A stretch of 64,000 bases of DNA from Oleispira antarctica RB-8 (lineage in GTDB: Bacteria > Pseudomonadota > Gammaproteobacteria > Pseudomonadales > Oceanobacteraceae), in contig FO203512.1 of the NCBI GenBank assembly GCA_000967895.1, positions 1,883,350-1,947,349 of the forward strand. Direction: 5' to 3'. Positions 1 through 64,000 of the stretch are shown piece by piece; positions within the stretch are counted from its first letter, which is position 1; each line of letters begins with the position of its first letter. The notes beneath the pieces are model-generated. The model did no database searches, was not told the origin of the DNA, and saw nothing but the letters and a program-made list of their open reading frames with translations. A program made the position numbers and the translations under genes.

Positions 1-98
1 TGCACAAATCAGGAACATCCCCTAACGAAGAATTTGTTGAAAGCATTTGATAAGCACAACTCACCTCCAAACGAGCTAGCCTTTGGCGTAAAAAAAAT

Positions 99-1375
99 AT
101 GTCACTGAATGAACAACACATTGGAAAATTAGGTGCGATGAATTCCAATCAATCATCCTTGTTAATGCAGCAGATATTAGATGGGAATAATCTACATCGT
201 GCATTAAAACAAGTTCAACGTAATAAAGGTGCGCCGGGTGTTGATTATATGACGGTGGATGATCTGCCAGAATATTTAAAACACAACTGGTTACAGGTTC
301 GCGATCAATTACTGAAAGGAACTTATAAACCAAAACCTGTGAGACGTGTAGAAATCCCAAAATCGAATGGAGCAAAGCGAAAGCTAGGTATTCCAACGGT
401 AATGGATAGGTTTATTCAGCAAGCTATTGCGCAAGTGTTGAGCCCTATCTGGGAAGAAAAGTTCCATCCGAATAGTTTTGGTTTTCGTCCGCATAAATCA
501 GCGCACACAGCTATTATGCGAGACAAGGCAAAACGACGGTAGTCGATTTAGATCTTCAATCTTTTTTCGATGAAGTAAATCATGACCGCTTAATGTCAAA
601 GCTGAAAAGTAATGGCACCAATGGCGATGTCATGAAGTTGATAAATCGTTATTTGAAGGCGCCTGTTCTTAGCGAACAAGGGCGAATTAAAACAACAAAA
701 GATGTACCGCAAGGTGGGCCATTGTCACCACTTCTATCAAATATAGTATTGAATGAAATGGACTGGGAATTACAATCTCGCGGTTTAAGCTTTGTTCGCT
801 ATGCAGACGATTGTCAAATACTGGTAGGCAGTCAAAGAGCAGGTGAACGAATACTGGCAAACCTAACACACTTTATTGAAAAGAAACTTAAGCTCAAAGT
901 GAATCAAGAAAAGAGTGCAGTTGATCATATTTCGAATAGAAGCTTCTTAGGTTTTACTTTAATACGGAAAGATTCACGCATTAAAGTAAGTGCGAAAGCA
1001 CAAGTGAAGCTGAAAACAAAAATCCGAATGATCACGCGTCGTACAAGAGGCCATGCGTTTCTTAGTGTTGTATCAGAGTTAAAGAAAAGCCTGCTTGGCT
1101 GGAAAGCGTACTTTGATATCAGCGAAGTACTGAGCCCTCTAAAAGATCTAGATAAATGGATACGACGAAAATTACGGTGTTATTTATTAAAGCAATGGGG
1201 TCGGTCTGGCTATAGAAAGCTTCGGCAACTAGGCATAGATCGACGACTAGCTTGGAATACGGCAAAGTCAGCGCATGGGCCTTGGCGATTGAGTCACAGT
1301 CCAGCACTGTACAAAGCGCTTCCAAATAGATACTTTAGAGGCTTGGGGCTGCCAGAGTTGGCGGCAAGGAAATGA
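99..1375 (+). pseudogene. ltrA: Group II intron reverse transcriptase/maturase, frameshifted
   Basis: An LtrA-type protein is split over two frames. The first part (99-542) has the RT N-terminal region, with the motifs PVRRVEIPK and SFGFRP, and ends at an early stop. The second frame resumes near 540 with VVDLDLQSFFDEVNHD and continues through PQGGPLSPLLSN, the catalytic FVRYADD box and a maturase/GIIM-like region to 1375. Judged against the usual spacing of the family, about 16 bases appear to be missing around 515-530, just before the VVDLD strand. The catalytic Asp pair survives, but the protein cannot be made intact without recoding. A start at 135 (MNSNQSSLL) is as likely as 99. Confidence 0.85.
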
Positions 1376-1383
1376 ATTGAGAT

Positions 1384-1463
1384 TTGAACCGCCTTGGTAC
1401 GTGATCCGTATGCCGGGGTGGTGTGGGAGGAGGGGTGTTGTGAAGCACCTCCCTATCCCGATT
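1384..1463 (+). ncRNA. Group II intron domains V and VI
   Basis: Just after the RT stop, bases 1386-1423 fold into a helix starting GAACCGCC and ending GGGTGGT. It has an internal 2-nt bulge between the lower stem and the GGTACG/CGTA upper stem, as expected for catalytic domain V. Bases 1425-1463 form a second hairpin (GGAGG...GGTG paired with CACC...CCTATCCC), as expected for domain VI, ending at a pyrimidine-rich boundary. The fold was worked out by eye and not computed. Confidence 0.6.
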
Positions 1464-1491
1464 AGGGCTCCAACTATATAAGGAAGTATTT

Positions 1492-2091
1492 ATGCACGAT
1501 TATGCAGTATTTGGACATGATAGGGCTGCTATTGGTCGGTGGCTTGGTTTTATATCTATTTCTATCGCAGGTGGGATTTCACAAATATTAGCACTTGCTA
1601 GCAATCTAAGCGGAGTTGATGCTTTTGCCAAAGCAACAATTACTACAGGAATTGTATATTTGGTATTGCATTGGTTTTTTAATAAATGGGTATGGAAAAT
1701 TCCATATTTTGAAGTACCAAATATAAACGGCACATGGGAATTAACTGGTCAAACACTGAATGATGATGGCACTACCAAATATGATTGGGAAGGCTGTATT
1801 GGTATTGAGCAAAGCTGGAAATCAATTTTAATACATTTGAAAACTAAGAACAGTCAGAGTGAAAGTTATACCGCAACGCTATCTCGACGATTTGGGCCAA
1901 CAGGTGGTTGGATGCTCAGCTATAGTTATAGAAATGAGCCTGAACTCGAGCAATCCCATGAGCTTAATTCACACAAGGGTTATTGTGAAATTGAATTTGA
2001 TAAAAAACTAACGGTAGGTAAAGCCTCATACTTTAATAGCGCAGGAAGAAGAACTTTTGGCGTAATGAATTTGAAAAGGGCTCAGAAATGA
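1492..2091 (+). CDS. CBASS membrane effector, Cap15-like (2TM plus beta-barrel)
   Basis: This 199-aa protein has two hydrophobic segments (about residues 16-38 and 48-70) followed by a beta-rich cytoplasmic domain that opens with the signature VPNINGTWEL near residue 75. This matches the S-2TM-beta/Cap15 family of CBASS effectors, which oligomerise in the inner membrane and disrupt it when the C-terminal barrel binds a cyclic nucleotide. The start is supported by AAGGAAG about 7 bases upstream. The stop overlaps the next gene's start (ATGA), so the two are translationally coupled. The neighbouring CD-NTase makes the CBASS call strong. The ligand is unknown. The gene resembles the second 2TM-beta gene at 3696-4310. 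Confidence 0.85.
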   Translation: MHDYAVFGHDRAAIGRWLGFISISIAGGISQILALASNLSGVDAFAKATITTGIVYLVLHWFFNKWVWKIPYFEVPNINGTWELTGQTLNDDGTTKYDWEGCIGIEQSWKSILIHLKTKNSQSESYTATLSRRFGPTGGWMLSYSYRNEPELEQSHELNSHKGYCEIEFDKKLTVGKASYFNSAGRRTFGVMNLKRAQK

Positions 2092-3215
2092 TTGATTTTG
2101 AAAAGCGATTAAAATCACTAAAGGAACGTCGTCAAGGATCGCGAGAGCGTGCTATCTATGAATCAATGGATTCGGTTACAGCTAACAGTGCCGTACTGCG
2201 TGGGGTTGATGTAAGAAAATCTGAATCGTTTGAAAGTTTAAACGAAGTGAATGGTGTGAAGTATACGATAGGAGCAATGGCCCCTGTTGAATCACAATCC
2301 ACCAAAATTTCAATCGATGAAGGAAATAGAGTAGCTGATAGCTTAATTAGAAGCCTGCAGAACAATGGTGAGTCAGTTACTAAACGGCTTCAGGGGTCCG
2401 TAGCTTTAGATGTCCACATCAAAGGGCACTCAGATGTAGATATGCTTATAGTCGTGACAAACCCAGTAAATGTCGAACTACCAAAAGTAAGCCCTAATGG
2501 TTATTCTCCATCTACTGATCCAAGAAGTTTAGTTAATATCGCTAGAGATGTAAGAGTTAAATCGGAGAAGATTTTACCTGAAAAATTCCCTGCAGCCAAA
2601 GTAGATGCTAAGGGTAATAAGTCAATTTCATTAGAGGGTGGCAGCTTAAAAAGAAAAGTTGATATAGTTCCTGCTATTTGGTTTGACAGTACAAGCTATC
2701 AACGCTCTGGCCAAGAATATGATCGAGGCATTAAGATCTATCATAAAGAGGATCATGAATTAATTCTCAATTATCCATTTACACACATTAAGAAGGTAAA
2801 TGATCGAGACACGCGATTTTCGGGGAATTTGAAGTGTGTAATACGACTTATGAAGAACATGATTGCCGATATGCCTGATTATAAGAAAAGAATTGCTAAA
2901 AAGCTCAGCAGTTATGATTTGGCTGCAATCGCATTTCATATGAACGAAGATTTAAATGTACCTCAATACATGAGATTGTCCCTAGTTGAAAAAACTCGAT
3001 CACACTTATCGTTACTAAATAATTCCAAAGCCTATCGAGATACTCTAAATGTTCCTGACGGTAGTCGGAAAATATTTGATACTGATGATAAATCTGAAGC
3101 GTTGGGAATTCTAACAAGCGAAATTACAGATTTGGCTAAGGCAATTTACAATGAACTCAAGCCCTATAATGTTGGTTATGATTCAAGTGTCATCCTTAGT
3201 AAGTCTGTGTTCTAG
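2088..3215 (+). CDS. CD-NTase (cGAS/DncV-like cyclic-oligonucleotide synthase)
   Basis: This 375-aa nucleotidyltransferase has the Pol-beta fold signature of SMODS/CD-NTases: GS at 103-104, the metal-binding pair D116-V-D118 in HSDVDMLIVV, and the third acidic residue D192 in KRKVDIVPAIWFD. All three catalytic acids are present, so it should be active. In CBASS it senses phage infection and makes a cyclic di- or trinucleotide that activates the effector. It overlaps the Cap15-like gene by four bases. No Cap2/Cap3 or HORMA/TRIP13 genes are present, so this is a minimal type I CBASS. The clade and the nucleotide product cannot be read from sequence by eye. The stop lies directly against an attC-like site. 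Confidence 0.92.
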   Translation: MIDFEKRLKSLKERRQGSRERAIYESMDSVTANSAVLRGVDVRKSESFESLNEVNGVKYTIGAMAPVESQSTKISIDEGNRVADSLIRSLQNNGESVTKRLQGSVALDVHIKGHSDVDMLIVVTNPVNVELPKVSPNGYSPSTDPRSLVNIARDVRVKSEKILPEKFPAAKVDAKGNKSISLEGGSLKRKVDIVPAIWFDSTSYQRSGQEYDRGIKIYHKEDHELILNYPFTHIKKVNDRDTRFSGNLKCVIRLMKNMIADMPDYKKRIAKKLSSYDLAAIAFHMNEDLNVPQYMRLSLVEKTRSHLSLLNNSKAYRDTLNVPDGSRKIFDTDDKSEALGILTSEITDLAKAIYNELKPYNVGYDSSVILSKSVF

Positions 3216-3285
3216 TCCTAACAAGTTTCTGTATCCGGAAGTTACTCGCTACGCTCCCAGTCTTCTGGTGAGCAAGGTGTTGGCT
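3216..3285 (+). other. attC-like recombination site A (integron cassette)
   Basis: The site starts directly after the CD-NTase stop with CCTAAC (R''-like, RYYYAAC) followed by AAG. It ends with GTTGGCT at 3279-3285 (R'-like, GTTRRRY). The centre contains the stem-loop TTACTCGCTACGCTCCCA. It aligns along its whole length with site B at 4314-4385, sharing CCTAACAAG, TTACTCGCT, CGCTCCCA and TTCTG. The ends are imperfect, so recombination activity is uncertain. It separates the CBASS cassette from the mCpol cassette. Confidence 0.7.
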
Positions 3286-3313
3286 CAAATTCCTTTAACA
3301 ACCGAGGTTATAG

Positions 3314-3712
3314 TTGAAATATATTTCAATTGATGGTGATGATGTAGGTAGAAAAATAACTTCATGTTATTTAAGTAATGATCGTAACGGGCTTGTGGAG
3401 TTAAGCCAGTCCCTTCAGATTTCTACAGAGGCAATATCTATTAAACTTCAGGAAAATGGATTTGACATTATTTTTTGTGCTGCCGATGGAGTTGTAGCCT
3501 CGACAGAATTAGATGTTGATTTGAAATCGATATTTTCTGAAATACGAGGCATTGCTCCAGAAGGGATGACCTTTTCCGCTGGATCTGGGGCAAACCTTCG
3601 TGAGTCCTATATTGCGTTAACTTCAGCTAAGAGCAACGGAAAAAATTGCATGCATGATTATTCCTCATTAGATGATGCAATCAAGGAGAGCGAAATTGTT
3701 CAGGATTATTAG
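3314..3712 (+). CDS. mCpol minimal CRISPR polymerase (Panoptes cyclase, OptS-like)
   Basis: This 132-aa single-domain protein opens with the strand YISIDGDDVG (D7, D9, D10), typical of the mCpol family of miniature Cas10/palm cyclases. A second metal-site loop, FCAADGVV, has D58. In the published Panoptes systems mCpol makes a cyclic di-adenylate constitutively, and this holds the partner 2TM-beta effector inactive. Loss of the nucleotide to phage sponges or nucleases releases the effector. The start must be TTG at 3314: an in-frame TAG lies directly upstream, and GAGG precedes it by six bases. The second motif is AADG where GG-D is more usual, so activity is likely but not assured. A GGDEF or type III Cas10 protein would be far larger. 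Confidence 0.85.
   Translation: MKYISIDGDDVGRKITSCYLSNDRNGLVELSQSLQISTEAISIKLQENGFDIIFCAADGVVASTELDVDLKSIFSEIRGIAPEGMTFSAGSGANLRESYIALTSAKSNGKNCMHDYSSLDDAIKESEIVQDY
3683..3698 (+). promoter_or_regulatory. Shine-Dalgarno that fixes a TTG start for the 2TM-beta gene
   Basis: AAGGAG at 3683-3688 lies seven bases before TTG at 3696, inside the end of the mCpol gene. It fits far better than the ATG at 3672, which has no comparable site. Both genes of the module therefore start with TTG and overlap by 17 bases, which suggests low and coupled translation of a toxic effector with its restraining cyclase. Confidence 0.75.
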
Positions 3713-4310
3713 GTTTGATCTTCTCTTAAAGTACATTGCGCTAACTACTGTAGTCATCAGTATGGGTATTTATGCCCTTGTACAAACATATTGGTTGCCT
3801 GATATATCTCTGTTTAAAGTTATTACAATATCGTCAATAGTAAGTACTCTTTTAATTCTATTTTTATTGACCTCCTTTATTTCTCGAAAAATATGGGCAG
3901 TTTTAGCTTTCTTTGATGAATCAATGTTTCCTGATTTAAATGGAACGTGGGAAGGCGAAATTACTCTTGAAGATGGAAAAGAAATCTCCGCCAAAGCTGT
4001 GATTCGACAGTCGTTGCTTGCAACTCAAATTGACATGCATGGCGAAACGACCAAATCAATTACTCTGGAAACAACTCCAACAATAGAGCAAGGGCAAAAA
4101 AAACTATACTATGTCTATCGTTCAACCCCAAAAACACCGGGATGGCCTGCATATAATGGTTCTACATTATTTGATATCCGAACTATAGGCTCTGGAAAAG
4201 GAAAGAAGTATGAGCTTTCTGGCCATTACTATACTGACCGAAAAACAATAGGTAGAATTAGACTAACTCAGGTTTGTAAAAACTCCAATAATGATGTTTC
4301 ATTTTACTAG
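3696..4310 (+). CDS. 2TM-beta effector of Panoptes-type module (OptE-like)
   Basis: With the TTG start this is a 204-aa protein. It has two hydrophobic segments (about residues 13-31 and 41-65) followed by a beta-rich domain that begins FPDLNGTWEGE. The same P-x-[LI]-NGTWE signature occurs in the Cap15-like protein at 1492-2091. Next to mCpol this fits the Panoptes effector, an inner-membrane protein kept inactive by the cyclase's nucleotide and lethal when that nucleotide disappears. The gene overlaps the mCpol gene and is followed within four bases by an attC-like site, so the pair forms one closed cassette. The function is inferred from family and context. The sequence itself shows only the membrane/beta architecture. 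Confidence 0.85.
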   Translation: MFRIIRFDLLLKYIALTTVVISMGIYALVQTYWLPDISLFKVITISSIVSTLLILFLLTSFISRKIWAVLAFFDESMFPDLNGTWEGEITLEDGKEISAKAVIRQSLLATQIDMHGETTKSITLETTPTIEQGQKKLYYVYRSTPKTPGWPAYNGSTLFDIRTIGSGKGKKYELSGHYYTDRKTIGRIRLTQVCKNSNNDVSFY

Positions 4311-4313
4311 AAA

Positions 4314-4385
4314 GCCTAACAAGGCGCTGCTACGGAAAATTTACTCGCTGGCGCTCCCAAATTTCTGCAGAGCGCGGCGTTATAA
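4314..4385 (+). other. attC-like recombination site B (integron cassette)
   Basis: This 72-bp imperfect palindrome starts GCCTAACAAGGCGC and ends GCGCGGCGTTATAA. The outer boxes GCCTAAC (R'') and GTTATAA (R'), with flanking AAGGCGC/GCGCGG (L''/L'), fit the attC layout. The inner stem pairs AAATTT with AAATTT around a loop containing CTCGCTGGCGCTCCC. It is closely similar to site A at 3216-3285. It closes the mCpol/2TM-beta cassette and precedes the next cassette gene. Confidence 0.85.
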
Positions 4386-4397
4386 CTTTGAGAGAGT

Positions 4398-5033
4398 ATG
4401 AGAGAAATTAGAGGGTTTTCTATAGGCGACTGGATCGTAACAGAAAATGGCATCGGCCAAGTTATTGGCTCTCAAGCCTATGCCGTTCAGGAGTTTTTCA
4501 AAGATGATTATCCTACTTTAAATTGCGGTGATATTTTCGATAATATAGTTGTTTATAAGATACTTTGTGATTTTGATGGCAAGCCAAGAAAAACCAAATT
4601 CTTTACGTATATATCAAGTCAGTTTTGCGACCCAATAGATGCAAATAACCTTAAGATAAAAGATCGTGTCAAAGCCAACTACTCAGATGCTTATGAGACG
4701 TTTTTAAAGAGAAAACCTAAAAGGCATGTTGAGTCTAGTATTGATCTCACTTTTAGAGTAATTCCAAAATACAAAGAGGGTGTCATTGTCCAAATTCAGG
4801 ATGTTTTGGATACCATGTCGAAACCATTTGATTTTAAAACCTTCGAAAGATCCGCTCTAAAGCAAGTTTGTGGTATAGAGTCAGATGGTATAAGTGGTTT
4901 CAAGGACACGCTTATGAGCAATGCTATGATTTCATTAAAGTATAATATTTTAGATGCTAACGTATTCAACTTTTCTTTTGTAGATGGTATTTGTGTTCCA
5001 GTATATTGTGCTTACGACAAACAACAGTTATAA
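4398..5033 (+). CDS. Orphan cassette protein of unknown function (211 aa)
   Basis: I do not recognise this protein. Its N-terminus, FSIGDWIVTENGIGQVIGS, looks like a small beta-barrel or SH3-like segment. The rest is a soluble alpha/beta protein without signal peptide or TM segment, with charged stretches around residues 100-115. It starts 13 bases after attC-like site B and its stop lies inside a TTATAAC box that could begin another attC, so it is a single-gene cassette. The ribosome-binding site (GAGAG) is weak. It could be an unrelated cassette or part of the defence neighbourhood; the sequence does not say which. Confidence 0.7.
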   Translation: MREIRGFSIGDWIVTENGIGQVIGSQAYAVQEFFKDDYPTLNCGDIFDNIVVYKILCDFDGKPRKTKFFTYISSQFCDPIDANNLKIKDRVKANYSDAYETFLKRKPKRHVESSIDLTFRVIPKYKEGVIVQIQDVLDTMSKPFDFKTFERSALKQVCGIESDGISGFKDTLMSNAMISLKYNILDANVFNFSFVDGICVPVYCAYDKQQL

Positions 5034-5060
5034 CAATCAGCTCCACAGGATTCCGTAATG
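5027..5060 (+). other. Truncated attC-like left half
   Basis: GTTATAACAATCAGCTCC overlaps the stop of the 211-aa cassette gene and resembles the R''-L'' half of an attC. Site B ends in the matching GTTATAAC. No matching right half follows. The sequence runs instead into degraded transposase DNA from about 5098, so the site was probably interrupted. Confidence 0.4.
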
Positions 5061-5097
5061 TTTGCACCTTTCCTGCAAAAACACGCAGTAAAGTCGC

Positions 5098-6209
5098 CAA
5101 TATCACTTACTCGAAAATGATGAGATCGTTTCTGGCTTCTAGGCTCGCTACAAAAATAAAAACGTCGGCCGTAAAGCCTACCCTCCGGCGTTGTTATTGC
5201 GGGTAATATTTTATGCTTACTATCGCGGGCATACTTCGAGTCGCGTTATTGAACGTTTATGTAAAACAGATTTAAAGTTCATTGCTTTAGCCGCTGGTCG
5301 ACAGCCTCACTTCACAACGATTGCTAATTTGTCAGTTCAAACTGCGAAGCAATGGATAATCTATTCCATAAGGTACTTTTGGTTTGTGACCAGAGTGGAT
5401 TAATCGGTAAAGAGCATTTTGCGATTGATGGTTGTAAGTTACCGACGAATGCTTCAAAGCAATGGAGCGGCACACACAAAGAACTCCGCAAGAAATCAGA
5501 TAAACTGAAAGAGGCTGCCCAAAAGATTATCGATAAACACTTGTCGAATGATTCAGATAAAAGAGGTGGCAATAATATCGCAGCTGATCAACAACAGACT
5601 ATCGACACTTTGATGAAAAGCGCTAAGAAAATAGATGATTTCTTATTAACGAATGAACCTCGTATGGGACAAGGAGGGCGCAAGAAAGAAGCACAAAGAG
5701 TTAAGGAAAAGACTTGAAAGGATAAATCAAAAACAAACATGGCAATGCATAGTTCAGAATTTAAAGTTGATTTTATTAACAACACTTGTATATGCCCTTC
5801 GGGAAAAAATATCAAGTTTTTAGGTGATGATTATGAAGGCGTAAAAGGATTTTATACTCGCTTTCGTGGAGAGCTAGAAGATTGTCGAAATTGCAGCATG
5901 CAATCGAAGTACATGAGAAATCCAGTCAAAGAAAAAGGAAGGCAAGTATCATTTTTAAATGATGGGCAGGAGAAAATAACGTGCCTGGATCTAATGAAAC
6001 AGAAAATTGATAGTCCAAAAGGTCGTCGTATGTACAGCCGACGAATGTGGATGATTGAGCCTGTCTTCGGGAACATCACCAGCAATAAAGGCTTAAATCG
6101 AATAGGCTTACGAGGCGAAGTGAAAGCGACCGCGCAGTGGCTAATGTACTGCATTGTGCACAATATAGAGAAGCTTTGGAGGAATAGTGAAGTAGAGAGT
6201 TGGGCCTAG
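5098..6209 (+). pseudogene. IS1182-family transposase remnant
   Basis: Pieces of one transposase can be read in different frames. The N-terminal helical region contains ARYKNKNVGRKAYPPALLLR and YYRGHTSSRVIE. After a one-base shift near 5310 comes FAIDGCKLPTNASKQWSGTHKE. After about 5700 only the C-terminal part follows, with CPSGK, CRNC, KGRRMYS and EPVFGNIT. An in-frame stop lies near 5130. The central catalytic stretch usually found between the GQGGRKKE region and the Cys-rich tail is missing, so the element is dead. I could not identify terminal inverted repeats. It sits where an attC-like site would be expected. Confidence 0.85.
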
Positions 6210-6400
6210 TAAGTGTTATCAGGGGCTCTGAGCAGTCGATTCTAGAGCTGTCTGAGCTCATGTTTGACAATATGAACGATATGCTCGAATATCACTTTAT
6301 ATATTATAAAGCTCAATAAAACAGAGCAAATTAAACGGAATTTTTGAGGAGTAGGGAAGCATGTCTAAATATCGTATTTTTCTACACCTTCGTTAAATGT

Positions 6401-6667
6401 ATGAACTACTTGACCCGACAGAAAATCGAAATAATCGTAATAGCAGCTTTGTATATGTTGCCAACCCTCTATTGTTCGATAGCCTTTGATATCAACTTAG
6501 CAATAGCAATCGGTTTGGCAGTTGTAGCATACGTAACAACTACTGGCTTCCTCACACTGCTACGCACAGACGATATGCCAGATAGCTACGGATCAAAATG
6601 GGATTACCCACCGTTACTACTTATTTACTTCGTGTTTTTAGGTATTCTAACGTGCCTCTCATGGTAA
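6401..6667 (+). CDS. Small three-TM membrane protein, unknown
   Basis: This 88-aa hydrophobic protein has about three membrane segments (residues 10-25, 29-48 and 70-86) and a short polar loop containing TDDMPDSYGSKWDYPP. The frame opens earlier, but a start at 6344 would place the GAGGAG ribosome-binding site inside the gene, so ATG 6401 is preferred. An 11-codon ORF (6361-6396) follows the GAGGAG and ends just upstream, so coupling through a leader peptide is possible. I do not recognise the family. It lies between the IS remnant and a decayed attC-like palindrome, so it is probably an old cassette gene. Confidence 0.55.
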   Translation: MNYLTRQKIEIIVIAALYMLPTLYCSIAFDINLAIAIGLAVVAYVTTTGFLTLLRTDDMPDSYGSKWDYPPLLLIYFVFLGILTCLSW

Positions 6668-6671
6668 TAAC

Positions 6672-6762
6672 ATTTTACAAGGCACAGCATAGGACAATTA
6701 ATAGATACGGCCAAAAAAGACTGGCCGCATTTATTAATTGCCCATGTGCTTGGCATTAAGCG
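6672..6762 (+). repeat. Decayed attC-like palindrome
   Basis: The core is a 19-bp arm pair (CAATTAATAGATACGGCCA and TGGCCGCATTTATTAATTG) that matches at 17 of 19 positions. Outside it lie TTTTACAAGGCAC and GTGCTTGGCATTAAGC, which look like R''-L'' and L'-R' boxes with the invariant AAC and GTT each changed. It may equally be a transcription terminator or other hairpin. Confidence 0.45.
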
Positions 6763-6826
6763 AAAGTGACAGAGCCAGCCCAGCTCAATCACTTAACCAT
6801 AGGGCAACAAAAAGTAAGAGAAATTT

Positions 6827-7426
6827 ATGAAAAAAGTTGTATTAGGAGCTTTACTAGGACTATCAGCCTTACCAGCTGTAGCTAACGAAGGTTACTTTAG
6901 CGGAGAAGTCTTGCTAGGAAAAACTGATCAAGAACTTAAAAGTGACTTTGGAGATACAGATGGCGATGATTCATCATTCGGTATTCGTGGCGCCTACAAT
7001 CTCAACAAGAATGTAGCATTTGAATTAGGCTATATGAATCATGGCGAAATAGACGATACTTATATCGATGAGTTTGGCGATACTATCAATGACAGATTTT
7101 CATCAACAGCTTTCAACTTAGGTGTTAAAGGTGTCATTCCTTTCGAAAATGGCTTCTCGCTTCATGGAAGACTCGGATTATCATTTTGGGATGTAGAGTT
7201 AGAAGAAACTGATAGTGCATTCCCAGGAGAGACTTTCAAAGGCGACGACTCTGGCACTGACTTTTATTACGGCATTGGTGCTCAATATACGATTAACGAG
7301 CAATTCACTATCGGCGCTGAATATACGTTATCAGAATACGGCATTAAATCAGGAGGTGACTTCACAGGTTTAGATGCAGACATTGACGTAAAAACTCTTG
7401 CCTTAAGTGCAGGCTTAAACTTCTAG
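6827..7426 (+). CDS. OmpA-like outer-membrane beta-barrel protein
   Basis: This 199-aa protein starts with a clear Sec signal peptide (MKKVVLGALLGLSALPAVA, cleavage after ANA-like VA-N near residue 20). The mature protein alternates amphipathic strands with acidic loops and ends in aromatic LSAGLNF, the usual C-terminal beta-signal for Bam-dependent insertion. The size fits an 8-stranded OmpA/OmpW-like barrel without a periplasmic domain. It is flanked on both sides by palindromes resembling worn attC sites, so it may have arrived as a cassette. The substrate or role is unknown. Confidence 0.8.
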   Translation: MKKVVLGALLGLSALPAVANEGYFSGEVLLGKTDQELKSDFGDTDGDDSSFGIRGAYNLNKNVAFELGYMNHGEIDDTYIDEFGDTINDRFSSTAFNLGVKGVIPFENGFSLHGRLGLSFWDVELEETDSAFPGETFKGDDSGTDFYYGIGAQYTINEQFTIGAEYTLSEYGIKSGGDFTGLDADIDVKTLALSAGLNF

Positions 7427-7428
7427 TC

Positions 7429-7529
7429 GCTTAACAAGTTTGTGCACTGGATCTAATTTCCGCCACACCTTTCGCCATTGCTTCGCAACTATATGGCAAA
7501 AGGTGTAGCGGAAATTAAGCTTGTGATAA
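7429..7529 (+). repeat. Long imperfect palindrome, attC-like
   Basis: A 24-bp arm (AATTTCCGCCACACCTTTCG and four more bases) pairs with its partner at 22 of 24 positions around a loop containing TTGCTTCGCAA. Outside are GCTTAACAAG and AAGCTTGTGATAA, like attC R''-L'' and L'-R' but with GTG instead of the invariant GTT. The hairpin is directly seen. A worn attC is my preferred reading; a strong terminator after the beta-barrel gene is the alternative. Confidence 0.5.
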
Positions 7530-8082
7530 AGGCGATCAGGCTGTAGAAAAATAGAAAAACCCCTCGATCTAGCTCAATAAATCAACACTTGAATATAAAA
7601 AAATCTATAAATGAGAGTTGCTTGTAAGTGGGGCATAAGATCAATCTCTTCTGATTTTTTCGTTTAATTTTCGTGTCAATTTCAGCTGATTATTGTCAGC
7701 ATAAAAACGTGGTTAACTTTTTTTCAAATCAGTTCTTTAGCATGAGGGCGTCCAAGACCTCGCAAAATGTGTTAGGGTGCGGCCTCTGGTATACGAGTTA
7801 CTAAGTATTATTATCCTGCTTGACCAGTTCGAGGACCCCTTGTGGCTTCTCTCGAAATCTCGCGCTTCATCGGTGGCTTGTCCATCTAGGCCTTCTGTTT
7901 TTCTAACAAATGTTGCCTTTATCATTATTGTGCCATCGGTTAATCCGAATTTGGTGCATATCACTGCGGAACTTTATCGTTGAATCTTTTCTGGTTCAAA
8001 CTGAGTTTTTTACCGCTTTTAATCGTCGCTCGGGCCGCTCTCGCCTGGCGAACGATCTAATCCCTTTAAGTAGGAGTCATTT
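7530..8082. other. Gene-poor stretch between accessory region and tmm
   Basis: About 550 bases without a convincing gene. Open frames of 68-75 codons on both strands (7737-7983) show no recognisable motif, good start or ribosome-binding site. The part nearest tmm (7980-8082) probably holds its promoter and leader. I see no clear sigma70 boxes. AGGAG at 8072-8076 is the tmm ribosome-binding site. Confidence 0.5.
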
Positions 8083-9453
8083 ATGAGTTTTAGAGTTGCC
8101 ATTTTAGGCGCTGGCCCGAGCGGCTTGGCCCAACTACGTGCTTTCGAAGCAGCCCGCGACGCCGGTGCTGAAATTCCCGAAATCGTATGCTACGAAAAGC
8201 AAAATGACTGGGGCGGCATGTGGAATTACACGTGGCGCACAGGCTTAGATGCCTACGGCGAACCCGTCCACGGCAGCATGTATCGTTATTTATGGTCAAA
8301 CGGCCCCAAGGAATGTTTGGAGTTAGCAGATTACAGCTTCGAAGAACACTTTGGTCGTCCTATTCCGTCTTATCCTCCACGCGCTGTATTGCGCGATTAC
8401 ATAATGGGACGCGTCGCTAAAAGTAATATGCGCCAGTACGTTCGTTTTAATACCGCGGTGCATTGGGTTGAACATGACGAAGCTACCGACAAGTTTTCTG
8501 TCACGGTCAGAGACCTCAAAAAAGACGAACTGAGCACAGAAGAGTTCGATCATGTTATTGTCGCCACGGGACACTTTTCGACCCCTAATACGCCTTATTT
8601 TGAAGGCCTTGAACAGTTTCCTGGTCGCGTATTACACGCCCATGATTTTCGTGATGCTTGTGAGTTCACGGGCAAGGATTTATTGCTCATTGGCAGTAGC
8701 TATTCGGCGGAAGATATTGGCACTCAGTGCCACAAATACGGTGCTAAATCGGTTACCTTTAGTTATCGATCCGGCCCTATGGGCTTTGATTGGCCTGAAT
8801 CGTTCAGCGAGGTGCCTTTACTCACCGGCGTGATCGGCAAGACAGCGTATTTTAAAGACGGCACCAGCAAAGACGTCGACGCAATCATTTTGTGCACTGG
8901 GTATAAACATCATTTTCCGTTCTTACCCAATGATCTGACTCTGACTACGCACAACCGTATGTACCCAGAAGGTTTGTACAAGGGTATCGTTTCTTTGGCG
9001 AACCCGAAGTTAATATTCTTGGGAATGCAGGATCAGTATTACACCTTCAATATGTTCGACGCGCAGGCTTGGTATGCTCGTGATGTTATGCTTGGTCGTA
9101 TTCCATTACCTTCAAACGAAGAGATGGCAGCTGATACCTGTGAATGGGTCTCCCGTGAATTGAAGTTGTCTGATCCCACTGAAGAGATCGACTTTCAGGC
9201 GTCTTACATACTCGATTTGATCGCGCCTACTGACTATCCCGCTTTTGATGTGGCTCGTGTTGCTGATATTTTCAAAGAATGGGAACACGACAAAGAAGCG
9301 GACATCCTTGGTTATCGTAACAAGAGTTATCGCTCAACGCTGACAGGCACTTTGGCACCCGTACACCATACGCGGTGGATGGATGCGATGGATGATTCTC
9401 TTGAAACGTTCCTCCAAGAAGATCAATCCGAGCCAGCAACGGAGTCTGCATGA
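8083..9453 (+). CDS. tmm: Trimethylamine monooxygenase (bacterial FMO)
   Basis: This 456-aa flavoprotein has an FAD-binding GAGPSG at 9-14, the FMO-defining [11 protein letters not shown] motif at 179-189, an NADPH-binding [10 protein letters not shown] at 204-213 and the conserved ATGHFSTP. Long stretches such as [10 protein letters not shown] and [15 protein letters not shown] are typical of bacterial Tmm, which oxidises trimethylamine to its N-oxide with NADPH and oxygen in the cytoplasm. The length matches the family (about 445-460). AGGAG precedes the ATG. Unlike many marine tmm loci, no TMAO demethylase, transporter or glutamine-synthetase-like gene lies beside it, so the product may serve as an osmolyte or be handled elsewhere. 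Confidence 0.9.
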
Positions 9454-9678
9454 GTCAATCTGGTATGAGTTCAAGTCTGGTCGCATTTCACTGCCAGTAG
9501 CCTTATTTTGTATCAAGCTCGCACGTTTGTAACCAAGCTCTAGGTGCCAGAGCAAGTCATTATCTTGTCTCGCATGGTTTTGAGGAGAGATAAGGGCTTG
9601 CGGGTTTTTCTGTATCAAAAATACACTTCATAATCGTTAATAATATTTTTACGGTTATGTTTTATCAAAGGGTTGCGC

Positions 9679-10008
9679 ATGGGGTACTTGTACTTAGCAT
9701 TAGCGATTGGCTCGGAAGTGCTAGCAACGTTAGCGCTTAAAGAGTCTGAAGGTTTTACTTATTTAATTTCCAGCGTTGTTTGTTTTATTGCTTATACCGT
9801 TGCATTTTTTTTCCTATCTTTAGTTCTCAAAACTGTTGCTGTTGGCGTTGCATATGCTATTTGGGCGGGGATGGGGATTGTTTTAATTGCAGCGATAAGT
9901 GCGGTGTTTTATAAGCAGATCCCCGATTTTCTAGCACTTATGGGTATGTTTTTAATTTTGTCGGGTGTGATCATTATTAATGTGTTTTCAAAAACAGTGA
10001 ATCATTAG
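9679..10008 (+). CDS. SMR-family multidrug efflux transporter (EmrE/QacE-like)
   Basis: This 109-aa protein has four TM helices. TM1 carries the essential glutamate E13 in AIGSEVLATLALK, and TM3 has the conserved AYAIWAG(M)GIVLI stretch. SMR proteins act as dual-topology dimers that exchange protons for cationic drugs or quaternary amines. ATG at 9679 is chosen over the in-frame TTG at 9673 because AAAGGG sits seven bases upstream of the ATG. The gene stands alone. The substrate cannot be predicted. Confidence 0.88.
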   Translation: MGYLYLALAIGSEVLATLALKESEGFTYLISSVVCFIAYTVAFFFLSLVLKTVAVGVAYAIWAGMGIVLIAAISAVFYKQIPDFLALMGMFLILSGVIIINVFSKTVNH

Positions 10009-10018
10009 TTTGACGACG

Positions 10019-10043
10019 CAGCACTTCTTGGGGGTGCTGTTTA
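10019..10043 (+). terminator. Weak terminator-like hairpin
   Basis: CAGCAC at 10019-10024 pairs with GTGCTG at 10034-10039, followed by a short T run, just after the SMR gene stop. Confidence 0.4.
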
Positions 10044-10077
10044 GATATTCAGTTTAGACATCCTGTTTAGATATTGT
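10039..10077. repeat. Three tandem copies of a 13-bp unit
   Basis: GTTTAGATATTCA, GTTTAGACATCCT and GTTTAGATATTGT follow one another with an exact 13-bp period. They lie in the intergenic space between the SMR and DUF3465 genes. No function is evident. Confidence 0.7.
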
Positions 10078-10304
10078 TGCCTTTGTTGAGCGGGAGTCTC
10101 AACTTCTTTTAGTTTCAATCACCTGTGGTGATCCAACTTCCACCGACCTTAGATTGCCAAAAAGTCATAAATTAACTAATGTTAGTGATGATGTTGAATG
10201 GCTGTTAGGGTTGAACTGTGACAGTTTTAACGGCATTCAATCATTCGTATCCCTCATTATTTTCAGATTATGGGGTGATTATTGCTGATAAGGAACCGTA
10301 GAAT

Positions 10305-10694
10305 ATGAAGTATTTATTCCTAATATTAATGTTATCTGCTTTCTCTGTTGTGGGGTTTGCCAGTGGGCAGTCAATTTCTTCTGCTTATGAAACTAAAACT
10401 AGTAATGTACAGGTTCGAAGCAGTGGAATAGTTGTCAAAATTCTAGCTGATGATAATAAAGGCTCTCGTCACCAAAAATTCATACTTAAGTTGCCTCTAG
10501 GTCAAACGATTTTAATTGCTCATAACATTGATTTGGCGCCTAGAATAGCGTCAATCAATATGGGCGACTTTGTGGAGTTTTATGGTGAGTATGAATGGAA
10601 TGCTAAAGGGGGCGTCGTTCATTGGACTCATCATGACCCCGCAGGTCGTCATGAGGGTGGTTGGCTTAAACACAGTGGCGTTTTATATGAATAA
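10305..10694 (+). CDS. DUF3465 periplasmic protein
   Basis: This 129-aa protein has an N-terminal signal peptide ([19 protein letters not shown]). The beta-rich remainder ends in the family hallmark [19 protein letters not shown]. The compact fold resembles an OB-like domain, with strands around [18 protein letters not shown]. The His-rich C-terminal motif suggests metal or nucleic-acid binding, but the family has no established function that I know of. It is a single gene with its own leader. Confidence 0.75.
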
Positions 10695-10856
10695 CGCCTT
10701 TTTCTGTATGGTGTAATTTGGCATCTTTTCTACCCATAGCTCACTAAAAAATACTCAGTCCTATATTGCAGTCTCAGTTCAGGCTACGTTAGACTTAGTA
10801 CTGTGGTCGAATCAGTATTGAAGAGCGATAACAACAAAAGAAGGGGTAAGAAATAG

Positions 10857-11837
10857 ATGGATATAATTGCAGTTGATAAGTTTTGGCAGCTTATCAATGA
10901 GAAGCTGGAAGGCTGGTTAGAGGCGGGTATTAAAATCTTACCCAATATTATGGTCGCTATTTTATTGGCCATTTTTTTTGGAATACTGGCGAAGTATGTC
11001 GGCAGGGCCGCCCAGAAATTACTTCATCGAACATTGGAATCAGAGCAGATCGCTAATCTACTCGCGTCTGTTATTAAAGTTTTAGTGCTGTTCGCAGGGC
11101 TGTTTGTGGCACTTGATTTTTTAGGGCTAACGGGCACGGTCATGTCACTCTTAGCGGGGGCTGGTATTGTTGGTTTGGCATTGGGTTTTGCCTTTCAGGA
11201 TATGGCAGAGAACTTGATCGCAGGCATTGCAATGGGTGTTCGTAAGCCCTTTCAAATAGGCGATGTTATTGAAGCAGATAAGGTTTTTGGCACGGTCAAA
11301 ATCATTAATCTTCGTAATACGTTAGTTGAGACCTTTTTTGGTCAGGTCGAGATCATTCCAAACAAAATTCTGTTCAGAAATATTCTAACGAATTACACTT
11401 CAACGGGCGCTAGGCGTATAGAAGTGCCTGTCGGTATTTCATATGCCGATGATCCTGAAAAAGCGGCGTCGGTTATCAAAGACGTTATTAACGATTGTGA
11501 TTTTGTGATCAGGAAAGAAGAGACCGCCGTTTATGCCAAAGAATTTGCTGATAGTAGTATTAACTTATTGGTTTGGTTCTGGATAGATTACCCAGGAGAG
11601 ACTGGCTTTATGCAAGCCAGACATACTGCTGTTATCGAGATCAAGAAGGCACTGGAAAATGCGGATATATTAATTCCATTCCCGATCAGAACGTTGGATT
11701 TTGGTGCGAAAGGTGGTGAAAAATTAAACACTATGTTGTCGCAGAAAAAGACCGCTCATAACCGCGACTCTAACGCTTCTAAAGGTGAAGAACATGGCGA
11801 GACAGCTAACGATGATGATACTGCAGGGAGTAACTAA
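10857..11837 (+). CDS. Small-conductance mechanosensitive channel (MscS family)
   Basis: This 326-aa protein has about three TM segments. The pore helix region (LAGAGIVGLALGFAFQDMAENLIAGI, residues about 99-124) shows the Gly/Ala packing typical of MscS TM3. The cytoplasmic beta domain follows (GDVIEADKVFGTVKIINLRNT) and then a longer charged tail after residue 290. It releases solutes on hypo-osmotic shock. The tail (KKTAHNRDSN... to the end) is hydrophilic and probably disordered. It stands at the head of a run of envelope and ion-homeostasis genes. Confidence 0.92.
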   Translation: MDIIAVDKFWQLINEKLEGWLEAGIKILPNIMVAILLAIFFGILAKYVGRAAQKLLHRTLESEQIANLLASVIKVLVLFAGLFVALDFLGLTGTVMSLLAGAGIVGLALGFAFQDMAENLIAGIAMGVRKPFQIGDVIEADKVFGTVKIINLRNTLVETFFGQVEIIPNKILFRNILTNYTSTGARRIEVPVGISYADDPEKAASVIKDVINDCDFVIRKEETAVYAKEFADSSINLLVWFWIDYPGETGFMQARHTAVIEIKKALENADILIPFPIRTLDFGAKGGEKLNTMLSQKKTAHNRDSNASKGEEHGETANDDDTAGSN

Positions 11838-12011
11838 CAGCATCATTGAATGTTCAGCAGATTAATTAATTGCGCTATGTTTATTGGGGTGCGGCTTGTC
11901 GTAATACGGACAATAAATGTCTCGTTTTTATGATAATGTATCTTTGAAATACTCCGTTATTTATTGAAAACTGATAGTATAGAAATCAACTAACCACGAT
12001 AGGAAATACTA

Positions 12012-12317
12012 ATGACAACGACTAAAAGCAGCGCGCCTAAAAATGCAACAAAAGACGATGAGTTAGCTGCCAGTAAAGAAGCCGCTTTAGATGCTTACGA
12101 AAAATTATTGGAAGCCAAGCAGCATTTAAAATCGGCGGCCGAAGCGGCGGGCGTTGATATGAAAGATGAGGCAGTTGAGCAATTGCTTAAAGGACGAGCT
12201 AAAGCTGAAGAATTAGGCGATCAAGCCAGTGTATTTGTTCGCGAGAAACCATTGGCTAGCTTGGGTATTGCTTTTGTAAGTGGTCTTATTATTTCCCGTT
12301 TGTTTTCACGCAAATGA
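12012..12317 (+). CDS. YqjD/ElaB-like DUF883 membrane-anchored protein
   Basis: This 101-aa protein has a long helical, Ala/Lys/Glu-rich N-terminal part and a single C-terminal membrane anchor (LASLGIAFVSGLIISRLFSRK), the DUF883 layout. E. coli YqjD and ElaB are inner-membrane proteins that associate with ribosomes in stationary phase. The stop overlaps the next gene's ATG by four bases, so this is the first gene of a yqjD-yqjE-yqjK-like operon. Confidence 0.85.
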   Translation: MTTTKSSAPKNATKDDELAASKEAALDAYEKLLEAKQHLKSAAEAAGVDMKDEAVEQLLKGRAKAEELGDQASVFVREKPLASLGIAFVSGLIISRLFSRK

Positions 12318-12745
12318 TCGAGAGTGAAGATACGAACGACTCGGCAGATTCTCACGACAGTGCTAAAACCCCTGACGTATTGGATGAAATAAATGTGTTG
12401 ATGGGTTGGCTGCAGGAAGCTGCGTCAACCAGTTCGGAAATTTTTGATTTATTCCAGCTAGAAGTACAACTTGCGGTTATCGATATTAAACGCTTAATCT
12501 TACTTGCAAGGCTGTTTGTTCCTATGTTGGTGCTGGCATGGATGAGTTTGAGTGCTGTGCTAACGTGGTCTGTTTATTTATTGAATGCTTCTGTATTGCA
12601 GGGCTTGTTGTTTCTTTGCGTTTTGCAGTTTGCTGGTTTGTTTGGTATTGCTATTGGCTTGAAGTATTATCAAAAAAGTCTGTCTTTACCATTAACTCGA
12701 CAACATATTCGTCAGTTTGTTAAAGGTCAAAACCGTGAGCCGTAA
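12314..12745 (+). CDS. YqjE-like phage-holin-superfamily membrane protein
   Basis: This 143-aa protein has an acidic N-terminus, an amphipathic helix (LQEAASTSSEIFDLFQLEVQ) and two TM segments near residues 65-85 and 95-117. That layout matches the holin-superfamily III/YqjE proteins that follow DUF883 genes in gammaproteobacteria. It overlaps the upstream gene by four bases and the downstream gene by 11, so expression is tightly coupled. Lytic holin activity is not implied; these are chromosomal envelope proteins of unknown role. Confidence 0.8.
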   Translation: MIESEDTNDSADSHDSAKTPDVLDEINVLMGWLQEAASTSSEIFDLFQLEVQLAVIDIKRLILLARLFVPMLVLAWMSLSAVLTWSVYLLNASVLQGLLFLCVLQFAGLFGIAIGLKYYQKSLSLPLTRQHIRQFVKGQNREP

Positions 12746-13019
12746 AACTTTACGTTGTAATATTCAGTCACGAAATAACAGTTTGAAATTACGTCAAACG
12801 CAGCTTGCTTTGGCCAGTCGGCAATCAAGGAAGGCTTTAAATAGATGCAATCCTTATTTAATTATTGGTGTTGGTTTATTAGCCGGGGTCACCATAAAGA
12901 CCATCGGTTGGCGCAAGGTATATAGTTTTGCAAGAGTGGGAGCTCGAATTTATCCTTTAATAATAAACAAGGCTGATTCGTACGAGGATAGATTTTTATC
13001 TGATAAAATGGACACCTAA
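12735..13019 (+). CDS. YqjK-like small basic protein
   Basis: This 94-aa basic protein (N-terminal SRKTLRCNIQSRNNSLKLRQ) has one hydrophobic stretch, YLIIGVGLLAGVTIKTIGW. GTG at 12735 is the preferred start: AAAGG lies about eight bases upstream, and the gene then overlaps the end of the YqjE-like gene. Position and composition match the third gene of yqjDEK-type operons. The stop codon lies inside the inverted repeat at 13010-13042. Confidence 0.6.
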   Translation: MSRKTLRCNIQSRNNSLKLRQTQLALASRQSRKALNRCNPYLIIGVGLLAGVTIKTIGWRKVYSFARVGARIYPLIINKADSYEDRFLSDKMDT

Positions 13020-13042
13020 ATTTAACTAAAAATAAGGTGTCC
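13010..13042. repeat. 8-bp inverted repeat between convergent genes
   Basis: GGACACCT pairs perfectly with AGGTGTCC across a 17-base A/T-rich spacer. It overlaps the YqjK-like stop and lies between two converging genes. It lacks a T run, so it is at best a weak bidirectional terminator. Confidence 0.5.
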
Positions 13043-13090
13043 TGCTAAGTTCAACTAAAGGTAGTCAAGTTAATTCCGTTGCTGAAACGC

Positions 13091-14893
13091 TTAATCAATA
13101 TCTTGAATGCTTAAAGAAAATACCTTCCAACCAGATTCTGGTGTCGGTTTATGCTCGCTGGTAAACCAATGAATTCGTCCCTTTTTATCTAATACAAACA
13201 ATGGGATAACCCTATCGTTGTCATTGTCTTTCATCCAGTGTTCAAATTGATAGGTATCGCTAAGTTGCGTATTTTTAACTAACCCATTTTGATTTATAAA
13301 GGAGTTAAGTTTGGTATAAGTAATATTAGCGCCGAACAATGTATGACCTTTATAAGCGTCAGAAACTAAATGCTTTTTATGTGAATTTAAATCTTCCTCG
13401 GAGGGCAACGTAAAAACATTTTTCACGCCAAAATCTTCTCGAAAACGTAATGCAGTCGTATTGTTGGTGGCGCTGTGCCGAGAAAGACCAAGCATCGTAT
13501 TAAAACCATTCAGCTCTAAATTCATCTCGGCATGATCGGAAACAGGGTTTCCAAAGTAAGTCTTAAGTCCTTTCATTCTGGCAGCGCTGATATCTTCCCA
13601 ATGACTATCGCAAAGAAGCGTTTTTACACCAATATTATTGAGGGCTTCTGCAATAACGATAGAGACAGGGTTTGCCCCGATAACGAGAACATCTTTTGTT
13701 GCGGGTGACTCCACGCCTAATAATTTTGCCAACGGCCTGGCTGTTAAGCCCTGAAGCAGAACGGTGCCGATGATCACGCTAAAGGCTAGGGGAACCAACA
13801 GCTCGGCATTCTCCATGTTCAGCTCTTCTAGCTTAATTGCAAACACAACGGAGACCGCTGCTGCCACAATACCTCGTGGTCCTACCCAGGAGAGAAATGC
13901 ACGTTCTTTATACGTAAACTTAGAGCCAATGGTACTCACAAATACTTTGACGGGTCTAGAAACAAACTGAACCACTAAAAATACGCCAACAGCCCCCCAG
14001 CCCATGCCATAAAGAGTATCTAAATCTACGCGAGCAGACAGTATGATGAATAAAGCAGACACAAACATGATCGTTAGGCTTTCTTTAAAGCTTAAAATAT
14101 CTTTTGTATTTACTCCCCGCATATTTACCAGCCAAATTCCCATGATGGTAACCGTGAGTAGTCCCGACTCATGCATCAGGGTATTGGACAATGAAAATGC
14201 ACCCGTCACGAAGGCGAGCGCGGCAAAATTGTGTAGATATTTAGGAATAAGATGATGTCGTAAAAGCAGTCCGAGGCAATAGCCCGCCAAGACGCCAAAC
14301 AATGCACCAATGAAGACAGTTTGACCAAATACGACGAGAACATGTAACCAGTCTGACCCTGTTTGTTGGGCAACAATCCATTCGAAAATCAATACCGCAA
14401 ATAAAGCGCCAAAGGGATCGATAATGATCCCTTCCCAGCGAAGCGTTCTGGAAATCATAAGGTTGGGTCTGACCGATTGCAGAATTGGCATTATTACGGT
14501 TGGCCCAGTAACCACCATTATTGCTCCAAATAATGCGGAAATTGACCAGCTTAGCGATGCAATATAGTGTGCTGCGATCGTTGTAATTGTCGCATTGATA
14601 ACAGCGCCGTATGTCACCATGTTTCTTACGGTACTGCCTATTTCTTTTAATTCTGTTCGTTTTAGCGTCAGGCTCCCTTCAAATAGGATCACTGCGACGC
14701 ATAACGAAATAAAAGAAAAAAGGAAGTCTCCAAATAATGCATCAGGGTTGAATAACCCCGTGACGGGGCCCAAGACTATTCCGGTTAGTAAGAGAAATAA
14801 AATAGCCGGAATCTTTACCCACCACGCAAGAATCTGACAGGCAAACCCCAGTATGCCAATTAGCCCTAACATCAATAAATCAGGTATTTCCAT
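13091..14893 (-). CDS. CPA1-family monovalent cation/proton antiporter with TrkA-like domain
   Basis: With ATG 14893 this is a 600-aa protein. About 12-13 TM helices occupy residues 1-390, with the antiporter-typical VTGPTVIMPIL and SWVGPRGIVAAAV motifs. A cytoplasmic nucleotide-binding region follows (DVLVIGANPVSIVIAEAL, near residue 407), resembling a TrkA-N/RCK domain. The protein exchanges Na+ or K+ for protons, and the RCK-like domain suggests ligand gating. The frame opens 33 codons earlier, but the extension would add an unusual hydrophobic leader. It converges on the YqjK-like gene. Confidence 0.88.
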   Translation of the reverse strand: MEIPDLLMLGLIGILGFACQILAWWVKIPAILFLLLTGIVLGPVTGLFNPDALFGDFLFSFISLCVAVILFEGSLTLKRTELKEIGSTVRNMVTYGAVINATITTIAAHYIASLSWSISALFGAIMVVTGPTVIMPILQSVRPNLMISRTLRWEGIIIDPFGALFAVLIFEWIVAQQTGSDWLHVLVVFGQTVFIGALFGVLAGYCLGLLLRHHLIPKYLHNFAALAFVTGAFSLSNTLMHESGLLTVTIMGIWLVNMRGVNTKDILSFKESLTIMFVSALFIILSARVDLDTLYGMGWGAVGVFLVVQFVSRPVKVFVSTIGSKFTYKERAFLSWVGPRGIVAAAVSVVFAIKLEELNMENAELLVPLAFSVIIGTVLLQGLTARPLAKLLGVESPATKDVLVIGANPVSIVIAEALNNIGVKTLLCDSHWEDISAARMKGLKTYFGNPVSDHAEMNLELNGFNTMLGLSRHSATNNTTALRFREDFGVKNVFTLPSEEDLNSHKKHLVSDAYKGHTLFGANITYTKLNSFINQNGLVKNTQLSDTYQFEHWMKDNDNDRVIPLFVLDKKGRIHWFTSEHKPTPESGWKVFSLSIQDID

Positions 14894-15168
14894 CGTGCTG
14901 TGTTCTCTAGTAATTTTAGTGCGATGTTGCTTATAAAGATTAATGCAAGCAGCAAGATAACAGAAATGAACTGAAAAAAAACATCCAATCACATTCGAAA
15001 TTAATAGGCGGGTTGATTCTCATATTTTAAACTCGTTGAATATATAGGGCTTAATAATGGTTTATTCGCAGTGCATCCTTAACACCTTAGAAATATCCAT
15101 GATAGATAATAACAATCGTTGCTGGTTATATTATAGTGAGTGCTTTACCAGTGTAAGGGGAGAAAGAA

Positions 15169-16290
15169 TTGATTCGAAAGACGATTAAATTCATGGGTGA
15201 GGGCGTTTTCAGCATTCTCGTATTCGTCATAGTTTTGAGAATTGCTGCCCCTTTTGTTGTTGAATGGGGAATCAATCGACAGCTTGAGAATACCGAAGGT
15301 ATCTATGGCAAAGTCAGCGATGTTGATCTTCATTTATATCGAGGTGGGTACGAAATTGAAGGTATTCAGCTGTTTATGGTAGACGGCGATGAACAGTATC
15401 CTTTGCTAGAAATTAAAGAATTAGATCTCTCTATATTCTGGGGAGCGCTGCTCGATGGCCACATCGTTGCTGAGGCGATATTAATACAGCCTGCATTCAA
15501 CTTGGTGGATCGAGAAAATACGGAGGTGGTTACTAATGACGCCGTCCGTGATGAAAAAACCTGGGTTGATTTAATCAAAACGTTAACACCATTTTCTATT
15601 GATCGATTAGAAGTTGTTAATGGTGAGTTTCATTTTCATAAGCCTGATGGCGAGCCGAAAGTTGATGTTTTTCTGACTCAGGTAAATTTACTGGTTCAAA
15701 ACATCACTAATAGCCGTGAGTTATCCAATACTCTATTGGCAGATATTAACGTATACGCTCTAGTCATGGGAGAATCCGAAATCAAACTAGAGGGCACATT
15801 CGACCCCTTTAATGGTATTCCTACTTTTGATCTAAATATGGAGATGCAAAGTTTGCCACTACGGCATTTGGATGATTTTATTAAGGTATATACGCCTCTT
15901 GATATAGAAGGTGGGTTGTTAGATTTAGCGTTAGAGTTGGCGGCAGAAGATGGCAATATTAAGGGTTATCTAAAACCTGGCATTTATGAACTGGATGTAT
16001 TTGACTGGCGAGAAGATGTTAGGAAAGACAATGACAATCCGTTCCAACTACTTTTTGAAGCCTTGTCAGGCGGACTTGCTGAATTACTCGAAAACCAAAA
16101 TCGTGATTTACTGGCGACAAAAATTCAGTTGCAGGGAAAAATAGACTCGCCTGAAGCGCCTATTCTTCCTGTGATATTGGGTATATTACAAAATGGTTTT
16201 ATCAATGCGTATGAGATAAAGGTCGAAGGTTCAGTATCTCTGGATGATGAAACGGGTGACCAAGACGATTCAGAAAAAGAGAATCATTAA
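15169..16290 (+). CDS. DUF748/AsmA-like envelope protein
   Basis: This 373-aa protein has one N-terminal TM anchor (residues 12-32) followed by a long beta-rich periplasmic part. Repeats such as VSDVDLHLYRGGYEIEGIQL and LDIEGGLLDLALELAAEDGNIKGYL are typical of DUF748/AsmA-like proteins, whose larger relatives act in lipid transport between membranes. The start is TTG with AAGGGGAG a few bases upstream. At 373 residues it is much shorter than full AsmA proteins. The C-terminus is acidic and polar. Confidence 0.75.
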   Translation: MIRKTIKFMGEGVFSILVFVIVLRIAAPFVVEWGINRQLENTEGIYGKVSDVDLHLYRGGYEIEGIQLFMVDGDEQYPLLEIKELDLSIFWGALLDGHIVAEAILIQPAFNLVDRENTEVVTNDAVRDEKTWVDLIKTLTPFSIDRLEVVNGEFHFHKPDGEPKVDVFLTQVNLLVQNITNSRELSNTLLADINVYALVMGESEIKLEGTFDPFNGIPTFDLNMEMQSLPLRHLDDFIKVYTPLDIEGGLLDLALELAAEDGNIKGYLKPGIYELDVFDWREDVRKDNDNPFQLLFEALSGGLAELLENQNRDLLATKIQLQGKIDSPEAPILPVILGILQNGFINAYEIKVEGSVSLDDETGDQDDSEKENH

Positions 16291-16308
16291 TTACTGTAAT
16301 CAGTATGG

Positions 16309-16348
16309 GTATGTTAACAATGTGAAAACTGCAGCATTGTTAACATAC
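16309..16348. terminator. Bidirectional terminator-like 14-bp stem
   Basis: GTATGTTAACAATG at 16309-16322 pairs perfectly with CATTGTTAACATAC at 16335-16348, between the converging DUF748 and AI-2E genes. There is no clear T run on either side. Confidence 0.55.
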
Positions 16349-16357
16349 TGAACAGTA

Positions 16358-17398
16358 TTATCTTCCACTCGCTGCTTTAGATTCCAACAAGCCTTCTATG
16401 TACAGCATATTGACTATAACCAGTAAAACTACAGTCAATGGCGCTGCTAGTAATATGCCTGTCATACCGATCATTCCAGCCAGCATTACCTGAGCGAAAA
16501 GTGTTAGGGCTGGTGGAAGGCCTGCTATTTCAGCCTGAAGTACAGGTGTCAATACGTAGCTTTCAACGGTTTGAACAGCCATATAAAGAGCCGTAACGTA
16601 CAGAAGTGCATCAAATCCACCAATCACGCTGACCATGGCGGCAGGGATAAAAGCAATAAGAGGACCAATGTTGGGTATGAAAGAAAGAAGCGCAGCAATG
16701 ATTCCGAGTATCAGTGCAAGATCGATCCCTAGTGCCCATAAACCAATTGTCGTGAGAAGACCCACGATAATCATTGAAGCAATTTTTGCGATCAGCCAAT
16801 CTGAAAGTGCTGAGCCGCAAGAATTTAATACTTCACGAGCTCTGTGTTGATACGAAGGAGGCACCAGCATGACGGCACCGTTTACGTACCATTTGGGATT
16901 AATTGAAAGAAATAATCCTAGAAAAAGAGCAAATACAAAGCTTCCTAGGCCATTCATTGTTGATGATAAAAAACTGGAGGCTGCGTCCATGATTGTTCTT
17001 GCTTTGGGGTCATATGAGCTAAAGCTCTTTATATTGTCGGTGAGTTTTCCAACCCATTGCAGCTCAGAAGTATAACTTTGAATATAAGTGATGGCCTTAG
17101 GTATGCGTTCTGTAAGTTCATTGGCTTGTGTGGCTATCTTTGGTCCGGTATAAGCGAGAAAAAAGAAAAGCAATAAAAATGGCACGATAACCGTTATGGG
17201 TAGCCATACTTTGTTAGGAATTTTAGTTTTTTTACCTAACCACTTTGCAGAACCGCTGAATAAAACGGCAATTAAGATGCCTCCAAAGGCGGTAAGTATG
17301 ATTTTACTGTTATTGACCAGCATCCATGCAAAAAGCACAACCACCATAGCGGTGCTGGCTTGAATGAATGTGCGCTTTATCAGTAGTTTTGCATTCAT
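16358..17398 (-). CDS. AI-2E family transporter (PerM/TqsA-like), copy 1
   Basis: This 346-aa polytopic protein has the family's N-terminal helix pair, a soluble amphipathic middle (residues about 75-145) and a C-terminal helix bundle with FIPNIGPLIAFIPAA and SYVLTPVLQAEIAGLPP. ATG 17398 is preferred over the upstream frame opening because AAGGA lies six bases before it. Members include autoinducer-2 exporters and sodium/proton antiporters, so the substrate is open. A divergent paralogue lies at 17902-19077. Confidence 0.85.
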   Translation of the reverse strand: MNAKLLIKRTFIQASTAMVVVLFAWMLVNNSKIILTAFGGILIAVLFSGSAKWLGKKTKIPNKVWLPITVIVPFLLLFFFLAYTGPKIATQANELTERIPKAITYIQSYTSELQWVGKLTDNIKSFSSYDPKARTIMDAASSFLSSTMNGLGSFVFALFLGLFLSINPKWYVNGAVMLVPPSYQHRAREVLNSCGSALSDWLIAKIASMIIVGLLTTIGLWALGIDLALILGIIAALLSFIPNIGPLIAFIPAAMVSVIGGFDALLYVTALYMAVQTVESYVLTPVLQAEIAGLPPALTLFAQVMLAGMIGMTGILLAAPLTVVLLVIVNMLYIEGLLESKAASGR

Positions 17399-17635
17399 AT
17401 AATTCCTTGACGCTAATTTAGTATTTTCAAATTCTATATTATCAAACTCGTTGCTGCAAAGAGGTGTTCGCAAGGAGGGGGCAGAATGCTGTTAAGCACA
17501 ATCATTTACCAATAGATGATGTTTAGAAGGAATGAAAACGCAATTGATTAAGCGGGAAACTTGCGTCATTATAATAAGTAAAGGATGAATGAGAAGTATG
17601 AAACGTATCACTCTTCAATTAACAAAAGGATCTTT

Positions 17636-17797
17636 ATGATGGATATTTTAAGAGTCTTATTATCAATTTTACTGCCTCCATTAGGTGTGTTTTTACAAGT
17701 AGGGATTGGTCCTCAATTCTGGATTAATATTCTTTTAACATTGCTGGGATATTTTCCTGGTGTTATTCACGCTGTGTACATCATCGCTAAACGCTAA
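17636..17797 (+). CDS. Pmp3/YqaE (UPF0057) small membrane proteolipid
   Basis: This 53-aa protein has two TM segments and the family signatures LLPPLGVFLQVG and LLGYFPGVIHAVYII. AAAAGGA lies a few bases before ATG 17636, so the longer frame from 17585 is rejected. Pmp3/YqaE proteins are stress-induced and influence membrane potential and salt tolerance. The placement between two AI-2E permeases and close to MscS and CPA1 genes fits an osmotic or ionic stress neighbourhood. Confidence 0.88.
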   Translation: MMDILRVLLSILLPPLGVFLQVGIGPQFWINILLTLLGYFPGVIHAVYIIAKR

Positions 17798-17901
17798 CGT
17801 CAGAATTAATGAATCCAAATGCCTCTTTAGAAATAAATGTTTCACCGATAGAGCATGAATAATAATGTGTCCGTTTTGTCGGGAAGGTTAGGGAAGTAAT
17901 C

Positions 17902-19077
17902 ATGGATAATGAATTAGAGACTGTCGTTATAAATCAATCAAAAGAACCTCTTATGCCGCCAAAGCGTGCAGTCTTCAGTCTGCCTATTTATGGCTTATTA
18001 ACGCTGGCGGTTCTCTATACTCTGTACTTTGCCAAGTCATTGTTAATGCCTATTCTGGTGGCGATGTTGTTTGCGTTGTTACTCAGCCCTCTGGTATCGC
18101 TATTCAAGCGTCTTTATATTCCACGCTCGCTCTCTGCTGTTTTTCTGATTGCTATGATCGGCGGACCGATGACGCTGCTCAGTATCGAATTGGCAGGGCC
18201 TGCTCAAAAATGGATGGAGCAAGTGCCCAAACTCTCGGCTCAGTTAACCAAAGAGCTTGATAATTTAAGCCAAGCTATTAGTGCTGATCCTGTGGCTGAG
18301 ATGAATAAGACCGTCTTGCCTGCAAAGAAAAAAAGCACCGATTTTTTTGGCTGGTTTAGTAGTGATGATGAGCCGATCGTTTTTGAAGAAAAAAAGGACA
18401 ATAGTGCGCTTTCGGCACGAGTGACGCAGGGCGGAATAGACATTATTATGTCGATATTGGTCGCAACGCCTATGGCCCTTGCGCAGTTTATGACATTCCT
18501 TATTTTGGTTATGTTTTTACTGATCTTTGGCCCTGGATTGTATGCAAGTTATCTGAAAATTTTGCCCTTGGAAACAAGTAATCGTCGCTCGGCTACGTTA
18601 ATAGGCAAGCTTCAAAAAGAATTATCACGCTATATTGTTACGGTAACCATTATCAATGCTGGGCTAGGAATAACTACGGCAGGTATCTTTTGGATGATGG
18701 GGGTTGATGATGCTTTGCTCTGTGGGGTATTGGTTGGTCTGCTAAATTTCGCGCCCTATTTAGGTTCTATCATGGCCTTAATAATACTCAGTTTTGCAGG
18801 TATTACTCAGTATGGCATTGAGGTAGCTGCCTTGATGCCGGCTGCCGTTTATTTTGGTATTAATATGTTGGAGGCCCAATTTATTACTCCGACTGTATTG
18901 GGGCGGCACATGCAGCTCAATCCTTTAATATTGATTTTGTGGCTGTTGATTTGGGGATGGCTCTGGGGAGCGGTAGGTGTTTTAGTCGCGGTTCCTTTAC
19001 TCGTATGTATCAAGCTTGCTGCAGCGCAGTTAAATGTTCTTAGCAAGTGGGTAGCGTTAATTGAAACGAGTTCTTAA
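17902..19077 (+). CDS. AI-2E family transporter, copy 2
   Basis: This 391-aa protein has the same architecture as the copy at 16358-17398. It differs in a longer cytoplasmic loop (residues about 125-160) rich in Lys/Asp/Glu (KKKSTDFFGWFSSDDEP). C-terminal helices include NFAPYLGSIMALIILS and EAQFITPTVLGRHMQLNP. It ends before a strong terminator. Overall it is clearly diverged from copy 1, so a recent duplication is unlikely. Confidence 0.87.
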   Translation: MDNELETVVINQSKEPLMPPKRAVFSLPIYGLLTLAVLYTLYFAKSLLMPILVAMLFALLLSPLVSLFKRLYIPRSLSAVFLIAMIGGPMTLLSIELAGPAQKWMEQVPKLSAQLTKELDNLSQAISADPVAEMNKTVLPAKKKSTDFFGWFSSDDEPIVFEEKKDNSALSARVTQGGIDIIMSILVATPMALAQFMTFLILVMFLLIFGPGLYASYLKILPLETSNRRSATLIGKLQKELSRYIVTVTIINAGLGITTAGIFWMMGVDDALLCGVLVGLLNFAPYLGSIMALIILSFAGITQYGIEVAALMPAAVYFGINMLEAQFITPTVLGRHMQLNPLILILWLLIWGWLWGAVGVLVAVPLLVCIKLAAAQLNVLSKWVALIETSS

Positions 19078-19110
19078 TGCTCTTTGTTGATGAGTGAATA
19101 GTAATGAATA

Positions 19111-19150
19111 GCGCCCTCTACCAAATCCTTTGGCTGAGGGCGTTTCTTTT
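19111..19150 (+). terminator. Rho-independent terminator, convergent
   Basis: GCGCCCTC pairs with GAGGGCG, and an inner CCAAA pairs with TTTGG, followed by TTTCTTTT. It lies after the AI-2E gene and overlaps the 3' end of the carbamoyltransferase gene on the other strand. Confidence 0.8.
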
Positions 19151-20870
19151 ATTGAAAATCACTCTTTTCAAAGACCATATCTTCTATTACCAGTACATCT
19201 AGACCGCTAGTAAAGAAAACAGATAATGCATCTTCAACCGTGTGAATAATCGGTTTTCCCATAACGTTAAAACTGGTATTTATCAAGATCGGAACACCAG
19301 TAATATCGTTGAAGGCAGAGATTAGATCGTAATATTTTTCATTGGCTTCACGAGTAACACTTTGCGCACGGCCCGTTTTATCTTCGTGAACAACGCCGGG
19401 TACTTTATCCCATACGGCTTCTCTAAATTTCAAGGTTCTTTCCATGTAAGGAGAAACTTGATAATTCTCAAAATATTCATCGCCATGTTCATGAAGAATA
19501 GAAGGTGCAAAAGGTCTAAACTCTTCGCGGAATTTAACTCGAGAGTTTAAAGCATCTTTCATTTCCACCGAGCGAGGGTCAGCCAGAATAGACCGGTTGC
19601 CTAGTGAACGTGGACCAAATTCAGCGCGTCCTTGAACCCAGCCAATGATTTTTCCTTCAGATAGCAGAGTTGCAACTCGCTCATACAATGGCTTACCGCT
19701 AAGTACTTTGTGCTTTAAACCGCTGAACTTTTGGCAGCTGTTAAGTACTTCTAGGTTCATGGTTTCCCCAAGATAAGGTGTCATCTGAGCAACAGGTGGC
19801 ACTTTTGTTGGGTTGTCGTTGTAGTAGGCAAGCAAGGCTGCGCCTATTGCGTTTCCTTCGTCACCCGGTGCGGAGTAAACGTGTAGGTTTTTAAACGGTG
19901 TTTGATCTAGTATCGTTCCGTTACAGGCGGAATTAAGCGCGCAGCCGCCTGATAATATAAGATTGTCAGAGATGTTTTGGCCGTGTAGGTGTCTTAGGAT
20001 TTCGGTCATTAACTCAGTAAAAATTAACTGTCCGTTAAAGGCAATGTCAGCGGCTTCGATTGGCGAGTGACCTGGCTTAAGCTGCATTTCAAACAGTTCA
20101 TCGTAAACGTTTAATACTGAAAAGTGACGGCTTACAAAACGGTTGTCTTCGACTTCTAAGATTTTTTTCAGTTTTGAATAAATATCTTCGTTATATTTTC
20201 CATAAGGTGCGAGCCCCATTACTTTCCATTCTTCGCCTTTAATTGGATCGAATCCACATACTTTGCAGATCATACTGTAAAACATACCTAGGCTTTGCAG
20301 TGATTTTTTGATGCCGGGTAGTTTGGTTATCTTGCCGTTTTTATAGCTGTAAAACGAAGTGGATGTACTTTCACCGAAGCCATCAATAACCGCGCAAACG
20401 CCTTCATCAAATGGGCTGGTAAAGCAGGCCGTTGCCGCGTGTGTTAGGTGGTGATCACAGTTCTGAACTTCCACTTTAACATCGGGGTTTGTCATGCGGC
20501 GCTGGAATTGAAGACTTTTGCCTGAAAAGTCATATACGTTTTGTAATGATTCAATCAGGTAATAATAAACATTATAGACATAAGGGATCATTTTCTTTTT
20601 AAACAGAGGCAGTAATAAAAAGATTATCTTTAAACTAAATTGGGTCTTACCGCTCCAGGTTTTAGCGATAACCAAATCAGCATCTTTGTCTGTGTATTTT
20701 TTGAGTAATTTTTCTACGTGTATCAAATCATCGGCAAAAGTATTCCAGGTGCGTTTGTTTTGAAGATGACGTTCGGTTGACTCGGCGTATACAACTTCAC
20801 CTTCCGCATTAACAATGGCAATAGCGGGGTCATGTTGTGAGCAGGCGATGCCGACATAATTCTTTTTCAT
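19149..20870 (-). CDS. NodU/CmcH-type carbamoyltransferase
   Basis: This 573-aa protein has an N-terminal Kae1-like ATPase half (CSQHDPAIAIV; metal-site HHLTHAATACF; IDGFGES; LSGGCALNSACNG) and a C-terminal YrdC-like half with GWVQGRAEFGPRSLGNRS. Family members (NodU, CmcH, NovN, TobZ) transfer a carbamoyl group from carbamoyl phosphate through carbamoyl-AMP onto a hydroxyl group. Both halves look complete. It is the last gene of the minus-strand biosynthetic cluster, 110 bases after the KASIII-like partner and separated from it by a perfect 16-bp stem. It probably decorates the cluster product; the acceptor is unknown. Confidence 0.9.
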   Translation of the reverse strand: MKKNYVGIACSQHDPAIAIVNAEGEVVYAESTERHLQNKRTWNTFADDLIHVEKLLKKYTDKDADLVIAKTWSGKTQFSLKIIFLLLPLFKKKMIPYVYNVYYYLIESLQNVYDFSGKSLQFQRRMTNPDVKVEVQNCDHHLTHAATACFTSPFDEGVCAVIDGFGESTSTSFYSYKNGKITKLPGIKKSLQSLGMFYSMICKVCGFDPIKGEEWKVMGLAPYGKYNEDIYSKLKKILEVEDNRFVSRHFSVLNVYDELFEMQLKPGHSPIEAADIAFNGQLIFTELMTEILRHLHGQNISDNLILSGGCALNSACNGTILDQTPFKNLHVYSAPGDEGNAIGAALLAYYNDNPTKVPPVAQMTPYLGETMNLEVLNSCQKFSGLKHKVLSGKPLYERVATLLSEGKIIGWVQGRAEFGPRSLGNRSILADPRSVEMKDALNSRVKFREEFRPFAPSILHEHGDEYFENYQVSPYMERTLKFREAVWDKVPGVVHEDKTGRAQSVTREANEKYYDLISAFNDITGVPILINTSFNVMGKPIIHTVEDALSVFFTSGLDVLVIEDMVFEKSDFQ

Positions 20871-20899
20871 CAGAGTTGTCCATGATGGGGTAGTGATGT

Positions 20900-20947
20900 A
20901 ATGACGCCTATATTCAGGAAATATAATGGGAGAATATAGGCGTCATT
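20900..20947. repeat. Perfect 16-bp inverted repeat inside the biosynthetic operon
   Basis: AATGACGCCTATATTC pairs without mismatch with GAATATAGGCGTCATT across a 16-base loop. In the transcribed (minus) direction no T run follows, so it could be a processing or stability element, or an attenuator before the carbamoyltransferase gene. Confidence 0.7.
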
Positions 20948-20980
20948 CTTTATCTAGCCGTTTTGTTTGAGCGCTCGTAA

Positions 20981-21868
20981 TTAAACGGTATACGTCGCGC
21001 AAGCAGAAGTCAGACCAGCACCGGCCGCGACAAACAATACGTTGTCATTGCTGTTATAAAGGCCTTTTTCTGCCCCTAGGTGATAAGCCATGGTCAGCGC
21101 TGATGAGTGTGCGTCGCCATATTCTTTATAAAGATCCAATATAACGTCATCTTTCACATTAACGGATTGCGCTATTTTGTGGCCAAAACCTTCTTCAGCC
21201 TGAGGGGTAATAAGCTTCACTGTTTGACGATCTAGATTGTTTGCAGTGAGGTACTCTTCAGCAGACTCGATGGTAAATTCAAGCAGTTTTTCTTTATACT
21301 GCGCAGGCATATCCACGGTTAAGCGTTCTTTTGCAGGCTCAGCTAGATTGTTGAAATCCAAATAGCCTCTTACGCTATGTTCGGTAGTCGGTGAATGTTT
21401 AAAGCTGAAGTTTTGAAAGCCCTTTTGATCTTCGGTGTACTCAAGCAACATGGCAGCGCCTACTGTTGCGTAAGGGAAGCTTTCAAGGTCTTTATTCGAT
21501 GGGTGTGCATCGCCAGATACAATTAAAGCGTACTTTATTTGTCGGCTTTTAAACATCGCATCAGCGGTTTGAATGGCGTTGATGATGCCGCAGGCACTAT
21601 TCATCATATCTAAAGAAAAGGCCGCGTTGAAAGGCTGTGATTTAATATAATCAGGCTTTATGCCAAGGCCTTTCTGAGCGAACGCCGCCATGGCAGGTTC
21701 AAGCATGTTTTCGTCGCGATAAATGCCGACATTAATTAATAAATCAATGTCGTTTACATCGATGCCTGCTGCTTCAATACACTGGTGTCCTGCTGCAATT
21801 GCATTTTCATTTGAACTTTTAATCGCGTTATCAGTGCTAATGCCTGTCGCTTTAATGATTGTTCCCAT
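20981..21868 (-). CDS. KASIII-like condensing-enzyme partner with degenerate active site
   Basis: This 295-aa thiolase-fold protein keeps a Cys at position 93 (MMNSACGIINA). The catalytic His region reads LITPQAEEGFG (222-223), and the Asn motif is YGDAHSSA (D252). Two of the three KASIII residues are therefore missing. It overlaps the adjacent intact KASIII gene by one base. An intact/degenerate pair of similar sizes is seen in PqsC/PqsB, which works as a heterodimer, so a structural or substrate-gating role is the likeliest reading here. That comparison rests on size, order and motif loss and not on an alignment. Confidence 0.8.
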   Translation of the reverse strand: MGTIIKATGISTDNAIKSSNENAIAAGHQCIEAAGIDVNDIDLLINVGIYRDENMLEPAMAAFAQKGLGIKPDYIKSQPFNAAFSLDMMNSACGIINAIQTADAMFKSRQIKYALIVSGDAHPSNKDLESFPYATVGAAMLLEYTEDQKGFQNFSFKHSPTTEHSVRGYLDFNNLAEPAKERLTVDMPAQYKEKLLEFTIESAEEYLTANNLDRQTVKLITPQAEEGFGHKIAQSVNVKDDVILDLYKEYGDAHSSALTMAYHLGAEKGLYNSNDNVLFVAAGAGLTSACATYTV

Positions 21869-22905
21869 TATTTCACCGCCAAGTTGTTTATGGACATAGA
21901 TAAAAAGCCTGTTACGAAACCTGACGCTGCGGGCACCATTAATATTTTAGATTTGTCTTTCAGTTTGTTGGCTTTCAGATATTCGTAAAGCACAATGAAG
22001 TGAGAGGTTGATGAGGTATTACCGTATTTTTCGAGTACGTTTAGAGATTCTGGCTGTTCTGCTGAGAATGCTTCTTTGCCGACTTTTAGTAATCGCTCGA
22101 CAAACTTTGATCCTACTTGATGGTGAATAATGTAATCGAATTGTTCGGACTTAAAGTCTTTACCTTCTTTCGCCAGCATATCTATTTGAAAGTTTGGCCA
22201 AATTTTAAGACGCTCTTCGGTATGCATTTTGGAGTTGCTGGCATACATTGCGTAGCGGTTACTGTCATTACTTGGCTTGCCGATGGCTAAGTCAGAATAT
22301 TCCGGTGTGCTGATTAAATTAAAACAATCGATCACATCGTTATCATCAACGGCTTTATCAAGAATGACAGCTGCGCCTGCATCGCCTACGGTTAACGAAC
22401 CAAATTGTGGGTCGTAAATGTCTTTCGCTTCTAATACCGCTGTTTCTGCGATGGTTGATATGTATTCACCGCTCACAACCAAGCCGTTTTTAACAACGCC
22501 GGCTTTGATCATTGATTCCAATATATAGAGTCCGCTAAACATACCTGCACAGGCATTGGATACATCAAAAAATATGGCTTTATGCGCGCCTAATTTGTGT
22601 TTTAAGAACAGGCTCATTGGTGGTTCGTAATAACTGCAGTCGCCAACAAAGCGTGCGATTGAACAGGAGATAATAATATCTAGATCAGCCGCTTCGTATT
22701 TTGAATTTTCAAGGCAGCTGTTGGCCGCATCAATGGCCATAGTGTAGGAATCATCCTTATCCTCTTTCCATGAGCGGGTTTTAATACCGGTAATTGCCTC
22801 TAGATCAAACTGAGGAGGAATATTCATATTCGCCGTGAGCTCTTCTGTCGAGACTCTTTTGTTCGGTATATAAGCGCCGATACTTTCGAAGCGTGCCTTT
22901 GTCAT
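21868..22905 (-). CDS. 3-oxoacyl-ACP synthase III-like condensing enzyme, intact
   Basis: This 345-aa KASIII/FabH-fold protein has all three catalytic residues: C119 in SNACAGMFSG, His at 261-262 in IIHHQVGSK and N296 in YGNTSSTSH. It should carry out decarboxylative or head-to-head Claisen condensation of acyl thioesters. It is not the housekeeping fabH by context. It sits between a P450 and a degenerate KASIII-like partner in a cluster with OleC- and OleD-like genes, so it may take the OleA role. The substrate chain length is unknown. Confidence 0.88.
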   Translation of the reverse strand: MTKARFESIGAYIPNKRVSTEELTANMNIPPQFDLEAITGIKTRSWKEDKDDSYTMAIDAANSCLENSKYEAADLDIIISCSIARFVGDCSYYEPPMSLFLKHKLGAHKAIFFDVSNACAGMFSGLYILESMIKAGVVKNGLVVSGEYISTIAETAVLEAKDIYDPQFGSLTVGDAGAAVILDKAVDDNDVIDCFNLISTPEYSDLAIGKPSNDSNRYAMYASNSKMHTEERLKIWPNFQIDMLAKEGKDFKSEQFDYIIHHQVGSKFVERLLKVGKEAFSAEQPESLNVLEKYGNTSSTSHFIVLYEYLKANKLKDKSKILMVPAASGFVTGFLSMSINNLAVK

Positions 22906-23006
22906 GTGACTTTCCTTGTTACTAATAGTTATTAAGTTTTAATTGAATGTTTAAAAGCTAACTTTTATAGCGCTCTATTTTAGCCATTTATTATGTGTTT
23001 AATGGC

Positions 23007-24464
23007 TCAGAGTCTTTTTTGTAATTTCATCGTCAATCCCACGGGATTCATTGTGATCGACATTATTTCTTTCGCTTCGCCACCGTCGGGGGTATCGACA
23101 CTTTCAATGTCGAAATTTTTGAGCAGCATAACCATGGCCAATTTTATTTCTAGCATTGCTAAATAGCGCCCAGGACAAATGCGAGGCCCAGAACCAAACG
23201 GCATCGATACACGTCGAGACTGGGCTAGGTCATTGTCTTCGGTCTTCAGCCAACGTTGTGGTTTGAAGGCTTTTGGATCTGGAAAATAGTGCTCTGCTAA
23301 AGTGTCATGTCGACATACGACCCAAATCCACATGCCTTTGGGTACTGCAATGCCTGCCACTTCTGTGTCTTCTAATGCGACGAGCACATCAAACGGGCCG
23401 GTAGGCTTGAGTCTTAACGTTTCGAGAGTGCAGGCTTCAATGAACTTTAATTCATTGAGTTTTTCAGGTGTTAGGCTATCCAAATCGTCATCTAACTCAG
23501 CCAGAATACTTTGTACTTCTTGTTGGGCGCATTTCAGTGCTTCAGGGTTACGCTTCAGTAAGTAGATTAGCCACGACAAAGTGGTCGCGGTGGTTTCTTC
23601 ACCGGCCAATAGCATGGTGATCACATTGCCCGCCACGTCATTATTGTTGACGCCGCTGTCGCTTTTATCAGCGGCGACAAGCATTGATTCAAGCAGATTT
23701 TGAGGTTGCTCACGGCGCGCTGAATCACTATCGAGGCGTGCTCGTGCTTTTTCTATGAAGCCATTTATCGATTCATTCACTAGGGCGACGCTGCGATCTA
23801 ATTGGCGATCGGCAGGGGATTTGATAATGCGCCAATAAGGTACCAACGCGTTAACGCGCTTGAACAGGGTGGGCAGAATTTTATCCAGATGACGTTGAAT
23901 TTCATCATCATCTGTTTCCAAGGTATTAATGTCTGAGCCAAATGATAAACCGGCAATCGCATCCACGGTGAAGCGCATGAAATCGGCTTGCAGGTCAATG
24001 GTGGTATCCGTATCAACTGCGTTAAGCCAGCGACCTTGTAAGCGCTTAGTCACTTTTAATAAAGACGGGAAATAACTGCGCACATTATTGGCTGACAAAC
24101 TCGCCATTACCATGCGGCGTTGGTCTTTCCAGGTTTGTCCCTCTGCGGTTAAAAGACCTGATTGAAGGCCCATTTCTTCAAGTGTATCGACTAACTGTTT
24201 AGGGCGACGAAAACTATCAGGACGATCTTTTAATAAAGCGGTTTCTATTTGATGATCCGCTATTACCAGTACTTTGGTTGGCCCCAAGTGCATTTTAAAT
24301 ATCGGACCATACTGCTGCGCCCAGTCTTCAATATCTTGGTGCATGCGCGACAGTTTAATTTGCAGCGCATTACCGACTAAAGGCCAAGGGCGTGGCCCCG
24401 GCAAATCTTTAAACTGGCGTAGAGGTGGCGTGGCGGATGAGGAAGTTGCCGATTTTATTGTCAT
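23007..24464 (-). CDS. Cytochrome P450 monooxygenase
   Basis: This 485-aa soluble P450 has the PGPRPWPLVGN proline-rich N-terminus, the I-helix AGEETT (287-292), the ExxR motif ETLR (348-351) and the heme-binding FGSGPRICPG with Cys430. It has no N-terminal membrane anchor. No ferredoxin or reductase gene is nearby, so electrons must come from elsewhere. It follows the OleD-like gene with only two bases between, firmly in the operon. It probably hydroxylates or otherwise oxidises the acyl product, perhaps creating the hydroxyl that the cluster's carbamoyltransferase modifies. Confidence 0.93.
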   Translation of the reverse strand: MTIKSATSSSATPPLRQFKDLPGPRPWPLVGNALQIKLSRMHQDIEDWAQQYGPIFKMHLGPTKVLVIADHQIETALLKDRPDSFRRPKQLVDTLEEMGLQSGLLTAEGQTWKDQRRMVMASLSANNVRSYFPSLLKVTKRLQGRWLNAVDTDTTIDLQADFMRFTVDAIAGLSFGSDINTLETDDDEIQRHLDKILPTLFKRVNALVPYWRIIKSPADRQLDRSVALVNESINGFIEKARARLDSDSARREQPQNLLESMLVAADKSDSGVNNNDVAGNVITMLLAGEETTATTLSWLIYLLKRNPEALKCAQQEVQSILAELDDDLDSLTPEKLNELKFIEACTLETLRLKPTGPFDVLVALEDTEVAGIAVPKGMWIWVVCRHDTLAEHYFPDPKAFKPQRWLKTEDNDLAQSRRVSMPFGSGPRICPGRYLAMLEIKLAMVMLLKNFDIESVDTPDGGEAKEIMSITMNPVGLTMKLQKRL

Positions 24465-24466
24465 GA

Positions 24467-25492
24467 TTAACGTCCTACGAACTTATCAGTACCGCCAATA
24501 TCGTTCACCCAAGTTTTTAAACTGGCCATCCCTGTGCTTTGATTTACTTTGGGGTTGTAGTCAAAATCTTTTTTAGCCGCACTGATATCGAAGGTAGATG
24601 AGTAGGTTAATAATCCGACGGCATAGCGAGATAATGGCGCTTCCACTTTTCTGGCTAATGCAGGTATTTTCCAGATCAAATCAAATATTCCGCCGATGCG
24701 CATTAGCAGTTCAGGGCTCACGTTCTTTTTGATGGGCGGTGCGTTAAATGTTTTTCCAAGCAGACTTAAAAAATCCCAGACATTAACCACTTCATCATCG
24801 GTTATGAAATAAGCCTTGCCGCCAACGTTATCTGATTTTGCAGCTAAAATGCAGGCATCTGAGGCGTTATCAACATGACAAAGTGTCGCGTTGATATCTT
24901 TACCACCAGACATGTTTGGAAGTTTTTCTTTTAACATGGCTAGCAGTAATTTAGGGATGTAGCCCGTTGTATCGCGTGGGCCCCAAATTCCACGTGGCCT
25001 AAGTGAACAGGCGGTGAAATTTTTATCATTAGAAGACAGTACATATTGTTCTGCTAATGATTTTGTTTCCGAATATAAATTGATGTATTTTTTCGGGTAG
25101 GCATACGTTTCATTAATATTATTTTGATGGGTGAAATCAAAAAATATGCTGGGGCTACTGATAAAGATAAAGCGCTTAACACCTTGTTTTTTAGCTTCAT
25201 CAACTAAGCAGCGAGTAGACATTACATTGTCGTTATAAAACTGACTGCGGTCTCCCTGAGTCGTTACTCGAGCAGCCGAGTGGTAAATTGCATCAATACC
25301 TTTTGTTGCATCTCGCAACGAATCCATATTGGTTAAATCACCATAGGCATATTCAATAGAAGGATATTTTTTTAGGTAGTCGATGTTACTTGTCTTGCGA
25401 ACAAGTACACGGACAGAATCGCCTTGTGCAATGCATTTATCAACAATGTAACTGCCTAGAAAGCCGGTTGCCCCAGTGATTAAAACTTTCAT
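24467..25492 (-). CDS. NAD(P)-dependent 3-beta-HSD/OleD-like reductase
   Basis: This 341-aa extended SDR has the Rossmann motif GATGFLG (7-13), the active-site Tyr-Lys pair in YSETKSLAEQ and the RPRGIWGPRD segment shared with OleD and 3-beta-hydroxysteroid dehydrogenase-like proteins. OleD reduces 2-alkyl-3-ketoacids to beta-hydroxy acids, which OleC then cyclises to beta-lactones. An OleC-like gene two positions upstream supports this reading. The start overlaps the stop of the upstream gene (ATGA). Confidence 0.82.
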   Translation of the reverse strand: MKVLITGATGFLGSYIVDKCIAQGDSVRVLVRKTSNIDYLKKYPSIEYAYGDLTNMDSLRDATKGIDAIYHSAARVTTQGDRSQFYNDNVMSTRCLVDEAKKQGVKRFIFISSPSIFFDFTHQNNINETYAYPKKYINLYSETKSLAEQYVLSSNDKNFTACSLRPRGIWGPRDTTGYIPKLLLAMLKEKLPNMSGGKDINATLCHVDNASDACILAAKSDNVGGKAYFITDDEVVNVWDFLSLLGKTFNAPPIKKNVSPELLMRIGGIFDLIWKIPALARKVEAPLSRYAVGLLTYSSTFDISAAKKDFDYNPKVNQSTGMASLKTWVNDIGGTDKFVGR

Positions 25493-25818
25493 TTCTGTTC
25501 ACCTGGCTTTAGATTACCTAGCTTTTTTTCATTTAGCATCTGTCTAACGGGCTTCCACCAAGTGGCGCCAAAGGTAATGGTTAAACACACACTTTGTAAT
25601 TTTGAATATCCTGATTTTATTCCTACGGGTACCGCGATAATAAGCTGCAGTAAATGCACGGGAACACTTAAGAAAATATCGATATACCACATCCACTTGA
25701 TGTAGATATTTTCGATAGGAAAAATCAAACCATAGGCTATAAAAAGCCAGCCGAAAATTGGAATCAGCATCAACAGCTTGTCGCGAGTCTCAAATCCTTT
25801 TATGTATTGATCAATCAT
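25489..25818 (-). CDS. Small membrane protein in biosynthetic operon
   Basis: This 109-aa protein has about three hydrophobic segments (residues 14-34, 39-53 and 57-68) and a basic, polar C-terminus. I do not recognise the family. It overlaps its neighbours by four bases on both sides, so it is co-translated with the OleC- and OleD-like genes. It may anchor the enzymes or the lipid product at the inner membrane, but nothing in the sequence shows this. Confidence 0.75.
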   Translation of the reverse strand: MIDQYIKGFETRDKLLMLIPIFGWLFIAYGLIFPIENIYIKWMWYIDIFLSVPVHLLQLIIAVPVGIKSGYSKLQSVCLTITFGATWWKPVRQMLNEKKLGNLKPGEQK

Positions 25819-27479
25819 ACTGTTTGCTCCTGTGTCTGTTGTTGATGTGCCCAGATGGCGAGCTGCTCTCTGCCAATTTTGGCGTTGTGGCGAATGTCTA
25901 CGGGAAAGGCGTCGTGAAATAGAACGGTATGGATGTCTTTTGTTATCGCGTGCGCTTTGCCGATGTCTAGAATTGATTGCTTGAGAGCAGTCTTGCTTTT
26001 ATTGCTATTAGGTTCTAGCTCGATACAAATAATCGGGGTTTGGTTATTCTTTGGGCCAATGCCGACAAGGGCGCTTCTGAATACATCTGGGTGTTGATTG
26101 AAAATGCCTTCGCACTGAACGCTGAATAATGTGATATCGGTGGTGCAAACTCTGTGCTGCTTGCGGCCGCAGAACCATAGTTGTCCTTCTTCATCGAGCA
26201 GGCCAAGATCGCCCATACGGTGTCGGTTTTCATCACCATCTAAAATTTTGTTCAAGGCATTCGCTTTAGGGTTTTTGTAATAACTCTGGCTAACAATGCC
26301 ACCCTTAAGAACAATTTCACCGACGGTGCCAGTAGGCATCAGCAGGCTATCATCCCACTTATCAATCGGCGAATCGGTTATTTTAATGATCGATACTTCC
26401 ACGCTTTCTAATGGCTTGCCAATACACGTGCCTTGGCCACTTTCAGTTTTATGGCGGCAGTTAGCTTCAAGTGTTTTGAAATCAATCGAAGAAATCGGCA
26501 GTGCTTCGGTAGAGCCATACGTCGTGAGAATTGAACCGTCATCACTCAATAACTGTTGAAAGGTCTCCATGGTCGAGAGTGTTACCGGTGCGCCGCCCGC
26601 AAGTACGGTTCTCATGGTTGGCAATTTGATGCCGTGCTCAATGCCATACTTGCCAACGCGATTGAGTAGGGCAGGAGAAGCAAACATCATGGTGGCTTTA
26701 TAATGCAAGATAGGGTCAATAATGTTTCTTGGGTCTACTAGCGCAGGTTTTGTCGCATCAATTTTCGGTAATACCGCCGTGATGCCGATTAAAATATCGT
26801 AAAGCGCAAAAAGAGAGAGGGTTGCGAGATCGATATGGTCGGGGTCGTCATAATAATTAAGCTTTAATGATTGATACTCTTTATTAATCATTGCATGAGT
26901 GTATTCAACGCCTTTCGCTGGCCCAGTGCTGCCTGTGGTGAAGTTGATTAAGGCAAGTTCATCTTTATTTGTATCCGCAATCGGATAAGCATCAGGTTTT
27001 TGATTGCTCAATTTCTTAAGAGAATATCCACCCCAAAATAACCGCTTACCAACGGTGATCCATGTTTTTACTGATTTGAAGTTGCGGGCTAATAGAAGTC
27101 TGAAAATATGAGCTCTTTTGATACCAATAAAAGCTTCTGCATTCACTGCATTAAAGCAATGAAGCATTCTCTTAACCCCTAAGCCGGGATCTACAATGAC
27201 GGGAATAGCGCCCACCTTGAAGAGTGCAAATGTGATCGAAAATAAATCTGGCCCCGGTTTCACCATAAAAAGGGTTTTGGTGCCTTTTGTTATACCAGCC
27301 GATTCAAACCCGCGAGCATACTGGTCTGACTCAGTATTTAACTGGCTGTAGGTCTTATGTGCATACTTAATAGATCCATCTTTATGAGTACCAATGGGAT
27401 AAATTATGGCTTTTTTGTTTGGAAATTTAAGGGCGTTGTTCTGCAGGCAAGTAGCAATGTTTAAATTATTGGAGGGCAT
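25815..27479 (-). CDS. OleC-like AMP-dependent ligase / beta-lactone synthetase
   Basis: This 554-aa ANL-superfamily enzyme has the P-loop-like A3 motif INFTTGSTGPAKG (178-190), TTYGSTEALP as the A5 region and the late GDLGLLDEEGQLWFCGR motif. The stretch VEYTH after A3 and the overall layout resemble OleC, which activates beta-hydroxy acids and forms beta-lactones, more than ordinary acyl-CoA ligases. It is the first gene of a seven-gene minus-strand operon and overlaps the next gene by four bases. Acyl-CoA or acyl-ACP ligation is the alternative reading. Confidence 0.82.
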   Translation of the reverse strand: MPSNNLNIATCLQNNALKFPNKKAIIYPIGTHKDGSIKYAHKTYSQLNTESDQYARGFESAGITKGTKTLFMVKPGPDLFSITFALFKVGAIPVIVDPGLGVKRMLHCFNAVNAEAFIGIKRAHIFRLLLARNFKSVKTWITVGKRLFWGGYSLKKLSNQKPDAYPIADTNKDELALINFTTGSTGPAKGVEYTHAMINKEYQSLKLNYYDDPDHIDLATLSLFALYDILIGITAVLPKIDATKPALVDPRNIIDPILHYKATMMFASPALLNRVGKYGIEHGIKLPTMRTVLAGGAPVTLSTMETFQQLLSDDGSILTTYGSTEALPISSIDFKTLEANCRHKTESGQGTCIGKPLESVEVSIIKITDSPIDKWDDSLLMPTGTVGEIVLKGGIVSQSYYKNPKANALNKILDGDENRHRMGDLGLLDEEGQLWFCGRKQHRVCTTDITLFSVQCEGIFNQHPDVFRSALVGIGPKNNQTPIICIELEPNSNKSKTALKQSILDIGKAHAITKDIHTVLFHDAFPVDIRHNAKIGREQLAIWAHQQQTQEQTV

Positions 27480-27878
27480 TTGATTATTTGCTAACTCTTT
27501 AACAGTCTTTTAAAAGAGCGATAGCAGGGTTCCAGTTGATGTCTTTTATCGATCCGTGCATATATTGTTTAATATATGAACACCAAGGTGTACTTAAGTA
27601 ACAGTACGAAAGTATGGTAACACTTTTTGTATATGTTGGTAACGTTATGGTGTTTTTTTGATTTTTTTGTGTAATTACGTAACAGTTGGAGGGTGATGAA
27701 TTTTATGTGGCCTAGCGTGTAGCTCTAATTTTCTGGAAAATAGATGTTTAACTCAGCCAAATAGCTTAGACGTGATTAGACCTCAAATGCTTTATAAAAT
27801 ACTTGTATTAAATGATGATGTTTCTAAATACGAGAAGGCTGTTGGTATTAGAGGAGTCTATTTTGGCTGTTCGCTCAG
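27480..27878. other. Intergenic control region upstream of the biosynthetic operon
   Basis: About 400 bases without a gene. The half near the OleC-like gene contains several small dyads: ACACC-AA-GGTGT near 27580, ATATATTGTTTAATATAT and ACTTAAGT. GTAAC occurs four times between about 27597 and 27685. These could be operators for the cluster. The other half, towards the MFS gene's 3' end, shows nothing I can identify. Confidence 0.5.
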
Positions 27879-29261
27879 TTAGGGACGCTTCTTTGAGTCG
27901 AGTGCTTCAGCAGGGATGGTTTCTTTAGCTTTAGTGTCGGCGCTTTCAATGATGTCGTGGTAATCATCATCAACATCAGCCCATTCTCGTTTTAGCTCAT
28001 TTTCGGGCACCGTTTCATTGATCTCTTCAGCGCGCGGGTCAAGGTTATAAGCTTCGGGGGTTGTCATTCCGGCGATCGCTTGGAACTCTTCATTGTCGTC
28101 GGTCATTACTGGTAATACGTGAGACTGGCGACGAATAATTAAAATAGCTGTAAAGAGGGTGAAACTAGCGCCCATAAAGATAAATAAGAACTGATGGCCA
28201 AAGAGGCTCATGAAGGCCGATGCAATGGGGGCACCCATCGCCGAGCTTAGTCCATAAGTGATTAGCATAGCACTGCCAATATCAACAAAGTCAGCACTGT
28301 CGGCGTTGTCATTAGCGTGGGCCAAGCAGATTGCATACATTGTCATGCTAAAGGCGCCCCACATAAATGCCAGTCCGGTTGAGGCTGTTCCTGCATAAAA
28401 TCCCTTAAAAGAGGCTATGAAGGTAAGGAAGGAAATGATCGCGCCGCCTAATGCGATGAAAATTAAGATGATGCGGCGGTCAAATCTATCGGAAAAGCGG
28501 CCTAATGGAATTTGAAATAATGCACCGCCAAGTACAACGGCCGACATAAAATTTGCCAGTTGGAAGGTTGTGAAACCACTGTCTTTTGCGTAAATCGGCG
28601 CTAATGCCCAAAATGAGCCAGTGATTAAGCCAGCAAAAATTGAACCGATTATGCCAATGTGAGAATGCCTCCAGACTTTAGCAAAGTCGACGCTCACTTT
28701 TTTAATGGGTGTTGGCGCCAGTGCTAAAGTGAGGGATACAGGTATCACCGAAAGCGATAAGAAAATGCCCGCTAAAGCAAAGAGTAATAGTGTATTGACG
28801 TTACCTAGATTTAATAGCTGCTGGGCAAGTGTAATCATTGCTAAGTTCAACATCGCGTAAAATGACAAAATGGTGCCGCGATTTGTTGAGTCGGCACGTT
28901 CGTTTAGCCAGCTTTCAATGATCATATAAATTCCCGCGATCATCGCCCCGATCATAAAGCGCAGAAACATCCACCCGATAAAACTTTGGCTCCAAGCAAA
29001 AAATAAGATCAGCGCCGTATAAGCAGAAGCCAGGACGGCAAATGTACGAATATGCCCCACGCGTTTTAATACGAAAGGGGTTGCCAAGCAGCCTGCGACA
29101 AAACCGACAAAATAGCTTGATCCGGTTAAACCTACTTGAAAATCAGAGAAGCCTAATAGACTGGCAGAAACAGGTAGCAGCGTCAGTAGTAAACCATGGC
29201 CCAATAGGACAAGGGCGTCAGAAATTAACAGTGCGGTGAGAGGAATAAGAGAACGGATCAT
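27879..29261 (-). CDS. MFS transporter (YcaD-like)
   Basis: This 460-aa MFS permease has 12 TM helices (LVLLGHGLLLTLLPVSA, SSYFVGFVAGCLATP, the motif-A-like GRFSDRFDRR). A hydrophilic acidic tail of about 80 residues begins at about residue 380 and ends in DSKKRP. The frame opens 61 codons earlier, but ATG 29261 is preferred: the longer form would cover a good divergent promoter (29409-29437) and leave almost no space before the next gene. The substrate is unknown. It could export the nearby cluster product, but it lies beyond a 400-base gap. Confidence 0.82.
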   Translation of the reverse strand: MIRSLIPLTALLISDALVLLGHGLLLTLLPVSASLLGFSDFQVGLTGSSYFVGFVAGCLATPFVLKRVGHIRTFAVLASAYTALILFFAWSQSFIGWMFLRFMIGAMIAGIYMIIESWLNERADSTNRGTILSFYAMLNLAMITLAQQLLNLGNVNTLLLFALAGIFLSLSVIPVSLTLALAPTPIKKVSVDFAKVWRHSHIGIIGSIFAGLITGSFWALAPIYAKDSGFTTFQLANFMSAVVLGGALFQIPLGRFSDRFDRRIILIFIALGGAIISFLTFIASFKGFYAGTASTGLAFMWGAFSMTMYAICLAHANDNADSADFVDIGSAMLITYGLSSAMGAPIASAFMSLFGHQFLFIFMGASFTLFTAILIIRRQSHVLPVMTDDNEEFQAIAGMTTPEAYNLDPRAEEINETVPENELKREWADVDDDYHDIIESADTKAKETIPAEALDSKKRP

Positions 29262-29408
29262 GGAGCACCAAAGCAGTCTGAAAAATGAAACGCTGGAATA
29301 ATAGCGTAGGGCAGGTAAGCCGAGATACAGACCCAATAACCCTATTGTATAGATATAAGAGACGTCAGAGTTAACTTTAATTCTCTCCGGTAAACTCGAC
29401 TGCAGTTC

Positions 29409-29437
29409 TTGAGCGTTAGATCTATATTGTCTACAAT
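29409..29437 (+). promoter_or_regulatory. Sigma70-type promoter for the DUF3297 gene
   Basis: TTGAGC (-35) and TACAAT (-10) are separated by exactly 17 bases. They lie about 30 bases upstream of the DUF3297 start at 29468. Confidence 0.65.
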
Positions 29438-29467
29438 AGCGCACTTTTTATTTAAGCTGGGTCAAAC

Positions 29468-29716
29468 ATGAACGACACTACATCGCTTCCACCTTTACCG
29501 GATCGCCTTTCGGGTAATCCTCGTAGCCCACATCATGTGGAAGAAATCTTCGAGCATCATGTTCGTATTCTACTCAACGGAAAAGAGCGTTTCGATGTTG
29601 AGGAGTACTGCATTAGTGAAGGTTGGGTAAAAATCCCTTCGCCTAAGGCTCTTGATCGTCGTGGTCAGCCGTTGATGGTGACGCTAAAAGGGACTGTTGA
29701 AGCTTTATATGGCTAG
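29468..29716 (+). CDS. DUF3297 family protein
   Basis: This 82-aa soluble protein contains PDRLSGNPRSPHHVEEIFEH, GKERFDVEEYCISEGWVKIPS and DRRGQPLMVTLKGTVEA, all characteristic of the small DUF3297 family widespread in Proteobacteria. The family has no assigned function known to me. The gene has its own promoter and a strong terminator, so it is monocistronic. Confidence 0.85.
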   Translation: MNDTTSLPPLPDRLSGNPRSPHHVEEIFEHHVRILLNGKERFDVEEYCISEGWVKIPSPKALDRRGQPLMVTLKGTVEALYG

Positions 29717-29750
29717 TCGTTTGGCAAGAGTATTTGCTGGGTGCGCATTA

Positions 29751-29782
29751 AAAAGGGTCTAAAGAAATTTAGACCCTTTTTT
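29751..29782 (+). terminator. Rho-independent terminator after DUF3297
   Basis: AAAAGGGTCTAAA pairs with TTTAGACCCTTTT around a GAAA tetraloop and runs into a T tract. Confidence 0.9.
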
Positions 29783-29937
29783 GTATCTTTCTATTAGTTC
29801 TTCTATTAGTTCTTTCTGGTATCCACTCTACACTTGTGTTCTATTTTAAACGGCGACTATTGGTGGTTTGATCAACACGTTTTGACAGAGTGTAGTAAAA
29901 ACAAGTATATTCGCCCCGTCGAATTTTTTCGATTTCG

Positions 29938-30092
29938 TTCTCGGGGCGGGGTGAAACTCCCCACCGGCGGTAAAGAATTATTTCTAAGCCCGCGAGCGCC
30001 TAAAAGAGATATAGTTAAAGTACATCTTTTAGGGTCAGCAGATCTGGTGTGATTCCAGAGCCGACGGTGATAGTCCGGATGATAGAGAGCGT
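29938..30092 (+). promoter_or_regulatory. FMN riboswitch (RFN element)
   Basis: The conserved RFN core is nearly complete: TTCTCGGGGCGGGGTGAA, CCACCGGCGGTAAA, AGCCCGCGAG, GGGTCAGCAGATCTGGTG, TTCCAGAGCCGACGGT and TAGTCCGGATGATAGAGAG. It binds FMN and switches off downstream riboflavin genes. Downstream, GCCG at 30149-30152 (before TTTTT) can pair with CGGC at 30129-30132 or with CGGC at 30161-30164. This could be the terminator/antiterminator switch. Confidence 0.95.
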
Positions 30093-30216
30093 GTCAGACA
30101 AAACCTCAAACTGAGCCACATAATTGTGCGGCTTCGGGATATAGGTATGCCGTTTTTATGCGGCGTCTTTGCCTGTCCGTTCGCCCTGATTCACTTTATA
30201 GTTATAGGGTTTTATA

Positions 30217-30702
30217 ATGAATCAGAGCTCAACGAATTTCACTCCTGCAACTCAACGTATTGCTTTTTTGCATGCTACTTGGCATCAAGATATTGTGCTG
30301 AATTGTTTGGATGGATTTAAAAAAGAGTTAATTTCGCGTGGTTATGATGTTGCACTTATTGATGTGATATCTGTTCCTGGTGCGTTTGAAATTCCACTGC
30401 AAGCTAAATTGCTTGCGAAAAGCGGTCGGTATTCTGCCATTGCAGGCAGTGCATTGGTGGTGGATGGTGGAATTTATCGTCATGATTTTGTTGCACAAAC
30501 AGTGTGTAATGCGCTTATGCAAATTCAATTAGAAACAGAAGTTCCTGTCGTGACCGCGGTATTAACGCCTCACAACTTTCATGAGCATGGTGAACATGTA
30601 GAATACTATAGCCATCACTTCATAAAGAAAGGTGTTGAGTTGGCAAATGCATGCGATCAAGCGATTCAACTGACAGAACAGGCTAAAATGAATCTTAGTT
30701 AA
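30217..30702 (+). CDS. ribH2: 6,7-dimethyl-8-ribityllumazine synthase, type II-like
   Basis: This 161-aa enzyme contains SVPGAFEIPLQAKLLAKSG, VVDGGIYRHDFVAQTV and TPHNFHEHGEH, characteristic of the RibH2 branch of lumazine synthases (decameric in Brucella). It condenses 5-amino-6-ribitylaminouracil with 3,4-dihydroxy-2-butanone 4-phosphate in riboflavin synthesis. It is directly controlled by the FMN riboswitch upstream and stands apart from any other rib gene here. A second, classical ribH in the main rib operon is likely elsewhere in the genome (inference). Confidence 0.92.
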   Translation: MNQSSTNFTPATQRIAFLHATWHQDIVLNCLDGFKKELISRGYDVALIDVISVPGAFEIPLQAKLLAKSGRYSAIAGSALVVDGGIYRHDFVAQTVCNALMQIQLETEVPVVTAVLTPHNFHEHGEHVEYYSHHFIKKGVELANACDQAIQLTEQAKMNLS

Positions 30703-30759
30703 ATAGCCAATGTTTTTTGCTATGCCTCTAAGCCTCCCTCTTAATTTAAGGATTGATAA

Positions 30760-31377
30760 ATGATAGATATTTTAGCTGTATTCATCACTTTCTTTGCCGT
30801 CATTGACCCGATTGGAACCATACCGGTGTTTATTGCGGTAACCGATAAGTATGACAAAAAGACAAAGCGCCGAGTCGCCTTGCTTGCAACTATTGTATCT
30901 GCTTGTGTTTTATTATTCTTTGTTGTGATGGGGGAATTTATATTAAACGCGTTAGCTATTCCTCTTCCCGCCTTTCAAATATCGGGGGGAATTGTTTTAT
31001 TTCTATTTGCTCTGACGATGATTTTTGGTGATAGTAAACCTGATGAAGAGATTAAGCTTTTAGAAAAATCGCACAAAGAAACGGCTATTTTCCCACTAGC
31101 GGTCCCATCAATTGCCAGTCCTGGTGCCATGTTAGCGGCCGTGCTTCTGACAAAAAATGCGGTCTATAGTGTTTGGGAGCAAATGCAAACGGCTTTGGTT
31201 ATGTTGTCTGTTTTGGTTTTAGCTTATATCTTAATGCTGCTTGCGGGCTTTATTACTAAAATAATTGGCAGCAGTGGTGCGAGTGTTGTGAGTCGAGTAA
31301 TGGGACTCATTCTTTCGTCTATTGCGATGACCAACATATTGGCGGGTTTCAATGATTATTATCATCTCGTCAAATGA
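30760..31377 (+). CDS. MarC-family (UPF0056) integral membrane protein
   Basis: This 205-aa protein has six TM segments, with the family signatures FFAVIDPIGTIPVFIAVT, FQISGGIVLFLFALTM and PLAVPSIASPGAM. MarC was once linked to antibiotic resistance, but that role is not supported and the function is unknown. It lies 57 bases after ribH2 with a plausible ribosome-binding site (AAGGA), so it may be read with that transcript. Confidence 0.88.
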   Translation: MIDILAVFITFFAVIDPIGTIPVFIAVTDKYDKKTKRRVALLATIVSACVLLFFVVMGEFILNALAIPLPAFQISGGIVLFLFALTMIFGDSKPDEEIKLLEKSHKETAIFPLAVPSIASPGAMLAAVLLTKNAVYSVWEQMQTALVMLSVLVLAYILMLLAGFITKIIGSSGASVVSRVMGLILSSIAMTNILAGFNDYYHLVK

Positions 31378-31452
31378 AGATACTCATCTTTAACGACTTT
31401 CGATCATTATCCAAGCGCGTATTTTCCTATTAAAATCATTGGTCGCGCACCG

Positions 31453-32385
31453 TTATTTAACATGGCTTACCTCATGCAGTGATAAACTGCTGTCATAAGT
31501 AAAGCACCTTGGCTGTTGAATGACGGGGTCAATAAATTTCAGCTCCTTTGCTAATAATTGCAAGGGTGCCGAATACTCATCAGCAGATAGTGGTTGTAAT
31601 TGCGGGTAATATTTGTCATTCAATATGGGCCAACCCAGTGTTTGCATGTGAAGACGTAATTGGTGGGTTTTTCCAGTAATAGGATTCAATTCAAATAACG
31701 CTTTACCCTTAGCGTGTTTCAAACATCGAATAATAGAGTGACTATTGGCTTTACTGGCTATTTCGCTATCTTCCTCAGTATCGGCTACGCGCATTAGAAA
31801 CCGTGGCTCGGATTGCACGATTCGGTTTTTAACGTCCCATTCCTGGCCTATCAAATTCTCAGCATCACTCACGTTTGCAATGGCTTGGTAGGTTTTGTGT
31901 ATTTGTCGGGTTTTAAATACATCATGATAAAGATGGCGGGTATCTGGATTAACCGAGAATAAAACCAAACCTGCTGTGACTCTATCTAAGCGGTGCAGTG
32001 CTTGCAGGGTTTTAATGCCTGTTCGGCGACGTAAGCGATTCTGCAAACATTCATTGATATAAGCTCCGCCTGGGGTTACTGCTAGAAAGTGGGGTTTATA
32101 AGCCACTAAAAGATGCTGATCTTGAAATAGAATCGTTTCTTGGAAGGGAATGATGGGCTCCTTTTCGACTTCTCTGTAATAGTAAATTCGTTGCTGCGGC
32201 TGAAAAGGCGATTGTGTGGTTACCAGAGAGCCATCGTGACGGTGTACTTTGCCGTCGGTGATGCGCTGCTGCCAAACTTGAGCATCAATATAGGGGAATT
32301 TAAGGATCAGGTATTCCAACACAGTGGCGACGCCGGGGTTTGTCTGCGGTAAACTCAGCTTTGAGGGCTGTTCGGAAATTGCCAT
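31453..32385 (-). CDS. RluA-family pseudouridine synthase
   Basis: This 310-aa protein has a short S4-like N-terminal part and the RluA catalytic motif HRLDRVTAGLVLFS, whose Asp is the nucleophile. Downstream is GKTHQLRLHMQTLGWPILND, the usual RNA-binding/active-site loop. It converts a specific uridine in rRNA or tRNA to pseudouridine; the target cannot be told. It faces away from the FAD monooxygenase gene. Confidence 0.9.
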   Translation of the reverse strand: MAISEQPSKLSLPQTNPGVATVLEYLILKFPYIDAQVWQQRITDGKVHRHDGSLVTTQSPFQPQQRIYYYREVEKEPIIPFQETILFQDQHLLVAYKPHFLAVTPGGAYINECLQNRLRRRTGIKTLQALHRLDRVTAGLVLFSVNPDTRHLYHDVFKTRQIHKTYQAIANVSDAENLIGQEWDVKNRIVQSEPRFLMRVADTEEDSEIASKANSHSIIRCLKHAKGKALFELNPITGKTHQLRLHMQTLGWPILNDKYYPQLQPLSADEYSAPLQLLAKELKFIDPVIQQPRCFTYDSSLSLHEVSHVK

Positions 32386-32508
32386 TTAACGGTCCAAAAT
32401 TTTGACTATAGCATGAGTTTAATCGCGCTTGGCTATGGGGTTATCTTCTTAGTCCTCTATTGATCTATTGAAAAGGGCTTTTAACAAATACGCAGGGTCG
32501 TAGAAACG

Positions 32509-34044
32509 GTGAAAAATGAAAAGAGTCGCTGGGCTATTTGCTCGCAATGCCAGGGGCGCGGTAAAAAAAGTATACGGCTGCGTAAGAAGGTAAGGCTTCT
32601 CTATCAGAGACAGCTGGAAGCCTTTGAAAAAACGAATGGCGAAGGCATCGCGCCTGTTCGTCCTAAGCCTCACCTTGATACTTGTTCGACCTGTGACGGA
32701 TCGGGCTTGGTTCCTGCCAGCGAATCCAATCTAGAATTAAGCGCGCAGAACTATCCGCACCTTGCCATTATTGGCGGTGGTATCGGGGGTGTGGCGCTCG
32801 CGGTGGCGTGCATGCATCGTGGTATTCCTTTTACGCTTTATGAGCGCGACAGCGGTTTCGATACCCGATCACAGGGTTATGGACTTACGTTGCAACAGGC
32901 GAGCAGGGCGATTGAAGGGTTGGGGATTTTCTCGTTAGCAGAAGGTATCGTTTCAACTCGACATGTTGTTCATACCACCGATGGAAAGGTTGTGGGTGAG
33001 TGGGGTATCCGAAAGTGGGGGCCGTCAGATAACAAAACAGCACCAAAGCGTACGAATGTCCATATCGCTCGTCAGTCTTTGCGTTTAGCTCTGCTTGAGC
33101 AGTTAGGTGGGCATGATTCTGTGCAGTGGAATCACCAGCTGGTTGATTATAATGCGAGTGAGGGTGGTGGGGTTGATTTAAGGTTTCAGGTCAGTCGTGA
33201 GGGGGGATGCGAGAATGACGTTAAAACTGCCCATGCTGACCTAGTGGTGGGGGCGGATGGCATTCGCAGTTCGGTGCGCAGGCTATTGATTGGCGAAGAG
33301 GTGTCTCCATTACGTTACTTAGGTTGTATTGTGATCTTAGGCATTTGCCCTTTGTCGGCGATAGTGTGTGCAGATCGCAGTTTGTTGGATTCGGCTACGG
33401 TATTCCAAACCGCTAATGGTAACGAGCGCATGTATATGATGCCTTATGCGGCGGACTCGGTAATGTGGCAACTCAGTTTTCCTATGCCAGAAAACGAGGC
33501 GAAGACTTTGAGTGCGAAAGGCCCGCAAGCGTTGAAAGAAGAGGCGTTGCGCCGATGTCAGTGGCACGCTCCTGTTCCTCAGGTTCTAACCGCAACGCAA
33601 GACGCTCAGGTATCGGGTTATCCTGTTTATGATCGCGCCGTTCTAGCTCCAGAAATGCTCGCCCCAAAGCCACTAAAATCAGAGTCACTAGAGTCAGAGC
33701 TATTAGGATCTGAGTTATTTAAAACAAGTGCTAACGTTACACTGATCGGCGATGCAGCTCACCCAATGAGTCCATTCAAGGGCCAAGGCGCGAATCAAGC
33801 GTTGTTGGATGCTCTCGCGCTGGCACGAGGAATCGTAAGAGGGTGTCGACCTTTATCGAATTGGCGAGAAGCAGGTATAAGAAGCAGTGTGCTAACAGAA
33901 TTCGAAACAGAAATGTTGCAACGCAGCGCTAAAAAGGTAAAAGACTCAGCAGATGCCGCAGAGTTTTTACATTCTGATATTGCGCTTCATGAAGGCAATG
34001 AGCCGAGAGGACGCTGCTTACAAAGGAAAGAAGACTATGAATAA
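32509..34044 (+). CDS. FAD-dependent monooxygenase with N-terminal Cys-pair (DnaJ-like) segment
   Basis: This 511-aa protein has two parts. Residues 1-70 contain two DnaJ-like elements, CSQCQGRG (C11, C14) and CSTCDGSG (C59, C62), which could bind one zinc ion; the linker is basic. From about residue 84 a group A flavoprotein hydroxylase follows, with IIGGGIGG (87-94), the DG/GADGIRSSVRR region and the second FAD motif GDAAHPMSPFKGQGANQAL. The GTG start 32509 is supported by the reading frame covering the first Cys pair. The next gene begins 43 bases downstream. The substrate is unknown; related hydroxylases act on aromatic compounds. Confidence 0.85.
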   Translation: MKNEKSRWAICSQCQGRGKKSIRLRKKVRLLYQRQLEAFEKTNGEGIAPVRPKPHLDTCSTCDGSGLVPASESNLELSAQNYPHLAIIGGGIGGVALAVACMHRGIPFTLYERDSGFDTRSQGYGLTLQQASRAIEGLGIFSLAEGIVSTRHVVHTTDGKVVGEWGIRKWGPSDNKTAPKRTNVHIARQSLRLALLEQLGGHDSVQWNHQLVDYNASEGGGVDLRFQVSREGGCENDVKTAHADLVVGADGIRSSVRRLLIGEEVSPLRYLGCIVILGICPLSAIVCADRSLLDSATVFQTANGNERMYMMPYAADSVMWQLSFPMPENEAKTLSAKGPQALKEEALRRCQWHAPVPQVLTATQDAQVSGYPVYDRAVLAPEMLAPKPLKSESLESELLGSELFKTSANVTLIGDAAHPMSPFKGQGANQALLDALALARGIVRGCRPLSNWREAGIRSSVLTEFETEMLQRSAKKVKDSADAAEFLHSDIALHEGNEPRGRCLQRKEDYE

Positions 34045-34087
34045 TGTGAACAAAAAAAACTCTGAAAAATGAGTGCTAGAGGTCTGT

Positions 34088-34753
34088 ATGTTTCGATGGG
34101 GTGTTTTATTTTTTAGCGTAGCGATTTGTTGGAATGTGAAAGCGGATATTAATTTGACTTCATTAATCAGCAACGGAATGGAGCGATGGCAAGCCAAAAT
34201 ATTTTCAGGACATTCAACCTATACTCTCAACGACGATAAAGGACGCTTAGCGTTAAAGGCCATCAGTCATAGTTCAGCATCGGGGCTGGTATTAGAACAG
34301 CGGATAGACCTTGTGAAAACGCCGTACTTGAATTGGAGTTGGTTAATAAAAAATAAGCTGCTGGCGTTAGACGAACGCAGTAAAAGCGGTGATGATTTTG
34401 TCGCGCGTATTTACGTTGTTATCGACGGAGGCTTCATGCTTTGGCGAACAAAATCATTAAACTATGTTTGGTCGAGCAACCAAGATAAAGGCTTGATCTG
34501 GGATAATCCGTTTGCGGGTTCGCGCGTCAAAATGATGTCTGTTCAAGGTAAGGCATCTAATACCGGTCAGTGGTTTGAAGAAAAACGTAATGTATATCAA
34601 GATTTGATTGCTGCGTTTGGTGATAAGGGCCGTGTAGAGGAAAACCAAGACGCTTATCGATACATCGATGTTATTGCGATTATGACGGATACGGATAATA
34701 GCGGCAAAGAGGCGGAGTCTTATTATGGTGACATGGTATTCAGTGTTCAGTAG
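34088..34753 (+). CDS. DUF3047 periplasmic protein
   Basis: This 221-aa protein has a signal peptide (FRWGVLFFSVAICWNVKA) and the DUF3047 pattern of NWSWLIKNK, FVARIYVVIDG, LNYVWSS and DVIAIMTDTDNSG. ATG 34088 is preferred: AGAGG is five bases upstream, whereas GTG 34073 has no such site. The function of this beta-rich family is unknown. It follows the FAD monooxygenase closely and is probably co-transcribed with it. Confidence 0.8.
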   Translation: MFRWGVLFFSVAICWNVKADINLTSLISNGMERWQAKIFSGHSTYTLNDDKGRLALKAISHSSASGLVLEQRIDLVKTPYLNWSWLIKNKLLALDERSKSGDDFVARIYVVIDGGFMLWRTKSLNYVWSSNQDKGLIWDNPFAGSRVKMMSVQGKASNTGQWFEEKRNVYQDLIAAFGDKGRVEENQDAYRYIDVIAIMTDTDNSGKEAESYYGDMVFSVQ

Positions 34754-34845
34754 ATGTATTCAGCAGGCGGTGGTCTGTGACTTAATTCAAAGATAATGTA
34801 ATCAAAGACCACTTAATTAAGACTCATACGTTATGCGAGCGAACA

Positions 34846-35628
34846 ATGTTCAAGCGATTTAATCACTGGTTAGAAAATAAACGTATTAAGAAAATGGGCT
34901 TTACGGCACAGCAGTGGGAATCTGCTATTGCGGACTGGCCAGTAATGGCGCGTTATCAGGGTGCGGAGCGTGATGCGCTGCAAGACATGACGTTTCGTTT
35001 TTTAGTGCGTAAAACAATTGCTCCCGGCAGTGGTTTTGAATTCACCCAAGAGATGTGTTTAAAAATTGCTACGATGGCCTGTGTGCCGGTTTTGCACTTG
35101 GGTTTAAATTGGTACGACAGCTGGTATACCCTCATTGTTTATGAAGGCGACTTTGTACCTAATCGTCCTTATCGCAGTGACGATGGTGTTGTTCATGCTA
35201 AAAGCCCTGGTTTAAGCGGTGAAGCGTGGCTGCGAGGGCCGGTGGTTTTATCGTGGGAATCTGTGTGTGATTCAGGGGCTCATGCTCGACATATGAAGGC
35301 CAGTAATGTGGTTATTCATGAGTTGGCGCATAAGCTAGATATGTTGCGTGACGGTGCCAATGGCGCACCGCCGATGCACCCTGATATGCGTTCGGGTGAA
35401 TGGCACGCTATTTTTAGTGCTGCGTGGGAACGATTGCAGCAAGACCTACAAAACAATCGTCCATTGCCTATTGATGATTATGCACTCACCAATCCTGCCG
35501 AATTCTTTGCGGTGTGCAGCGAAACATTTTTTGAAGATTCGCACAATATGAAAGAACACATGCCTGAGGTGTATCGATTGCTGTGTCAGTTTTATCGACA
35601 GCAGCCAGCGGGTCATTTATCTCGCTAG
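34846..35628 (+). CDS. mtfA: M90-family metallopeptidase MtfA
   Basis: This 260-aa zinc protease has the HELAH motif (H158, E159, H162) in ASNVVIHELAHKLDML and the downstream glutamate region NPAEFFAVCSETFFE, as in MtfA/YeeI. In E. coli MtfA binds the repressor Mlc and so affects glucose PTS expression, and it has aminopeptidase activity. The length matches the family (about 265). The basic N-terminus (KRFNHWLENKRIKKMG) has no signal, so the protein is cytoplasmic. Confidence 0.9.
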   Translation: MFKRFNHWLENKRIKKMGFTAQQWESAIADWPVMARYQGAERDALQDMTFRFLVRKTIAPGSGFEFTQEMCLKIATMACVPVLHLGLNWYDSWYTLIVYEGDFVPNRPYRSDDGVVHAKSPGLSGEAWLRGPVVLSWESVCDSGAHARHMKASNVVIHELAHKLDMLRDGANGAPPMHPDMRSGEWHAIFSAAWERLQQDLQNNRPLPIDDYALTNPAEFFAVCSETFFEDSHNMKEHMPEVYRLLCQFYRQQPAGHLSR

Positions 35629-35648
35629 CCAGAAAGCTAGGTTCTCTT
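35624..35648 (+). terminator. Short terminator-like hairpin after mtfA
   Basis: CTAGC pairs with GCTAG around CAGAAA, followed by TTCTCTTTT. Confidence 0.5.
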
Positions 35649-35693
35649 TTGTATACCGTATTTCTTAATATGCTTTATTAATCAATAACTTGA

Positions 35694-37988
<2,295 letters not shown>

Positions 37989-38043
37989 TTTTAACGGTCG
38001 TTATATAGCAATACTAGCGGCAATACAGTAGCGGCAGCAAAGT

Positions 38044-38080
38044 AACGAGGATGGTTTTTTACCACCTCGTTATGTTTTTA
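38044..38080 (+). terminator. Rho-independent terminator after katG
   Basis: AACGAGG pairs with CCTCGTT, an inner GGT pairs with ACC, and a TTTTT run follows. Confidence 0.8.
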
Positions 38081-38109
38081 AATTTAAACGTTAAATAGTA
38101 GGAAATAAA

Positions 38110-38583
38110 ATGACTGACATCGATATTGGTATTAATAAAGCAGATAGAACAGAAATTACTGATGGTTTAAAGAAGCTGTTAGCAGATTCGTACACGCTTT
38201 ATTTACAGACGCATAATTTTCACTGGAATGTCACAGGTATGCAGTTTCGTGAATTGCATTTGATGTTTGAAGAGCATTACACCGAGTTGGCCCTTGCGGT
38301 CGATGATATTGCGGAACGTATTCGCACACTTGATGTACCAGCACCAGGGACTTATAAAGAGTTCTCAAAGCTGAGCTCAATTAAAGAAGTTGATGGTGTT
38401 CCAACCTCATCTGAAATGGTTGAGTTGTTAACTAAGGGTCATGAGCAGGTTATAAAAACAGCGCGTGAAGTTCTGAAAATAGCGCAAGCTGCTGACGATG
38501 AATCTACCGCATCATTAGTGTCTGATCGTATGCGCATACATGAAAAGACGGCGTGGATGTTACGAGCGACTACTCGATCTTAA
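38110..38583 (+). CDS. dps: Dps-family ferritin-like DNA-protection protein
   Basis: This 157-aa four-helix protein has the Dps ferroxidase motif [26 protein letters not shown] (split here as THNFHW, then FEEHY) and [10 protein letters not shown]. It stores iron at dodecamer interfaces and protects DNA from peroxide-driven damage. It follows katG but has its own start after a terminator. Both genes serve peroxide defence. Confidence 0.93.
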
Positions 38584-38585
38584 TA

Positions 38586-38790
38586 TGCAGATTTAGAGAA
38601 AGTCCTTGGCAGCGCGAATACTTTGTCGGTGATGCTTTAAGTCTTGCTGACTGGGCGTTTGCCAGCCAGATAGTTAATGTGGGTCACGGTGCTAGCACCT
38701 GGACGAACAGCGCTGGCGCGAATCTTGTGGGACTTTTCTCGCGTCTTAAGGCGCGTTCATCGATGCAGGGGCTTTTGCCAGCAGAGCAAA
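38586..38790 (+). pseudogene. Glutathione S-transferase C-terminal remnant
   Basis: The frame after dps reads FVGDALSLADWAFASQIVN and continues ...LVGLFSRLKARSSMQGLL, which resembles the C-terminal helical domain of a GST (GD-x-L-S-x-A-D-x-A). No GST N-terminal domain or start codon precedes it, because dps ends immediately before. It looks like the left-over tail of a deleted gene. Confidence 0.6.
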
Positions 38791-38798
38791 AATACTGT

Positions 38799-39299
38799 CT
38801 ACAATGCGTTAGTGTTTTTGTTGGCTTTTATAAATGTGTGTAAGTTGCTGGTGGCCATTTTAGAAACCTTGTTGCGCAGTAGGGGTGTCCAGCCGAGCAA
38901 TAAGCCTGGGGTTCCTAGTGCTTGACGGCTCCAGCGCCAAAAATTAAAACGATCAATGTGCTTTATTATTTTTCCTTCTTTAAATTCAAATTCAGCATCA
39001 ACGATATTGTGAACCCTACGGCCAGTTTGGCTAAAACTGTATTTGGGTTCCCAGTGCGCGGTGACTCTCCCATCTTTTTCTGCGATAGAAAATTCCATGG
39101 ACATATCTTTGCCGCGTTCACACAACATGTGCCACATACTGGCTATTTCTTTGCCTGTTAGCTCGAACGCTTCATCTCGAAAGTAGGCTTCTGGGTGGTA
39201 ACACTGTGCCATGAAGTGATGATCTTTTTGCTGAAAGGCTCGATAGAAACTTTCGATCAGTGCAATATTTGATGCTGTGTTAGATAGGGTCTGATTCAT
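38799..39299 (-). CDS. NTF2-like/SnoaL-like protein
   Basis: This 166-aa protein has the NTF2-like core (IALIESFYRAFQQKDHHFMAQCYHPEAYFRDEAF and onward), with the repeated helix-sheet pattern ending in HIDRFNFWRWSRQALG. Such folds include isomerases, hydrolases and unknown ligand-binding proteins, and no catalytic residues can be assigned. A GRR-to-FWRW stretch is typical of bacterial SnoaL-like family members. It diverges from the GlxA-type regulator, which could control it. Confidence 0.8.
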   Translation of the reverse strand: MNQTLSNTASNIALIESFYRAFQQKDHHFMAQCYHPEAYFRDEAFELTGKEIASMWHMLCERGKDMSMEFSIAEKDGRVTAHWEPKYSFSQTGRRVHNIVDAEFEFKEGKIIKHIDRFNFWRWSRQALGTPGLLLGWTPLLRNKVSKMATSNLHTFIKANKNTNAL

Positions 39300-39469
39300 G
39301 AGGCGCTTGCCTTAGCTGTCGTTGAATGGGGTTCTTTATCTTTAGATGACAAAGCGACCGAGATTAAAGCTTAATAGAGTATAAGCACTGTCTGTATTGT
39401 TCGTAAGTGGCAGATATGACAATATGCATACGTATATTGGTCGTCTTGTATGGTAGAGCGGGTAGCGTG

Positions 39470-40429
39470 ATGAAGTGTATTTTATTACTACTAGAAAATA
39501 GCCCAGTGACATCTGTGACGGGGCCGATGGAGATTTTCTCATTAGCGAACAGTCTGGTAGCACGCGAACAGCGAATGGACATGCAGTTAGTGAGTCCTTC
39601 AGGTGCGGCTGTATCGTGCTTAGGAGGATTAAAACTCTCGGTGCACGATAAATTAAAACCTCAGCAAACCCCCGATTTGATCGTTATTGGTGCGATAGGG
39701 CATCCTGAATTAAGGCCTAAGGATTTTGATCCTGAAATATTGGGTTGGCTAAGGCAGAAGCATGCGCAAGGAAGCAAGATTGCGAGTATTTGTACGGGAG
39801 CGTTTGTGTTGGCGGCCAGTGGCTTGCTGGATGATTTACCGGCCACTACGCATTGGCAGTGTGCCTCTTTATTTCAACAGAGGTTTCCTAAGGTTCGACT
39901 GTGTTCCGAAGCGATGATCACTCAACAAAATGGACTGTATTGTTCAGCGGGTGCGAGTGCTTATCAAGATATGAGTATTCGTTTGGTGCGGGATATTTTT
40001 GGTCAGGATGTTGCTCAACAGTGCGCCAAAGCTCTATTGTTTGATGCTGATAGATCAGGGCAATCTCAATACGCCAGTTTTCAACCTCATAGACAGCATA
40101 CTGATGAATTAATACACAGTGTGCAAAATTGGCTGGATGAGCATTTTATGCAAGATTTCTCTATGGTTGATCTGGCTGAAAAGGTGCATCTAAGTGATCG
40201 TCAGTTTAAGCGTCGCTTTAAGCAGGCAGCGGAAGAATCTCCATTGGCATATGTCCAGGCGTTAAGAATAGAGTCGGCAAAAGTGTTATTGGTCTCATCG
40301 AGTAAGCCCATGTCTGAAATCAGCCGAATAGCCGGGTATGAAGATATGCGATTCTTTCGTCAGTTATTTAAGCGTTTAACGTCTTTATCACCTTCAGATT
40401 ATCGGCAAAAATTTTCTTTACCGGGGTAA
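39470..40429 (+). CDS. GlxA-type AraC-family regulator with DJ-1/PfpI domain
   Basis: This 319-aa protein has an N-terminal DJ-1/PfpI-like domain (LLLENSPVTSVTGPMEIF, the nucleophile-elbow-like ICTGAFVLAASGLL) and a C-terminal AraC double helix-turn-helix (FSMVDLAEKVHLSDRQFKRRFK; EISRIAGYEDMRFFRQLFKR). It is a DNA-binding activator probably responding to a small molecule. GTG 39407 would add 21 residues not typical of the family, so ATG 39470 is preferred, without a strong ribosome-binding site. The likely target is the divergent NTF2-like gene or itself. Confidence 0.87.
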   Translation: MKCILLLLENSPVTSVTGPMEIFSLANSLVAREQRMDMQLVSPSGAAVSCLGGLKLSVHDKLKPQQTPDLIVIGAIGHPELRPKDFDPEILGWLRQKHAQGSKIASICTGAFVLAASGLLDDLPATTHWQCASLFQQRFPKVRLCSEAMITQQNGLYCSAGASAYQDMSIRLVRDIFGQDVAQQCAKALLFDADRSGQSQYASFQPHRQHTDELIHSVQNWLDEHFMQDFSMVDLAEKVHLSDRQFKRRFKQAAEESPLAYVQALRIESAKVLLVSSSKPMSEISRIAGYEDMRFFRQLFKRLTSLSPSDYRQKFSLPG

Positions 40430-40474
40430 TATGAAAACATGGATAATGTGTACGTTTGTATTGTTACATAAAGA

Positions 40475-42313
40475 CTAATCGGGGCTGAATTGCTCTAGAA
40501 CCATCAGGAACGCAGGGCCATATTGATCGAGCTTTTTTTGGCCCACTCCTGAGAGTTTGGCAAATTCATGTTGATTCTGTGGTTTTAATTGCAGCATGGA
40601 TTTTAATGTTGCGTCATGAAAAATCATAAAGGGTGCGATGCCTTGGGTTTTGGCCAGCTGCGTTCGACACTCACGCAATGCTTGCCAGAGTGCTTGGTCT
40701 TGCTCGGGGATTTCAGCCTCTTTATTTGAGCTGTATTTGCTCGTACTGTTTTTATTTTTGCCCACCGATTCAAAACTGTCCAAGCGCAGGGTTAATGTTT
40801 CTTTCCCTTGTAATAGGGTTCGACTGCTTTCGTTTAGCGAGAGTTGGCCGTAGTCATAATTGACGTTGAGATAACCGTGGGCAACCAGTTGACGAAAAAC
40901 TGAACGCCATTGTCCATCACTTAACTCTGTACCAATACCAAAAGTTGAAATGTTTTGGTGATTAAACTGTTTAATTTTTTCGCTGCTTTTGCCACGCAAT
41001 ACATTAATTAAGTGAACCACACCAAAGCGTTGGTCTGTGCGAAATACGCAGCTTAAGGCTTTACGCGAGGCTTCTGTCGCATCCCAGGTTTGCACTGAAG
41101 TCAGGCAGTTATCGCAGTTGCCGCAGTGTTTTGGATCTGGGTAATGATTACTGAGCTGATCGCCAAAATAGTTGATGAGCATTTTTCGACGGCAATCGGT
41201 GAGTTCTGCTAAGCCTAACATGGCGTTTAGTTTTTGCTGCTCGATGCGCTTGAATTGTTCATCGCCTTCACTTTTCGCCATCATCTGTTTTAATTTGATC
41301 ACATCTTCAAGGCCATACGCCATCCAGGCTGTTGCGGGCTGACCATCGCGACCTGCACGACCGGTTTCTTGATAATATGCTTCAATACTTTTAGGCAGGT
41401 CTAGGTGGGCAACAAAGCGCACATCAGGCTTATCTATCCCCATACCAAAGGCAATGGTGGCAACCATGACGATGGCATCTTCCCGTAAGAATCTTTGTTG
41501 ATTGACCTGCCGTACCGTTTTGTCCAAACCTGCGTGATACGGCAGGGCATTAATGCCTTGCTCTGTTAACCAGAGCGCGGTGCTATCAACTTTTTTGCGC
41601 GATAAGCAATAGACAATCCCCGCATGGTTTTGATGCTCTGTTTGTAAAAAATTTAGCAGCTGCGCCTTCGGAGTGTTTTTTTGCGTTATACGATATTGAA
41701 TATTGGGGCGATCAAATCCTGAAACAAAGACCTTGGCATTTTGCAGTCCTAAACGAAATACGATTTCTTCGCGAGTTTTGACATCAGCGGTTGCGGTTAA
41801 GGCGACTCTTGGAATGCTGGGAAAATATTGCTGCAACAGACTGAGTTGCAGGTAGTCACTGCGAAAGTCATGACCCCATTGAGCAACGCAGTGCGCTTCA
41901 TCAATGGCGAAAAGAGAGAGTTGGCACTGTTGTAGCCATTCAATGGTGCGCGGCAGTGTTAATCGTTCGGGCGCGAGGTAGATGATGTCGAGCTGGCCGC
42001 TGAGCGCGAGTTGCTCGGTGCGCGCATTGTGTTCGCCAGACATAGACGAATTCATACACGCGGCGCGAATACCGGCTTGGGTGAGTGCATCGACTTGATC
42101 TTGCATTAAGGCAATGAGCGGTGAGATAACAATGCCAATGCCGTTGCGTACTAAGGCGGGAATTTGATAACACAGGGATTTACCACCGCCTGTGGGCATC
42201 AAGACAAAAGCATCTTCGCCATTGAGTAAGGTTTGAATGATTTGATCTTGCGGCGGGCGAAACTCTTGATAACCAAAAGTACGATTCAATACCTGATAAG
42301 CTTGCTGCATCAT
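40475..42313 (-). CDS. recQ: ATP-dependent DNA helicase RecQ
   Basis: This about 612-aa 3'-to-5' helicase has Walker A in MPTGGGKSLCYQ, the DEAH box DEAHCVAQWGHDFR, the helicase C-terminal motif QETGRAGRDG, the RQC zinc-binding cysteines (CRRKMLINYFGD, CGNCDNC), a winged helix and an HRDC domain at the C-terminus. It acts in recombination and fork repair. The frame extends to a GTG at 42397 without a ribosome-binding site, so ATG 42313, just before the conserved FGYQEFRPPQ, is an equally good or better start. Confidence 0.94.
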   Translation of the reverse strand: MMQQAYQVLNRTFGYQEFRPPQDQIIQTLLNGEDAFVLMPTGGGKSLCYQIPALVRNGIGIVISPLIALMQDQVDALTQAGIRAACMNSSMSGEHNARTEQLALSGQLDIIYLAPERLTLPRTIEWLQQCQLSLFAIDEAHCVAQWGHDFRSDYLQLSLLQQYFPSIPRVALTATADVKTREEIVFRLGLQNAKVFVSGFDRPNIQYRITQKNTPKAQLLNFLQTEHQNHAGIVYCLSRKKVDSTALWLTEQGINALPYHAGLDKTVRQVNQQRFLREDAIVMVATIAFGMGIDKPDVRFVAHLDLPKSIEAYYQETGRAGRDGQPATAWMAYGLEDVIKLKQMMAKSEGDEQFKRIEQQKLNAMLGLAELTDCRRKMLINYFGDQLSNHYPDPKHCGNCDNCLTSVQTWDATEASRKALSCVFRTDQRFGVVHLINVLRGKSSEKIKQFNHQNISTFGIGTELSDGQWRSVFRQLVAHGYLNVNYDYGQLSLNESSRTLLQGKETLTLRLDSFESVGKNKNSTSKYSSNKEAEIPEQDQALWQALRECRTQLAKTQGIAPFMIFHDATLKSMLQLKPQNQHEFAKLSGVGQKKLDQYGPAFLMVLEQFSPD

Positions 42314-42611
42314 AATGGTTAGTTGCTCTGGGTTATCTGTAGAAGGTATATTTTGTCTGTCGTATGCATATTGATTCAAGTATAACGGAATTTTCACAGG
42401 CGGCTTATTTTGGTGCTTTATTAAGTAAGGTGAAACATACTTAATTATTAGCCTCTTATAAATATCTGATTAACCTAGGCAGGTATCCTCTATGGTAGCA
42501 GAGCTTGCAGCACTTCTATCTTGGACAATGAAGCTACGATACAATGATTATCTACTTCAGGTACTCAGTGGATTATTTATCCATAAAAAAATCAAATGAC
42601 AGAGGCACGAT

Positions 42612-42818
42612 ATGAATAAAATTAAAGCGTTTATAACCCTTGTTTTATTTATCTTAATTGCGATATTTGCCGTTCAAAATTCAGCAATTGTTGAAATACA
42701 ATTTCTATTTTGGAGCTTTTCATCGCCTCGGGTTCTTCTCTTTCTTACATTCCTTGTTATTGGCTTTCTATTAGGGTTGTTTGCGGTTACGCGTAATAAA
42801 GGCGGCACTAAAGAATAG
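42612..42818 (+). CDS. LapA-domain (DUF1049) small membrane protein
   Basis: This 68-aa protein has two TM helices and the LapA signature FAVQNSAIVEIQFLFW. LapA-type proteins work with LapB in regulating lipopolysaccharide synthesis in E. coli, but many family members lie outside that locus, as here, without lapB. GAGGC lies about seven bases before the start. The 3' end overlaps an opposing gene by about 48 bases. Confidence 0.8.
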   Translation: MNKIKAFITLVLFILIAIFAVQNSAIVEIQFLFWSFSSPRVLLFLTFLVIGFLLGLFAVTRNKGGTKE

Positions 42819-43127
42819 GGCCGATGTTATTAACATGGCACTGTATTCATTCTTTAGGCTTAAAACTTCGAAATGGAATAAAGTTTGTTCTATTAGGCTA
42901 ATGCTGCAACCTAGTGCGAATAGAACATACTTATTGCAGTCGCTTTTAATATTCAAAAGGTGTGTGACACCTCGACCCAGTGCGTAACCCAGTACTGGAA
43001 ATAATGACCAAATAAGAAATACCACAATTGAAAAGACAATGGTTAAGAGCGGAATGTTGGCGTTATAAATCACGGTGATAACAGAGTGACTTTGAGTCAG
43101 CAAGAAACCTAAATAGAGGTAAAGCAT
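42771..43127 (-). CDS. Hypothetical four-TM membrane protein
   Basis: This 118-aa protein has about four TM segments (YLYLGFLLTQ, LLTIVFSIVVFLIWSLFPVLGYALG, YVLFALGCSISL, SAMLITSALFFSAAFIT). I do not recognise the family. Its 3' end overlaps the LapA-like gene on the other strand, which is unusual but compatible with two real convergent genes. Moderate confidence that it is translated. Confidence 0.5.
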   Translation of the reverse strand: MLYLYLGFLLTQSHSVITVIYNANIPLLTIVFSIVVFLIWSLFPVLGYALGRGVTHLLNIKSDCNKYVLFALGCSISLIEQTLFHFEVLSLKNEYSAMLITSALFFSAAFITRNRKQP

Positions 43128-43195
43128 AATACTTCCTAGGGTGAGCAGGGTTGTCTTATGCTATACCGATGAGCTTGGCTTTATCTGAACCCATA

Positions 43196-43864
43196 TCAAG
43201 TTTTGTCTGTTTTGGTTTTGCCGAATAAGCATTCTTCATGTCCGTCTAACCATAAAGGGAATTTTGCCATGGCTTTCCCATATAAGCGGCTTTGCATGTG
43301 GCTTTCTAGCCATGTGCGTAAATACGGATAGGGTGCTTGTAAAAACCAAGATCGATGAACTCTAGAAAATTGGCGCACAAATGGTAAGAGTGCGTAATCG
43401 ATGAGGCCTGGTTTTTGGCCTATAAAAAACTGATTAGTCGCGAGTTTTTGCTCTAATTCCGCGATAAATACTTCACATTTTTGACGTTCTTCAATAACAT
43501 TTTCAAGACGGAATCGTTTCGCTTTTTTATAGATTTCTAGCTGCGGTTTGAATTCTTTGTCATTGCGTCGAATCAAATCGATGGTCGTAGGCAAATCGTC
43601 AGGACTGTCTTTGTGCAGTAAATCTTCAGGGTCATTTTGTTGTAATGCCCATATCATGATATCCAGACTTTCGTCGATTACGGTTTCGTCAGGCAGTATT
43701 AATACAGGGACGGTTCCCTTGGGTGAAACGGCCAGCATCTCTTCAGGTTTGCTTTTCATTACAATAGCGCGCAATAGAACTTGCTGGTCGGCGAGCAGTA
43801 AGCCTAAGCGAGCACGCATGGCGTAAGGGCAATGTTGTAGGGAATATAATATAGGTAGTTTCAT
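43196..43864 (-). CDS. Glutathione S-transferase, glutaredoxin-like active site
   Basis: This 222-aa GST has an N-terminal thioredoxin fold with the active-site sequence HCPYAMRARLGL, a Cys-type (GrxB/omega-like) catalytic centre. It also has the glutathione-binding cis-Pro/acidic motif TVPVLILPDETVIDESLDIM. The C-terminal helical domain ends with WLDGHEECLFGK. Thiol transfer or deglutathionylation is more likely than classical conjugation. It stands alone and diverges from the lipase gene. Confidence 0.88.
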   Translation of the reverse strand: MKLPILYSLQHCPYAMRARLGLLLADQQVLLRAIVMKSKPEEMLAVSPKGTVPVLILPDETVIDESLDIMIWALQQNDPEDLLHKDSPDDLPTTIDLIRRNDKEFKPQLEIYKKAKRFRLENVIEERQKCEVFIAELEQKLATNQFFIGQKPGLIDYALLPFVRQFSRVHRSWFLQAPYPYLRTWLESHMQSRLYGKAMAKFPLWLDGHEECLFGKTKTDKT

Positions 43865-44021
43865 GGATATATTATAACGCGGGTGCTTAGCAAGATTGTA
43901 TCTCTATTTTTAACGTAGTCTTGCATTTTTTCATTACATTCTGGCTGTTTATAATCCAATAATAGTATGCTTCGAAGGGATGCTTTAGTATTCCTTAAAT
44001 TGACACACTCTTGAGAACATC

Positions 44022-44894
44022 ATGTTTAGAATATTTATATTTTCGTTACTGCTTCTTAGTCCATTTTTAAGTCAAAAAGCCTTTTCCGTGCAGGATTTTA
44101 AGGTTATTAAACAAGCCGCATTGTTATCGTCGGCATCTTATGTGAAACCTAACCTTATGGATGAACAGCTAAAGCGTATTCATTACTCGTTGGTACATCA
44201 GGCGGAGTTGCCAGGATCTGCGGTGAGTTATTATTTCGCTCGATCTGCAACAGGATTGCAGCAGCTAGCTTTTAGAGGGACATCTAATCTAGAAAATGTA
44301 TTGGTGGACCTGGATGTTCAATTGCAGCTGGATAAAGGTTTGGGTATTCAATTGCATCAAGGTTTTTCTTCTGCGGCAAAAGCCGTTTATGAAGATGTAT
44401 TGCCATACTTGGATAAAACGAAGCCAGTGCAAACTACGGGGCACAGTTTAGGAGGCGCGATTGCGGTTATTGTGGGTATGTATTTGCAACGAGAGGGTTT
44501 TCAGTTGGAGCAAATCATTACGTTTGGTCAACCTAAGGTTACGAATGTTTATGGTGCTGGAGTGTTTGAGGATCTTCCGTTAATAAGAGTGGTTACGCCT
44601 ACTGATATCGTACCTTTAGTCCCGCCGTTAAGTCCGATGCAGTTACAGAACTTAGATATTTATTGGCACAACGGTATTGAAATAATTTTGGTTGCGGAAA
44701 GACAATATTCTTTAATTCAAGGACTTAAAAGTATGATGCGAGCGACAAAGTTTTTCTCAACATTGCCCAGTGAGGCTAATGTGCAAGCGCATCAAATGGG
44801 AACGTATTTAGCATTGATTGAAAGTAATCAGGAATCCACCCAGCAGATGCCTTATAAAACAGGGCTTAGTCTATTTGGTCTGACCATTGATTGA
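44022..44894 (+). CDS. Class 3 lipase, secreted
   Basis: This 290-aa alpha/beta-hydrolase has a signal peptide (FIFSLLLLSPFLSQKAFS). The nucleophile elbow GHSLGG has S142, with acid D195 (TPTDIVP) and base H216 (IYWHNG) in the right order for the lipase-3 family. FRGTSNLENVLVDLD is the usual oxyanion/lid strand. It probably cleaves acylglycerols or phospholipids in the periplasm or outside the cell. No foldase gene is nearby. Confidence 0.88.
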   Translation: MFRIFIFSLLLLSPFLSQKAFSVQDFKVIKQAALLSSASYVKPNLMDEQLKRIHYSLVHQAELPGSAVSYYFARSATGLQQLAFRGTSNLENVLVDLDVQLQLDKGLGIQLHQGFSSAAKAVYEDVLPYLDKTKPVQTTGHSLGGAIAVIVGMYLQREGFQLEQIITFGQPKVTNVYGAGVFEDLPLIRVVTPTDIVPLVPPLSPMQLQNLDIYWHNGIEIILVAERQYSLIQGLKSMMRATKFFSTLPSEANVQAHQMGTYLALIESNQESTQQMPYKTGLSLFGLTID

Positions 44895-44954
44895 CGTGTT
44901 CTTTAATCAATAGTTTATTAATTGTAGTGTGTCTACAGACTGGATTTTGATGTA

Positions 44955-45007
44955 TTAAAGAGAACTTGATTCGCCATTCGTCTATGGAGTAACCGCGTTC
45001 TCTTTAA
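44955..45007. terminator. Bidirectional terminator-like stem between convergent genes
   Basis: TTAAAGAGAAC pairs perfectly over 11 bp with GTTCTCTTTAA across a 31-base loop, between the lipase and U32 genes. Confidence 0.55.
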
Positions 45008-45036
45008 TGCGCTCGTTTATAAGCTTTGGCTAGTGT

Positions 45037-47349
45037 TTACAGACCTTGGCGATATTGAGCGTTGGTGGATACAGTGATCATATCGTTAAGTTGCACTGAA
45101 GCTTCTTCATTCCCCTGTAATATGTTCGCGAAGTGTTCAATAAGCTGGGCTTTATTCTGCTCAGCGTCAGACCCTGCACCAATGTTGGTGAGATCAATAA
45201 AAAACTCATCAAATAGATCAGGCAAATCCTTAATAACATCCAGGTTTAAAAACTGTTCGTCGTTATAAATACTCGGGTAGCCACCTTTTTGTTTATCAAT
45301 ATTGAAAGAGATACCTTTCACATTGGTAACACGTGTTGCTTTGTCACACTTCAGCATGCAGCCATCTTCAATGCTTGGCTTTTTACAGCCAACGGTCTGT
45401 TGGAAGAAACATTGGCGGCTGGTCATCATCAAAATAGGGTGGTAGATACTGTAATACAATTTGAAATCAGCAGGGCGCGAAATATTTCTTAATTGCAGGC
45501 GATTAATTTCATTAGAAATAAACGCGCCGGCACAGTTCAATTCTTCTTTCATTGTAAGCAGTGCATAAGAGTTGGTGGTATTTAAGAAAGGTCCTGCGAC
45601 CCATTCAATATCCATCTCAAAGGCTTTGTAAGCAATCCCCGTATTGTTTGTCACTATGCGCTTAGGGTTGACTTGCTCAAGGATTTTAACCGCTTCTAAA
45701 TAATCTTTACCAATTAATACCGCTGGGAACCATGGGATTAGTCGTGGATTAGCATTTAATAAATCGATGTATTTAGTGCAGTTCTTTTTAAAACTTTCGG
45801 GCAGTTTAAAGTAGACATCGGCATCGGTTAAATCGCACAGGTGGAAATCTTTTTCGTCGGCGATTAAAATCGACATAGTCGGTTTACCAGAGGCCCTATT
45901 GGTTTTATCAAGCGGCGGTACTTCAATATTTGGGATGACTTCAACGGAGTTGTTGAGTAGGAACGCTAGCTGATTTTTAAGGGTAGTTAACTCTTTGAAC
46001 GGAATGCTTAGACCTGATTCGTAATTTTCAAACAAAAAATCATTCAATAAGAATTCTGAGTTATCAAAACTCTTAAAGCGTTTACTTAAGGTTTTTGCGT
46101 CCAGTTCTGCTTTACCCGTTAATGCCAATGAAGATTCTGATTGCAGGGTAATGACTTTTGCATCGTCATGGCTTTCATTTATAGCATCAGTACGTTTTGC
46201 ATCTGTTGCATCATCACCGACGGTTGCTGTAATGGTCAATGGAGTATTTAGCGATCCTGAAAACTCAATCGTCAGTGGCAGCTTGGCTGTACTTAGATAT
46301 TGGATTTTATGTCTAAGCTCGGCACCGAGTTCATTTTTATCGATGTAAAGTTCGTCTTTCACTTCTTGTATCTGCACCACAGAGATGGCACTGCTGCTGG
46401 TGTTTACTAAATTGTCGACGGCATGCTTTACGCTGTGATCGCGAGGGTTGTCGATGAACATGTCTTTGGTCAAGTTACCTTGCAAAAACGAATTGGTAAA
46501 ATCACGGTTAAATACTTTGTGTAAATTAGAATCATCAGGCAGCAGTTCGCCGGTTTCGACAAAACTATCGATGCCTTTGCGCCAAGTATCGACTACGGTA
46601 TAAACGTAATGCGCGCCTTTGATGCGGCCTTCAATCTTTAATGAATCAACCCCCGCTGCAACCAGCTCTGGCAAGTCAAAATAGGCGGAGTTATCTTTTA
46701 GATTCAGTGGGTATTTGTTGCCTGTGGCAGTTACTTCGTATTCATCACGACACGCTTGGCTACAGCGACCACGGTTACCTGAATTACCGACGCTCACTGA
46801 ACTGGAATAACACTGGCCGGAGAAAGCGATACACAATGCGCCGTGAACAAAAACTTCGGTCAGAATATTGAGGTCATGAGACAGTTTAGTCATCGATTTT
46901 ATTTCACCGATGTTCAGCTCTCGTGACAAGTTAACCCGAGAAGCACCGATTTTATTTAAAAAATGCAATTGCCCTTCATTATGTGTGGTTAACTGTGTCG
47001 ATGCGTGAATGTCTAAGGTTGGGAAAAACTTTTTCACCAAGTTGAACATGCCGAGGTCTTGCACAATGATGCCATCAATACCGCTGTTTACTAGTTTATT
47101 AAGCAATTTGAACATTGTCGGTAGTTCTTGCTCAAGAATCACTACGTTGAGGGTTAAGAAGACCTCACAGTCGTATTTGTGTGCTAAGCGTAAAATGCCG
47201 GTTAAGTCATCAAAGGAAAGATTGGCCGCTCTGTTGCGGGCATTGAAGGTATCGAGCCCGCAATAAACTGCGTTTGCTCCGGCTACAATTGCCGCTTTAA
47301 TGGCTTCAACGTCACCGCCAGGGGCTAATAATTCAATCTTTCTGCTCAT
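45037..47349 (-). CDS. Peptidase U32-family protein (RlhA/YhbU-like)
   Basis: This about 770-aa protein has an N-terminal TIM-barrel-like U32 domain with LLAPGGDVEAIKAAIVAGANAVY (split motif LLAPGGD, GANAVYCGL), HASTQLT and the hallmark FVHGALCIAFSGQCY. The Cys cluster RGRCSQACR follows. Further cysteines near the end (CFFQQTVGCKKP, CMLKCDKA) suggest an Fe-S site. E. coli relatives hydroxylate 23S rRNA or ubiquinone rather than act as proteases. At 770 residues it is longer than RlhA (about 650), so I do not assign a symbol. ATG 47349 is chosen over GTG 47358. Confidence 0.82.
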   Translation of the reverse strand: MSRKIELLAPGGDVEAIKAAIVAGANAVYCGLDTFNARNRAANLSFDDLTGILRLAHKYDCEVFLTLNVVILEQELPTMFKLLNKLVNSGIDGIIVQDLGMFNLVKKFFPTLDIHASTQLTTHNEGQLHFLNKIGASRVNLSRELNIGEIKSMTKLSHDLNILTEVFVHGALCIAFSGQCYSSSVSVGNSGNRGRCSQACRDEYEVTATGNKYPLNLKDNSAYFDLPELVAAGVDSLKIEGRIKGAHYVYTVVDTWRKGIDSFVETGELLPDDSNLHKVFNRDFTNSFLQGNLTKDMFIDNPRDHSVKHAVDNLVNTSSSAISVVQIQEVKDELYIDKNELGAELRHKIQYLSTAKLPLTIEFSGSLNTPLTITATVGDDATDAKRTDAINESHDDAKVITLQSESSLALTGKAELDAKTLSKRFKSFDNSEFLLNDFLFENYESGLSIPFKELTTLKNQLAFLLNNSVEVIPNIEVPPLDKTNRASGKPTMSILIADEKDFHLCDLTDADVYFKLPESFKKNCTKYIDLLNANPRLIPWFPAVLIGKDYLEAVKILEQVNPKRIVTNNTGIAYKAFEMDIEWVAGPFLNTTNSYALLTMKEELNCAGAFISNEINRLQLRNISRPADFKLYYSIYHPILMMTSRQCFFQQTVGCKKPSIEDGCMLKCDKATRVTNVKGISFNIDKQKGGYPSIYNDEQFLNLDVIKDLPDLFDEFFIDLTNIGAGSDAEQNKAQLIEHFANILQGNEEASVQLNDMITVSTNAQYRQGL

Positions 47350-47541
47350 CTGATTCACTGCTTTTACAACTTGTAATTTTGAGGGGCGATTTTAGCGGTA
47401 TCTTTGCCTGATTGCTAGTAAGCGCGGGTATAGAGAAGATTGTACTTAATGACAATTTTGTGGGATTTTGAGTCGAGAGTGGTGTTAATGGATATCAAAC
47501 TAATTGTTATAATTATTATATTTTGGAAACAGTGACTAATT

Positions 47542-49815
47542 ATGAGCCTTTTAAGTCGTTCTAATGCTCAATTTAGAGTTCAGTTTAGCGTTCAGTTTTG
47601 GTCGTTGCTGTTAATCGCTCTTCTTTTTTCTGGCACAGCCCAAGCTCGTCCTAAAATTGGGTTAGCTCTAGGCGGCGGTGGCGCGAAGGGAGCCGCACAC
47701 ATCGGTGTGTTGAGAGTTTTAGAACAGCACAACATTCCTATTGATTATATTGCGGGCACAAGTATCGGGTCGGTTGTTGCCGGAATGTATGCAACGGGTC
47801 TAACGGTTGATGAAATTCAAAAAATAATGCTAGAGGCTTCCTGGGCAGAGGGGTATTCCGACCGAATACCTAGGGAGAATTTACCCTGGAGAGTAAAGCA
47901 GCAAAGTGATCAGTTCAATATCCCGTTAGAAATGGGCATTGAAAATAATCGTTTAAAAATGCCCAGTGGTTTGTTATATGGGCAAACTACGACCAAATTA
48001 TTGCGCAAAGCGATTGGGGAGCATCCTAACTTTGAGAGCTTTGATGATTTGCCCATTCCTTACCGGGCCATTGCGACCGATCTAGCTCACTATAAGCCAG
48101 TTATTATTAGTCAGGGCAGTTTGATCGCTGCTATGCGGGCGTCTTCCAGCGTACCGGGTGCATTAGCCCCCGAAAAAGTTGATGGCTTATTACTGGTAGA
48201 TGGTGGAATTACCATTAATTTACCCGTGAATGTGGTTCGAGGCATGGGTGCTGATATCATTATCGCAGTCGATATTGGTAGTGGTTTGTTACCTATGGAA
48301 GAGTTAGGGAGTACTTTTGCGGTGATCGGTCAGTTGTCTTCATTTTTAACCAATAGTAATGTCGTTTTTCAACGAGAGTTATTATCCAAGGGGGATTTTT
48401 TGATCAGCCCCAATATTGCGGGTTTATCTACTACAGATTGGAGTATGACTAACGAGGCTCTTGCGAGGGGGGAGGCAGCTGCGAATGAGCAGGCTGAGAA
48501 ATTATCTGTATTGAGTCTAGATGACGCATCTTATCACACGTATTTAATGAACTTGCAGGCCGGTCGTAAATTGCTATTGTCTCGAATGGAAAAACCCATC
48601 ACGCGCATCGCATTGACTAAGTATTCTCAGGTTTCTGATGAGCTAATGTTGGATCGCGTGGCTCTTGAGGTCGGTGAGAAAATTGATGCGATGCAAATAA
48701 ATGCCGCGGTTGATCGGCTGTTTTCTATTAATGAATTTCAGCGCGTTGATGCTTATACGCTCTTGGATGATGAAGAAAAAGTCTTACAAATAATCGCGGA
48801 AGAAAAATCTTGGGGACCTAATCTTTTACAATTTGGTATCGGCTGGGAAGATGATCTCGATAATAACTCAGATTTGAATTTTAATATCGCCTATACGTTA
48901 GGTAATTTGACTAAAAATGGAGGTGAACTGCGCTCTGAGTTGAAAATGGGATCTCAGCGTTCTTTTGATACCGAGTTTTATATGCCATTAGATGGACGAA
49001 GAAATTTTTATAGCAGTAGTCGTTATAATTTTAGCTCCTTCGGTTGGAATTATTATGTGGGGAATACGTCTTTAGCTCCGATTGATCAGCAGTACCACTC
49101 TTTATCTCAAGGTATTGGTTATAACTATGCTCAGCCGGGTTTTGTTGAATTTGGTGTGACGACTGATTTAGGGAAGTTTAGTGACCCGATTTTTCTTGAG
49201 GGTGACATTAACTATTTTACCTATGGTGGTTATTTAAAATTCGGCTTTGATACCCTTGATAGTATTAATTTTCCCACTGAGGGTGCGTACTTTACGTTCA
49301 GTTCTTTTTTGCGAAAAGAGGACGTTGATGATCATGTTGTGATCACTAAGCAAGAGGGAACAGATCAAATTACGTCATTGGTGGTTGATGTCAATTGGAA
49401 GGGGGCGCTTAAGTTTGGGAACCATGCCGTTGTAGCAAAGGCTTCTTATTCTGAGGCTTTTACTGAAAATAATAATGAAAGTGTTTATATCTCATATTTA
49501 GGCGGTTTTTTGAACTTGTCTGGTTATCATAAAAATGCGCTTACAGGGTCGAAAAAAGCTTTTTCTGCGGGAATTTATCAGTTTGACTTGGGGAGAAGCT
49601 TATTAAATCTTGACGATTTCCCTTTGTATTTAGGACTGAGTTTTGAGGTAGGAAACATATGGCAGCAAGGAGAAAGTGTGGATGATAAAGAGTTAATTTT
49701 TTCTAGTTCTACCTATCTTGGAACGGATACTTCGCTTGGTCCTGTTGCATTGGGGTACGGAAGAACAGATGACAATACGCAAGCATTCTATTTTTATCTC
49801 GGTAAAAACTTCTGA
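47542..49815 (+). CDS. Patatin-like phospholipase autotransporter (type Vd, PlpD-like)
   Basis: This 757-aa protein has a signal peptide (ending near residue 36, TAQA) and a patatin domain with oxyanion loop GGGGAKG (44-50), nucleophile S74 in GTSIGS and D220 in VDGG. A POTRA-like part follows (DRVALEVGEKIDAMQINAAVDRLF), then a 16-strand BamA/TamA-type beta-barrel ending in a C-terminal aromatic (AFYFYLGKNF). This is the type Vd layout, in which the barrel exports the phospholipase to the cell surface. All catalytic residues are intact. Confidence 0.9.
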   Translation: MSLLSRSNAQFRVQFSVQFWSLLLIALLFSGTAQARPKIGLALGGGGAKGAAHIGVLRVLEQHNIPIDYIAGTSIGSVVAGMYATGLTVDEIQKIMLEASWAEGYSDRIPRENLPWRVKQQSDQFNIPLEMGIENNRLKMPSGLLYGQTTTKLLRKAIGEHPNFESFDDLPIPYRAIATDLAHYKPVIISQGSLIAAMRASSSVPGALAPEKVDGLLLVDGGITINLPVNVVRGMGADIIIAVDIGSGLLPMEELGSTFAVIGQLSSFLTNSNVVFQRELLSKGDFLISPNIAGLSTTDWSMTNEALARGEAAANEQAEKLSVLSLDDASYHTYLMNLQAGRKLLLSRMEKPITRIALTKYSQVSDELMLDRVALEVGEKIDAMQINAAVDRLFSINEFQRVDAYTLLDDEEKVLQIIAEEKSWGPNLLQFGIGWEDDLDNNSDLNFNIAYTLGNLTKNGGELRSELKMGSQRSFDTEFYMPLDGRRNFYSSSRYNFSSFGWNYYVGNTSLAPIDQQYHSLSQGIGYNYAQPGFVEFGVTTDLGKFSDPIFLEGDINYFTYGGYLKFGFDTLDSINFPTEGAYFTFSSFLRKEDVDDHVVITKQEGTDQITSLVVDVNWKGALKFGNHAVVAKASYSEAFTENNNESVYISYLGGFLNLSGYHKNALTGSKKAFSAGIYQFDLGRSLLNLDDFPLYLGLSFEVGNIWQQGESVDDKELIFSSSTYLGTDTSLGPVALGYGRTDDNTQAFYFYLGKNF

Positions 49816-49875
49816 CCGCCACCGCAAGATAGTCGCATTTCTTAGATTAAAAGCGCGCTCAATTTAAGGCCGTTA

Positions 49876-50187
49876 TTAGCGAGTGAGCAGGGGGTTGCTC
49901 ACTATTGTGATATTTCTGCGAAAATCTCTGAATTTTATCCCCTGTTTCAATAAGCTAAACTGTAATAGCTTGCTCAATTGTGCCTCTATGGATGTTGTAT
50001 TTTCTAGTCGATGATCAGCCTGGAAATGGCAGCTAATCATTAGACTGTTGGGGAAATTACTCCAATCAGCCTGATAGCTAAAGTGATCAAAGCCAGCAAG
50101 GCTTTCAGCTTTAATCGTCGCGGTTGCTAAGGCCTTGCGAACATTGCTGTTCAATTTTGTTGTGACATTTCTGAGAGGCTTGTTCAT
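49876..50187 (-). CDS. Conserved small protein downstream of rarD
   Basis: This 103-aa protein begins MNKPLRNVTTKLNSNVRKALATA and contains NFPNSLMISCHF and KQGIKFRDFRRNITI. Similar small proteins in marine gammaproteobacteria are sometimes labelled Fis-family regulators, but I see no clear helix-turn-helix here. It follows the rarD gene with three bases between, so they share an operon. Confidence 0.65.
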   Translation of the reverse strand: MNKPLRNVTTKLNSNVRKALATATIKAESLAGFDHFSYQADWSNFPNSLMISCHFQADHRLENTTSIEAQLSKLLQFSLLKQGIKFRDFRRNITIVSNPLLTR

Positions 50188-50190
50188 TGG

Positions 50191-51096
50191 TTATGCGATT
50201 TTATTTTTAAGCTGGTGGCGCAAAGAATCCCAACTGAAAACCAGCAATGCAAGCCAGATGCAGCCAAACGTTATGTATTCTTTTAACCCTAGGGTCTCGC
50301 CATAAAACTGCACTGCAAGAATGAACATCAGGCTTGGGCCTATGTATTGAATGAAGCCCAAGGTCGTATATTGCAAACGTTTTGCCGCCGCCGTAAAGCA
50401 CAAAAGTGGGAGTGTGGTAACAATGCCTGCACTTAGTAACATTAAGTTGGTTGAAGCCGTATTGTTGAACATACTTGAGGTTTCTGAAGGTTCCATATAA
50501 ATCCAATATAGAATGGCAATCGGCAGTAATATCAATGATTCGATCAATAATCCAGGTATGGATTCAATGTGGGTCTTTTTATGCAGTAAACCGTAAAAAG
50601 CAAAAGATACTGCTAGCGATAGCGCAATAGAGGGCACAGAACCAAAGCTGATGATTTGTATTGATACACCGGTTAGAGCCAGAGCTACCGCTAATCCTTG
50701 TCGTTTTCTCAGCCTTTCTGATAAGAACAGGTAGCCCATTAATACGTTAATAAGCGGGTTTATATAATAGCCCAAGCTGGCCTCTAGCATGTGGTTATTA
50801 TTCACAGACCAAATAAATAACCCCCAATTGAACCCTAATAAACAAGCACTGACTGCGAGTAAAGCCAATTGCTTTGGCTGTTTTAATACGGCGATGGTTT
50901 TATGCAGTTGGCTAGAAAATAAGCTAATAATAATTAAAAACACAACGGCCCAAATAATGCGCTGGGTTAAAATTTCCAGAGCATCGATATGGATCAGCTG
51001 TTTGAAGTATATGGGTGCTATACCCCACATAATGAAGGCAGATAAGGCAAAAAATACGCCTTTTTTCTCTTCTTGATGCTGTATGAGTTGTTGCAT
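50191..51096 (-). CDS. rarD: EamA/DMT-family transporter RarD
   Basis: This 301-aa protein has ten TM helices in two EamA repeats. The RarD subfamily signatures are GVFFALSAFIMWGIAPIYFK, SVNNNHMLEASLGYYINPLINVLMGYLFLSERL and LQYTTLGFIQYIGPSLMFILAV. RarD is linked to chloramphenicol sensitivity in older work, but the substrate is unsettled. It is the first gene of a two-gene operon. Confidence 0.9.
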   Translation of the reverse strand: MQQLIQHQEEKKGVFFALSAFIMWGIAPIYFKQLIHIDALEILTQRIIWAVVFLIIISLFSSQLHKTIAVLKQPKQLALLAVSACLLGFNWGLFIWSVNNNHMLEASLGYYINPLINVLMGYLFLSERLRKRQGLAVALALTGVSIQIISFGSVPSIALSLAVSFAFYGLLHKKTHIESIPGLLIESLILLPIAILYWIYMEPSETSSMFNNTASTNLMLLSAGIVTTLPLLCFTAAAKRLQYTTLGFIQYIGPSLMFILAVQFYGETLGLKEYITFGCIWLALLVFSWDSLRHQLKNKIA

Positions 51097-51352
51097 GAGC
51101 TGTGTGCGAGTTCTTATGTATGGGTTATCTGAGCAATCTATTTGAGCAATATGGGATAATTATGAATAGATGTTGAGTATAATATTAACACTTATTTTTC
51201 TATCCTGGGTGTTTAGTCTGCAAATAATAAACATCGATGAGTTTGTTGGGCTTGGTGCTAGGTTTTAGCTAAGCAAATTGTGGTATATTTCTAGAAAAAT
51301 AATGCAGTTGTAAATTTGATAGGACACTAATATTAATGGGATCGACAGTTTA

Positions 51353-52246
51353 ATGGAGCATTCTAATTTAGTCTGCTTGGGCGGTGGCCACGGTTTAGGT
51401 CGGTTACTCGTTTCATTGAGAGCGTCTGGGCCGCGTTTAACCGGTATTGTTGCCACCACGGATGAAGGTGGGTCAACCGGTCGTCTGCGCGAAGAAGCAG
51501 AGACGATTGCGTGGGGCGATTTACGTAATTGCCTATCGCAATTGTGCACCTTGGATGGTATTGGTCAGCGCTTGTTTGAGTATCGTTTTCAAACACAAGG
51601 TGAGCTGGACGGTCATAATCTAGGTAATTTAGTGTTGTTTGCTTTGGATCAACTGTCGGTTCGCCCGACGGACGCGATTCGTATTATGCGCGACATGTTG
51701 AACATTAAAAGCCATTTATTACCCATGGCGGACAGTCCTACGACCTTGATGGCAAAAACCGTTGTTATGCCGGATCAGGAGTCTAATATTTTAGTGGGTG
51801 AGCTTTCGATTGATAGTAGTGATGAAGATATTGATTATTTGTATTTAGAGCCTCCTGTGGTTGCTGGGCCTGAGGTGGTTTCAACGATTAAACAAGCGGA
51901 TGCCATTATATTAAGTGCGGGTAGTTTCATGACCAGTATTATGCCGTCGTTATTAGTGGCCAATATTCGTGATGCTATCAATCAAAGTTCTGCGCCACTT
52001 ATTTTGATCATCAATATAAAAGAAGAGCACCTTGGCGGTGATTTGGTATTAACGTTTGCTAAACAGATAGAGCTTTTACAAAAAGCGGGATTGCGTTCAC
52101 TTGATCACATTCTTTGGCCCGCTAATCGTGATTTGTCTGTCCACGATTTGGCAAAGTACCCGATTACGCAGGTAGATATGAAACCGTGTGAAAGAGGTTT
52201 GCATAACGAAGAGGTATTGAAGGCGGCTATTTTTTCTCTGCTGTAA
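51353..52246 (+). CDS. YvcK/CofD-like protein (gluconeogenesis factor family)
   Basis: This 297-aa protein begins with CLGGGHGLGRLLVSL, then TDEGGSTGRLREE and WGDLRNCLSQL, the diagnostic YvcK/CofD-like motifs. YvcK relatives bind UDP-sugars and influence cell-wall synthesis and carbon metabolism. The related CofD transfers 2-phospho-lactate in F420 synthesis, which has no support here. It is monocistronic with a strong terminator. Confidence 0.87.
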   Translation: MEHSNLVCLGGGHGLGRLLVSLRASGPRLTGIVATTDEGGSTGRLREEAETIAWGDLRNCLSQLCTLDGIGQRLFEYRFQTQGELDGHNLGNLVLFALDQLSVRPTDAIRIMRDMLNIKSHLLPMADSPTTLMAKTVVMPDQESNILVGELSIDSSDEDIDYLYLEPPVVAGPEVVSTIKQADAIILSAGSFMTSIMPSLLVANIRDAINQSSAPLILIINIKEEHLGGDLVLTFAKQIELLQKAGLRSLDHILWPANRDLSVHDLAKYPITQVDMKPCERGLHNEEVLKAAIFSLL

Positions 52247-52282
52247 TGTTTTGAACGGTATCGAATCTTCTAAGAATTCAAT

Positions 52283-52310
52283 AAAAAAGGCTGCGTGAGC
52301 AGCCTTTTTT
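52283..52310 (+). terminator. Rho-independent terminator after the yvcK-like gene
   Basis: AAAAAAGGCTGC pairs with GCAGCCTTTTTT around GTGA. Confidence 0.92.
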
Positions 52311-52417
52311 ATGTATCGCCATTGAGCTTTAAGCTCAATTTAATAATTAAGTTAAGTGCTAAGTTAATAGCGCTAATTCATTAGCACCCACCTAAAGTAC
52401 TGATTTAATGCGCAGAC

Positions 52418-52831
52418 TTAAAGAACCATGTCTTTTAGTTTCTTTAACGGTAGAACTTTTACTTTGGTGCTTGCTGGCTTAGCGGCAACATCCATTAACT
52501 CGCCAGGCTTGAACGGGTTAGGAACATTTTTGCGTGCTTTTTGAGCAGGCTTCTTAACGGTTTTAATTTTTAATAAACCCGGTAAAGTGAACTCGCCAAC
52601 CGCACGCTTTTTAACATGACGCTCAATGATGTCACCTAGTTCATCTAGAACACTCGATATATCTTTTTTACTCAGTTCAGTTTTTTCAACCAGCTCGTTT
52701 ACAAGCTGAGTTTTAGTGAACTTTTCTTTAAGTGCTGTTAATTTTTTAACAGGAGTAACTGCAGCAACTTTTTTAGCTGGAGCTTTTTTAGCTGGAGCTT
52801 TCTTAGCAACAGGTTTTTTCTTAGCAGCCAT
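52418..52831 (-). CDS. HU-family DNA-binding protein with Lys/Ala/Pro-rich tail
   Basis: This 137-aa protein has a histone H1-like basic N-terminal tail of about 35 residues, with repeats of KKAPA (AKKKPVAKKAPAKKAPAKK), then an HU/IHF domain (FTKTQLVNELVEKTELSKKDISSVLDELGDIIERH) with the DNA-contacting arm in NPFKPGE. ATG 52831 is preferred because AAAGGA lies six bases upstream, and the five extra codons of the longer frame encode that site. It probably compacts or organises DNA. Tailed HU proteins occur sporadically in Gammaproteobacteria. Confidence 0.85.
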   Translation of the reverse strand: MAAKKKPVAKKAPAKKAPAKKVAAVTPVKKLTALKEKFTKTQLVNELVEKTELSKKDISSVLDELGDIIERHVKKRAVGEFTLPGLLKIKTVKKPAQKARKNVPNPFKPGELMDVAAKPASTKVKVLPLKKLKDMVL

Positions 52832-53013
52832 GGTATTTCCTTTCATGGTATTAAATTAAGGTAAGCTATTTTTAAAAAAGATACGGATGAATCCTTGTAC
52901 CTTGCTTACAGCTTCTATTTTTAAAGCAAAAAAATAAAGCTCGCAAGTGCAAAACCCTATTTTTATAGTGTTTTTGTCAGTTTAATTGTAAAAATGTCTT
53001 TTAGTACCCTAAA

Positions 53014-53832
53014 TTAGCTCAAAAATTTAATGATTGAACTTAATATGCCGGTATATTTCTCAGGAAATAAACGCTGGAGGCGATCCATGAATTTAGCATC
53101 TTGGCCAATTAATATACGACGTTTATCTTTGCGCACCCCTTTTAATATTGTTTGTGCCGCTAGCGTGGGGGTGGTACGTGCCATTTTATTAAACTCTTCA
53201 ATTTGCTGAGTGTGGCTTTGCTCGCCAACCATGGAGGTGTGCATTCGGCCATTGACAACAATGTTTGTTTTGATACCTCCTGGGTGAACACAACCGACAT
53301 ACAGGTTGCTGTCTTTTACTTCTTGTCTTAGTGATTCTGTAAATCCACGCACTGCGAATTTGGCGGCATTGTATTGCGACTGAGTGGGCAGCGCGATGAT
53401 GCCAAAAATACTAGATATATTAATAATGGCAGCTTCTGGACGGGTGAGTAAGTGTGGTAAGAAACTTTTAGTGCCATAGACCACGCCCCAGAAATTAATG
53501 TTCATAATCCATTCAAAATCGTCGTAACTGCAGTTTTCTACCGTCTGAGAGAGGGCAACGCCTGCATTGTTAAACAGCATGTCGGCATGGCCAAATTCAT
53601 TAATGACGGTTTGAGTATAGTTTTCAAAAGCGCTGCGGTCGGAGACATCTAATTGGGTGATTAATACTTTGCTTTTACCGCTTAAGCTGGCTTGAGTTTC
53701 TTCGAGTCCTTTTAGGTTTACATCCGACAATGCAAGGAGGGCGCCTTCTGAACTCAACTCTTGAGCCAGTGCGCGACCGATACCAGAACCTGCACCAGTA
53801 ATGACAGCAACTTTGTTGGAAAATGATTTCAT
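53014..53832 (-). CDS. Short-chain dehydrogenase/reductase
   Basis: This 272-aa SDR has the cofactor motif TGAGSGIGRAL, the NNAGVA structural motif, catalytic Ser in NISSIFG and the Tyr-Lys pair in YNAAKFAV. Acidic residues after the second strand (SDVNLKGL) suggest NAD(H) over NADP(H). The substrate is unknown. The tail FMDRLQRLFPEKYTGILSSIIKFLS is hydrophobic and may attach to membranes. Confidence 0.9.
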   Translation of the reverse strand: MKSFSNKVAVITGAGSGIGRALAQELSSEGALLALSDVNLKGLEETQASLSGKSKVLITQLDVSDRSAFENYTQTVINEFGHADMLFNNAGVALSQTVENCSYDDFEWIMNINFWGVVYGTKSFLPHLLTRPEAAIINISSIFGIIALPTQSQYNAAKFAVRGFTESLRQEVKDSNLYVGCVHPGGIKTNIVVNGRMHTSMVGEQSHTQQIEEFNKMARTTPTLAAQTILKGVRKDKRRILIGQDAKFMDRLQRLFPEKYTGILSSIIKFLS

Positions 53833-54017
53833 AATAGAGCCTTAATTATCGTTATTATTCAGACGGCAGTGAAAACAATGGGGTGGAATATGTTCAATCT
53901 TCGTCTTGACGCTTCAAGATTACCATCGCATGTGATGCCAGCAAGGTGCATTTGTGCCTTATATTTTATATTTTTAGCCGATATTTTAATTAAAGTCATA
54001 CAAACTTGGTGAACAGG

Positions 54018-54047
54018 TGTCGGCAAAGGCGTTAAAATCGGTATAAT
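54018..54047 (+). promoter_or_regulatory. Candidate promoter for aspS
   Basis: A perfect TATAAT (54042-54047) lies about 60 bases before the aspS start. The -35 region about 18 bases upstream (TGTCGG) is poor, so other contacts may compensate. Confidence 0.5.
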
Positions 54048-54105
54048 GCTCGGCTTTATATTTTCATATCCATCTATCTCTTTATCTAATAAATAGGATT
54101 AAGTA

Positions 54106-55878
54106 ATGCGCACTCACTATTGTGGTGATATCAACGAAACCTCGATTGACGATACCGTCACTTTTTGTGGCTGGGTTCACCGCCGCCGTGATCACGGTGG
54201 GGTTATTTTCTTAGACGTACGTGACCGTGAAGGCATCGTTCAAGTTGTTTTTGATCCCGATACGATCGAAGCTTTTAATACCGCTGATAGCGTTCGTTCT
54301 GAATTTGTTGTTCAGATCGTGGGTCTCGTTCGTGGTCGTCCTGATGGTGCTGTCAATGAAGGCATGCGTACGGGTAAGATTGAAATCTTAGGCAAAGAGA
54401 TCACTGTGTTAAATAAAGCACAGACACCTCCTTTTCCATTAGATGGCTATACCGATGTAGGCGAAGATATTCGTTTGAAGTATCGCTATATGGATATGCG
54501 CCGCCCAGAAATGCAAGAAAAAATGCGTTTCCGCTCTAAAGTGAGCTCAAATCTACGTCGCTATTTAGAAGATAACGGTTTCCTAGATATCGAAACCCCT
54601 ATTTTGACTCGAGCAACGCCAGAAGGTGCTCGTGATTATTTAGTCCCTTCGCGTACGCATGAGCATAGTTTCTTTGCCTTGCCGCAATCGCCTCAGTTGT
54701 TTAAGCAGTTGTTAATGGTTGCCGGTTTTGACCGTTACTACCAAATTGCTAAATGTTTCCGTGATGAAGATTTACGCGCCGACCGTCAGCCTGAGTTTAC
54801 TCAAATCGATATCGAAGCGTCTTTCATTAACGAAGATGAAATCATGGATCTGACTCAGAACATGATTACTGAATTGTTTGAAAAAGAATTAGATGTGAAG
54901 TTGGGTGAATTCCCTCGCATGCCTTATAGCGAAGCGATGTCTAAGTACGGTAGCGATAAGCCAGATTTGCGTATTCCTTTACAGTTAGTTGATATTGCGG
55001 AATTCTTGCAAGACATCGATTTCAAGGTATTCGCAGCACCGGCTAAAGATCCTGAAGGTCGCGTTGCAGCTTTACGTGTTCCTGGTGGCGCAAGCATTAG
55101 CCGTAAGCAGATTGATGCTTACACCAAGTTTGTTAGCATTTATGGTGCTAAAGGTTTGGCATGGATTAAGGTTAATGACCTTGAGAAGGGCATCGAAGGC
55201 CTTCAATCTCCGATCATTAAGTTCATTGGCGATGACAATACCATGGCGATCATGGAGAAGTTGGGCGCTGAAAGTGGCGATATCATCTTCTTTGGTGCAG
55301 ATAAAGAAATGATCGTTAACGAAGCTTTGGGTGCATTGCGCTGTAAGCTGGGTGAAGATCTAGACCTTTATACATGCAAGTGGGCACCAATGTGGGTTGT
55401 TGATTTCCCAATGTTTGAGAAAACAAAAGATGGCGGCATTACTGCCATTCACCACCCGTTTACGGCACCTTCGTGCAGCGCTGAAGAATTGAAAGCAAGC
55501 CCATTAACTGCACTTTCTCGTGCCTACGACATGGTCTTAAACGGTTGTGAATTGGGTGGCGGTTCAATCCGTATTCACGATCAGTCTATGCAAGAAACGG
55601 TGTTTGAAATCTTGGGTATTAGTGAAGAAGAGCAACAAGAGAAGTTTGGCTTCTTGCTAGACGCGCTTAAGTTTGGTGCGCCACCACACGGTGGTTTGGC
55701 ATTCGGTTTAGACCGTTTGGTGATGTTGCTAACCGGTTCTACTTCGATTCGTGAAGTAATTGCTTTCCCTAAAACGCAATCGGCGGCATGTGCAATGACA
55801 CAGGCTCCAGGTGTTGTAGGGAATGCGCAACTGCGTGAATTGAATATTAAGTTACGCGAGAAACAGAAAGCTGAATAA
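54106..55878 (+). CDS. aspS: Aspartate--tRNA ligase
   Basis: This 590-aa class IIb synthetase has an N-terminal OB-fold anticodon-binding domain ([15 protein letters not shown]) and class II motif 2 ([16 protein letters not shown]). The bacterial GAD insertion lies around residues 300-400, and motif 3 ([12 protein letters not shown]) near the end. The length is the bacterial norm. It charges tRNA-Asp. It has its own promoter and terminator. Whether it also charges tRNA-Asn depends on gatCAB elsewhere. Confidence 0.97.
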
Positions 55879-55902
55879 TATTTAGCGGAGTTTTGAGTGA
55901 AT

Positions 55903-55936
55903 AAATAAAGCCAGCTTGCTGGCTTTATTTATTTTT
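55903..55936 (+). terminator. Rho-independent terminator after aspS
   Basis: AAATAAAGCCAGC pairs perfectly over 13 bp with GCTGGCTTTATTT, followed by ATTTTT. Confidence 0.9.
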
Positions 55937-56021
55937 GCGGTAGCGATAAATTGTGAGAAAGATAAACAGCGAAGTTGATACAACGTTAATTTGGTTATTA
56001 TTAAAAGTGTAAGAGGTATTT

Positions 56022-56336
56022 ATGGAAACTCGTAAACTAACAGCGGAAGAGTTTGGCGCGACCAAAATTGGTAAGCCTGAAAAAATAGAGGCGGGTGAGC
56101 CGGTATTTGATTTCTGGGCTTATGTTGAAGCCATTCCTGTAGAAGATTTCGGTGCGTACGATTGTACTGCAGGCATCGTTGGTCATGTCTATCGTATGGG
56201 GGATCAATATGAGCACGTTTTGATTCAGTCGCAATACGCAGAAATTGCCATGGTATTGGTTTTAGATTTAATGAAAAAAGAAGTCTATGGGCATTATCTG
56301 TTAGATATTCGTCCGCGCGGTAAGCCCGTTATATAA
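56022..56336 (+). CDS. Conserved hypothetical protein (104 aa)
   Basis: I do not recognise the family. The protein is soluble, acidic in the first half (TAEEFGATKIGKPEKIEAGEP) and beta-rich in the second (HVYRMGDQYEHVLIQS). It has no signal or TM segment. The start has AAGAGG nearby. It reads as a real compact gene with normal codon use, following aspS on its own transcript. Confidence 0.7.
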   Translation: METRKLTAEEFGATKIGKPEKIEAGEPVFDFWAYVEAIPVEDFGAYDCTAGIVGHVYRMGDQYEHVLIQSQYAEIAMVLVLDLMKKEVYGHYLLDIRPRGKPVI

Positions 56337-56369
56337 ACTACGGACTTTTGATCTTGTTATAGACGCACA

Positions 56370-58415
56370 TTAAGTTATGGAGCTCATTGCTATATATTCA
56401 TCTCTGCTAACGGGCATGCTGAAATATGCGCCTTGGAATAAATCGCATCCTAAAGACTTCAGAGCTTCAAATTGCAATTCATCTTCAACCCATTCTGCGA
56501 CTAGCTTACCGTTCATTGAGAGTGTTAATGAGGAAAGGCTGCGTATAATATCTTTTACTATTTCGCTGTCGATTACATCTTTCACAATGCTTCCGTCTAG
56601 CTTTATGGTGTCTACTTTGAATGATTTTAGATATTTTAAGGACGTGTAACCCATGCCAAAGTCATCCACGGCAATAGAGATTCCTTTTGCTGAAAGCATT
56701 GAAATTCCTGTGATAATATCATCGGTCAATTGCAGGCGCTGACTCTCGGTTATTTCCAGTTCAATTTCTTTATAAGGAATATCATGCTTCTGGGCTATCT
56801 TAATAAAATCATCAAAGAATGACGTCTTTGTTAGTTGTATTGGTGATACATTAATTGCAATTTGTTGCGACTTTATGCCGTGGTCTTTCATTATATTGAT
56901 ATCTTCCATGCAACGATTATTTACCCAGTCTCCTAAGGTATGGATAAAAGAATCTGTTTCTGCAATTTTAATGAAAATACAAGGTGGAATATTCCCAAGG
57001 TTGGGGTGTTGCCAGCGAATTAATGCTTCAGCGCCGGTGACTTTTTTCTCGTTATTAACCTTGGGTTGATAGTGCATCGAGAAGTATTTTTTACCAAATT
57101 GCTTTTTCATGTCGGTTTGCAATTGGCGATAAAAATCCGCTAAGGGCGTTTGGCGTTTGCTCAGCTTATGAAAGTTTACATCGGGATCACACAGCTCTTT
57201 GATCATTGATTTGATATTTCTATTTCTTTTCTTTGCAAGATGCTGTTCGTATCTTTTCAAAAATGGCCAGTAAATAGCCGCAGAAATAATGATCATTAAT
57301 AATTGTATTATGGCTGCGGTATAACCACCACTTAAGTATCCAGAAATGATAACCGGTGTATTCCATGAACTCATGGTGGGGTCTAGGGTCAATAAGCCTG
57401 ATTCGATAAGGATTCGAGCCAGAGTGGTTGTTACGATCGGTGCAAGAATAAAAGGGATGATCAGGTGGCGATTAAAGACAATGGGAATACCAAAAATCAA
57501 TAGTTCATTGATATTGAAAATCCCTGGCAGGATTGCATAGAGACCTATTTTTTTATGAAATGTTTTTTTTGCCCATAATAAACAAATTATTAAACCCAAT
57601 GTGCTTCCTGAGCCACCAAGGTGAGCGTAGGTTTCAAAAAAATGTCGTGCATAAGTAGCACCTTCAAGGGGGCTATAGATGAGAGAGGGGTTAATCTCGA
57701 TCAGTGAGGAAGGGTGAATACCAAAGAACCAGACGAGTTGATTGATTAAAGTCAGTCCGACGCTTTGAATGAACGACAAGCCAACATGTGGGTCTACCTC
57801 TCCGATGAAAAAGGGAATAATTAAACTGAGTATGTTGTTGTCGGCGAGCAGGATGTCATAAAGTCCTAAGGTGATGAATGGAACTAAAATTGCGGGTAGA
57901 GATGCTCGAATAGCGGTGTGTATGTCATCATTGATATCATTCTTTAAAAAACTTAAACGGCTGAATCTATTGCGATAGAAGAAAATAATGAACTCTGTAG
58001 AGAATATGGCGTAGAGAATCGCTTTGGCAACACTTTCGACGCCTAGAAACGCTAAGGCGCTACCATTGTGATCTATTGTGACAATGCCAATAAAGCAGAC
58101 TAATGAAACAAGTGTATTGGTAATGGGAGAATACGCTAAATGATATTTGTGTTTGTAGTGAGTGCTGAGTTTATAGCTGATACTAATTGTTAGTGTGAGT
58201 GCCATAATGCTGTAAGTTGATTCATATAGCCAAGCGGCTAATTGAAGCGGGTAGTATTGGGTTATCTCTGTAGCGAAGAAATGAGATATTTGTAAGAGGG
58301 TTAGTGTAATGGATCCCAATATAACAACAGGTAGGGTCAGTATAAAACCTTGCTGAATGGATGTAAGCCAAGCCGCTAGTGTGTGGCTTAATCGCATGTC
58401 GTTGCTTTTGAGCAT
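56370..58415 (-). CDS. PTS EIIC-EAL fusion, c-di-GMP phosphodiesterase
   Basis: This 681-aa protein has an N-terminal membrane half of about ten TM helices resembling a lactose/cellobiose-type PTS EIIC (residues 1-400, GIFNINELLIFGIPIVFN). From about residue 435 an EAL domain follows: AEALIRW, INVSPIQL, EITES, DDFGMGY, KLDGS, QGAYFS. Most catalytic residues are intact; the usual AEGVE reads AEWVE. It has no EIIA or EIIB domain, so the EIIC half may sense a sugar and control c-di-GMP hydrolysis instead of transporting it. It is a single gene divergent from an SDR gene. Confidence 0.88.
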   Translation of the reverse strand: MLKSNDMRLSHTLAAWLTSIQQGFILTLPVVILGSITLTLLQISHFFATEITQYYPLQLAAWLYESTYSIMALTLTISISYKLSTHYKHKYHLAYSPITNTLVSLVCFIGIVTIDHNGSALAFLGVESVAKAILYAIFSTEFIIFFYRNRFSRLSFLKNDINDDIHTAIRASLPAILVPFITLGLYDILLADNNILSLIIPFFIGEVDPHVGLSFIQSVGLTLINQLVWFFGIHPSSLIEINPSLIYSPLEGATYARHFFETYAHLGGSGSTLGLIICLLWAKKTFHKKIGLYAILPGIFNINELLIFGIPIVFNRHLIIPFILAPIVTTTLARILIESGLLTLDPTMSSWNTPVIISGYLSGGYTAAIIQLLMIIISAAIYWPFLKRYEQHLAKKRNRNIKSMIKELCDPDVNFHKLSKRQTPLADFYRQLQTDMKKQFGKKYFSMHYQPKVNNEKKVTGAEALIRWQHPNLGNIPPCIFIKIAETDSFIHTLGDWVNNRCMEDINIMKDHGIKSQQIAINVSPIQLTKTSFFDDFIKIAQKHDIPYKEIELEITESQRLQLTDDIITGISMLSAKGISIAVDDFGMGYTSLKYLKSFKVDTIKLDGSIVKDVIDSEIVKDIIRSLSSLTLSMNGKLVAEWVEDELQFEALKSLGCDLFQGAYFSMPVSRDEYIAMSSIT

Positions 58416-58546
58416 GGAATCTCTTAATTGAAAGTGGCGTTTTAATTAGCTTAGTATAAAAGCATGAGTTAGGGCTTAATGAGTTCGAATAGCTAATATA
58501 TTTAAGAAAATACACAATGAAAATGTAAATTGCTGAGGTTTTAGAA

Positions 58547-59233
58547 ATGAAAAATGTTGTTATTACAGGTGCAAATAGAGGCATAGGTTTAGAGCTTGCT
58601 AAGCATTACCGTGAATTAGATTATACCGTTATCGGTATTTGCCGTGAGACTTCAGAAGAGTTGGATGAGGTTGCGGATATGGTGATTAGTGATATTGATG
58701 TGCGCTCTGAAGATTCAATTGCGATGGTCGCTGAAGTATTAGCCAGTACATTGATTAGTTCTGACTCAGGTCAGAAAATCGATATTCTGATTAATAATGC
58801 GGGTGTTTTCATGAATGAAACACTAGAGGATATGAATTTTGATAGTATTCAAACTCAGTTAGAGATCAACGCTATTGCCCCTTTGCGTGTTACTCATGCA
58901 TTCCAGAGTATGTTATGGGAAGGCAGTAAAGTCGCGATGATCACTAGTCGTATGGGTTCGGTCAGTGATAATGGGTCAGGGGCTTATTATGGCTATCGTG
59001 CTTCGAAAGCGGCGTTGAATGCATTGGGTAAATCTTTAGCGATCGATCTAAAACCGAAGGGGATTGCCGTTGCTTTATTGCATCCTGGTTTTGTTCAAAC
59101 TCGCATGGTGGGTTTTAATGGTGATATCACGCCAGTACAGGCTGCGGCAGGTTTAGCTCAACGAATCGAAGAGCTAAACTTAGATAATACTGGCAGCTTC
59201 TGGCATTCCAATGGTGAGCTTTTACCCTGGTAG
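58547..59233 (+). CDS. Short-chain dehydrogenase/reductase (C-factor-like)
   Basis: This 228-aa SDR has cofactor motif TGANRGIGLEL, NNAGVF, a Ser in MITSRMGS and catalytic Tyr-Lys in YRASKAALN. The sequence resembles the carbonyl-reductase/CsgA-like subgroup that processes aldehydes or ketones. It diverges from the EIIC-EAL gene. Confidence 0.88.
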   Translation: MKNVVITGANRGIGLELAKHYRELDYTVIGICRETSEELDEVADMVISDIDVRSEDSIAMVAEVLASTLISSDSGQKIDILINNAGVFMNETLEDMNFDSIQTQLEINAIAPLRVTHAFQSMLWEGSKVAMITSRMGSVSDNGSGAYYGYRASKAALNALGKSLAIDLKPKGIAVALLHPGFVQTRMVGFNGDITPVQAAAGLAQRIEELNLDNTGSFWHSNGELLPW

Positions 59234-59268
59234 CGTTTTGTTAAAAGTGGCGTAGTTGCTAAAGCTGC

Positions 59269-60495
59269 CTAGTCATCGGCTCTCGGTAACCATAATATTT
59301 TTCCGTAATGGAATAAGAAAATACTGAGGGCTAATATGATGCAAAGAATCGCCATTACATAGGCTATTCCCGGTGCCACGGAAGGCCCCAATAAACGAAT
59401 AAGAGTAGCAGCTTGTAATAACGCAAAGCAAAAAGCCATATAAGGAAGGGCTAATATTTTGCGTCCAGTATGTCCCAGGCTTATTCGAGCCATCATGCTA
59501 ATAATCATGGTAAGCAAGCCACCAATCGTCATTGCATGCAACCATGGCAGTGGTACTCCTGTTGAAGCGTTATTAATACCCATTAGTAAGTCAATCGCGA
59601 TGAGCACATAGCCTGCAATTAACCACCCAAACGCTAAGTAAAGTGACCAGAGCATAGGTTCTTGGGCGACACCCGGGCGATAAAATAAGGCCAGACGGTA
59701 GCCTTGCGAGGCTGCGGCGCAGAGGGCCGCGATCGCTGTCGTAAGGCTGAGAGCGTTGTTGTCGAAGTATTGAGTCATCAAAAAGAGTGGAATGATTAAC
59801 CAGCTAGAGGTCATTGAGAATTCTAATAAACCTTTAGGCAAGTCTCCGGCAGGAGCTTGTAGGCGAGCTCGAGTGAAGAAAGGTAAAACACGACCCGATA
59901 CCCATAATGTCATGCCCGCCATCATCAATACGGCCACTTGCATTAAATGAGTAATATTTTCAGCTTGAAAGGTTAGCAGTAAGTGAAAGATGATTTGAAT
60001 GAGGGTGAATGCCGCGAGCAGTATCACAAAAGGCCAGTTGTATTTTTGGCTGCCTTTACCTTGTTGTTTTTCGCCCATGGCTAACGTCTGTGCTAAACCG
60101 AGGGTTGCGAGTAAAGGGGCTGCTGCATCAAGCAACATTAATAGCACCATAGGTGTCGCGGGAATAAGCCAAGCAATGCGCGCGCTAAGCCAGAATAAAA
60201 CGATGGCTTTAAGCATGTTGCTTGAAATGCCGGCTTGCCCTGTCCAGTTGCGTGATGCGGTTAATAAAAATCCGATGGCGATGGCTTGAACAAAACCAAA
60301 AATCATTTCATGGCTGTGCCATACCAACCAACCTCCGTAAGGTTGATATTGGCTGATGCTGGCGGGCAAACTGTTGGATAAAACCAATGCCCATAAAATA
60401 AAGCCAAAAGTGATAAAAACACTCGCAGCTAAGAAGAAGGGGCGAAAGGCAATTTGCCAAATAGGAAGGGTTGTTTTGATAGCAGTTTGTGACAT
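59269..60495 (-). CDS. nnrS: NnrS family heme/copper membrane protein
   Basis: This 408-aa protein has 12 TM helices. The N-terminus contains IAFRPFFLAASVF, and HSHEMIFGF is the conserved histidine motif of NnrS. NnrS proteins protect against nitric oxide and iron-chelate build-up during nitrosative stress and are often controlled by NsrR or NnrR. No denitrification genes flank it here. It faces the following hypothetical gene across only 60 bases. Confidence 0.9.
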   Translation of the reverse strand: MSQTAIKTTLPIWQIAFRPFFLAASVFITFGFILWALVLSNSLPASISQYQPYGGWLVWHSHEMIFGFVQAIAIGFLLTASRNWTGQAGISSNMLKAIVLFWLSARIAWLIPATPMVLLMLLDAAAPLLATLGLAQTLAMGEKQQGKGSQKYNWPFVILLAAFTLIQIIFHLLLTFQAENITHLMQVAVLMMAGMTLWVSGRVLPFFTRARLQAPAGDLPKGLLEFSMTSSWLIIPLFLMTQYFDNNALSLTTAIAALCAAASQGYRLALFYRPGVAQEPMLWSLYLAFGWLIAGYVLIAIDLLMGINNASTGVPLPWLHAMTIGGLLTMIISMMARISLGHTGRKILALPYMAFCFALLQAATLIRLLGPSVAPGIAYVMAILCIILALSIFLFHYGKILWLPRADD

Positions 60496-60555
60496 GAGGT
60501 TCTCTTAGAATGACACGGCAAAATCAATTTTCACTATATATCAGTTACACTGGAG

Positions 60556-61152
60556 ATGTTTGACTTGGCGCATAAAAAAAGTGCATATAAAGGTCGTTCG
60601 TTAATTCTTAGTGAGAAAAAGAGCGCTGATGAGGAAAAATTGCCAATGATAAGAGTTTACCTAGCAAATCGTCCTCCTTTAGCAGAGTACCTTGATGTGG
60701 ATGTGATAGATCATCTGCCCGTAGGCGAAATACAGCGCATCGCGAGTGAGACGGGAAATCACTGGCGCAAAATCTTTAATGTATATGCCAAACTTATTTA
60801 TAGTCTCGCGGGTATGGCGCATCATTCATTGTTGCTGCAATATGGCAGCTGGCAAGAATATCGAGATCAATCTTTGCTGCAGCAGGGCAGTGATACTGAG
60901 CTCTATCTTGATCCTCTTTCATTGTCTCTAGGATTGAAGTCAGGGGTTCATGTTGTGATGGGTAAATCATTTTCTGAGCGCCTATTGGCGGATATTTCGC
61001 TAGAATGGTTAGATAACGATTTTGCGATTAATCGAAAGCATAATATTATCGTTAGCCCTTATTTTGACTATCGCCAGTTATCCAATATAAAAATAGAGCG
61101 TTTAGCAGAATTGATTGTGTCGCTGCAAAACGCAGTTGTATTGAGGCATTAA
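60556..61152 (+). CDS. Hypothetical protein (198 aa)
   Basis: I do not recognise the family. The protein is soluble, with LANRPPLAEYLDVDVIDHLP, a helical centre containing GNHWRKIFNVYAKL and a beta-alpha stretch (GLKSGVHVVMGKSF; HNIIVSPYFDYRQL). No signal or TM segment is visible. It precedes the outer-membrane-like gene by one base (stop then GTG), so they form an operon. Confidence 0.72.
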   Translation: MFDLAHKKSAYKGRSLILSEKKSADEEKLPMIRVYLANRPPLAEYLDVDVIDHLPVGEIQRIASETGNHWRKIFNVYAKLIYSLAGMAHHSLLLQYGSWQEYRDQSLLQQGSDTELYLDPLSLSLGLKSGVHVVMGKSFSERLLADISLEWLDNDFAINRKHNIIVSPYFDYRQLSNIKIERLAELIVSLQNAVVLRH

Positions 61153-61153
61153 G

Positions 61154-61753
61154 GTGAAACGTAGCGTGTATACACTCAGTATGTTCATAAAGAGCAGTAC
61201 CTTAACGTTAATTATTTTAATGTCTTTGCCGATGAGCGTTATTGCAGCTCCCGTGACGTATGTCGATTTAGCTCTGGGATTGGGCGTTCATGTTTTGGAT
61301 GATACGGATCAAGGAGCGGCGAGTAAGCTGATAAAAGCGGGCATGGGTGTGCAGTGGTTTCCCTTTTTAAGTACTCAGGTTGGTATTTGGTCGTGGAACA
61401 GTGAAGATCCATCCAAGCGTGAGTCTGAAGAGAATTTCGAACAGAAAAAATTGGGGGTGTTTGATGGACTGAGCAGTTCATTGGAAGTCGCACTGCAGTG
61501 GCCTATTGAAAATGCCGGTGCTCTATTGAGTGCGGGGCCATATTATCGCTATGGTCGACATTGTTGGTCAGCTGTTTTGACAGGCTTATTGCAGCCCTGG
61601 TCAAGAAAAGGGTGTTCGGATTTGAATACGTTAGGTTTTTCGTTTCCTGTGCCGAAAGAGAAAAATGCAGGGGTGTATATTGAGTTTACTCAAACCGAGT
61701 TTGATGATTTATCATCGCGTTCGCTGCAATTAGGTGTAAAACTTGCATTTTAG
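61154..61753 (+). CDS. Predicted outer-membrane beta-barrel protein
   Basis: This 199-aa protein has a signal peptide after a short basic N-terminus (FIKSSTLTLIILMSLPMSVIAAP). The mature part alternates beta strands and ends in SLQLGVKLAF, an aromatic-ended barrel signal. Two cysteines (HCWS, GCSD) could form a disulfide. The GTG start follows the upstream stop directly, with AAGG overlapping it. The ligand is unknown. Confidence 0.72.
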   Translation: MKRSVYTLSMFIKSSTLTLIILMSLPMSVIAAPVTYVDLALGLGVHVLDDTDQGAASKLIKAGMGVQWFPFLSTQVGIWSWNSEDPSKRESEENFEQKKLGVFDGLSSSLEVALQWPIENAGALLSAGPYYRYGRHCWSAVLTGLLQPWSRKGCSDLNTLGFSFPVPKEKNAGVYIEFTQTEFDDLSSRSLQLGVKLAF

Positions 61754-61834
61754 CGTTAATTTAATGCTGAGGCTCATTATAAAAAGTTAACTAATTGGTT
61801 AGAATGCTGTAATTCGAATCAATTAAGAGTTTAT

Positions 61835-63373
61835 ATGTCTTCTTCGACCTCAAACGTACCCCCTAGTACAGAAAGCGCCAAATCCATTCCTCTCAGCTTA
61901 GCCTTGCTGCCTGTGATTCTCCTTATGATCATGCTGGCAGGTTCGGTGTATTATTTCTCTGATAACTCCTCTTATGGCGGCAATCAAATTGGCTTGCTCA
62001 TTGCCGCGGCGATTGCGTCAATAATTGGGGTTAAATTGGGCTATAAATGGGAAGTTATCGAAAAAGGCATTATCGATGGTATTTCTAATGCCATGATTGC
62101 GGTGCTTATTTTGTTGGTGGTTGGCTCCTTGATCGGCAGTTGGATGTTATCGGGCACCGTACAAAGTTTAATTTATTACGGCCTTATGCTAATCAGTGCC
62201 GAATGGTTTTATGCTGCTGCCTGTTTGGTATGCGCGATTGCTGCTATGAGTATTGGTAGCTCGTGGACCGTTGCTGGTACCTTGGGGGTCGCATTTATGG
62301 GAATGGCGGCGGCAATGCAGCTTGATCCTGCTATCGCTGCGGGTGCGGTTATTTCAGGCGCGTACTTCGGTGATAAGTTATCACCGCTCTCAGACACTAC
62401 GAATTTGGCGTCAGCGGTAACCAATACGCCGTTATTCTTGCACATTCAAAACTTGCTTTGGACCACTATTCCTAGCTTTGTGATCGCATTGATACTTTTT
62501 ACTTTTATGGGGGGAGAACCTTCTTTATCGTCTGCACAATCAGTCAGCGAAACAATGGACGGGCTGGACGGTAACTTCGCCATAGGGTTGCACTTGTTAT
62601 TGCCGGTGGCTTTTGTATTCGCACTTGCATGGTTGAGGGTGCCTGCTTTGCCGACTATTTTAGCCGGGGCTTTATTGGGTGGTTTGTTTGCGGTTATATT
62701 TCAGCCTGATGCGGTGAGCCGATTTGTTATTGTGTCGGGGTTTAGTTCTGATTTGTCGGGTATTGAGCAAAATATACTCGCGGTATGGAAGGTGCTGTTT
62801 GATGGCTATCAATCCAATATTGGTAATGACGCTTTGGACAGTTTGTTATCCCGTGGTGGCATGAGCAGTATGCTGAATACCGTTTGGTTGATTTTGTGTG
62901 CCATGGCGTTTGGCTCGGTAATGGAGACTGTAGGGTTGTTGCAGCGTATTCTGACCGCGATAATGAGTTCGATTGAATCAACAACCGGTCTTATTATTAC
63001 TACTGTATTTACCTGTATCGGTGCAAATGTGATGACGGCTGATCAGTACATTGCGATTGTATTGCCTGGACGTATGTTCAAGCTTGAATATACGAAGCGT
63101 GGTTTAGCGCCACAAAATTTATCGCGTACGTTGGAAGATTCTGCCACGATGACATCGCCGCTGATTCCTTGGAATACTTGTGGTGCTTATATGGCCGGTA
63201 CTTTGGGTGTGGCGACATTATCTTACTTACCCTACGCGTTCTTTAACTTACTTGGACCGATATTGTGTATCGCTTTTGCAGTCACGCACTTTCGAATTAT
63301 TCCTTTAGAAACTTCTTCGGATGAAGAGTTAGAAGCCGATGTCGAGTTCAACAGAGAAAAATCAGTCAGTTGA
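61835..63373 (+). CDS. nhaC: NhaC-family Na+/H+ antiporter
   Basis: This 512-aa polytopic protein has the NhaC features ALLPVILLMIMLAGSVYYF, SIGSSWTVAGTLGVAFMG, GAYFGDKLSPLSDTTNLAS and TADQYIAIVLPGRMFK near the C-terminus. It exchanges sodium for protons, as expected in a marine host. It is followed by a hairpin at 63448-63483 that may end its transcript. Confidence 0.9.
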   Translation: MSSSTSNVPPSTESAKSIPLSLALLPVILLMIMLAGSVYYFSDNSSYGGNQIGLLIAAAIASIIGVKLGYKWEVIEKGIIDGISNAMIAVLILLVVGSLIGSWMLSGTVQSLIYYGLMLISAEWFYAAACLVCAIAAMSIGSSWTVAGTLGVAFMGMAAAMQLDPAIAAGAVISGAYFGDKLSPLSDTTNLASAVTNTPLFLHIQNLLWTTIPSFVIALILFTFMGGEPSLSSAQSVSETMDGLDGNFAIGLHLLLPVAFVFALAWLRVPALPTILAGALLGGLFAVIFQPDAVSRFVIVSGFSSDLSGIEQNILAVWKVLFDGYQSNIGNDALDSLLSRGGMSSMLNTVWLILCAMAFGSVMETVGLLQRILTAIMSSIESTTGLIITTVFTCIGANVMTADQYIAIVLPGRMFKLEYTKRGLAPQNLSRTLEDSATMTSPLIPWNTCGAYMAGTLGVATLSYLPYAFFNLLGPILCIAFAVTHFRIIPLETSSDEELEADVEFNREKSVS

Positions 63374-63447
63374 TCACTAGTTAACGGCCAGTTGATTAAA
63401 TAAGGTGAGCTAATGGCTTATTAAGGCGATTGTCTTATGCTTCTGTT

Positions 63448-63483
63448 AAAATCCTCTGCAACTTACATTGCAGGGGATTTTTT
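63448..63483 (+). terminator. Terminator/attenuator hairpin abutting the FKBP start codon
   Basis: AAAATCCTCTGCAA pairs with TTGCAGGGGATTTT around CTTACA and ends in a T run that touches the ATG at 63484. The ribosome-binding site AGGGGA lies in the 3' arm, so the hairpin would both end nhaC transcription and hide the FKBP start. Confidence 0.75.
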
Positions 63484-63966
63484 ATGTTAATGACTTTTCT
63501 TTATATCGTGATTGGTGCACTACTTGTCTACGCATTAATACGCGCATTTTCCGGGACTAGCGGCACCAGTGTGGCGGGTAATATTGATGCGGGTGTTGAA
63601 TTTTTAGCAGAAAATAAGAATAAAGAGGGTGTGGTGGAAACCGATTCTGGTTTGCAATACTTACAACTACAGGCAGGAACGGGCAGTGATCACCCAGGTG
63701 CAAAAACAAAGGTTCTGGCTCATTACCACGGTACGTTAATCGACGGTACGGTATTCGACAGTTCTGTTGATCGTGGGCAGCCATTAGAGTTTGGTTTGAA
63801 TCAAGTTATTCGTGGTTGGACTGAAGGTTTGCAGTTAATGGTGGTGGGCGAAAAAATGCGTTTATTCATCCCAAGTAAGCTGGCTTATGGTAGTCGTCCT
63901 GCTGGAGCAATACCAGGTGGTTCGGTTTTGATCTTTGATGTTGAATTAATCGCCATTAATTCATAG
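63484..63966 (+). CDS. FKBP-type peptidyl-prolyl isomerase, membrane-anchored
   Basis: This 160-aa protein has an N-terminal hydrophobic segment (FLYIVIGALLVYALI), a linker containing EGVVETDSGLQYL (typical of FkpA/FkpB-like proteins) and a complete FKBP domain with HYHGTLIDGTVFDSS, GLNQVIRGWTEGLQLM and PSKLAYGSR. It should catalyse prolyl isomerisation during folding on the periplasmic side. ATG 63484 is preferred over the 63430 frame opening because of AGGGGA upstream. Translation may be controlled by the hairpin that contains that site. Confidence 0.9.
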   Translation: MLMTFLYIVIGALLVYALIRAFSGTSGTSVAGNIDAGVEFLAENKNKEGVVETDSGLQYLQLQAGTGSDHPGAKTKVLAHYHGTLIDGTVFDSSVDRGQPLEFGLNQVIRGWTEGLQLMVVGEKMRLFIPSKLAYGSRPAGAIPGGSVLIFDVELIAINS

Positions 63967-64000
63967 ATTCTGACCTTACATTACAAATTAGTCTGGGTTC

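Follow-up and report, generated by a model that had tools for sequence, protein, structure and literature searches.

A putative lipstatin-type beta-lactone operon with P450 and carbamoyltransferase genes in Oleispira antarctica

Analysis of a 64,000-nucleotide window of the genome of Oleispira antarctica RB-8, a cold-water oil-eating bacterium, confirmed a cluster of seven open reading frames, all on the minus strand at window positions 19149-27479. Domains were assigned with Pfam and NCBIfam, and the genes lie in the order C - small domain - D - P450 - A - B - carbamoyltransferase, as follows (the basis of each assignment is given in brackets):

25815..27479, minus strand: LstC/OleC-type beta-lactone synthetase, 554 aa (PRK09274, identity, tree, motifs)
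25489..25818, minus strand: small helical, probably membrane protein, 109 aa (blastp, low-confidence model)
24467..25492, minus strand: LstD/OleD-type 2-alkyl-3-oxoalkanoate reductase (SDR), 341 aa (models, identity, tree, motifs)
23007..24464, minus strand: cytochrome P450, 485 aa (Pfam p450 at 300 bits, motifs)
21868..22905, minus strand: LstA-like catalytic KASIII subunit, 345 aa, with C119, H262, N296 and E94 (identity, aligned triad)
20981..21868, minus strand: LstB-like short KASIII subunit, 295 aa (Glu57 alignment, clade)
19149..20870, minus strand: O-carbamoyltransferase of the TobZ/NodU type, 573 aa (Pfam, structure alignment, motifs)

The oleD-like and P450 genes are separated by two bases, the LstB-like and LstA-like genes overlap by one, and the carbamoyltransferase gene is preceded by a 110-bp gap. 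The first-pass annotation had placed the seven-gene set correctly but had counted a single KASIII where there are two. It had also described the first six genes as joined by overlaps or tiny gaps, which does not hold for all of them, as 101 bp lie between the P450 and KASIII genes.

The OleC-like protein scored 680 bits against NCBIfam PRK09274 (cut-off 478), and 556 and 537 bits against the Shew and Xan models of OleC, which is under the cut-offs of those models. It shares 39-43% identity with the lipstatin-type enzymes of Streptomyces and Rhodococcus and clusters with them in trees (support 92/89 and 89/88), the alternative placement with canonical OleC having a p-AU of 0.048. A phylogeny, proposed earlier as a check, thus places the enzyme within the family of OleC and beta-lactone synthetases, apart from the other ligases of the tree; taken alone, its grouping with LstC is suggested by these trees with moderate confidence. 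The protein carries the loop TTGSTGPAKG and, at its C-terminal, the OleC/LstC motif VDIRHNAKIGR. The loop TTGSTGPAK is common to the five lst-type LstC proteins examined, and the three canonical OleC proteins examined have TSGSTGxPK. The adjacent 109-aa protein has its homolog in a domain fused C-terminally to LstC-like enzymes in Streptomyces, and in Rhodococcus in a separate ORF between lstC and lstD (blastp, 66 bits with 33% across 84 aa, versus a best of 25 bits in ~500 shuffles). A low-confidence model (pLDDT 62) has helices at 14-32, 38-68, 73-86 and 88-101, and the product is probably a membrane protein.

The two KASIII proteins reached only 121.6 and 76.2 bits against PRK09258 (OleA; cut-off 285), and no other OleA relative was found in the O. 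antarctica genome. The LstA-like subunit is 43-50% identical to its LstA-like counterparts encoded in plasmid clusters of the lst type, and its intact triad (C119/H262/N296) aligns with Cys143/His285/Asn315 of OleA. The short subunit has lost His and Asn, lacks the N-terminal part and has its Cys off by one, a pattern of loss common to all LstB-type subunits, in whose clade it falls with 100/100 support. It retains Glu57, which aligns with E57-E60 of all lst-type LstB proteins and, through 3fk5, with Glu117 of OleA. The residues published as essential in Streptomyces toxytricini LstAB, namely the Cys/His/Asn triad of LstA and E60 of LstB (PMC12141560), correspond to C128/H271/N305 in two homologs of LstA and, in one homolog of LstB, to E60; all are kept in the O. 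antarctica pair. Because one KASIII has an intact triad and the other only the catalytic Glu, the two should, judging from these alignments, form an LstAB-like heterodimer. A PqsBC-like pair, which has subunits of similar length, was set aside given the OleA Glu117 position in both subunits and the adjoining OleC and OleD genes.

The reductase scored 201 and 199 bits against the OleD models, under cut-off; it is 41-47% identical to full-length SDRs of lst clusters, falls in one clade with LstD-type proteins (support 100/100), and has both GxxGxxG and YxxxK. The carbamoyltransferase matched Pfam Carbam_trans_N and Carbam_trans_C at 130 and 231 bits, with the family motifs HHLTHA, GDEGNAIG, GRAEFGPRSLGNRS, REEFRPFAPS and NTSFN, and aligns with the structures of NovN (9s2t), 7xb6 and TobZ. 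It is the only carbamoyltransferase above the Pfam cut-off in the genome, and its nearest relatives (~50% identity) lie in PKS or terpenoid-like clusters.

A MAG of an uncultured Oleispira (L031) has the same seven genes in unchanged order, with 73-89% protein identity. All seven reading frames are open in both species, dS is saturated, and dN is 0.08-0.18 for every gene. Conservation to this extent is far beyond chance and indicates purifying selection on the genes. No conserved transporter or self-protection gene was found in the cluster; an MFS gene at 27879-29444 was left out as a possible exporter, as the second Oleispira does not have it between oleC and ribH. When genome contigs were scanned with one cluster protein as query, the sole match was again the second Oleispira. 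An LstB profile had a strong match in O. antarctica's own genome only among 398 genomes of the phylum, and eight further matches outside the genus among 391 genomes of the order. Within the stretches fetched, none of those eight had an OleC-like gene matching that of O. antarctica. Our literature search found no paper describing the cluster in Oleispira.

Lipstatin is a Streptomyces lipase inhibitor and the parent of orlistat, and in its biosynthesis an NRPS (LstE) and a formyltransferase (LstF) add an N-formyl amino acid. Neither gene turned up in the seven-gene set or in those flanking genes that were examined, and so the O. antarctica cluster, as read from its genes, is the lipstatin LstABCD core only and not a full lipstatin cluster. 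We consider it likely that the operon encodes a beta-lactone pathway of the lipstatin type whose tailoring module is different. The predicted product is a 2,3-dialkyl beta-lactone with an O-carbamate, and O. antarctica probably makes a new relative of lipstatin. The fuller proposal, that a lipstatin-type cassette in a Gammaproteobacterium leads to a carbamoylated, P450-oxidised dialkyl beta-lactone and gives O. antarctica's only P450 its real role, appears to us evenly balanced. We know of no named natural product with such a structure.

In the proposed pathway, the LstA-like/LstB-like heterodimer would condense two fatty acyl-CoAs head to head with retention of CO2, yielding a 2-alkyl-3-keto acid; LstA Cys119 would hold the acyl group and LstB Glu57 would take the alpha proton of its partner. 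The LstD-like SDR would then reduce the ketone, and the LstC-like enzyme would adenylate the acid and close the beta-lactone, with the 109-aa protein perhaps serving as a membrane anchor. Tailoring, either before or after ring closure, would replace the NRPS and formyltransferase: the P450 would oxidise the alkyl chain at some position, and carbamoylation by the TobZ/NodU-type enzyme would fall on a hydroxyl that either was made by the P450 or, as in lipstatin, came in with a 3-hydroxyacyl-CoA starter. Since searches of cluster and genome turned up no OleB ortholog, the lactone would stay as the end product. Lipstatin-type beta-lactones inhibit lipases and other serine hydrolases, and the O. 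antarctica lactone is predicted to acylate serine hydrolases, e.g., lipases or esterases.

Part of this was anticipated by the first-pass annotation. OleB is indeed absent, the best hydrolase match being a haloalkane dehalogenase, and a beta-lactone kept for that reason is supported by the OleC-family placement. Oxidation and carbamoylation of the lactone were also a fair reading, but the relationship to lipstatin LstABCD was missed, and with it the heterodimeric condensing enzyme, the LstC-associated helical domain and the replacement of the NRPS and formyltransferase.

The end product could instead be a carbamoylated 2-alkyl-3-hydroxy acid, or its ester or polar lipid, with the OleC-like enzyme activating the acid for transfer, e.g., to a membrane lipid. 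The membrane-like 109-aa partner would suit such a role. In addition, KASIII pairs with OleD but without OleC occur in other genomes, so that the pair alone is no proof of a beta-lactone, and related operons of this kind contain a condensation-domain protein and an MMPL exporter, which suggests other fates for the intermediate. We nevertheless regard this as unlikely, as the ligase lies inside the OleC family, has the VDIRHNAKIGR motif, and has its closest relatives in lipstatin-type clusters.

It has long been presumed that the O. antarctica P450 hydroxylates alkanes (PMC7318663), and mRNA of the measured alkB and P450 genes was reported to be up on tetradecane (Kube et al. 2013, cited in PMC7318663). 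The enzyme could thus be a primary-metabolism alkane or fatty-acid hydroxylase lying in the cluster by chance, with the lactone tailored by the carbamoyltransferase only. This is the single P450 match in the whole genome, with AGEET at 287, ExxR at 348 and the heme region FGSGPRICPG at 423; it lacks HTCMGNRL, the heme-region motif of CYP153 alkane hydroxylases (PMC7318663). Nor did proteomics detect the protein under the conditions used there, which included growth on alkanes (PMC7318663), and the cluster may therefore be silent under those conditions. With its gene two bases from the oleD-like gene and its position kept in the second Oleispira, a bystander P450 seems to us rather improbable.

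The undetected P450 (PMC7318663) and the residues missing from the short KASIII might also point to a decayed or chimeric cluster with a dead subunit and no product. That is very improbable with seven open frames under saturated dS and low dN, losses common to LstB-type subunits generally, and an essential LstB E60 (PMC12141560). An ordinary olefin pathway with OleB acting in trans deserves scarcely any credence: its candidate, an alpha/beta hydrolase of haloalkane dehalogenase type at genome position 3854330, ~1.9 Mb from the cluster, is only 30% identical to OleB (OleBs of other genomes are 41-53% identical among themselves) and scores 401 bits as PRK00870, over cut-off, versus 137 for a true OleB; in the class sample, oleB adjoins oleC in every one of the seven other genomes that pass the OleC cut-off; and olefin formation leaves no role for the P450 and carbamoyltransferase. 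A plain oleACD reading was likewise rejected in view of the LstAB-type pair, the LstD-like grouping of the SDR and the absent OleB.

If the lipstatin-type reading is true, a carbamate in place of the formyl-amino-acid arm would show that arm to be an exchangeable module of lipstatin-type lactones. The cluster would be a concrete target for isolating a natural beta-lactone variant. It would also assign a function that can be tested to the lone P450 of this well-known oil degrader, an enzyme whose discussion as an alkane hydroxylase has had no protein data behind it.

Among known systems, lstABCDEF of S. toxytricini and its Streptomyces and Rhodococcus homologs share with O. antarctica the LstA and LstB catalytic residues, an LstC-type synthetase whose small helical domain is either fused to it or encoded separately, an LstD-type reductase and the lack of OleB. 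The Rhodococcus and Streptomyces plasmid clusters are ordered KASIII - short KASIII - OleC - (small ORF) - SDR - NRPS - formyltransferase, whereas the O. antarctica gene order differs, the host is a Gammaproteobacterium, and a P450 and O-carbamoyltransferase stand in place of the NRPS and formyltransferase. Canonical oleABCD (Xanthomonas, Shewanella) shares the OleC and OleD families and a Glu117-type KASIII, but has OleB and a homodimeric OleA, whereas O. antarctica has a two-gene condensing pair and an OleD in the LstD-like clade. TobZ, NovN and NodU have the same two-domain architecture and motifs as the O. antarctica carbamoyltransferase but act on sugars, whereas a lipid hydroxyl is its expected acceptor. 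The nocardiolactone cluster of Nocardia is, by description, likewise an OleB-less dialkyl beta-lactone pathway, and no P450 or carbamoyltransferase is mentioned in the part of that description considered here. The oleACD cluster of Actinoplanes atraurantiacus resembles ours in its OleB-less core, P450 and one group-transfer enzyme; as far as the relevant portion of PMC7064751 describes it, that enzyme is a glycosyltransferase rather than a carbamoyltransferase, no LstB-like partner is named, and the predicted product is an oxidised, decorated beta-lactone.

All seven minus-strand open reading frames of the cluster (19149-27479) were found and their domains confirmed, as given in the first-pass annotation, which had counted a single KASIII where the cluster has two adjacent KASIII genes. 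The window lies at 1883350-1947349 of a single-contig genome of 4,406,383 bp. Overlaps or tiny gaps had been claimed to join the first six genes, and this held for most junctions, the exception being that between the P450 and KASIII genes.

Junctions between neighboring genes of the cluster (19149-27479, minus strand)
OleC-like gene and gene for the 109-aa protein: 4-base overlap
gene for the 109-aa protein and OleD-like reductase (SDR) gene: 4-base overlap
OleD-like reductase gene and P450 gene: 2 bases between
P450 gene and long KASIII gene: 101 bases between
long KASIII gene and short KASIII gene: 1-base overlap
short KASIII gene and carbamoyltransferase gene: 110 bases between

The closest named relative, an uncultured Oleispira MAG, has all seven genes in identical order, adjoining ribH. 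Its cluster proteins are 73-89% identical to those in the window, and for every gene dS was saturated and dN was 0.08-0.18. Within the family, the LstA-like KASIII was found in these two alone out of 44 genomes. In the window, an MFS transporter gene (27879-29444) lies between the cluster and ribH, and is missing there in the MAG; two divergent AI-2E family transporter genes (16358-17473 and 17902-19077) are neighbors just outside the cluster.

The core of the cluster very probably belongs to the lipstatin (lst) type. In protein searches of plasmid records, the long KASIII recovered seven Rhodococcus and Streptomyces records (43-50% identity) and the OleC-like protein recovered the identical set. 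Six of the seven were inspected gene by gene, and these had the order KASIII, short KASIII, OleC-like, a small ORF (in Rhodococcus), SDR, NRPS and formyltransferase, which we take to be the gene content of lstABCDEF of lipstatin. That the plasmid clusters are lst-type is supported by their residue numbers, as two LstA-like proteins have the triad C128/H271/N305 and one LstB-like protein has its Glu at E60, matching the positions reported for Streptomyces toxytricini LstAB (PMC12141560).

The long KASIII of the window carries C119, H262, N296 and E94, and the short KASIII keeps E57, with its Cys shifted by one and without the His and Asn. The short-KASIII Glu aligns, via canonical OleA, with residue 97 of the 3fk5 chain, which we read from chain lengths as Glu117 in the usual numbering with a 20-residue tag. 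The E60A change in LstB abolished activity (PMC12141560). On the simplest reading, we infer an LstAB-like heterodimer, which would carry out a non-decarboxylative Claisen condensation of two acyl-CoAs.

The OleC-like enzyme scored 680 bits on PRK09274 and 556 and 537 bits on two OleC equivalog models. Phylogeny placed it inside the OleC family and separate from other ligases (100/100). Its tree neighbors were the lst-type enzymes (92/89 and 89/88), the alternative grouping with canonical OleC being only just rejected (p-AU 0.048). It shares a TTGSTGPAK loop with the lst-type enzymes examined, versus TSGSTGxPK in three canonical OleC examined, and the SDR and lst-type LstD fall together in a single clade (100/100). 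The 109-aa protein, left aside by the first-pass annotation, has homologs in the C-terminal extension of Streptomyces LstC-like enzymes and in the free-standing Rhodococcus ORF, scoring 66 bits where about 500 shuffles gave no more than 25. A low-confidence model predicts many helices, and we take the protein as a putative membrane anchor or partner of LstC.

No OleB ortholog was found in the genome: the best match to canonical OleB, lying about 1.9 Mb from the cluster, was a PRK00870 haloalkane dehalogenase, and the sole matches to canonical OleA were the cluster's two KASIII. In the class sample, seven other genomes exceeded the OleC-family cut-off, all with oleB beside oleC. The cluster product is likely a beta-lactone. 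Two further genomes of the window's family hold an OleC-like and OleD-like pair, about 34% identical and on its own branch (L034, 880-3851; L035, 13161-18401); OleB was not detected for these genomes.

Across the order, the LstB profile matched 10 of 391 genomes (two Oleispira, seven from a single other family, plus one further genome); across the phylum (398 genomes), a strong match came from the window's own genome alone. Based on these results, the complete core together with the P450 and carbamoyltransferase is seen only in Oleispira within this limited sample; a review describes LstB counterparts as widespread (PMC12141560). All seven other-family genomes have the KASIII pair, followed by an OleD-like gene in six (the seventh lies at the end of a contig), and OleC-like genes were not seen near the pair. 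The pair is preceded by proteins that are, in the one annotated genome, a condensation-domain protein and an MMPL exporter. This set of LstA/LstB-like pair, OleD-like reductase, MMPL-type exporter and condensation-domain protein, without OleC, is an unnamed related pathway, located at about 8.3-11.4 kb in each of L097-L101 and L103. Two Rhodococcus plasmids have the LstA/LstB-like pair alone near stress-protein genes (L062, 7941-9903; L063, 7944-9915), and the surrounding stretches lack both OleC and OleD. In another stretch (L104, 8094-10142), an LstA-like KASIII, split across several frames, adjoins an LstB-like gene and a partial AMP-binding gene; this is probably a decaying pair.

The genome encodes a single P450, whose heme, ExxR and I-helix motifs are all intact. 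Exactly one P450 is reported for RB-8 (PMC7318663), and because the genome has one, ours should be C17420 of that study. The genome authors presumed alkane hydroxylation for C17420, which went undetected in the proteome in every treatment and is without CYP153 signatures (PMC7318663). Its place in the operon, kept in a second species, offers a better candidate function than alkane hydroxylation. The mRNA rise on tetradecane, reported in work cited in PMC7318663, would fit an acyl-CoA-fed pathway and is not evidence for one.

The carbamoyltransferase is alignable to NovN, 7xb6 and TobZ. Its closest counterparts in plasmid records (about 50% identity) lie in Nostoc and Eleftheria PKS clusters and in a Planktothrix cluster that holds P450s and a phytoene/squalene-synthase gene. 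The predicted beta-lactone product probably carries a carbamate, whose acceptor hydroxyl could be introduced by the P450 or be supplied, as happens in lipstatin, by a 3-hydroxyacyl-CoA starter. The P450 and carbamoyltransferase replace the NRPS and formyltransferase of lst-type clusters, the genes that define the formyl-amino-acid arm. Because the NRPS and formyltransferase were looked for in the cluster and the flanking genes examined and are missing, it is not a lipstatin cluster, yet it would work in the same way as lipstatin biosynthesis.
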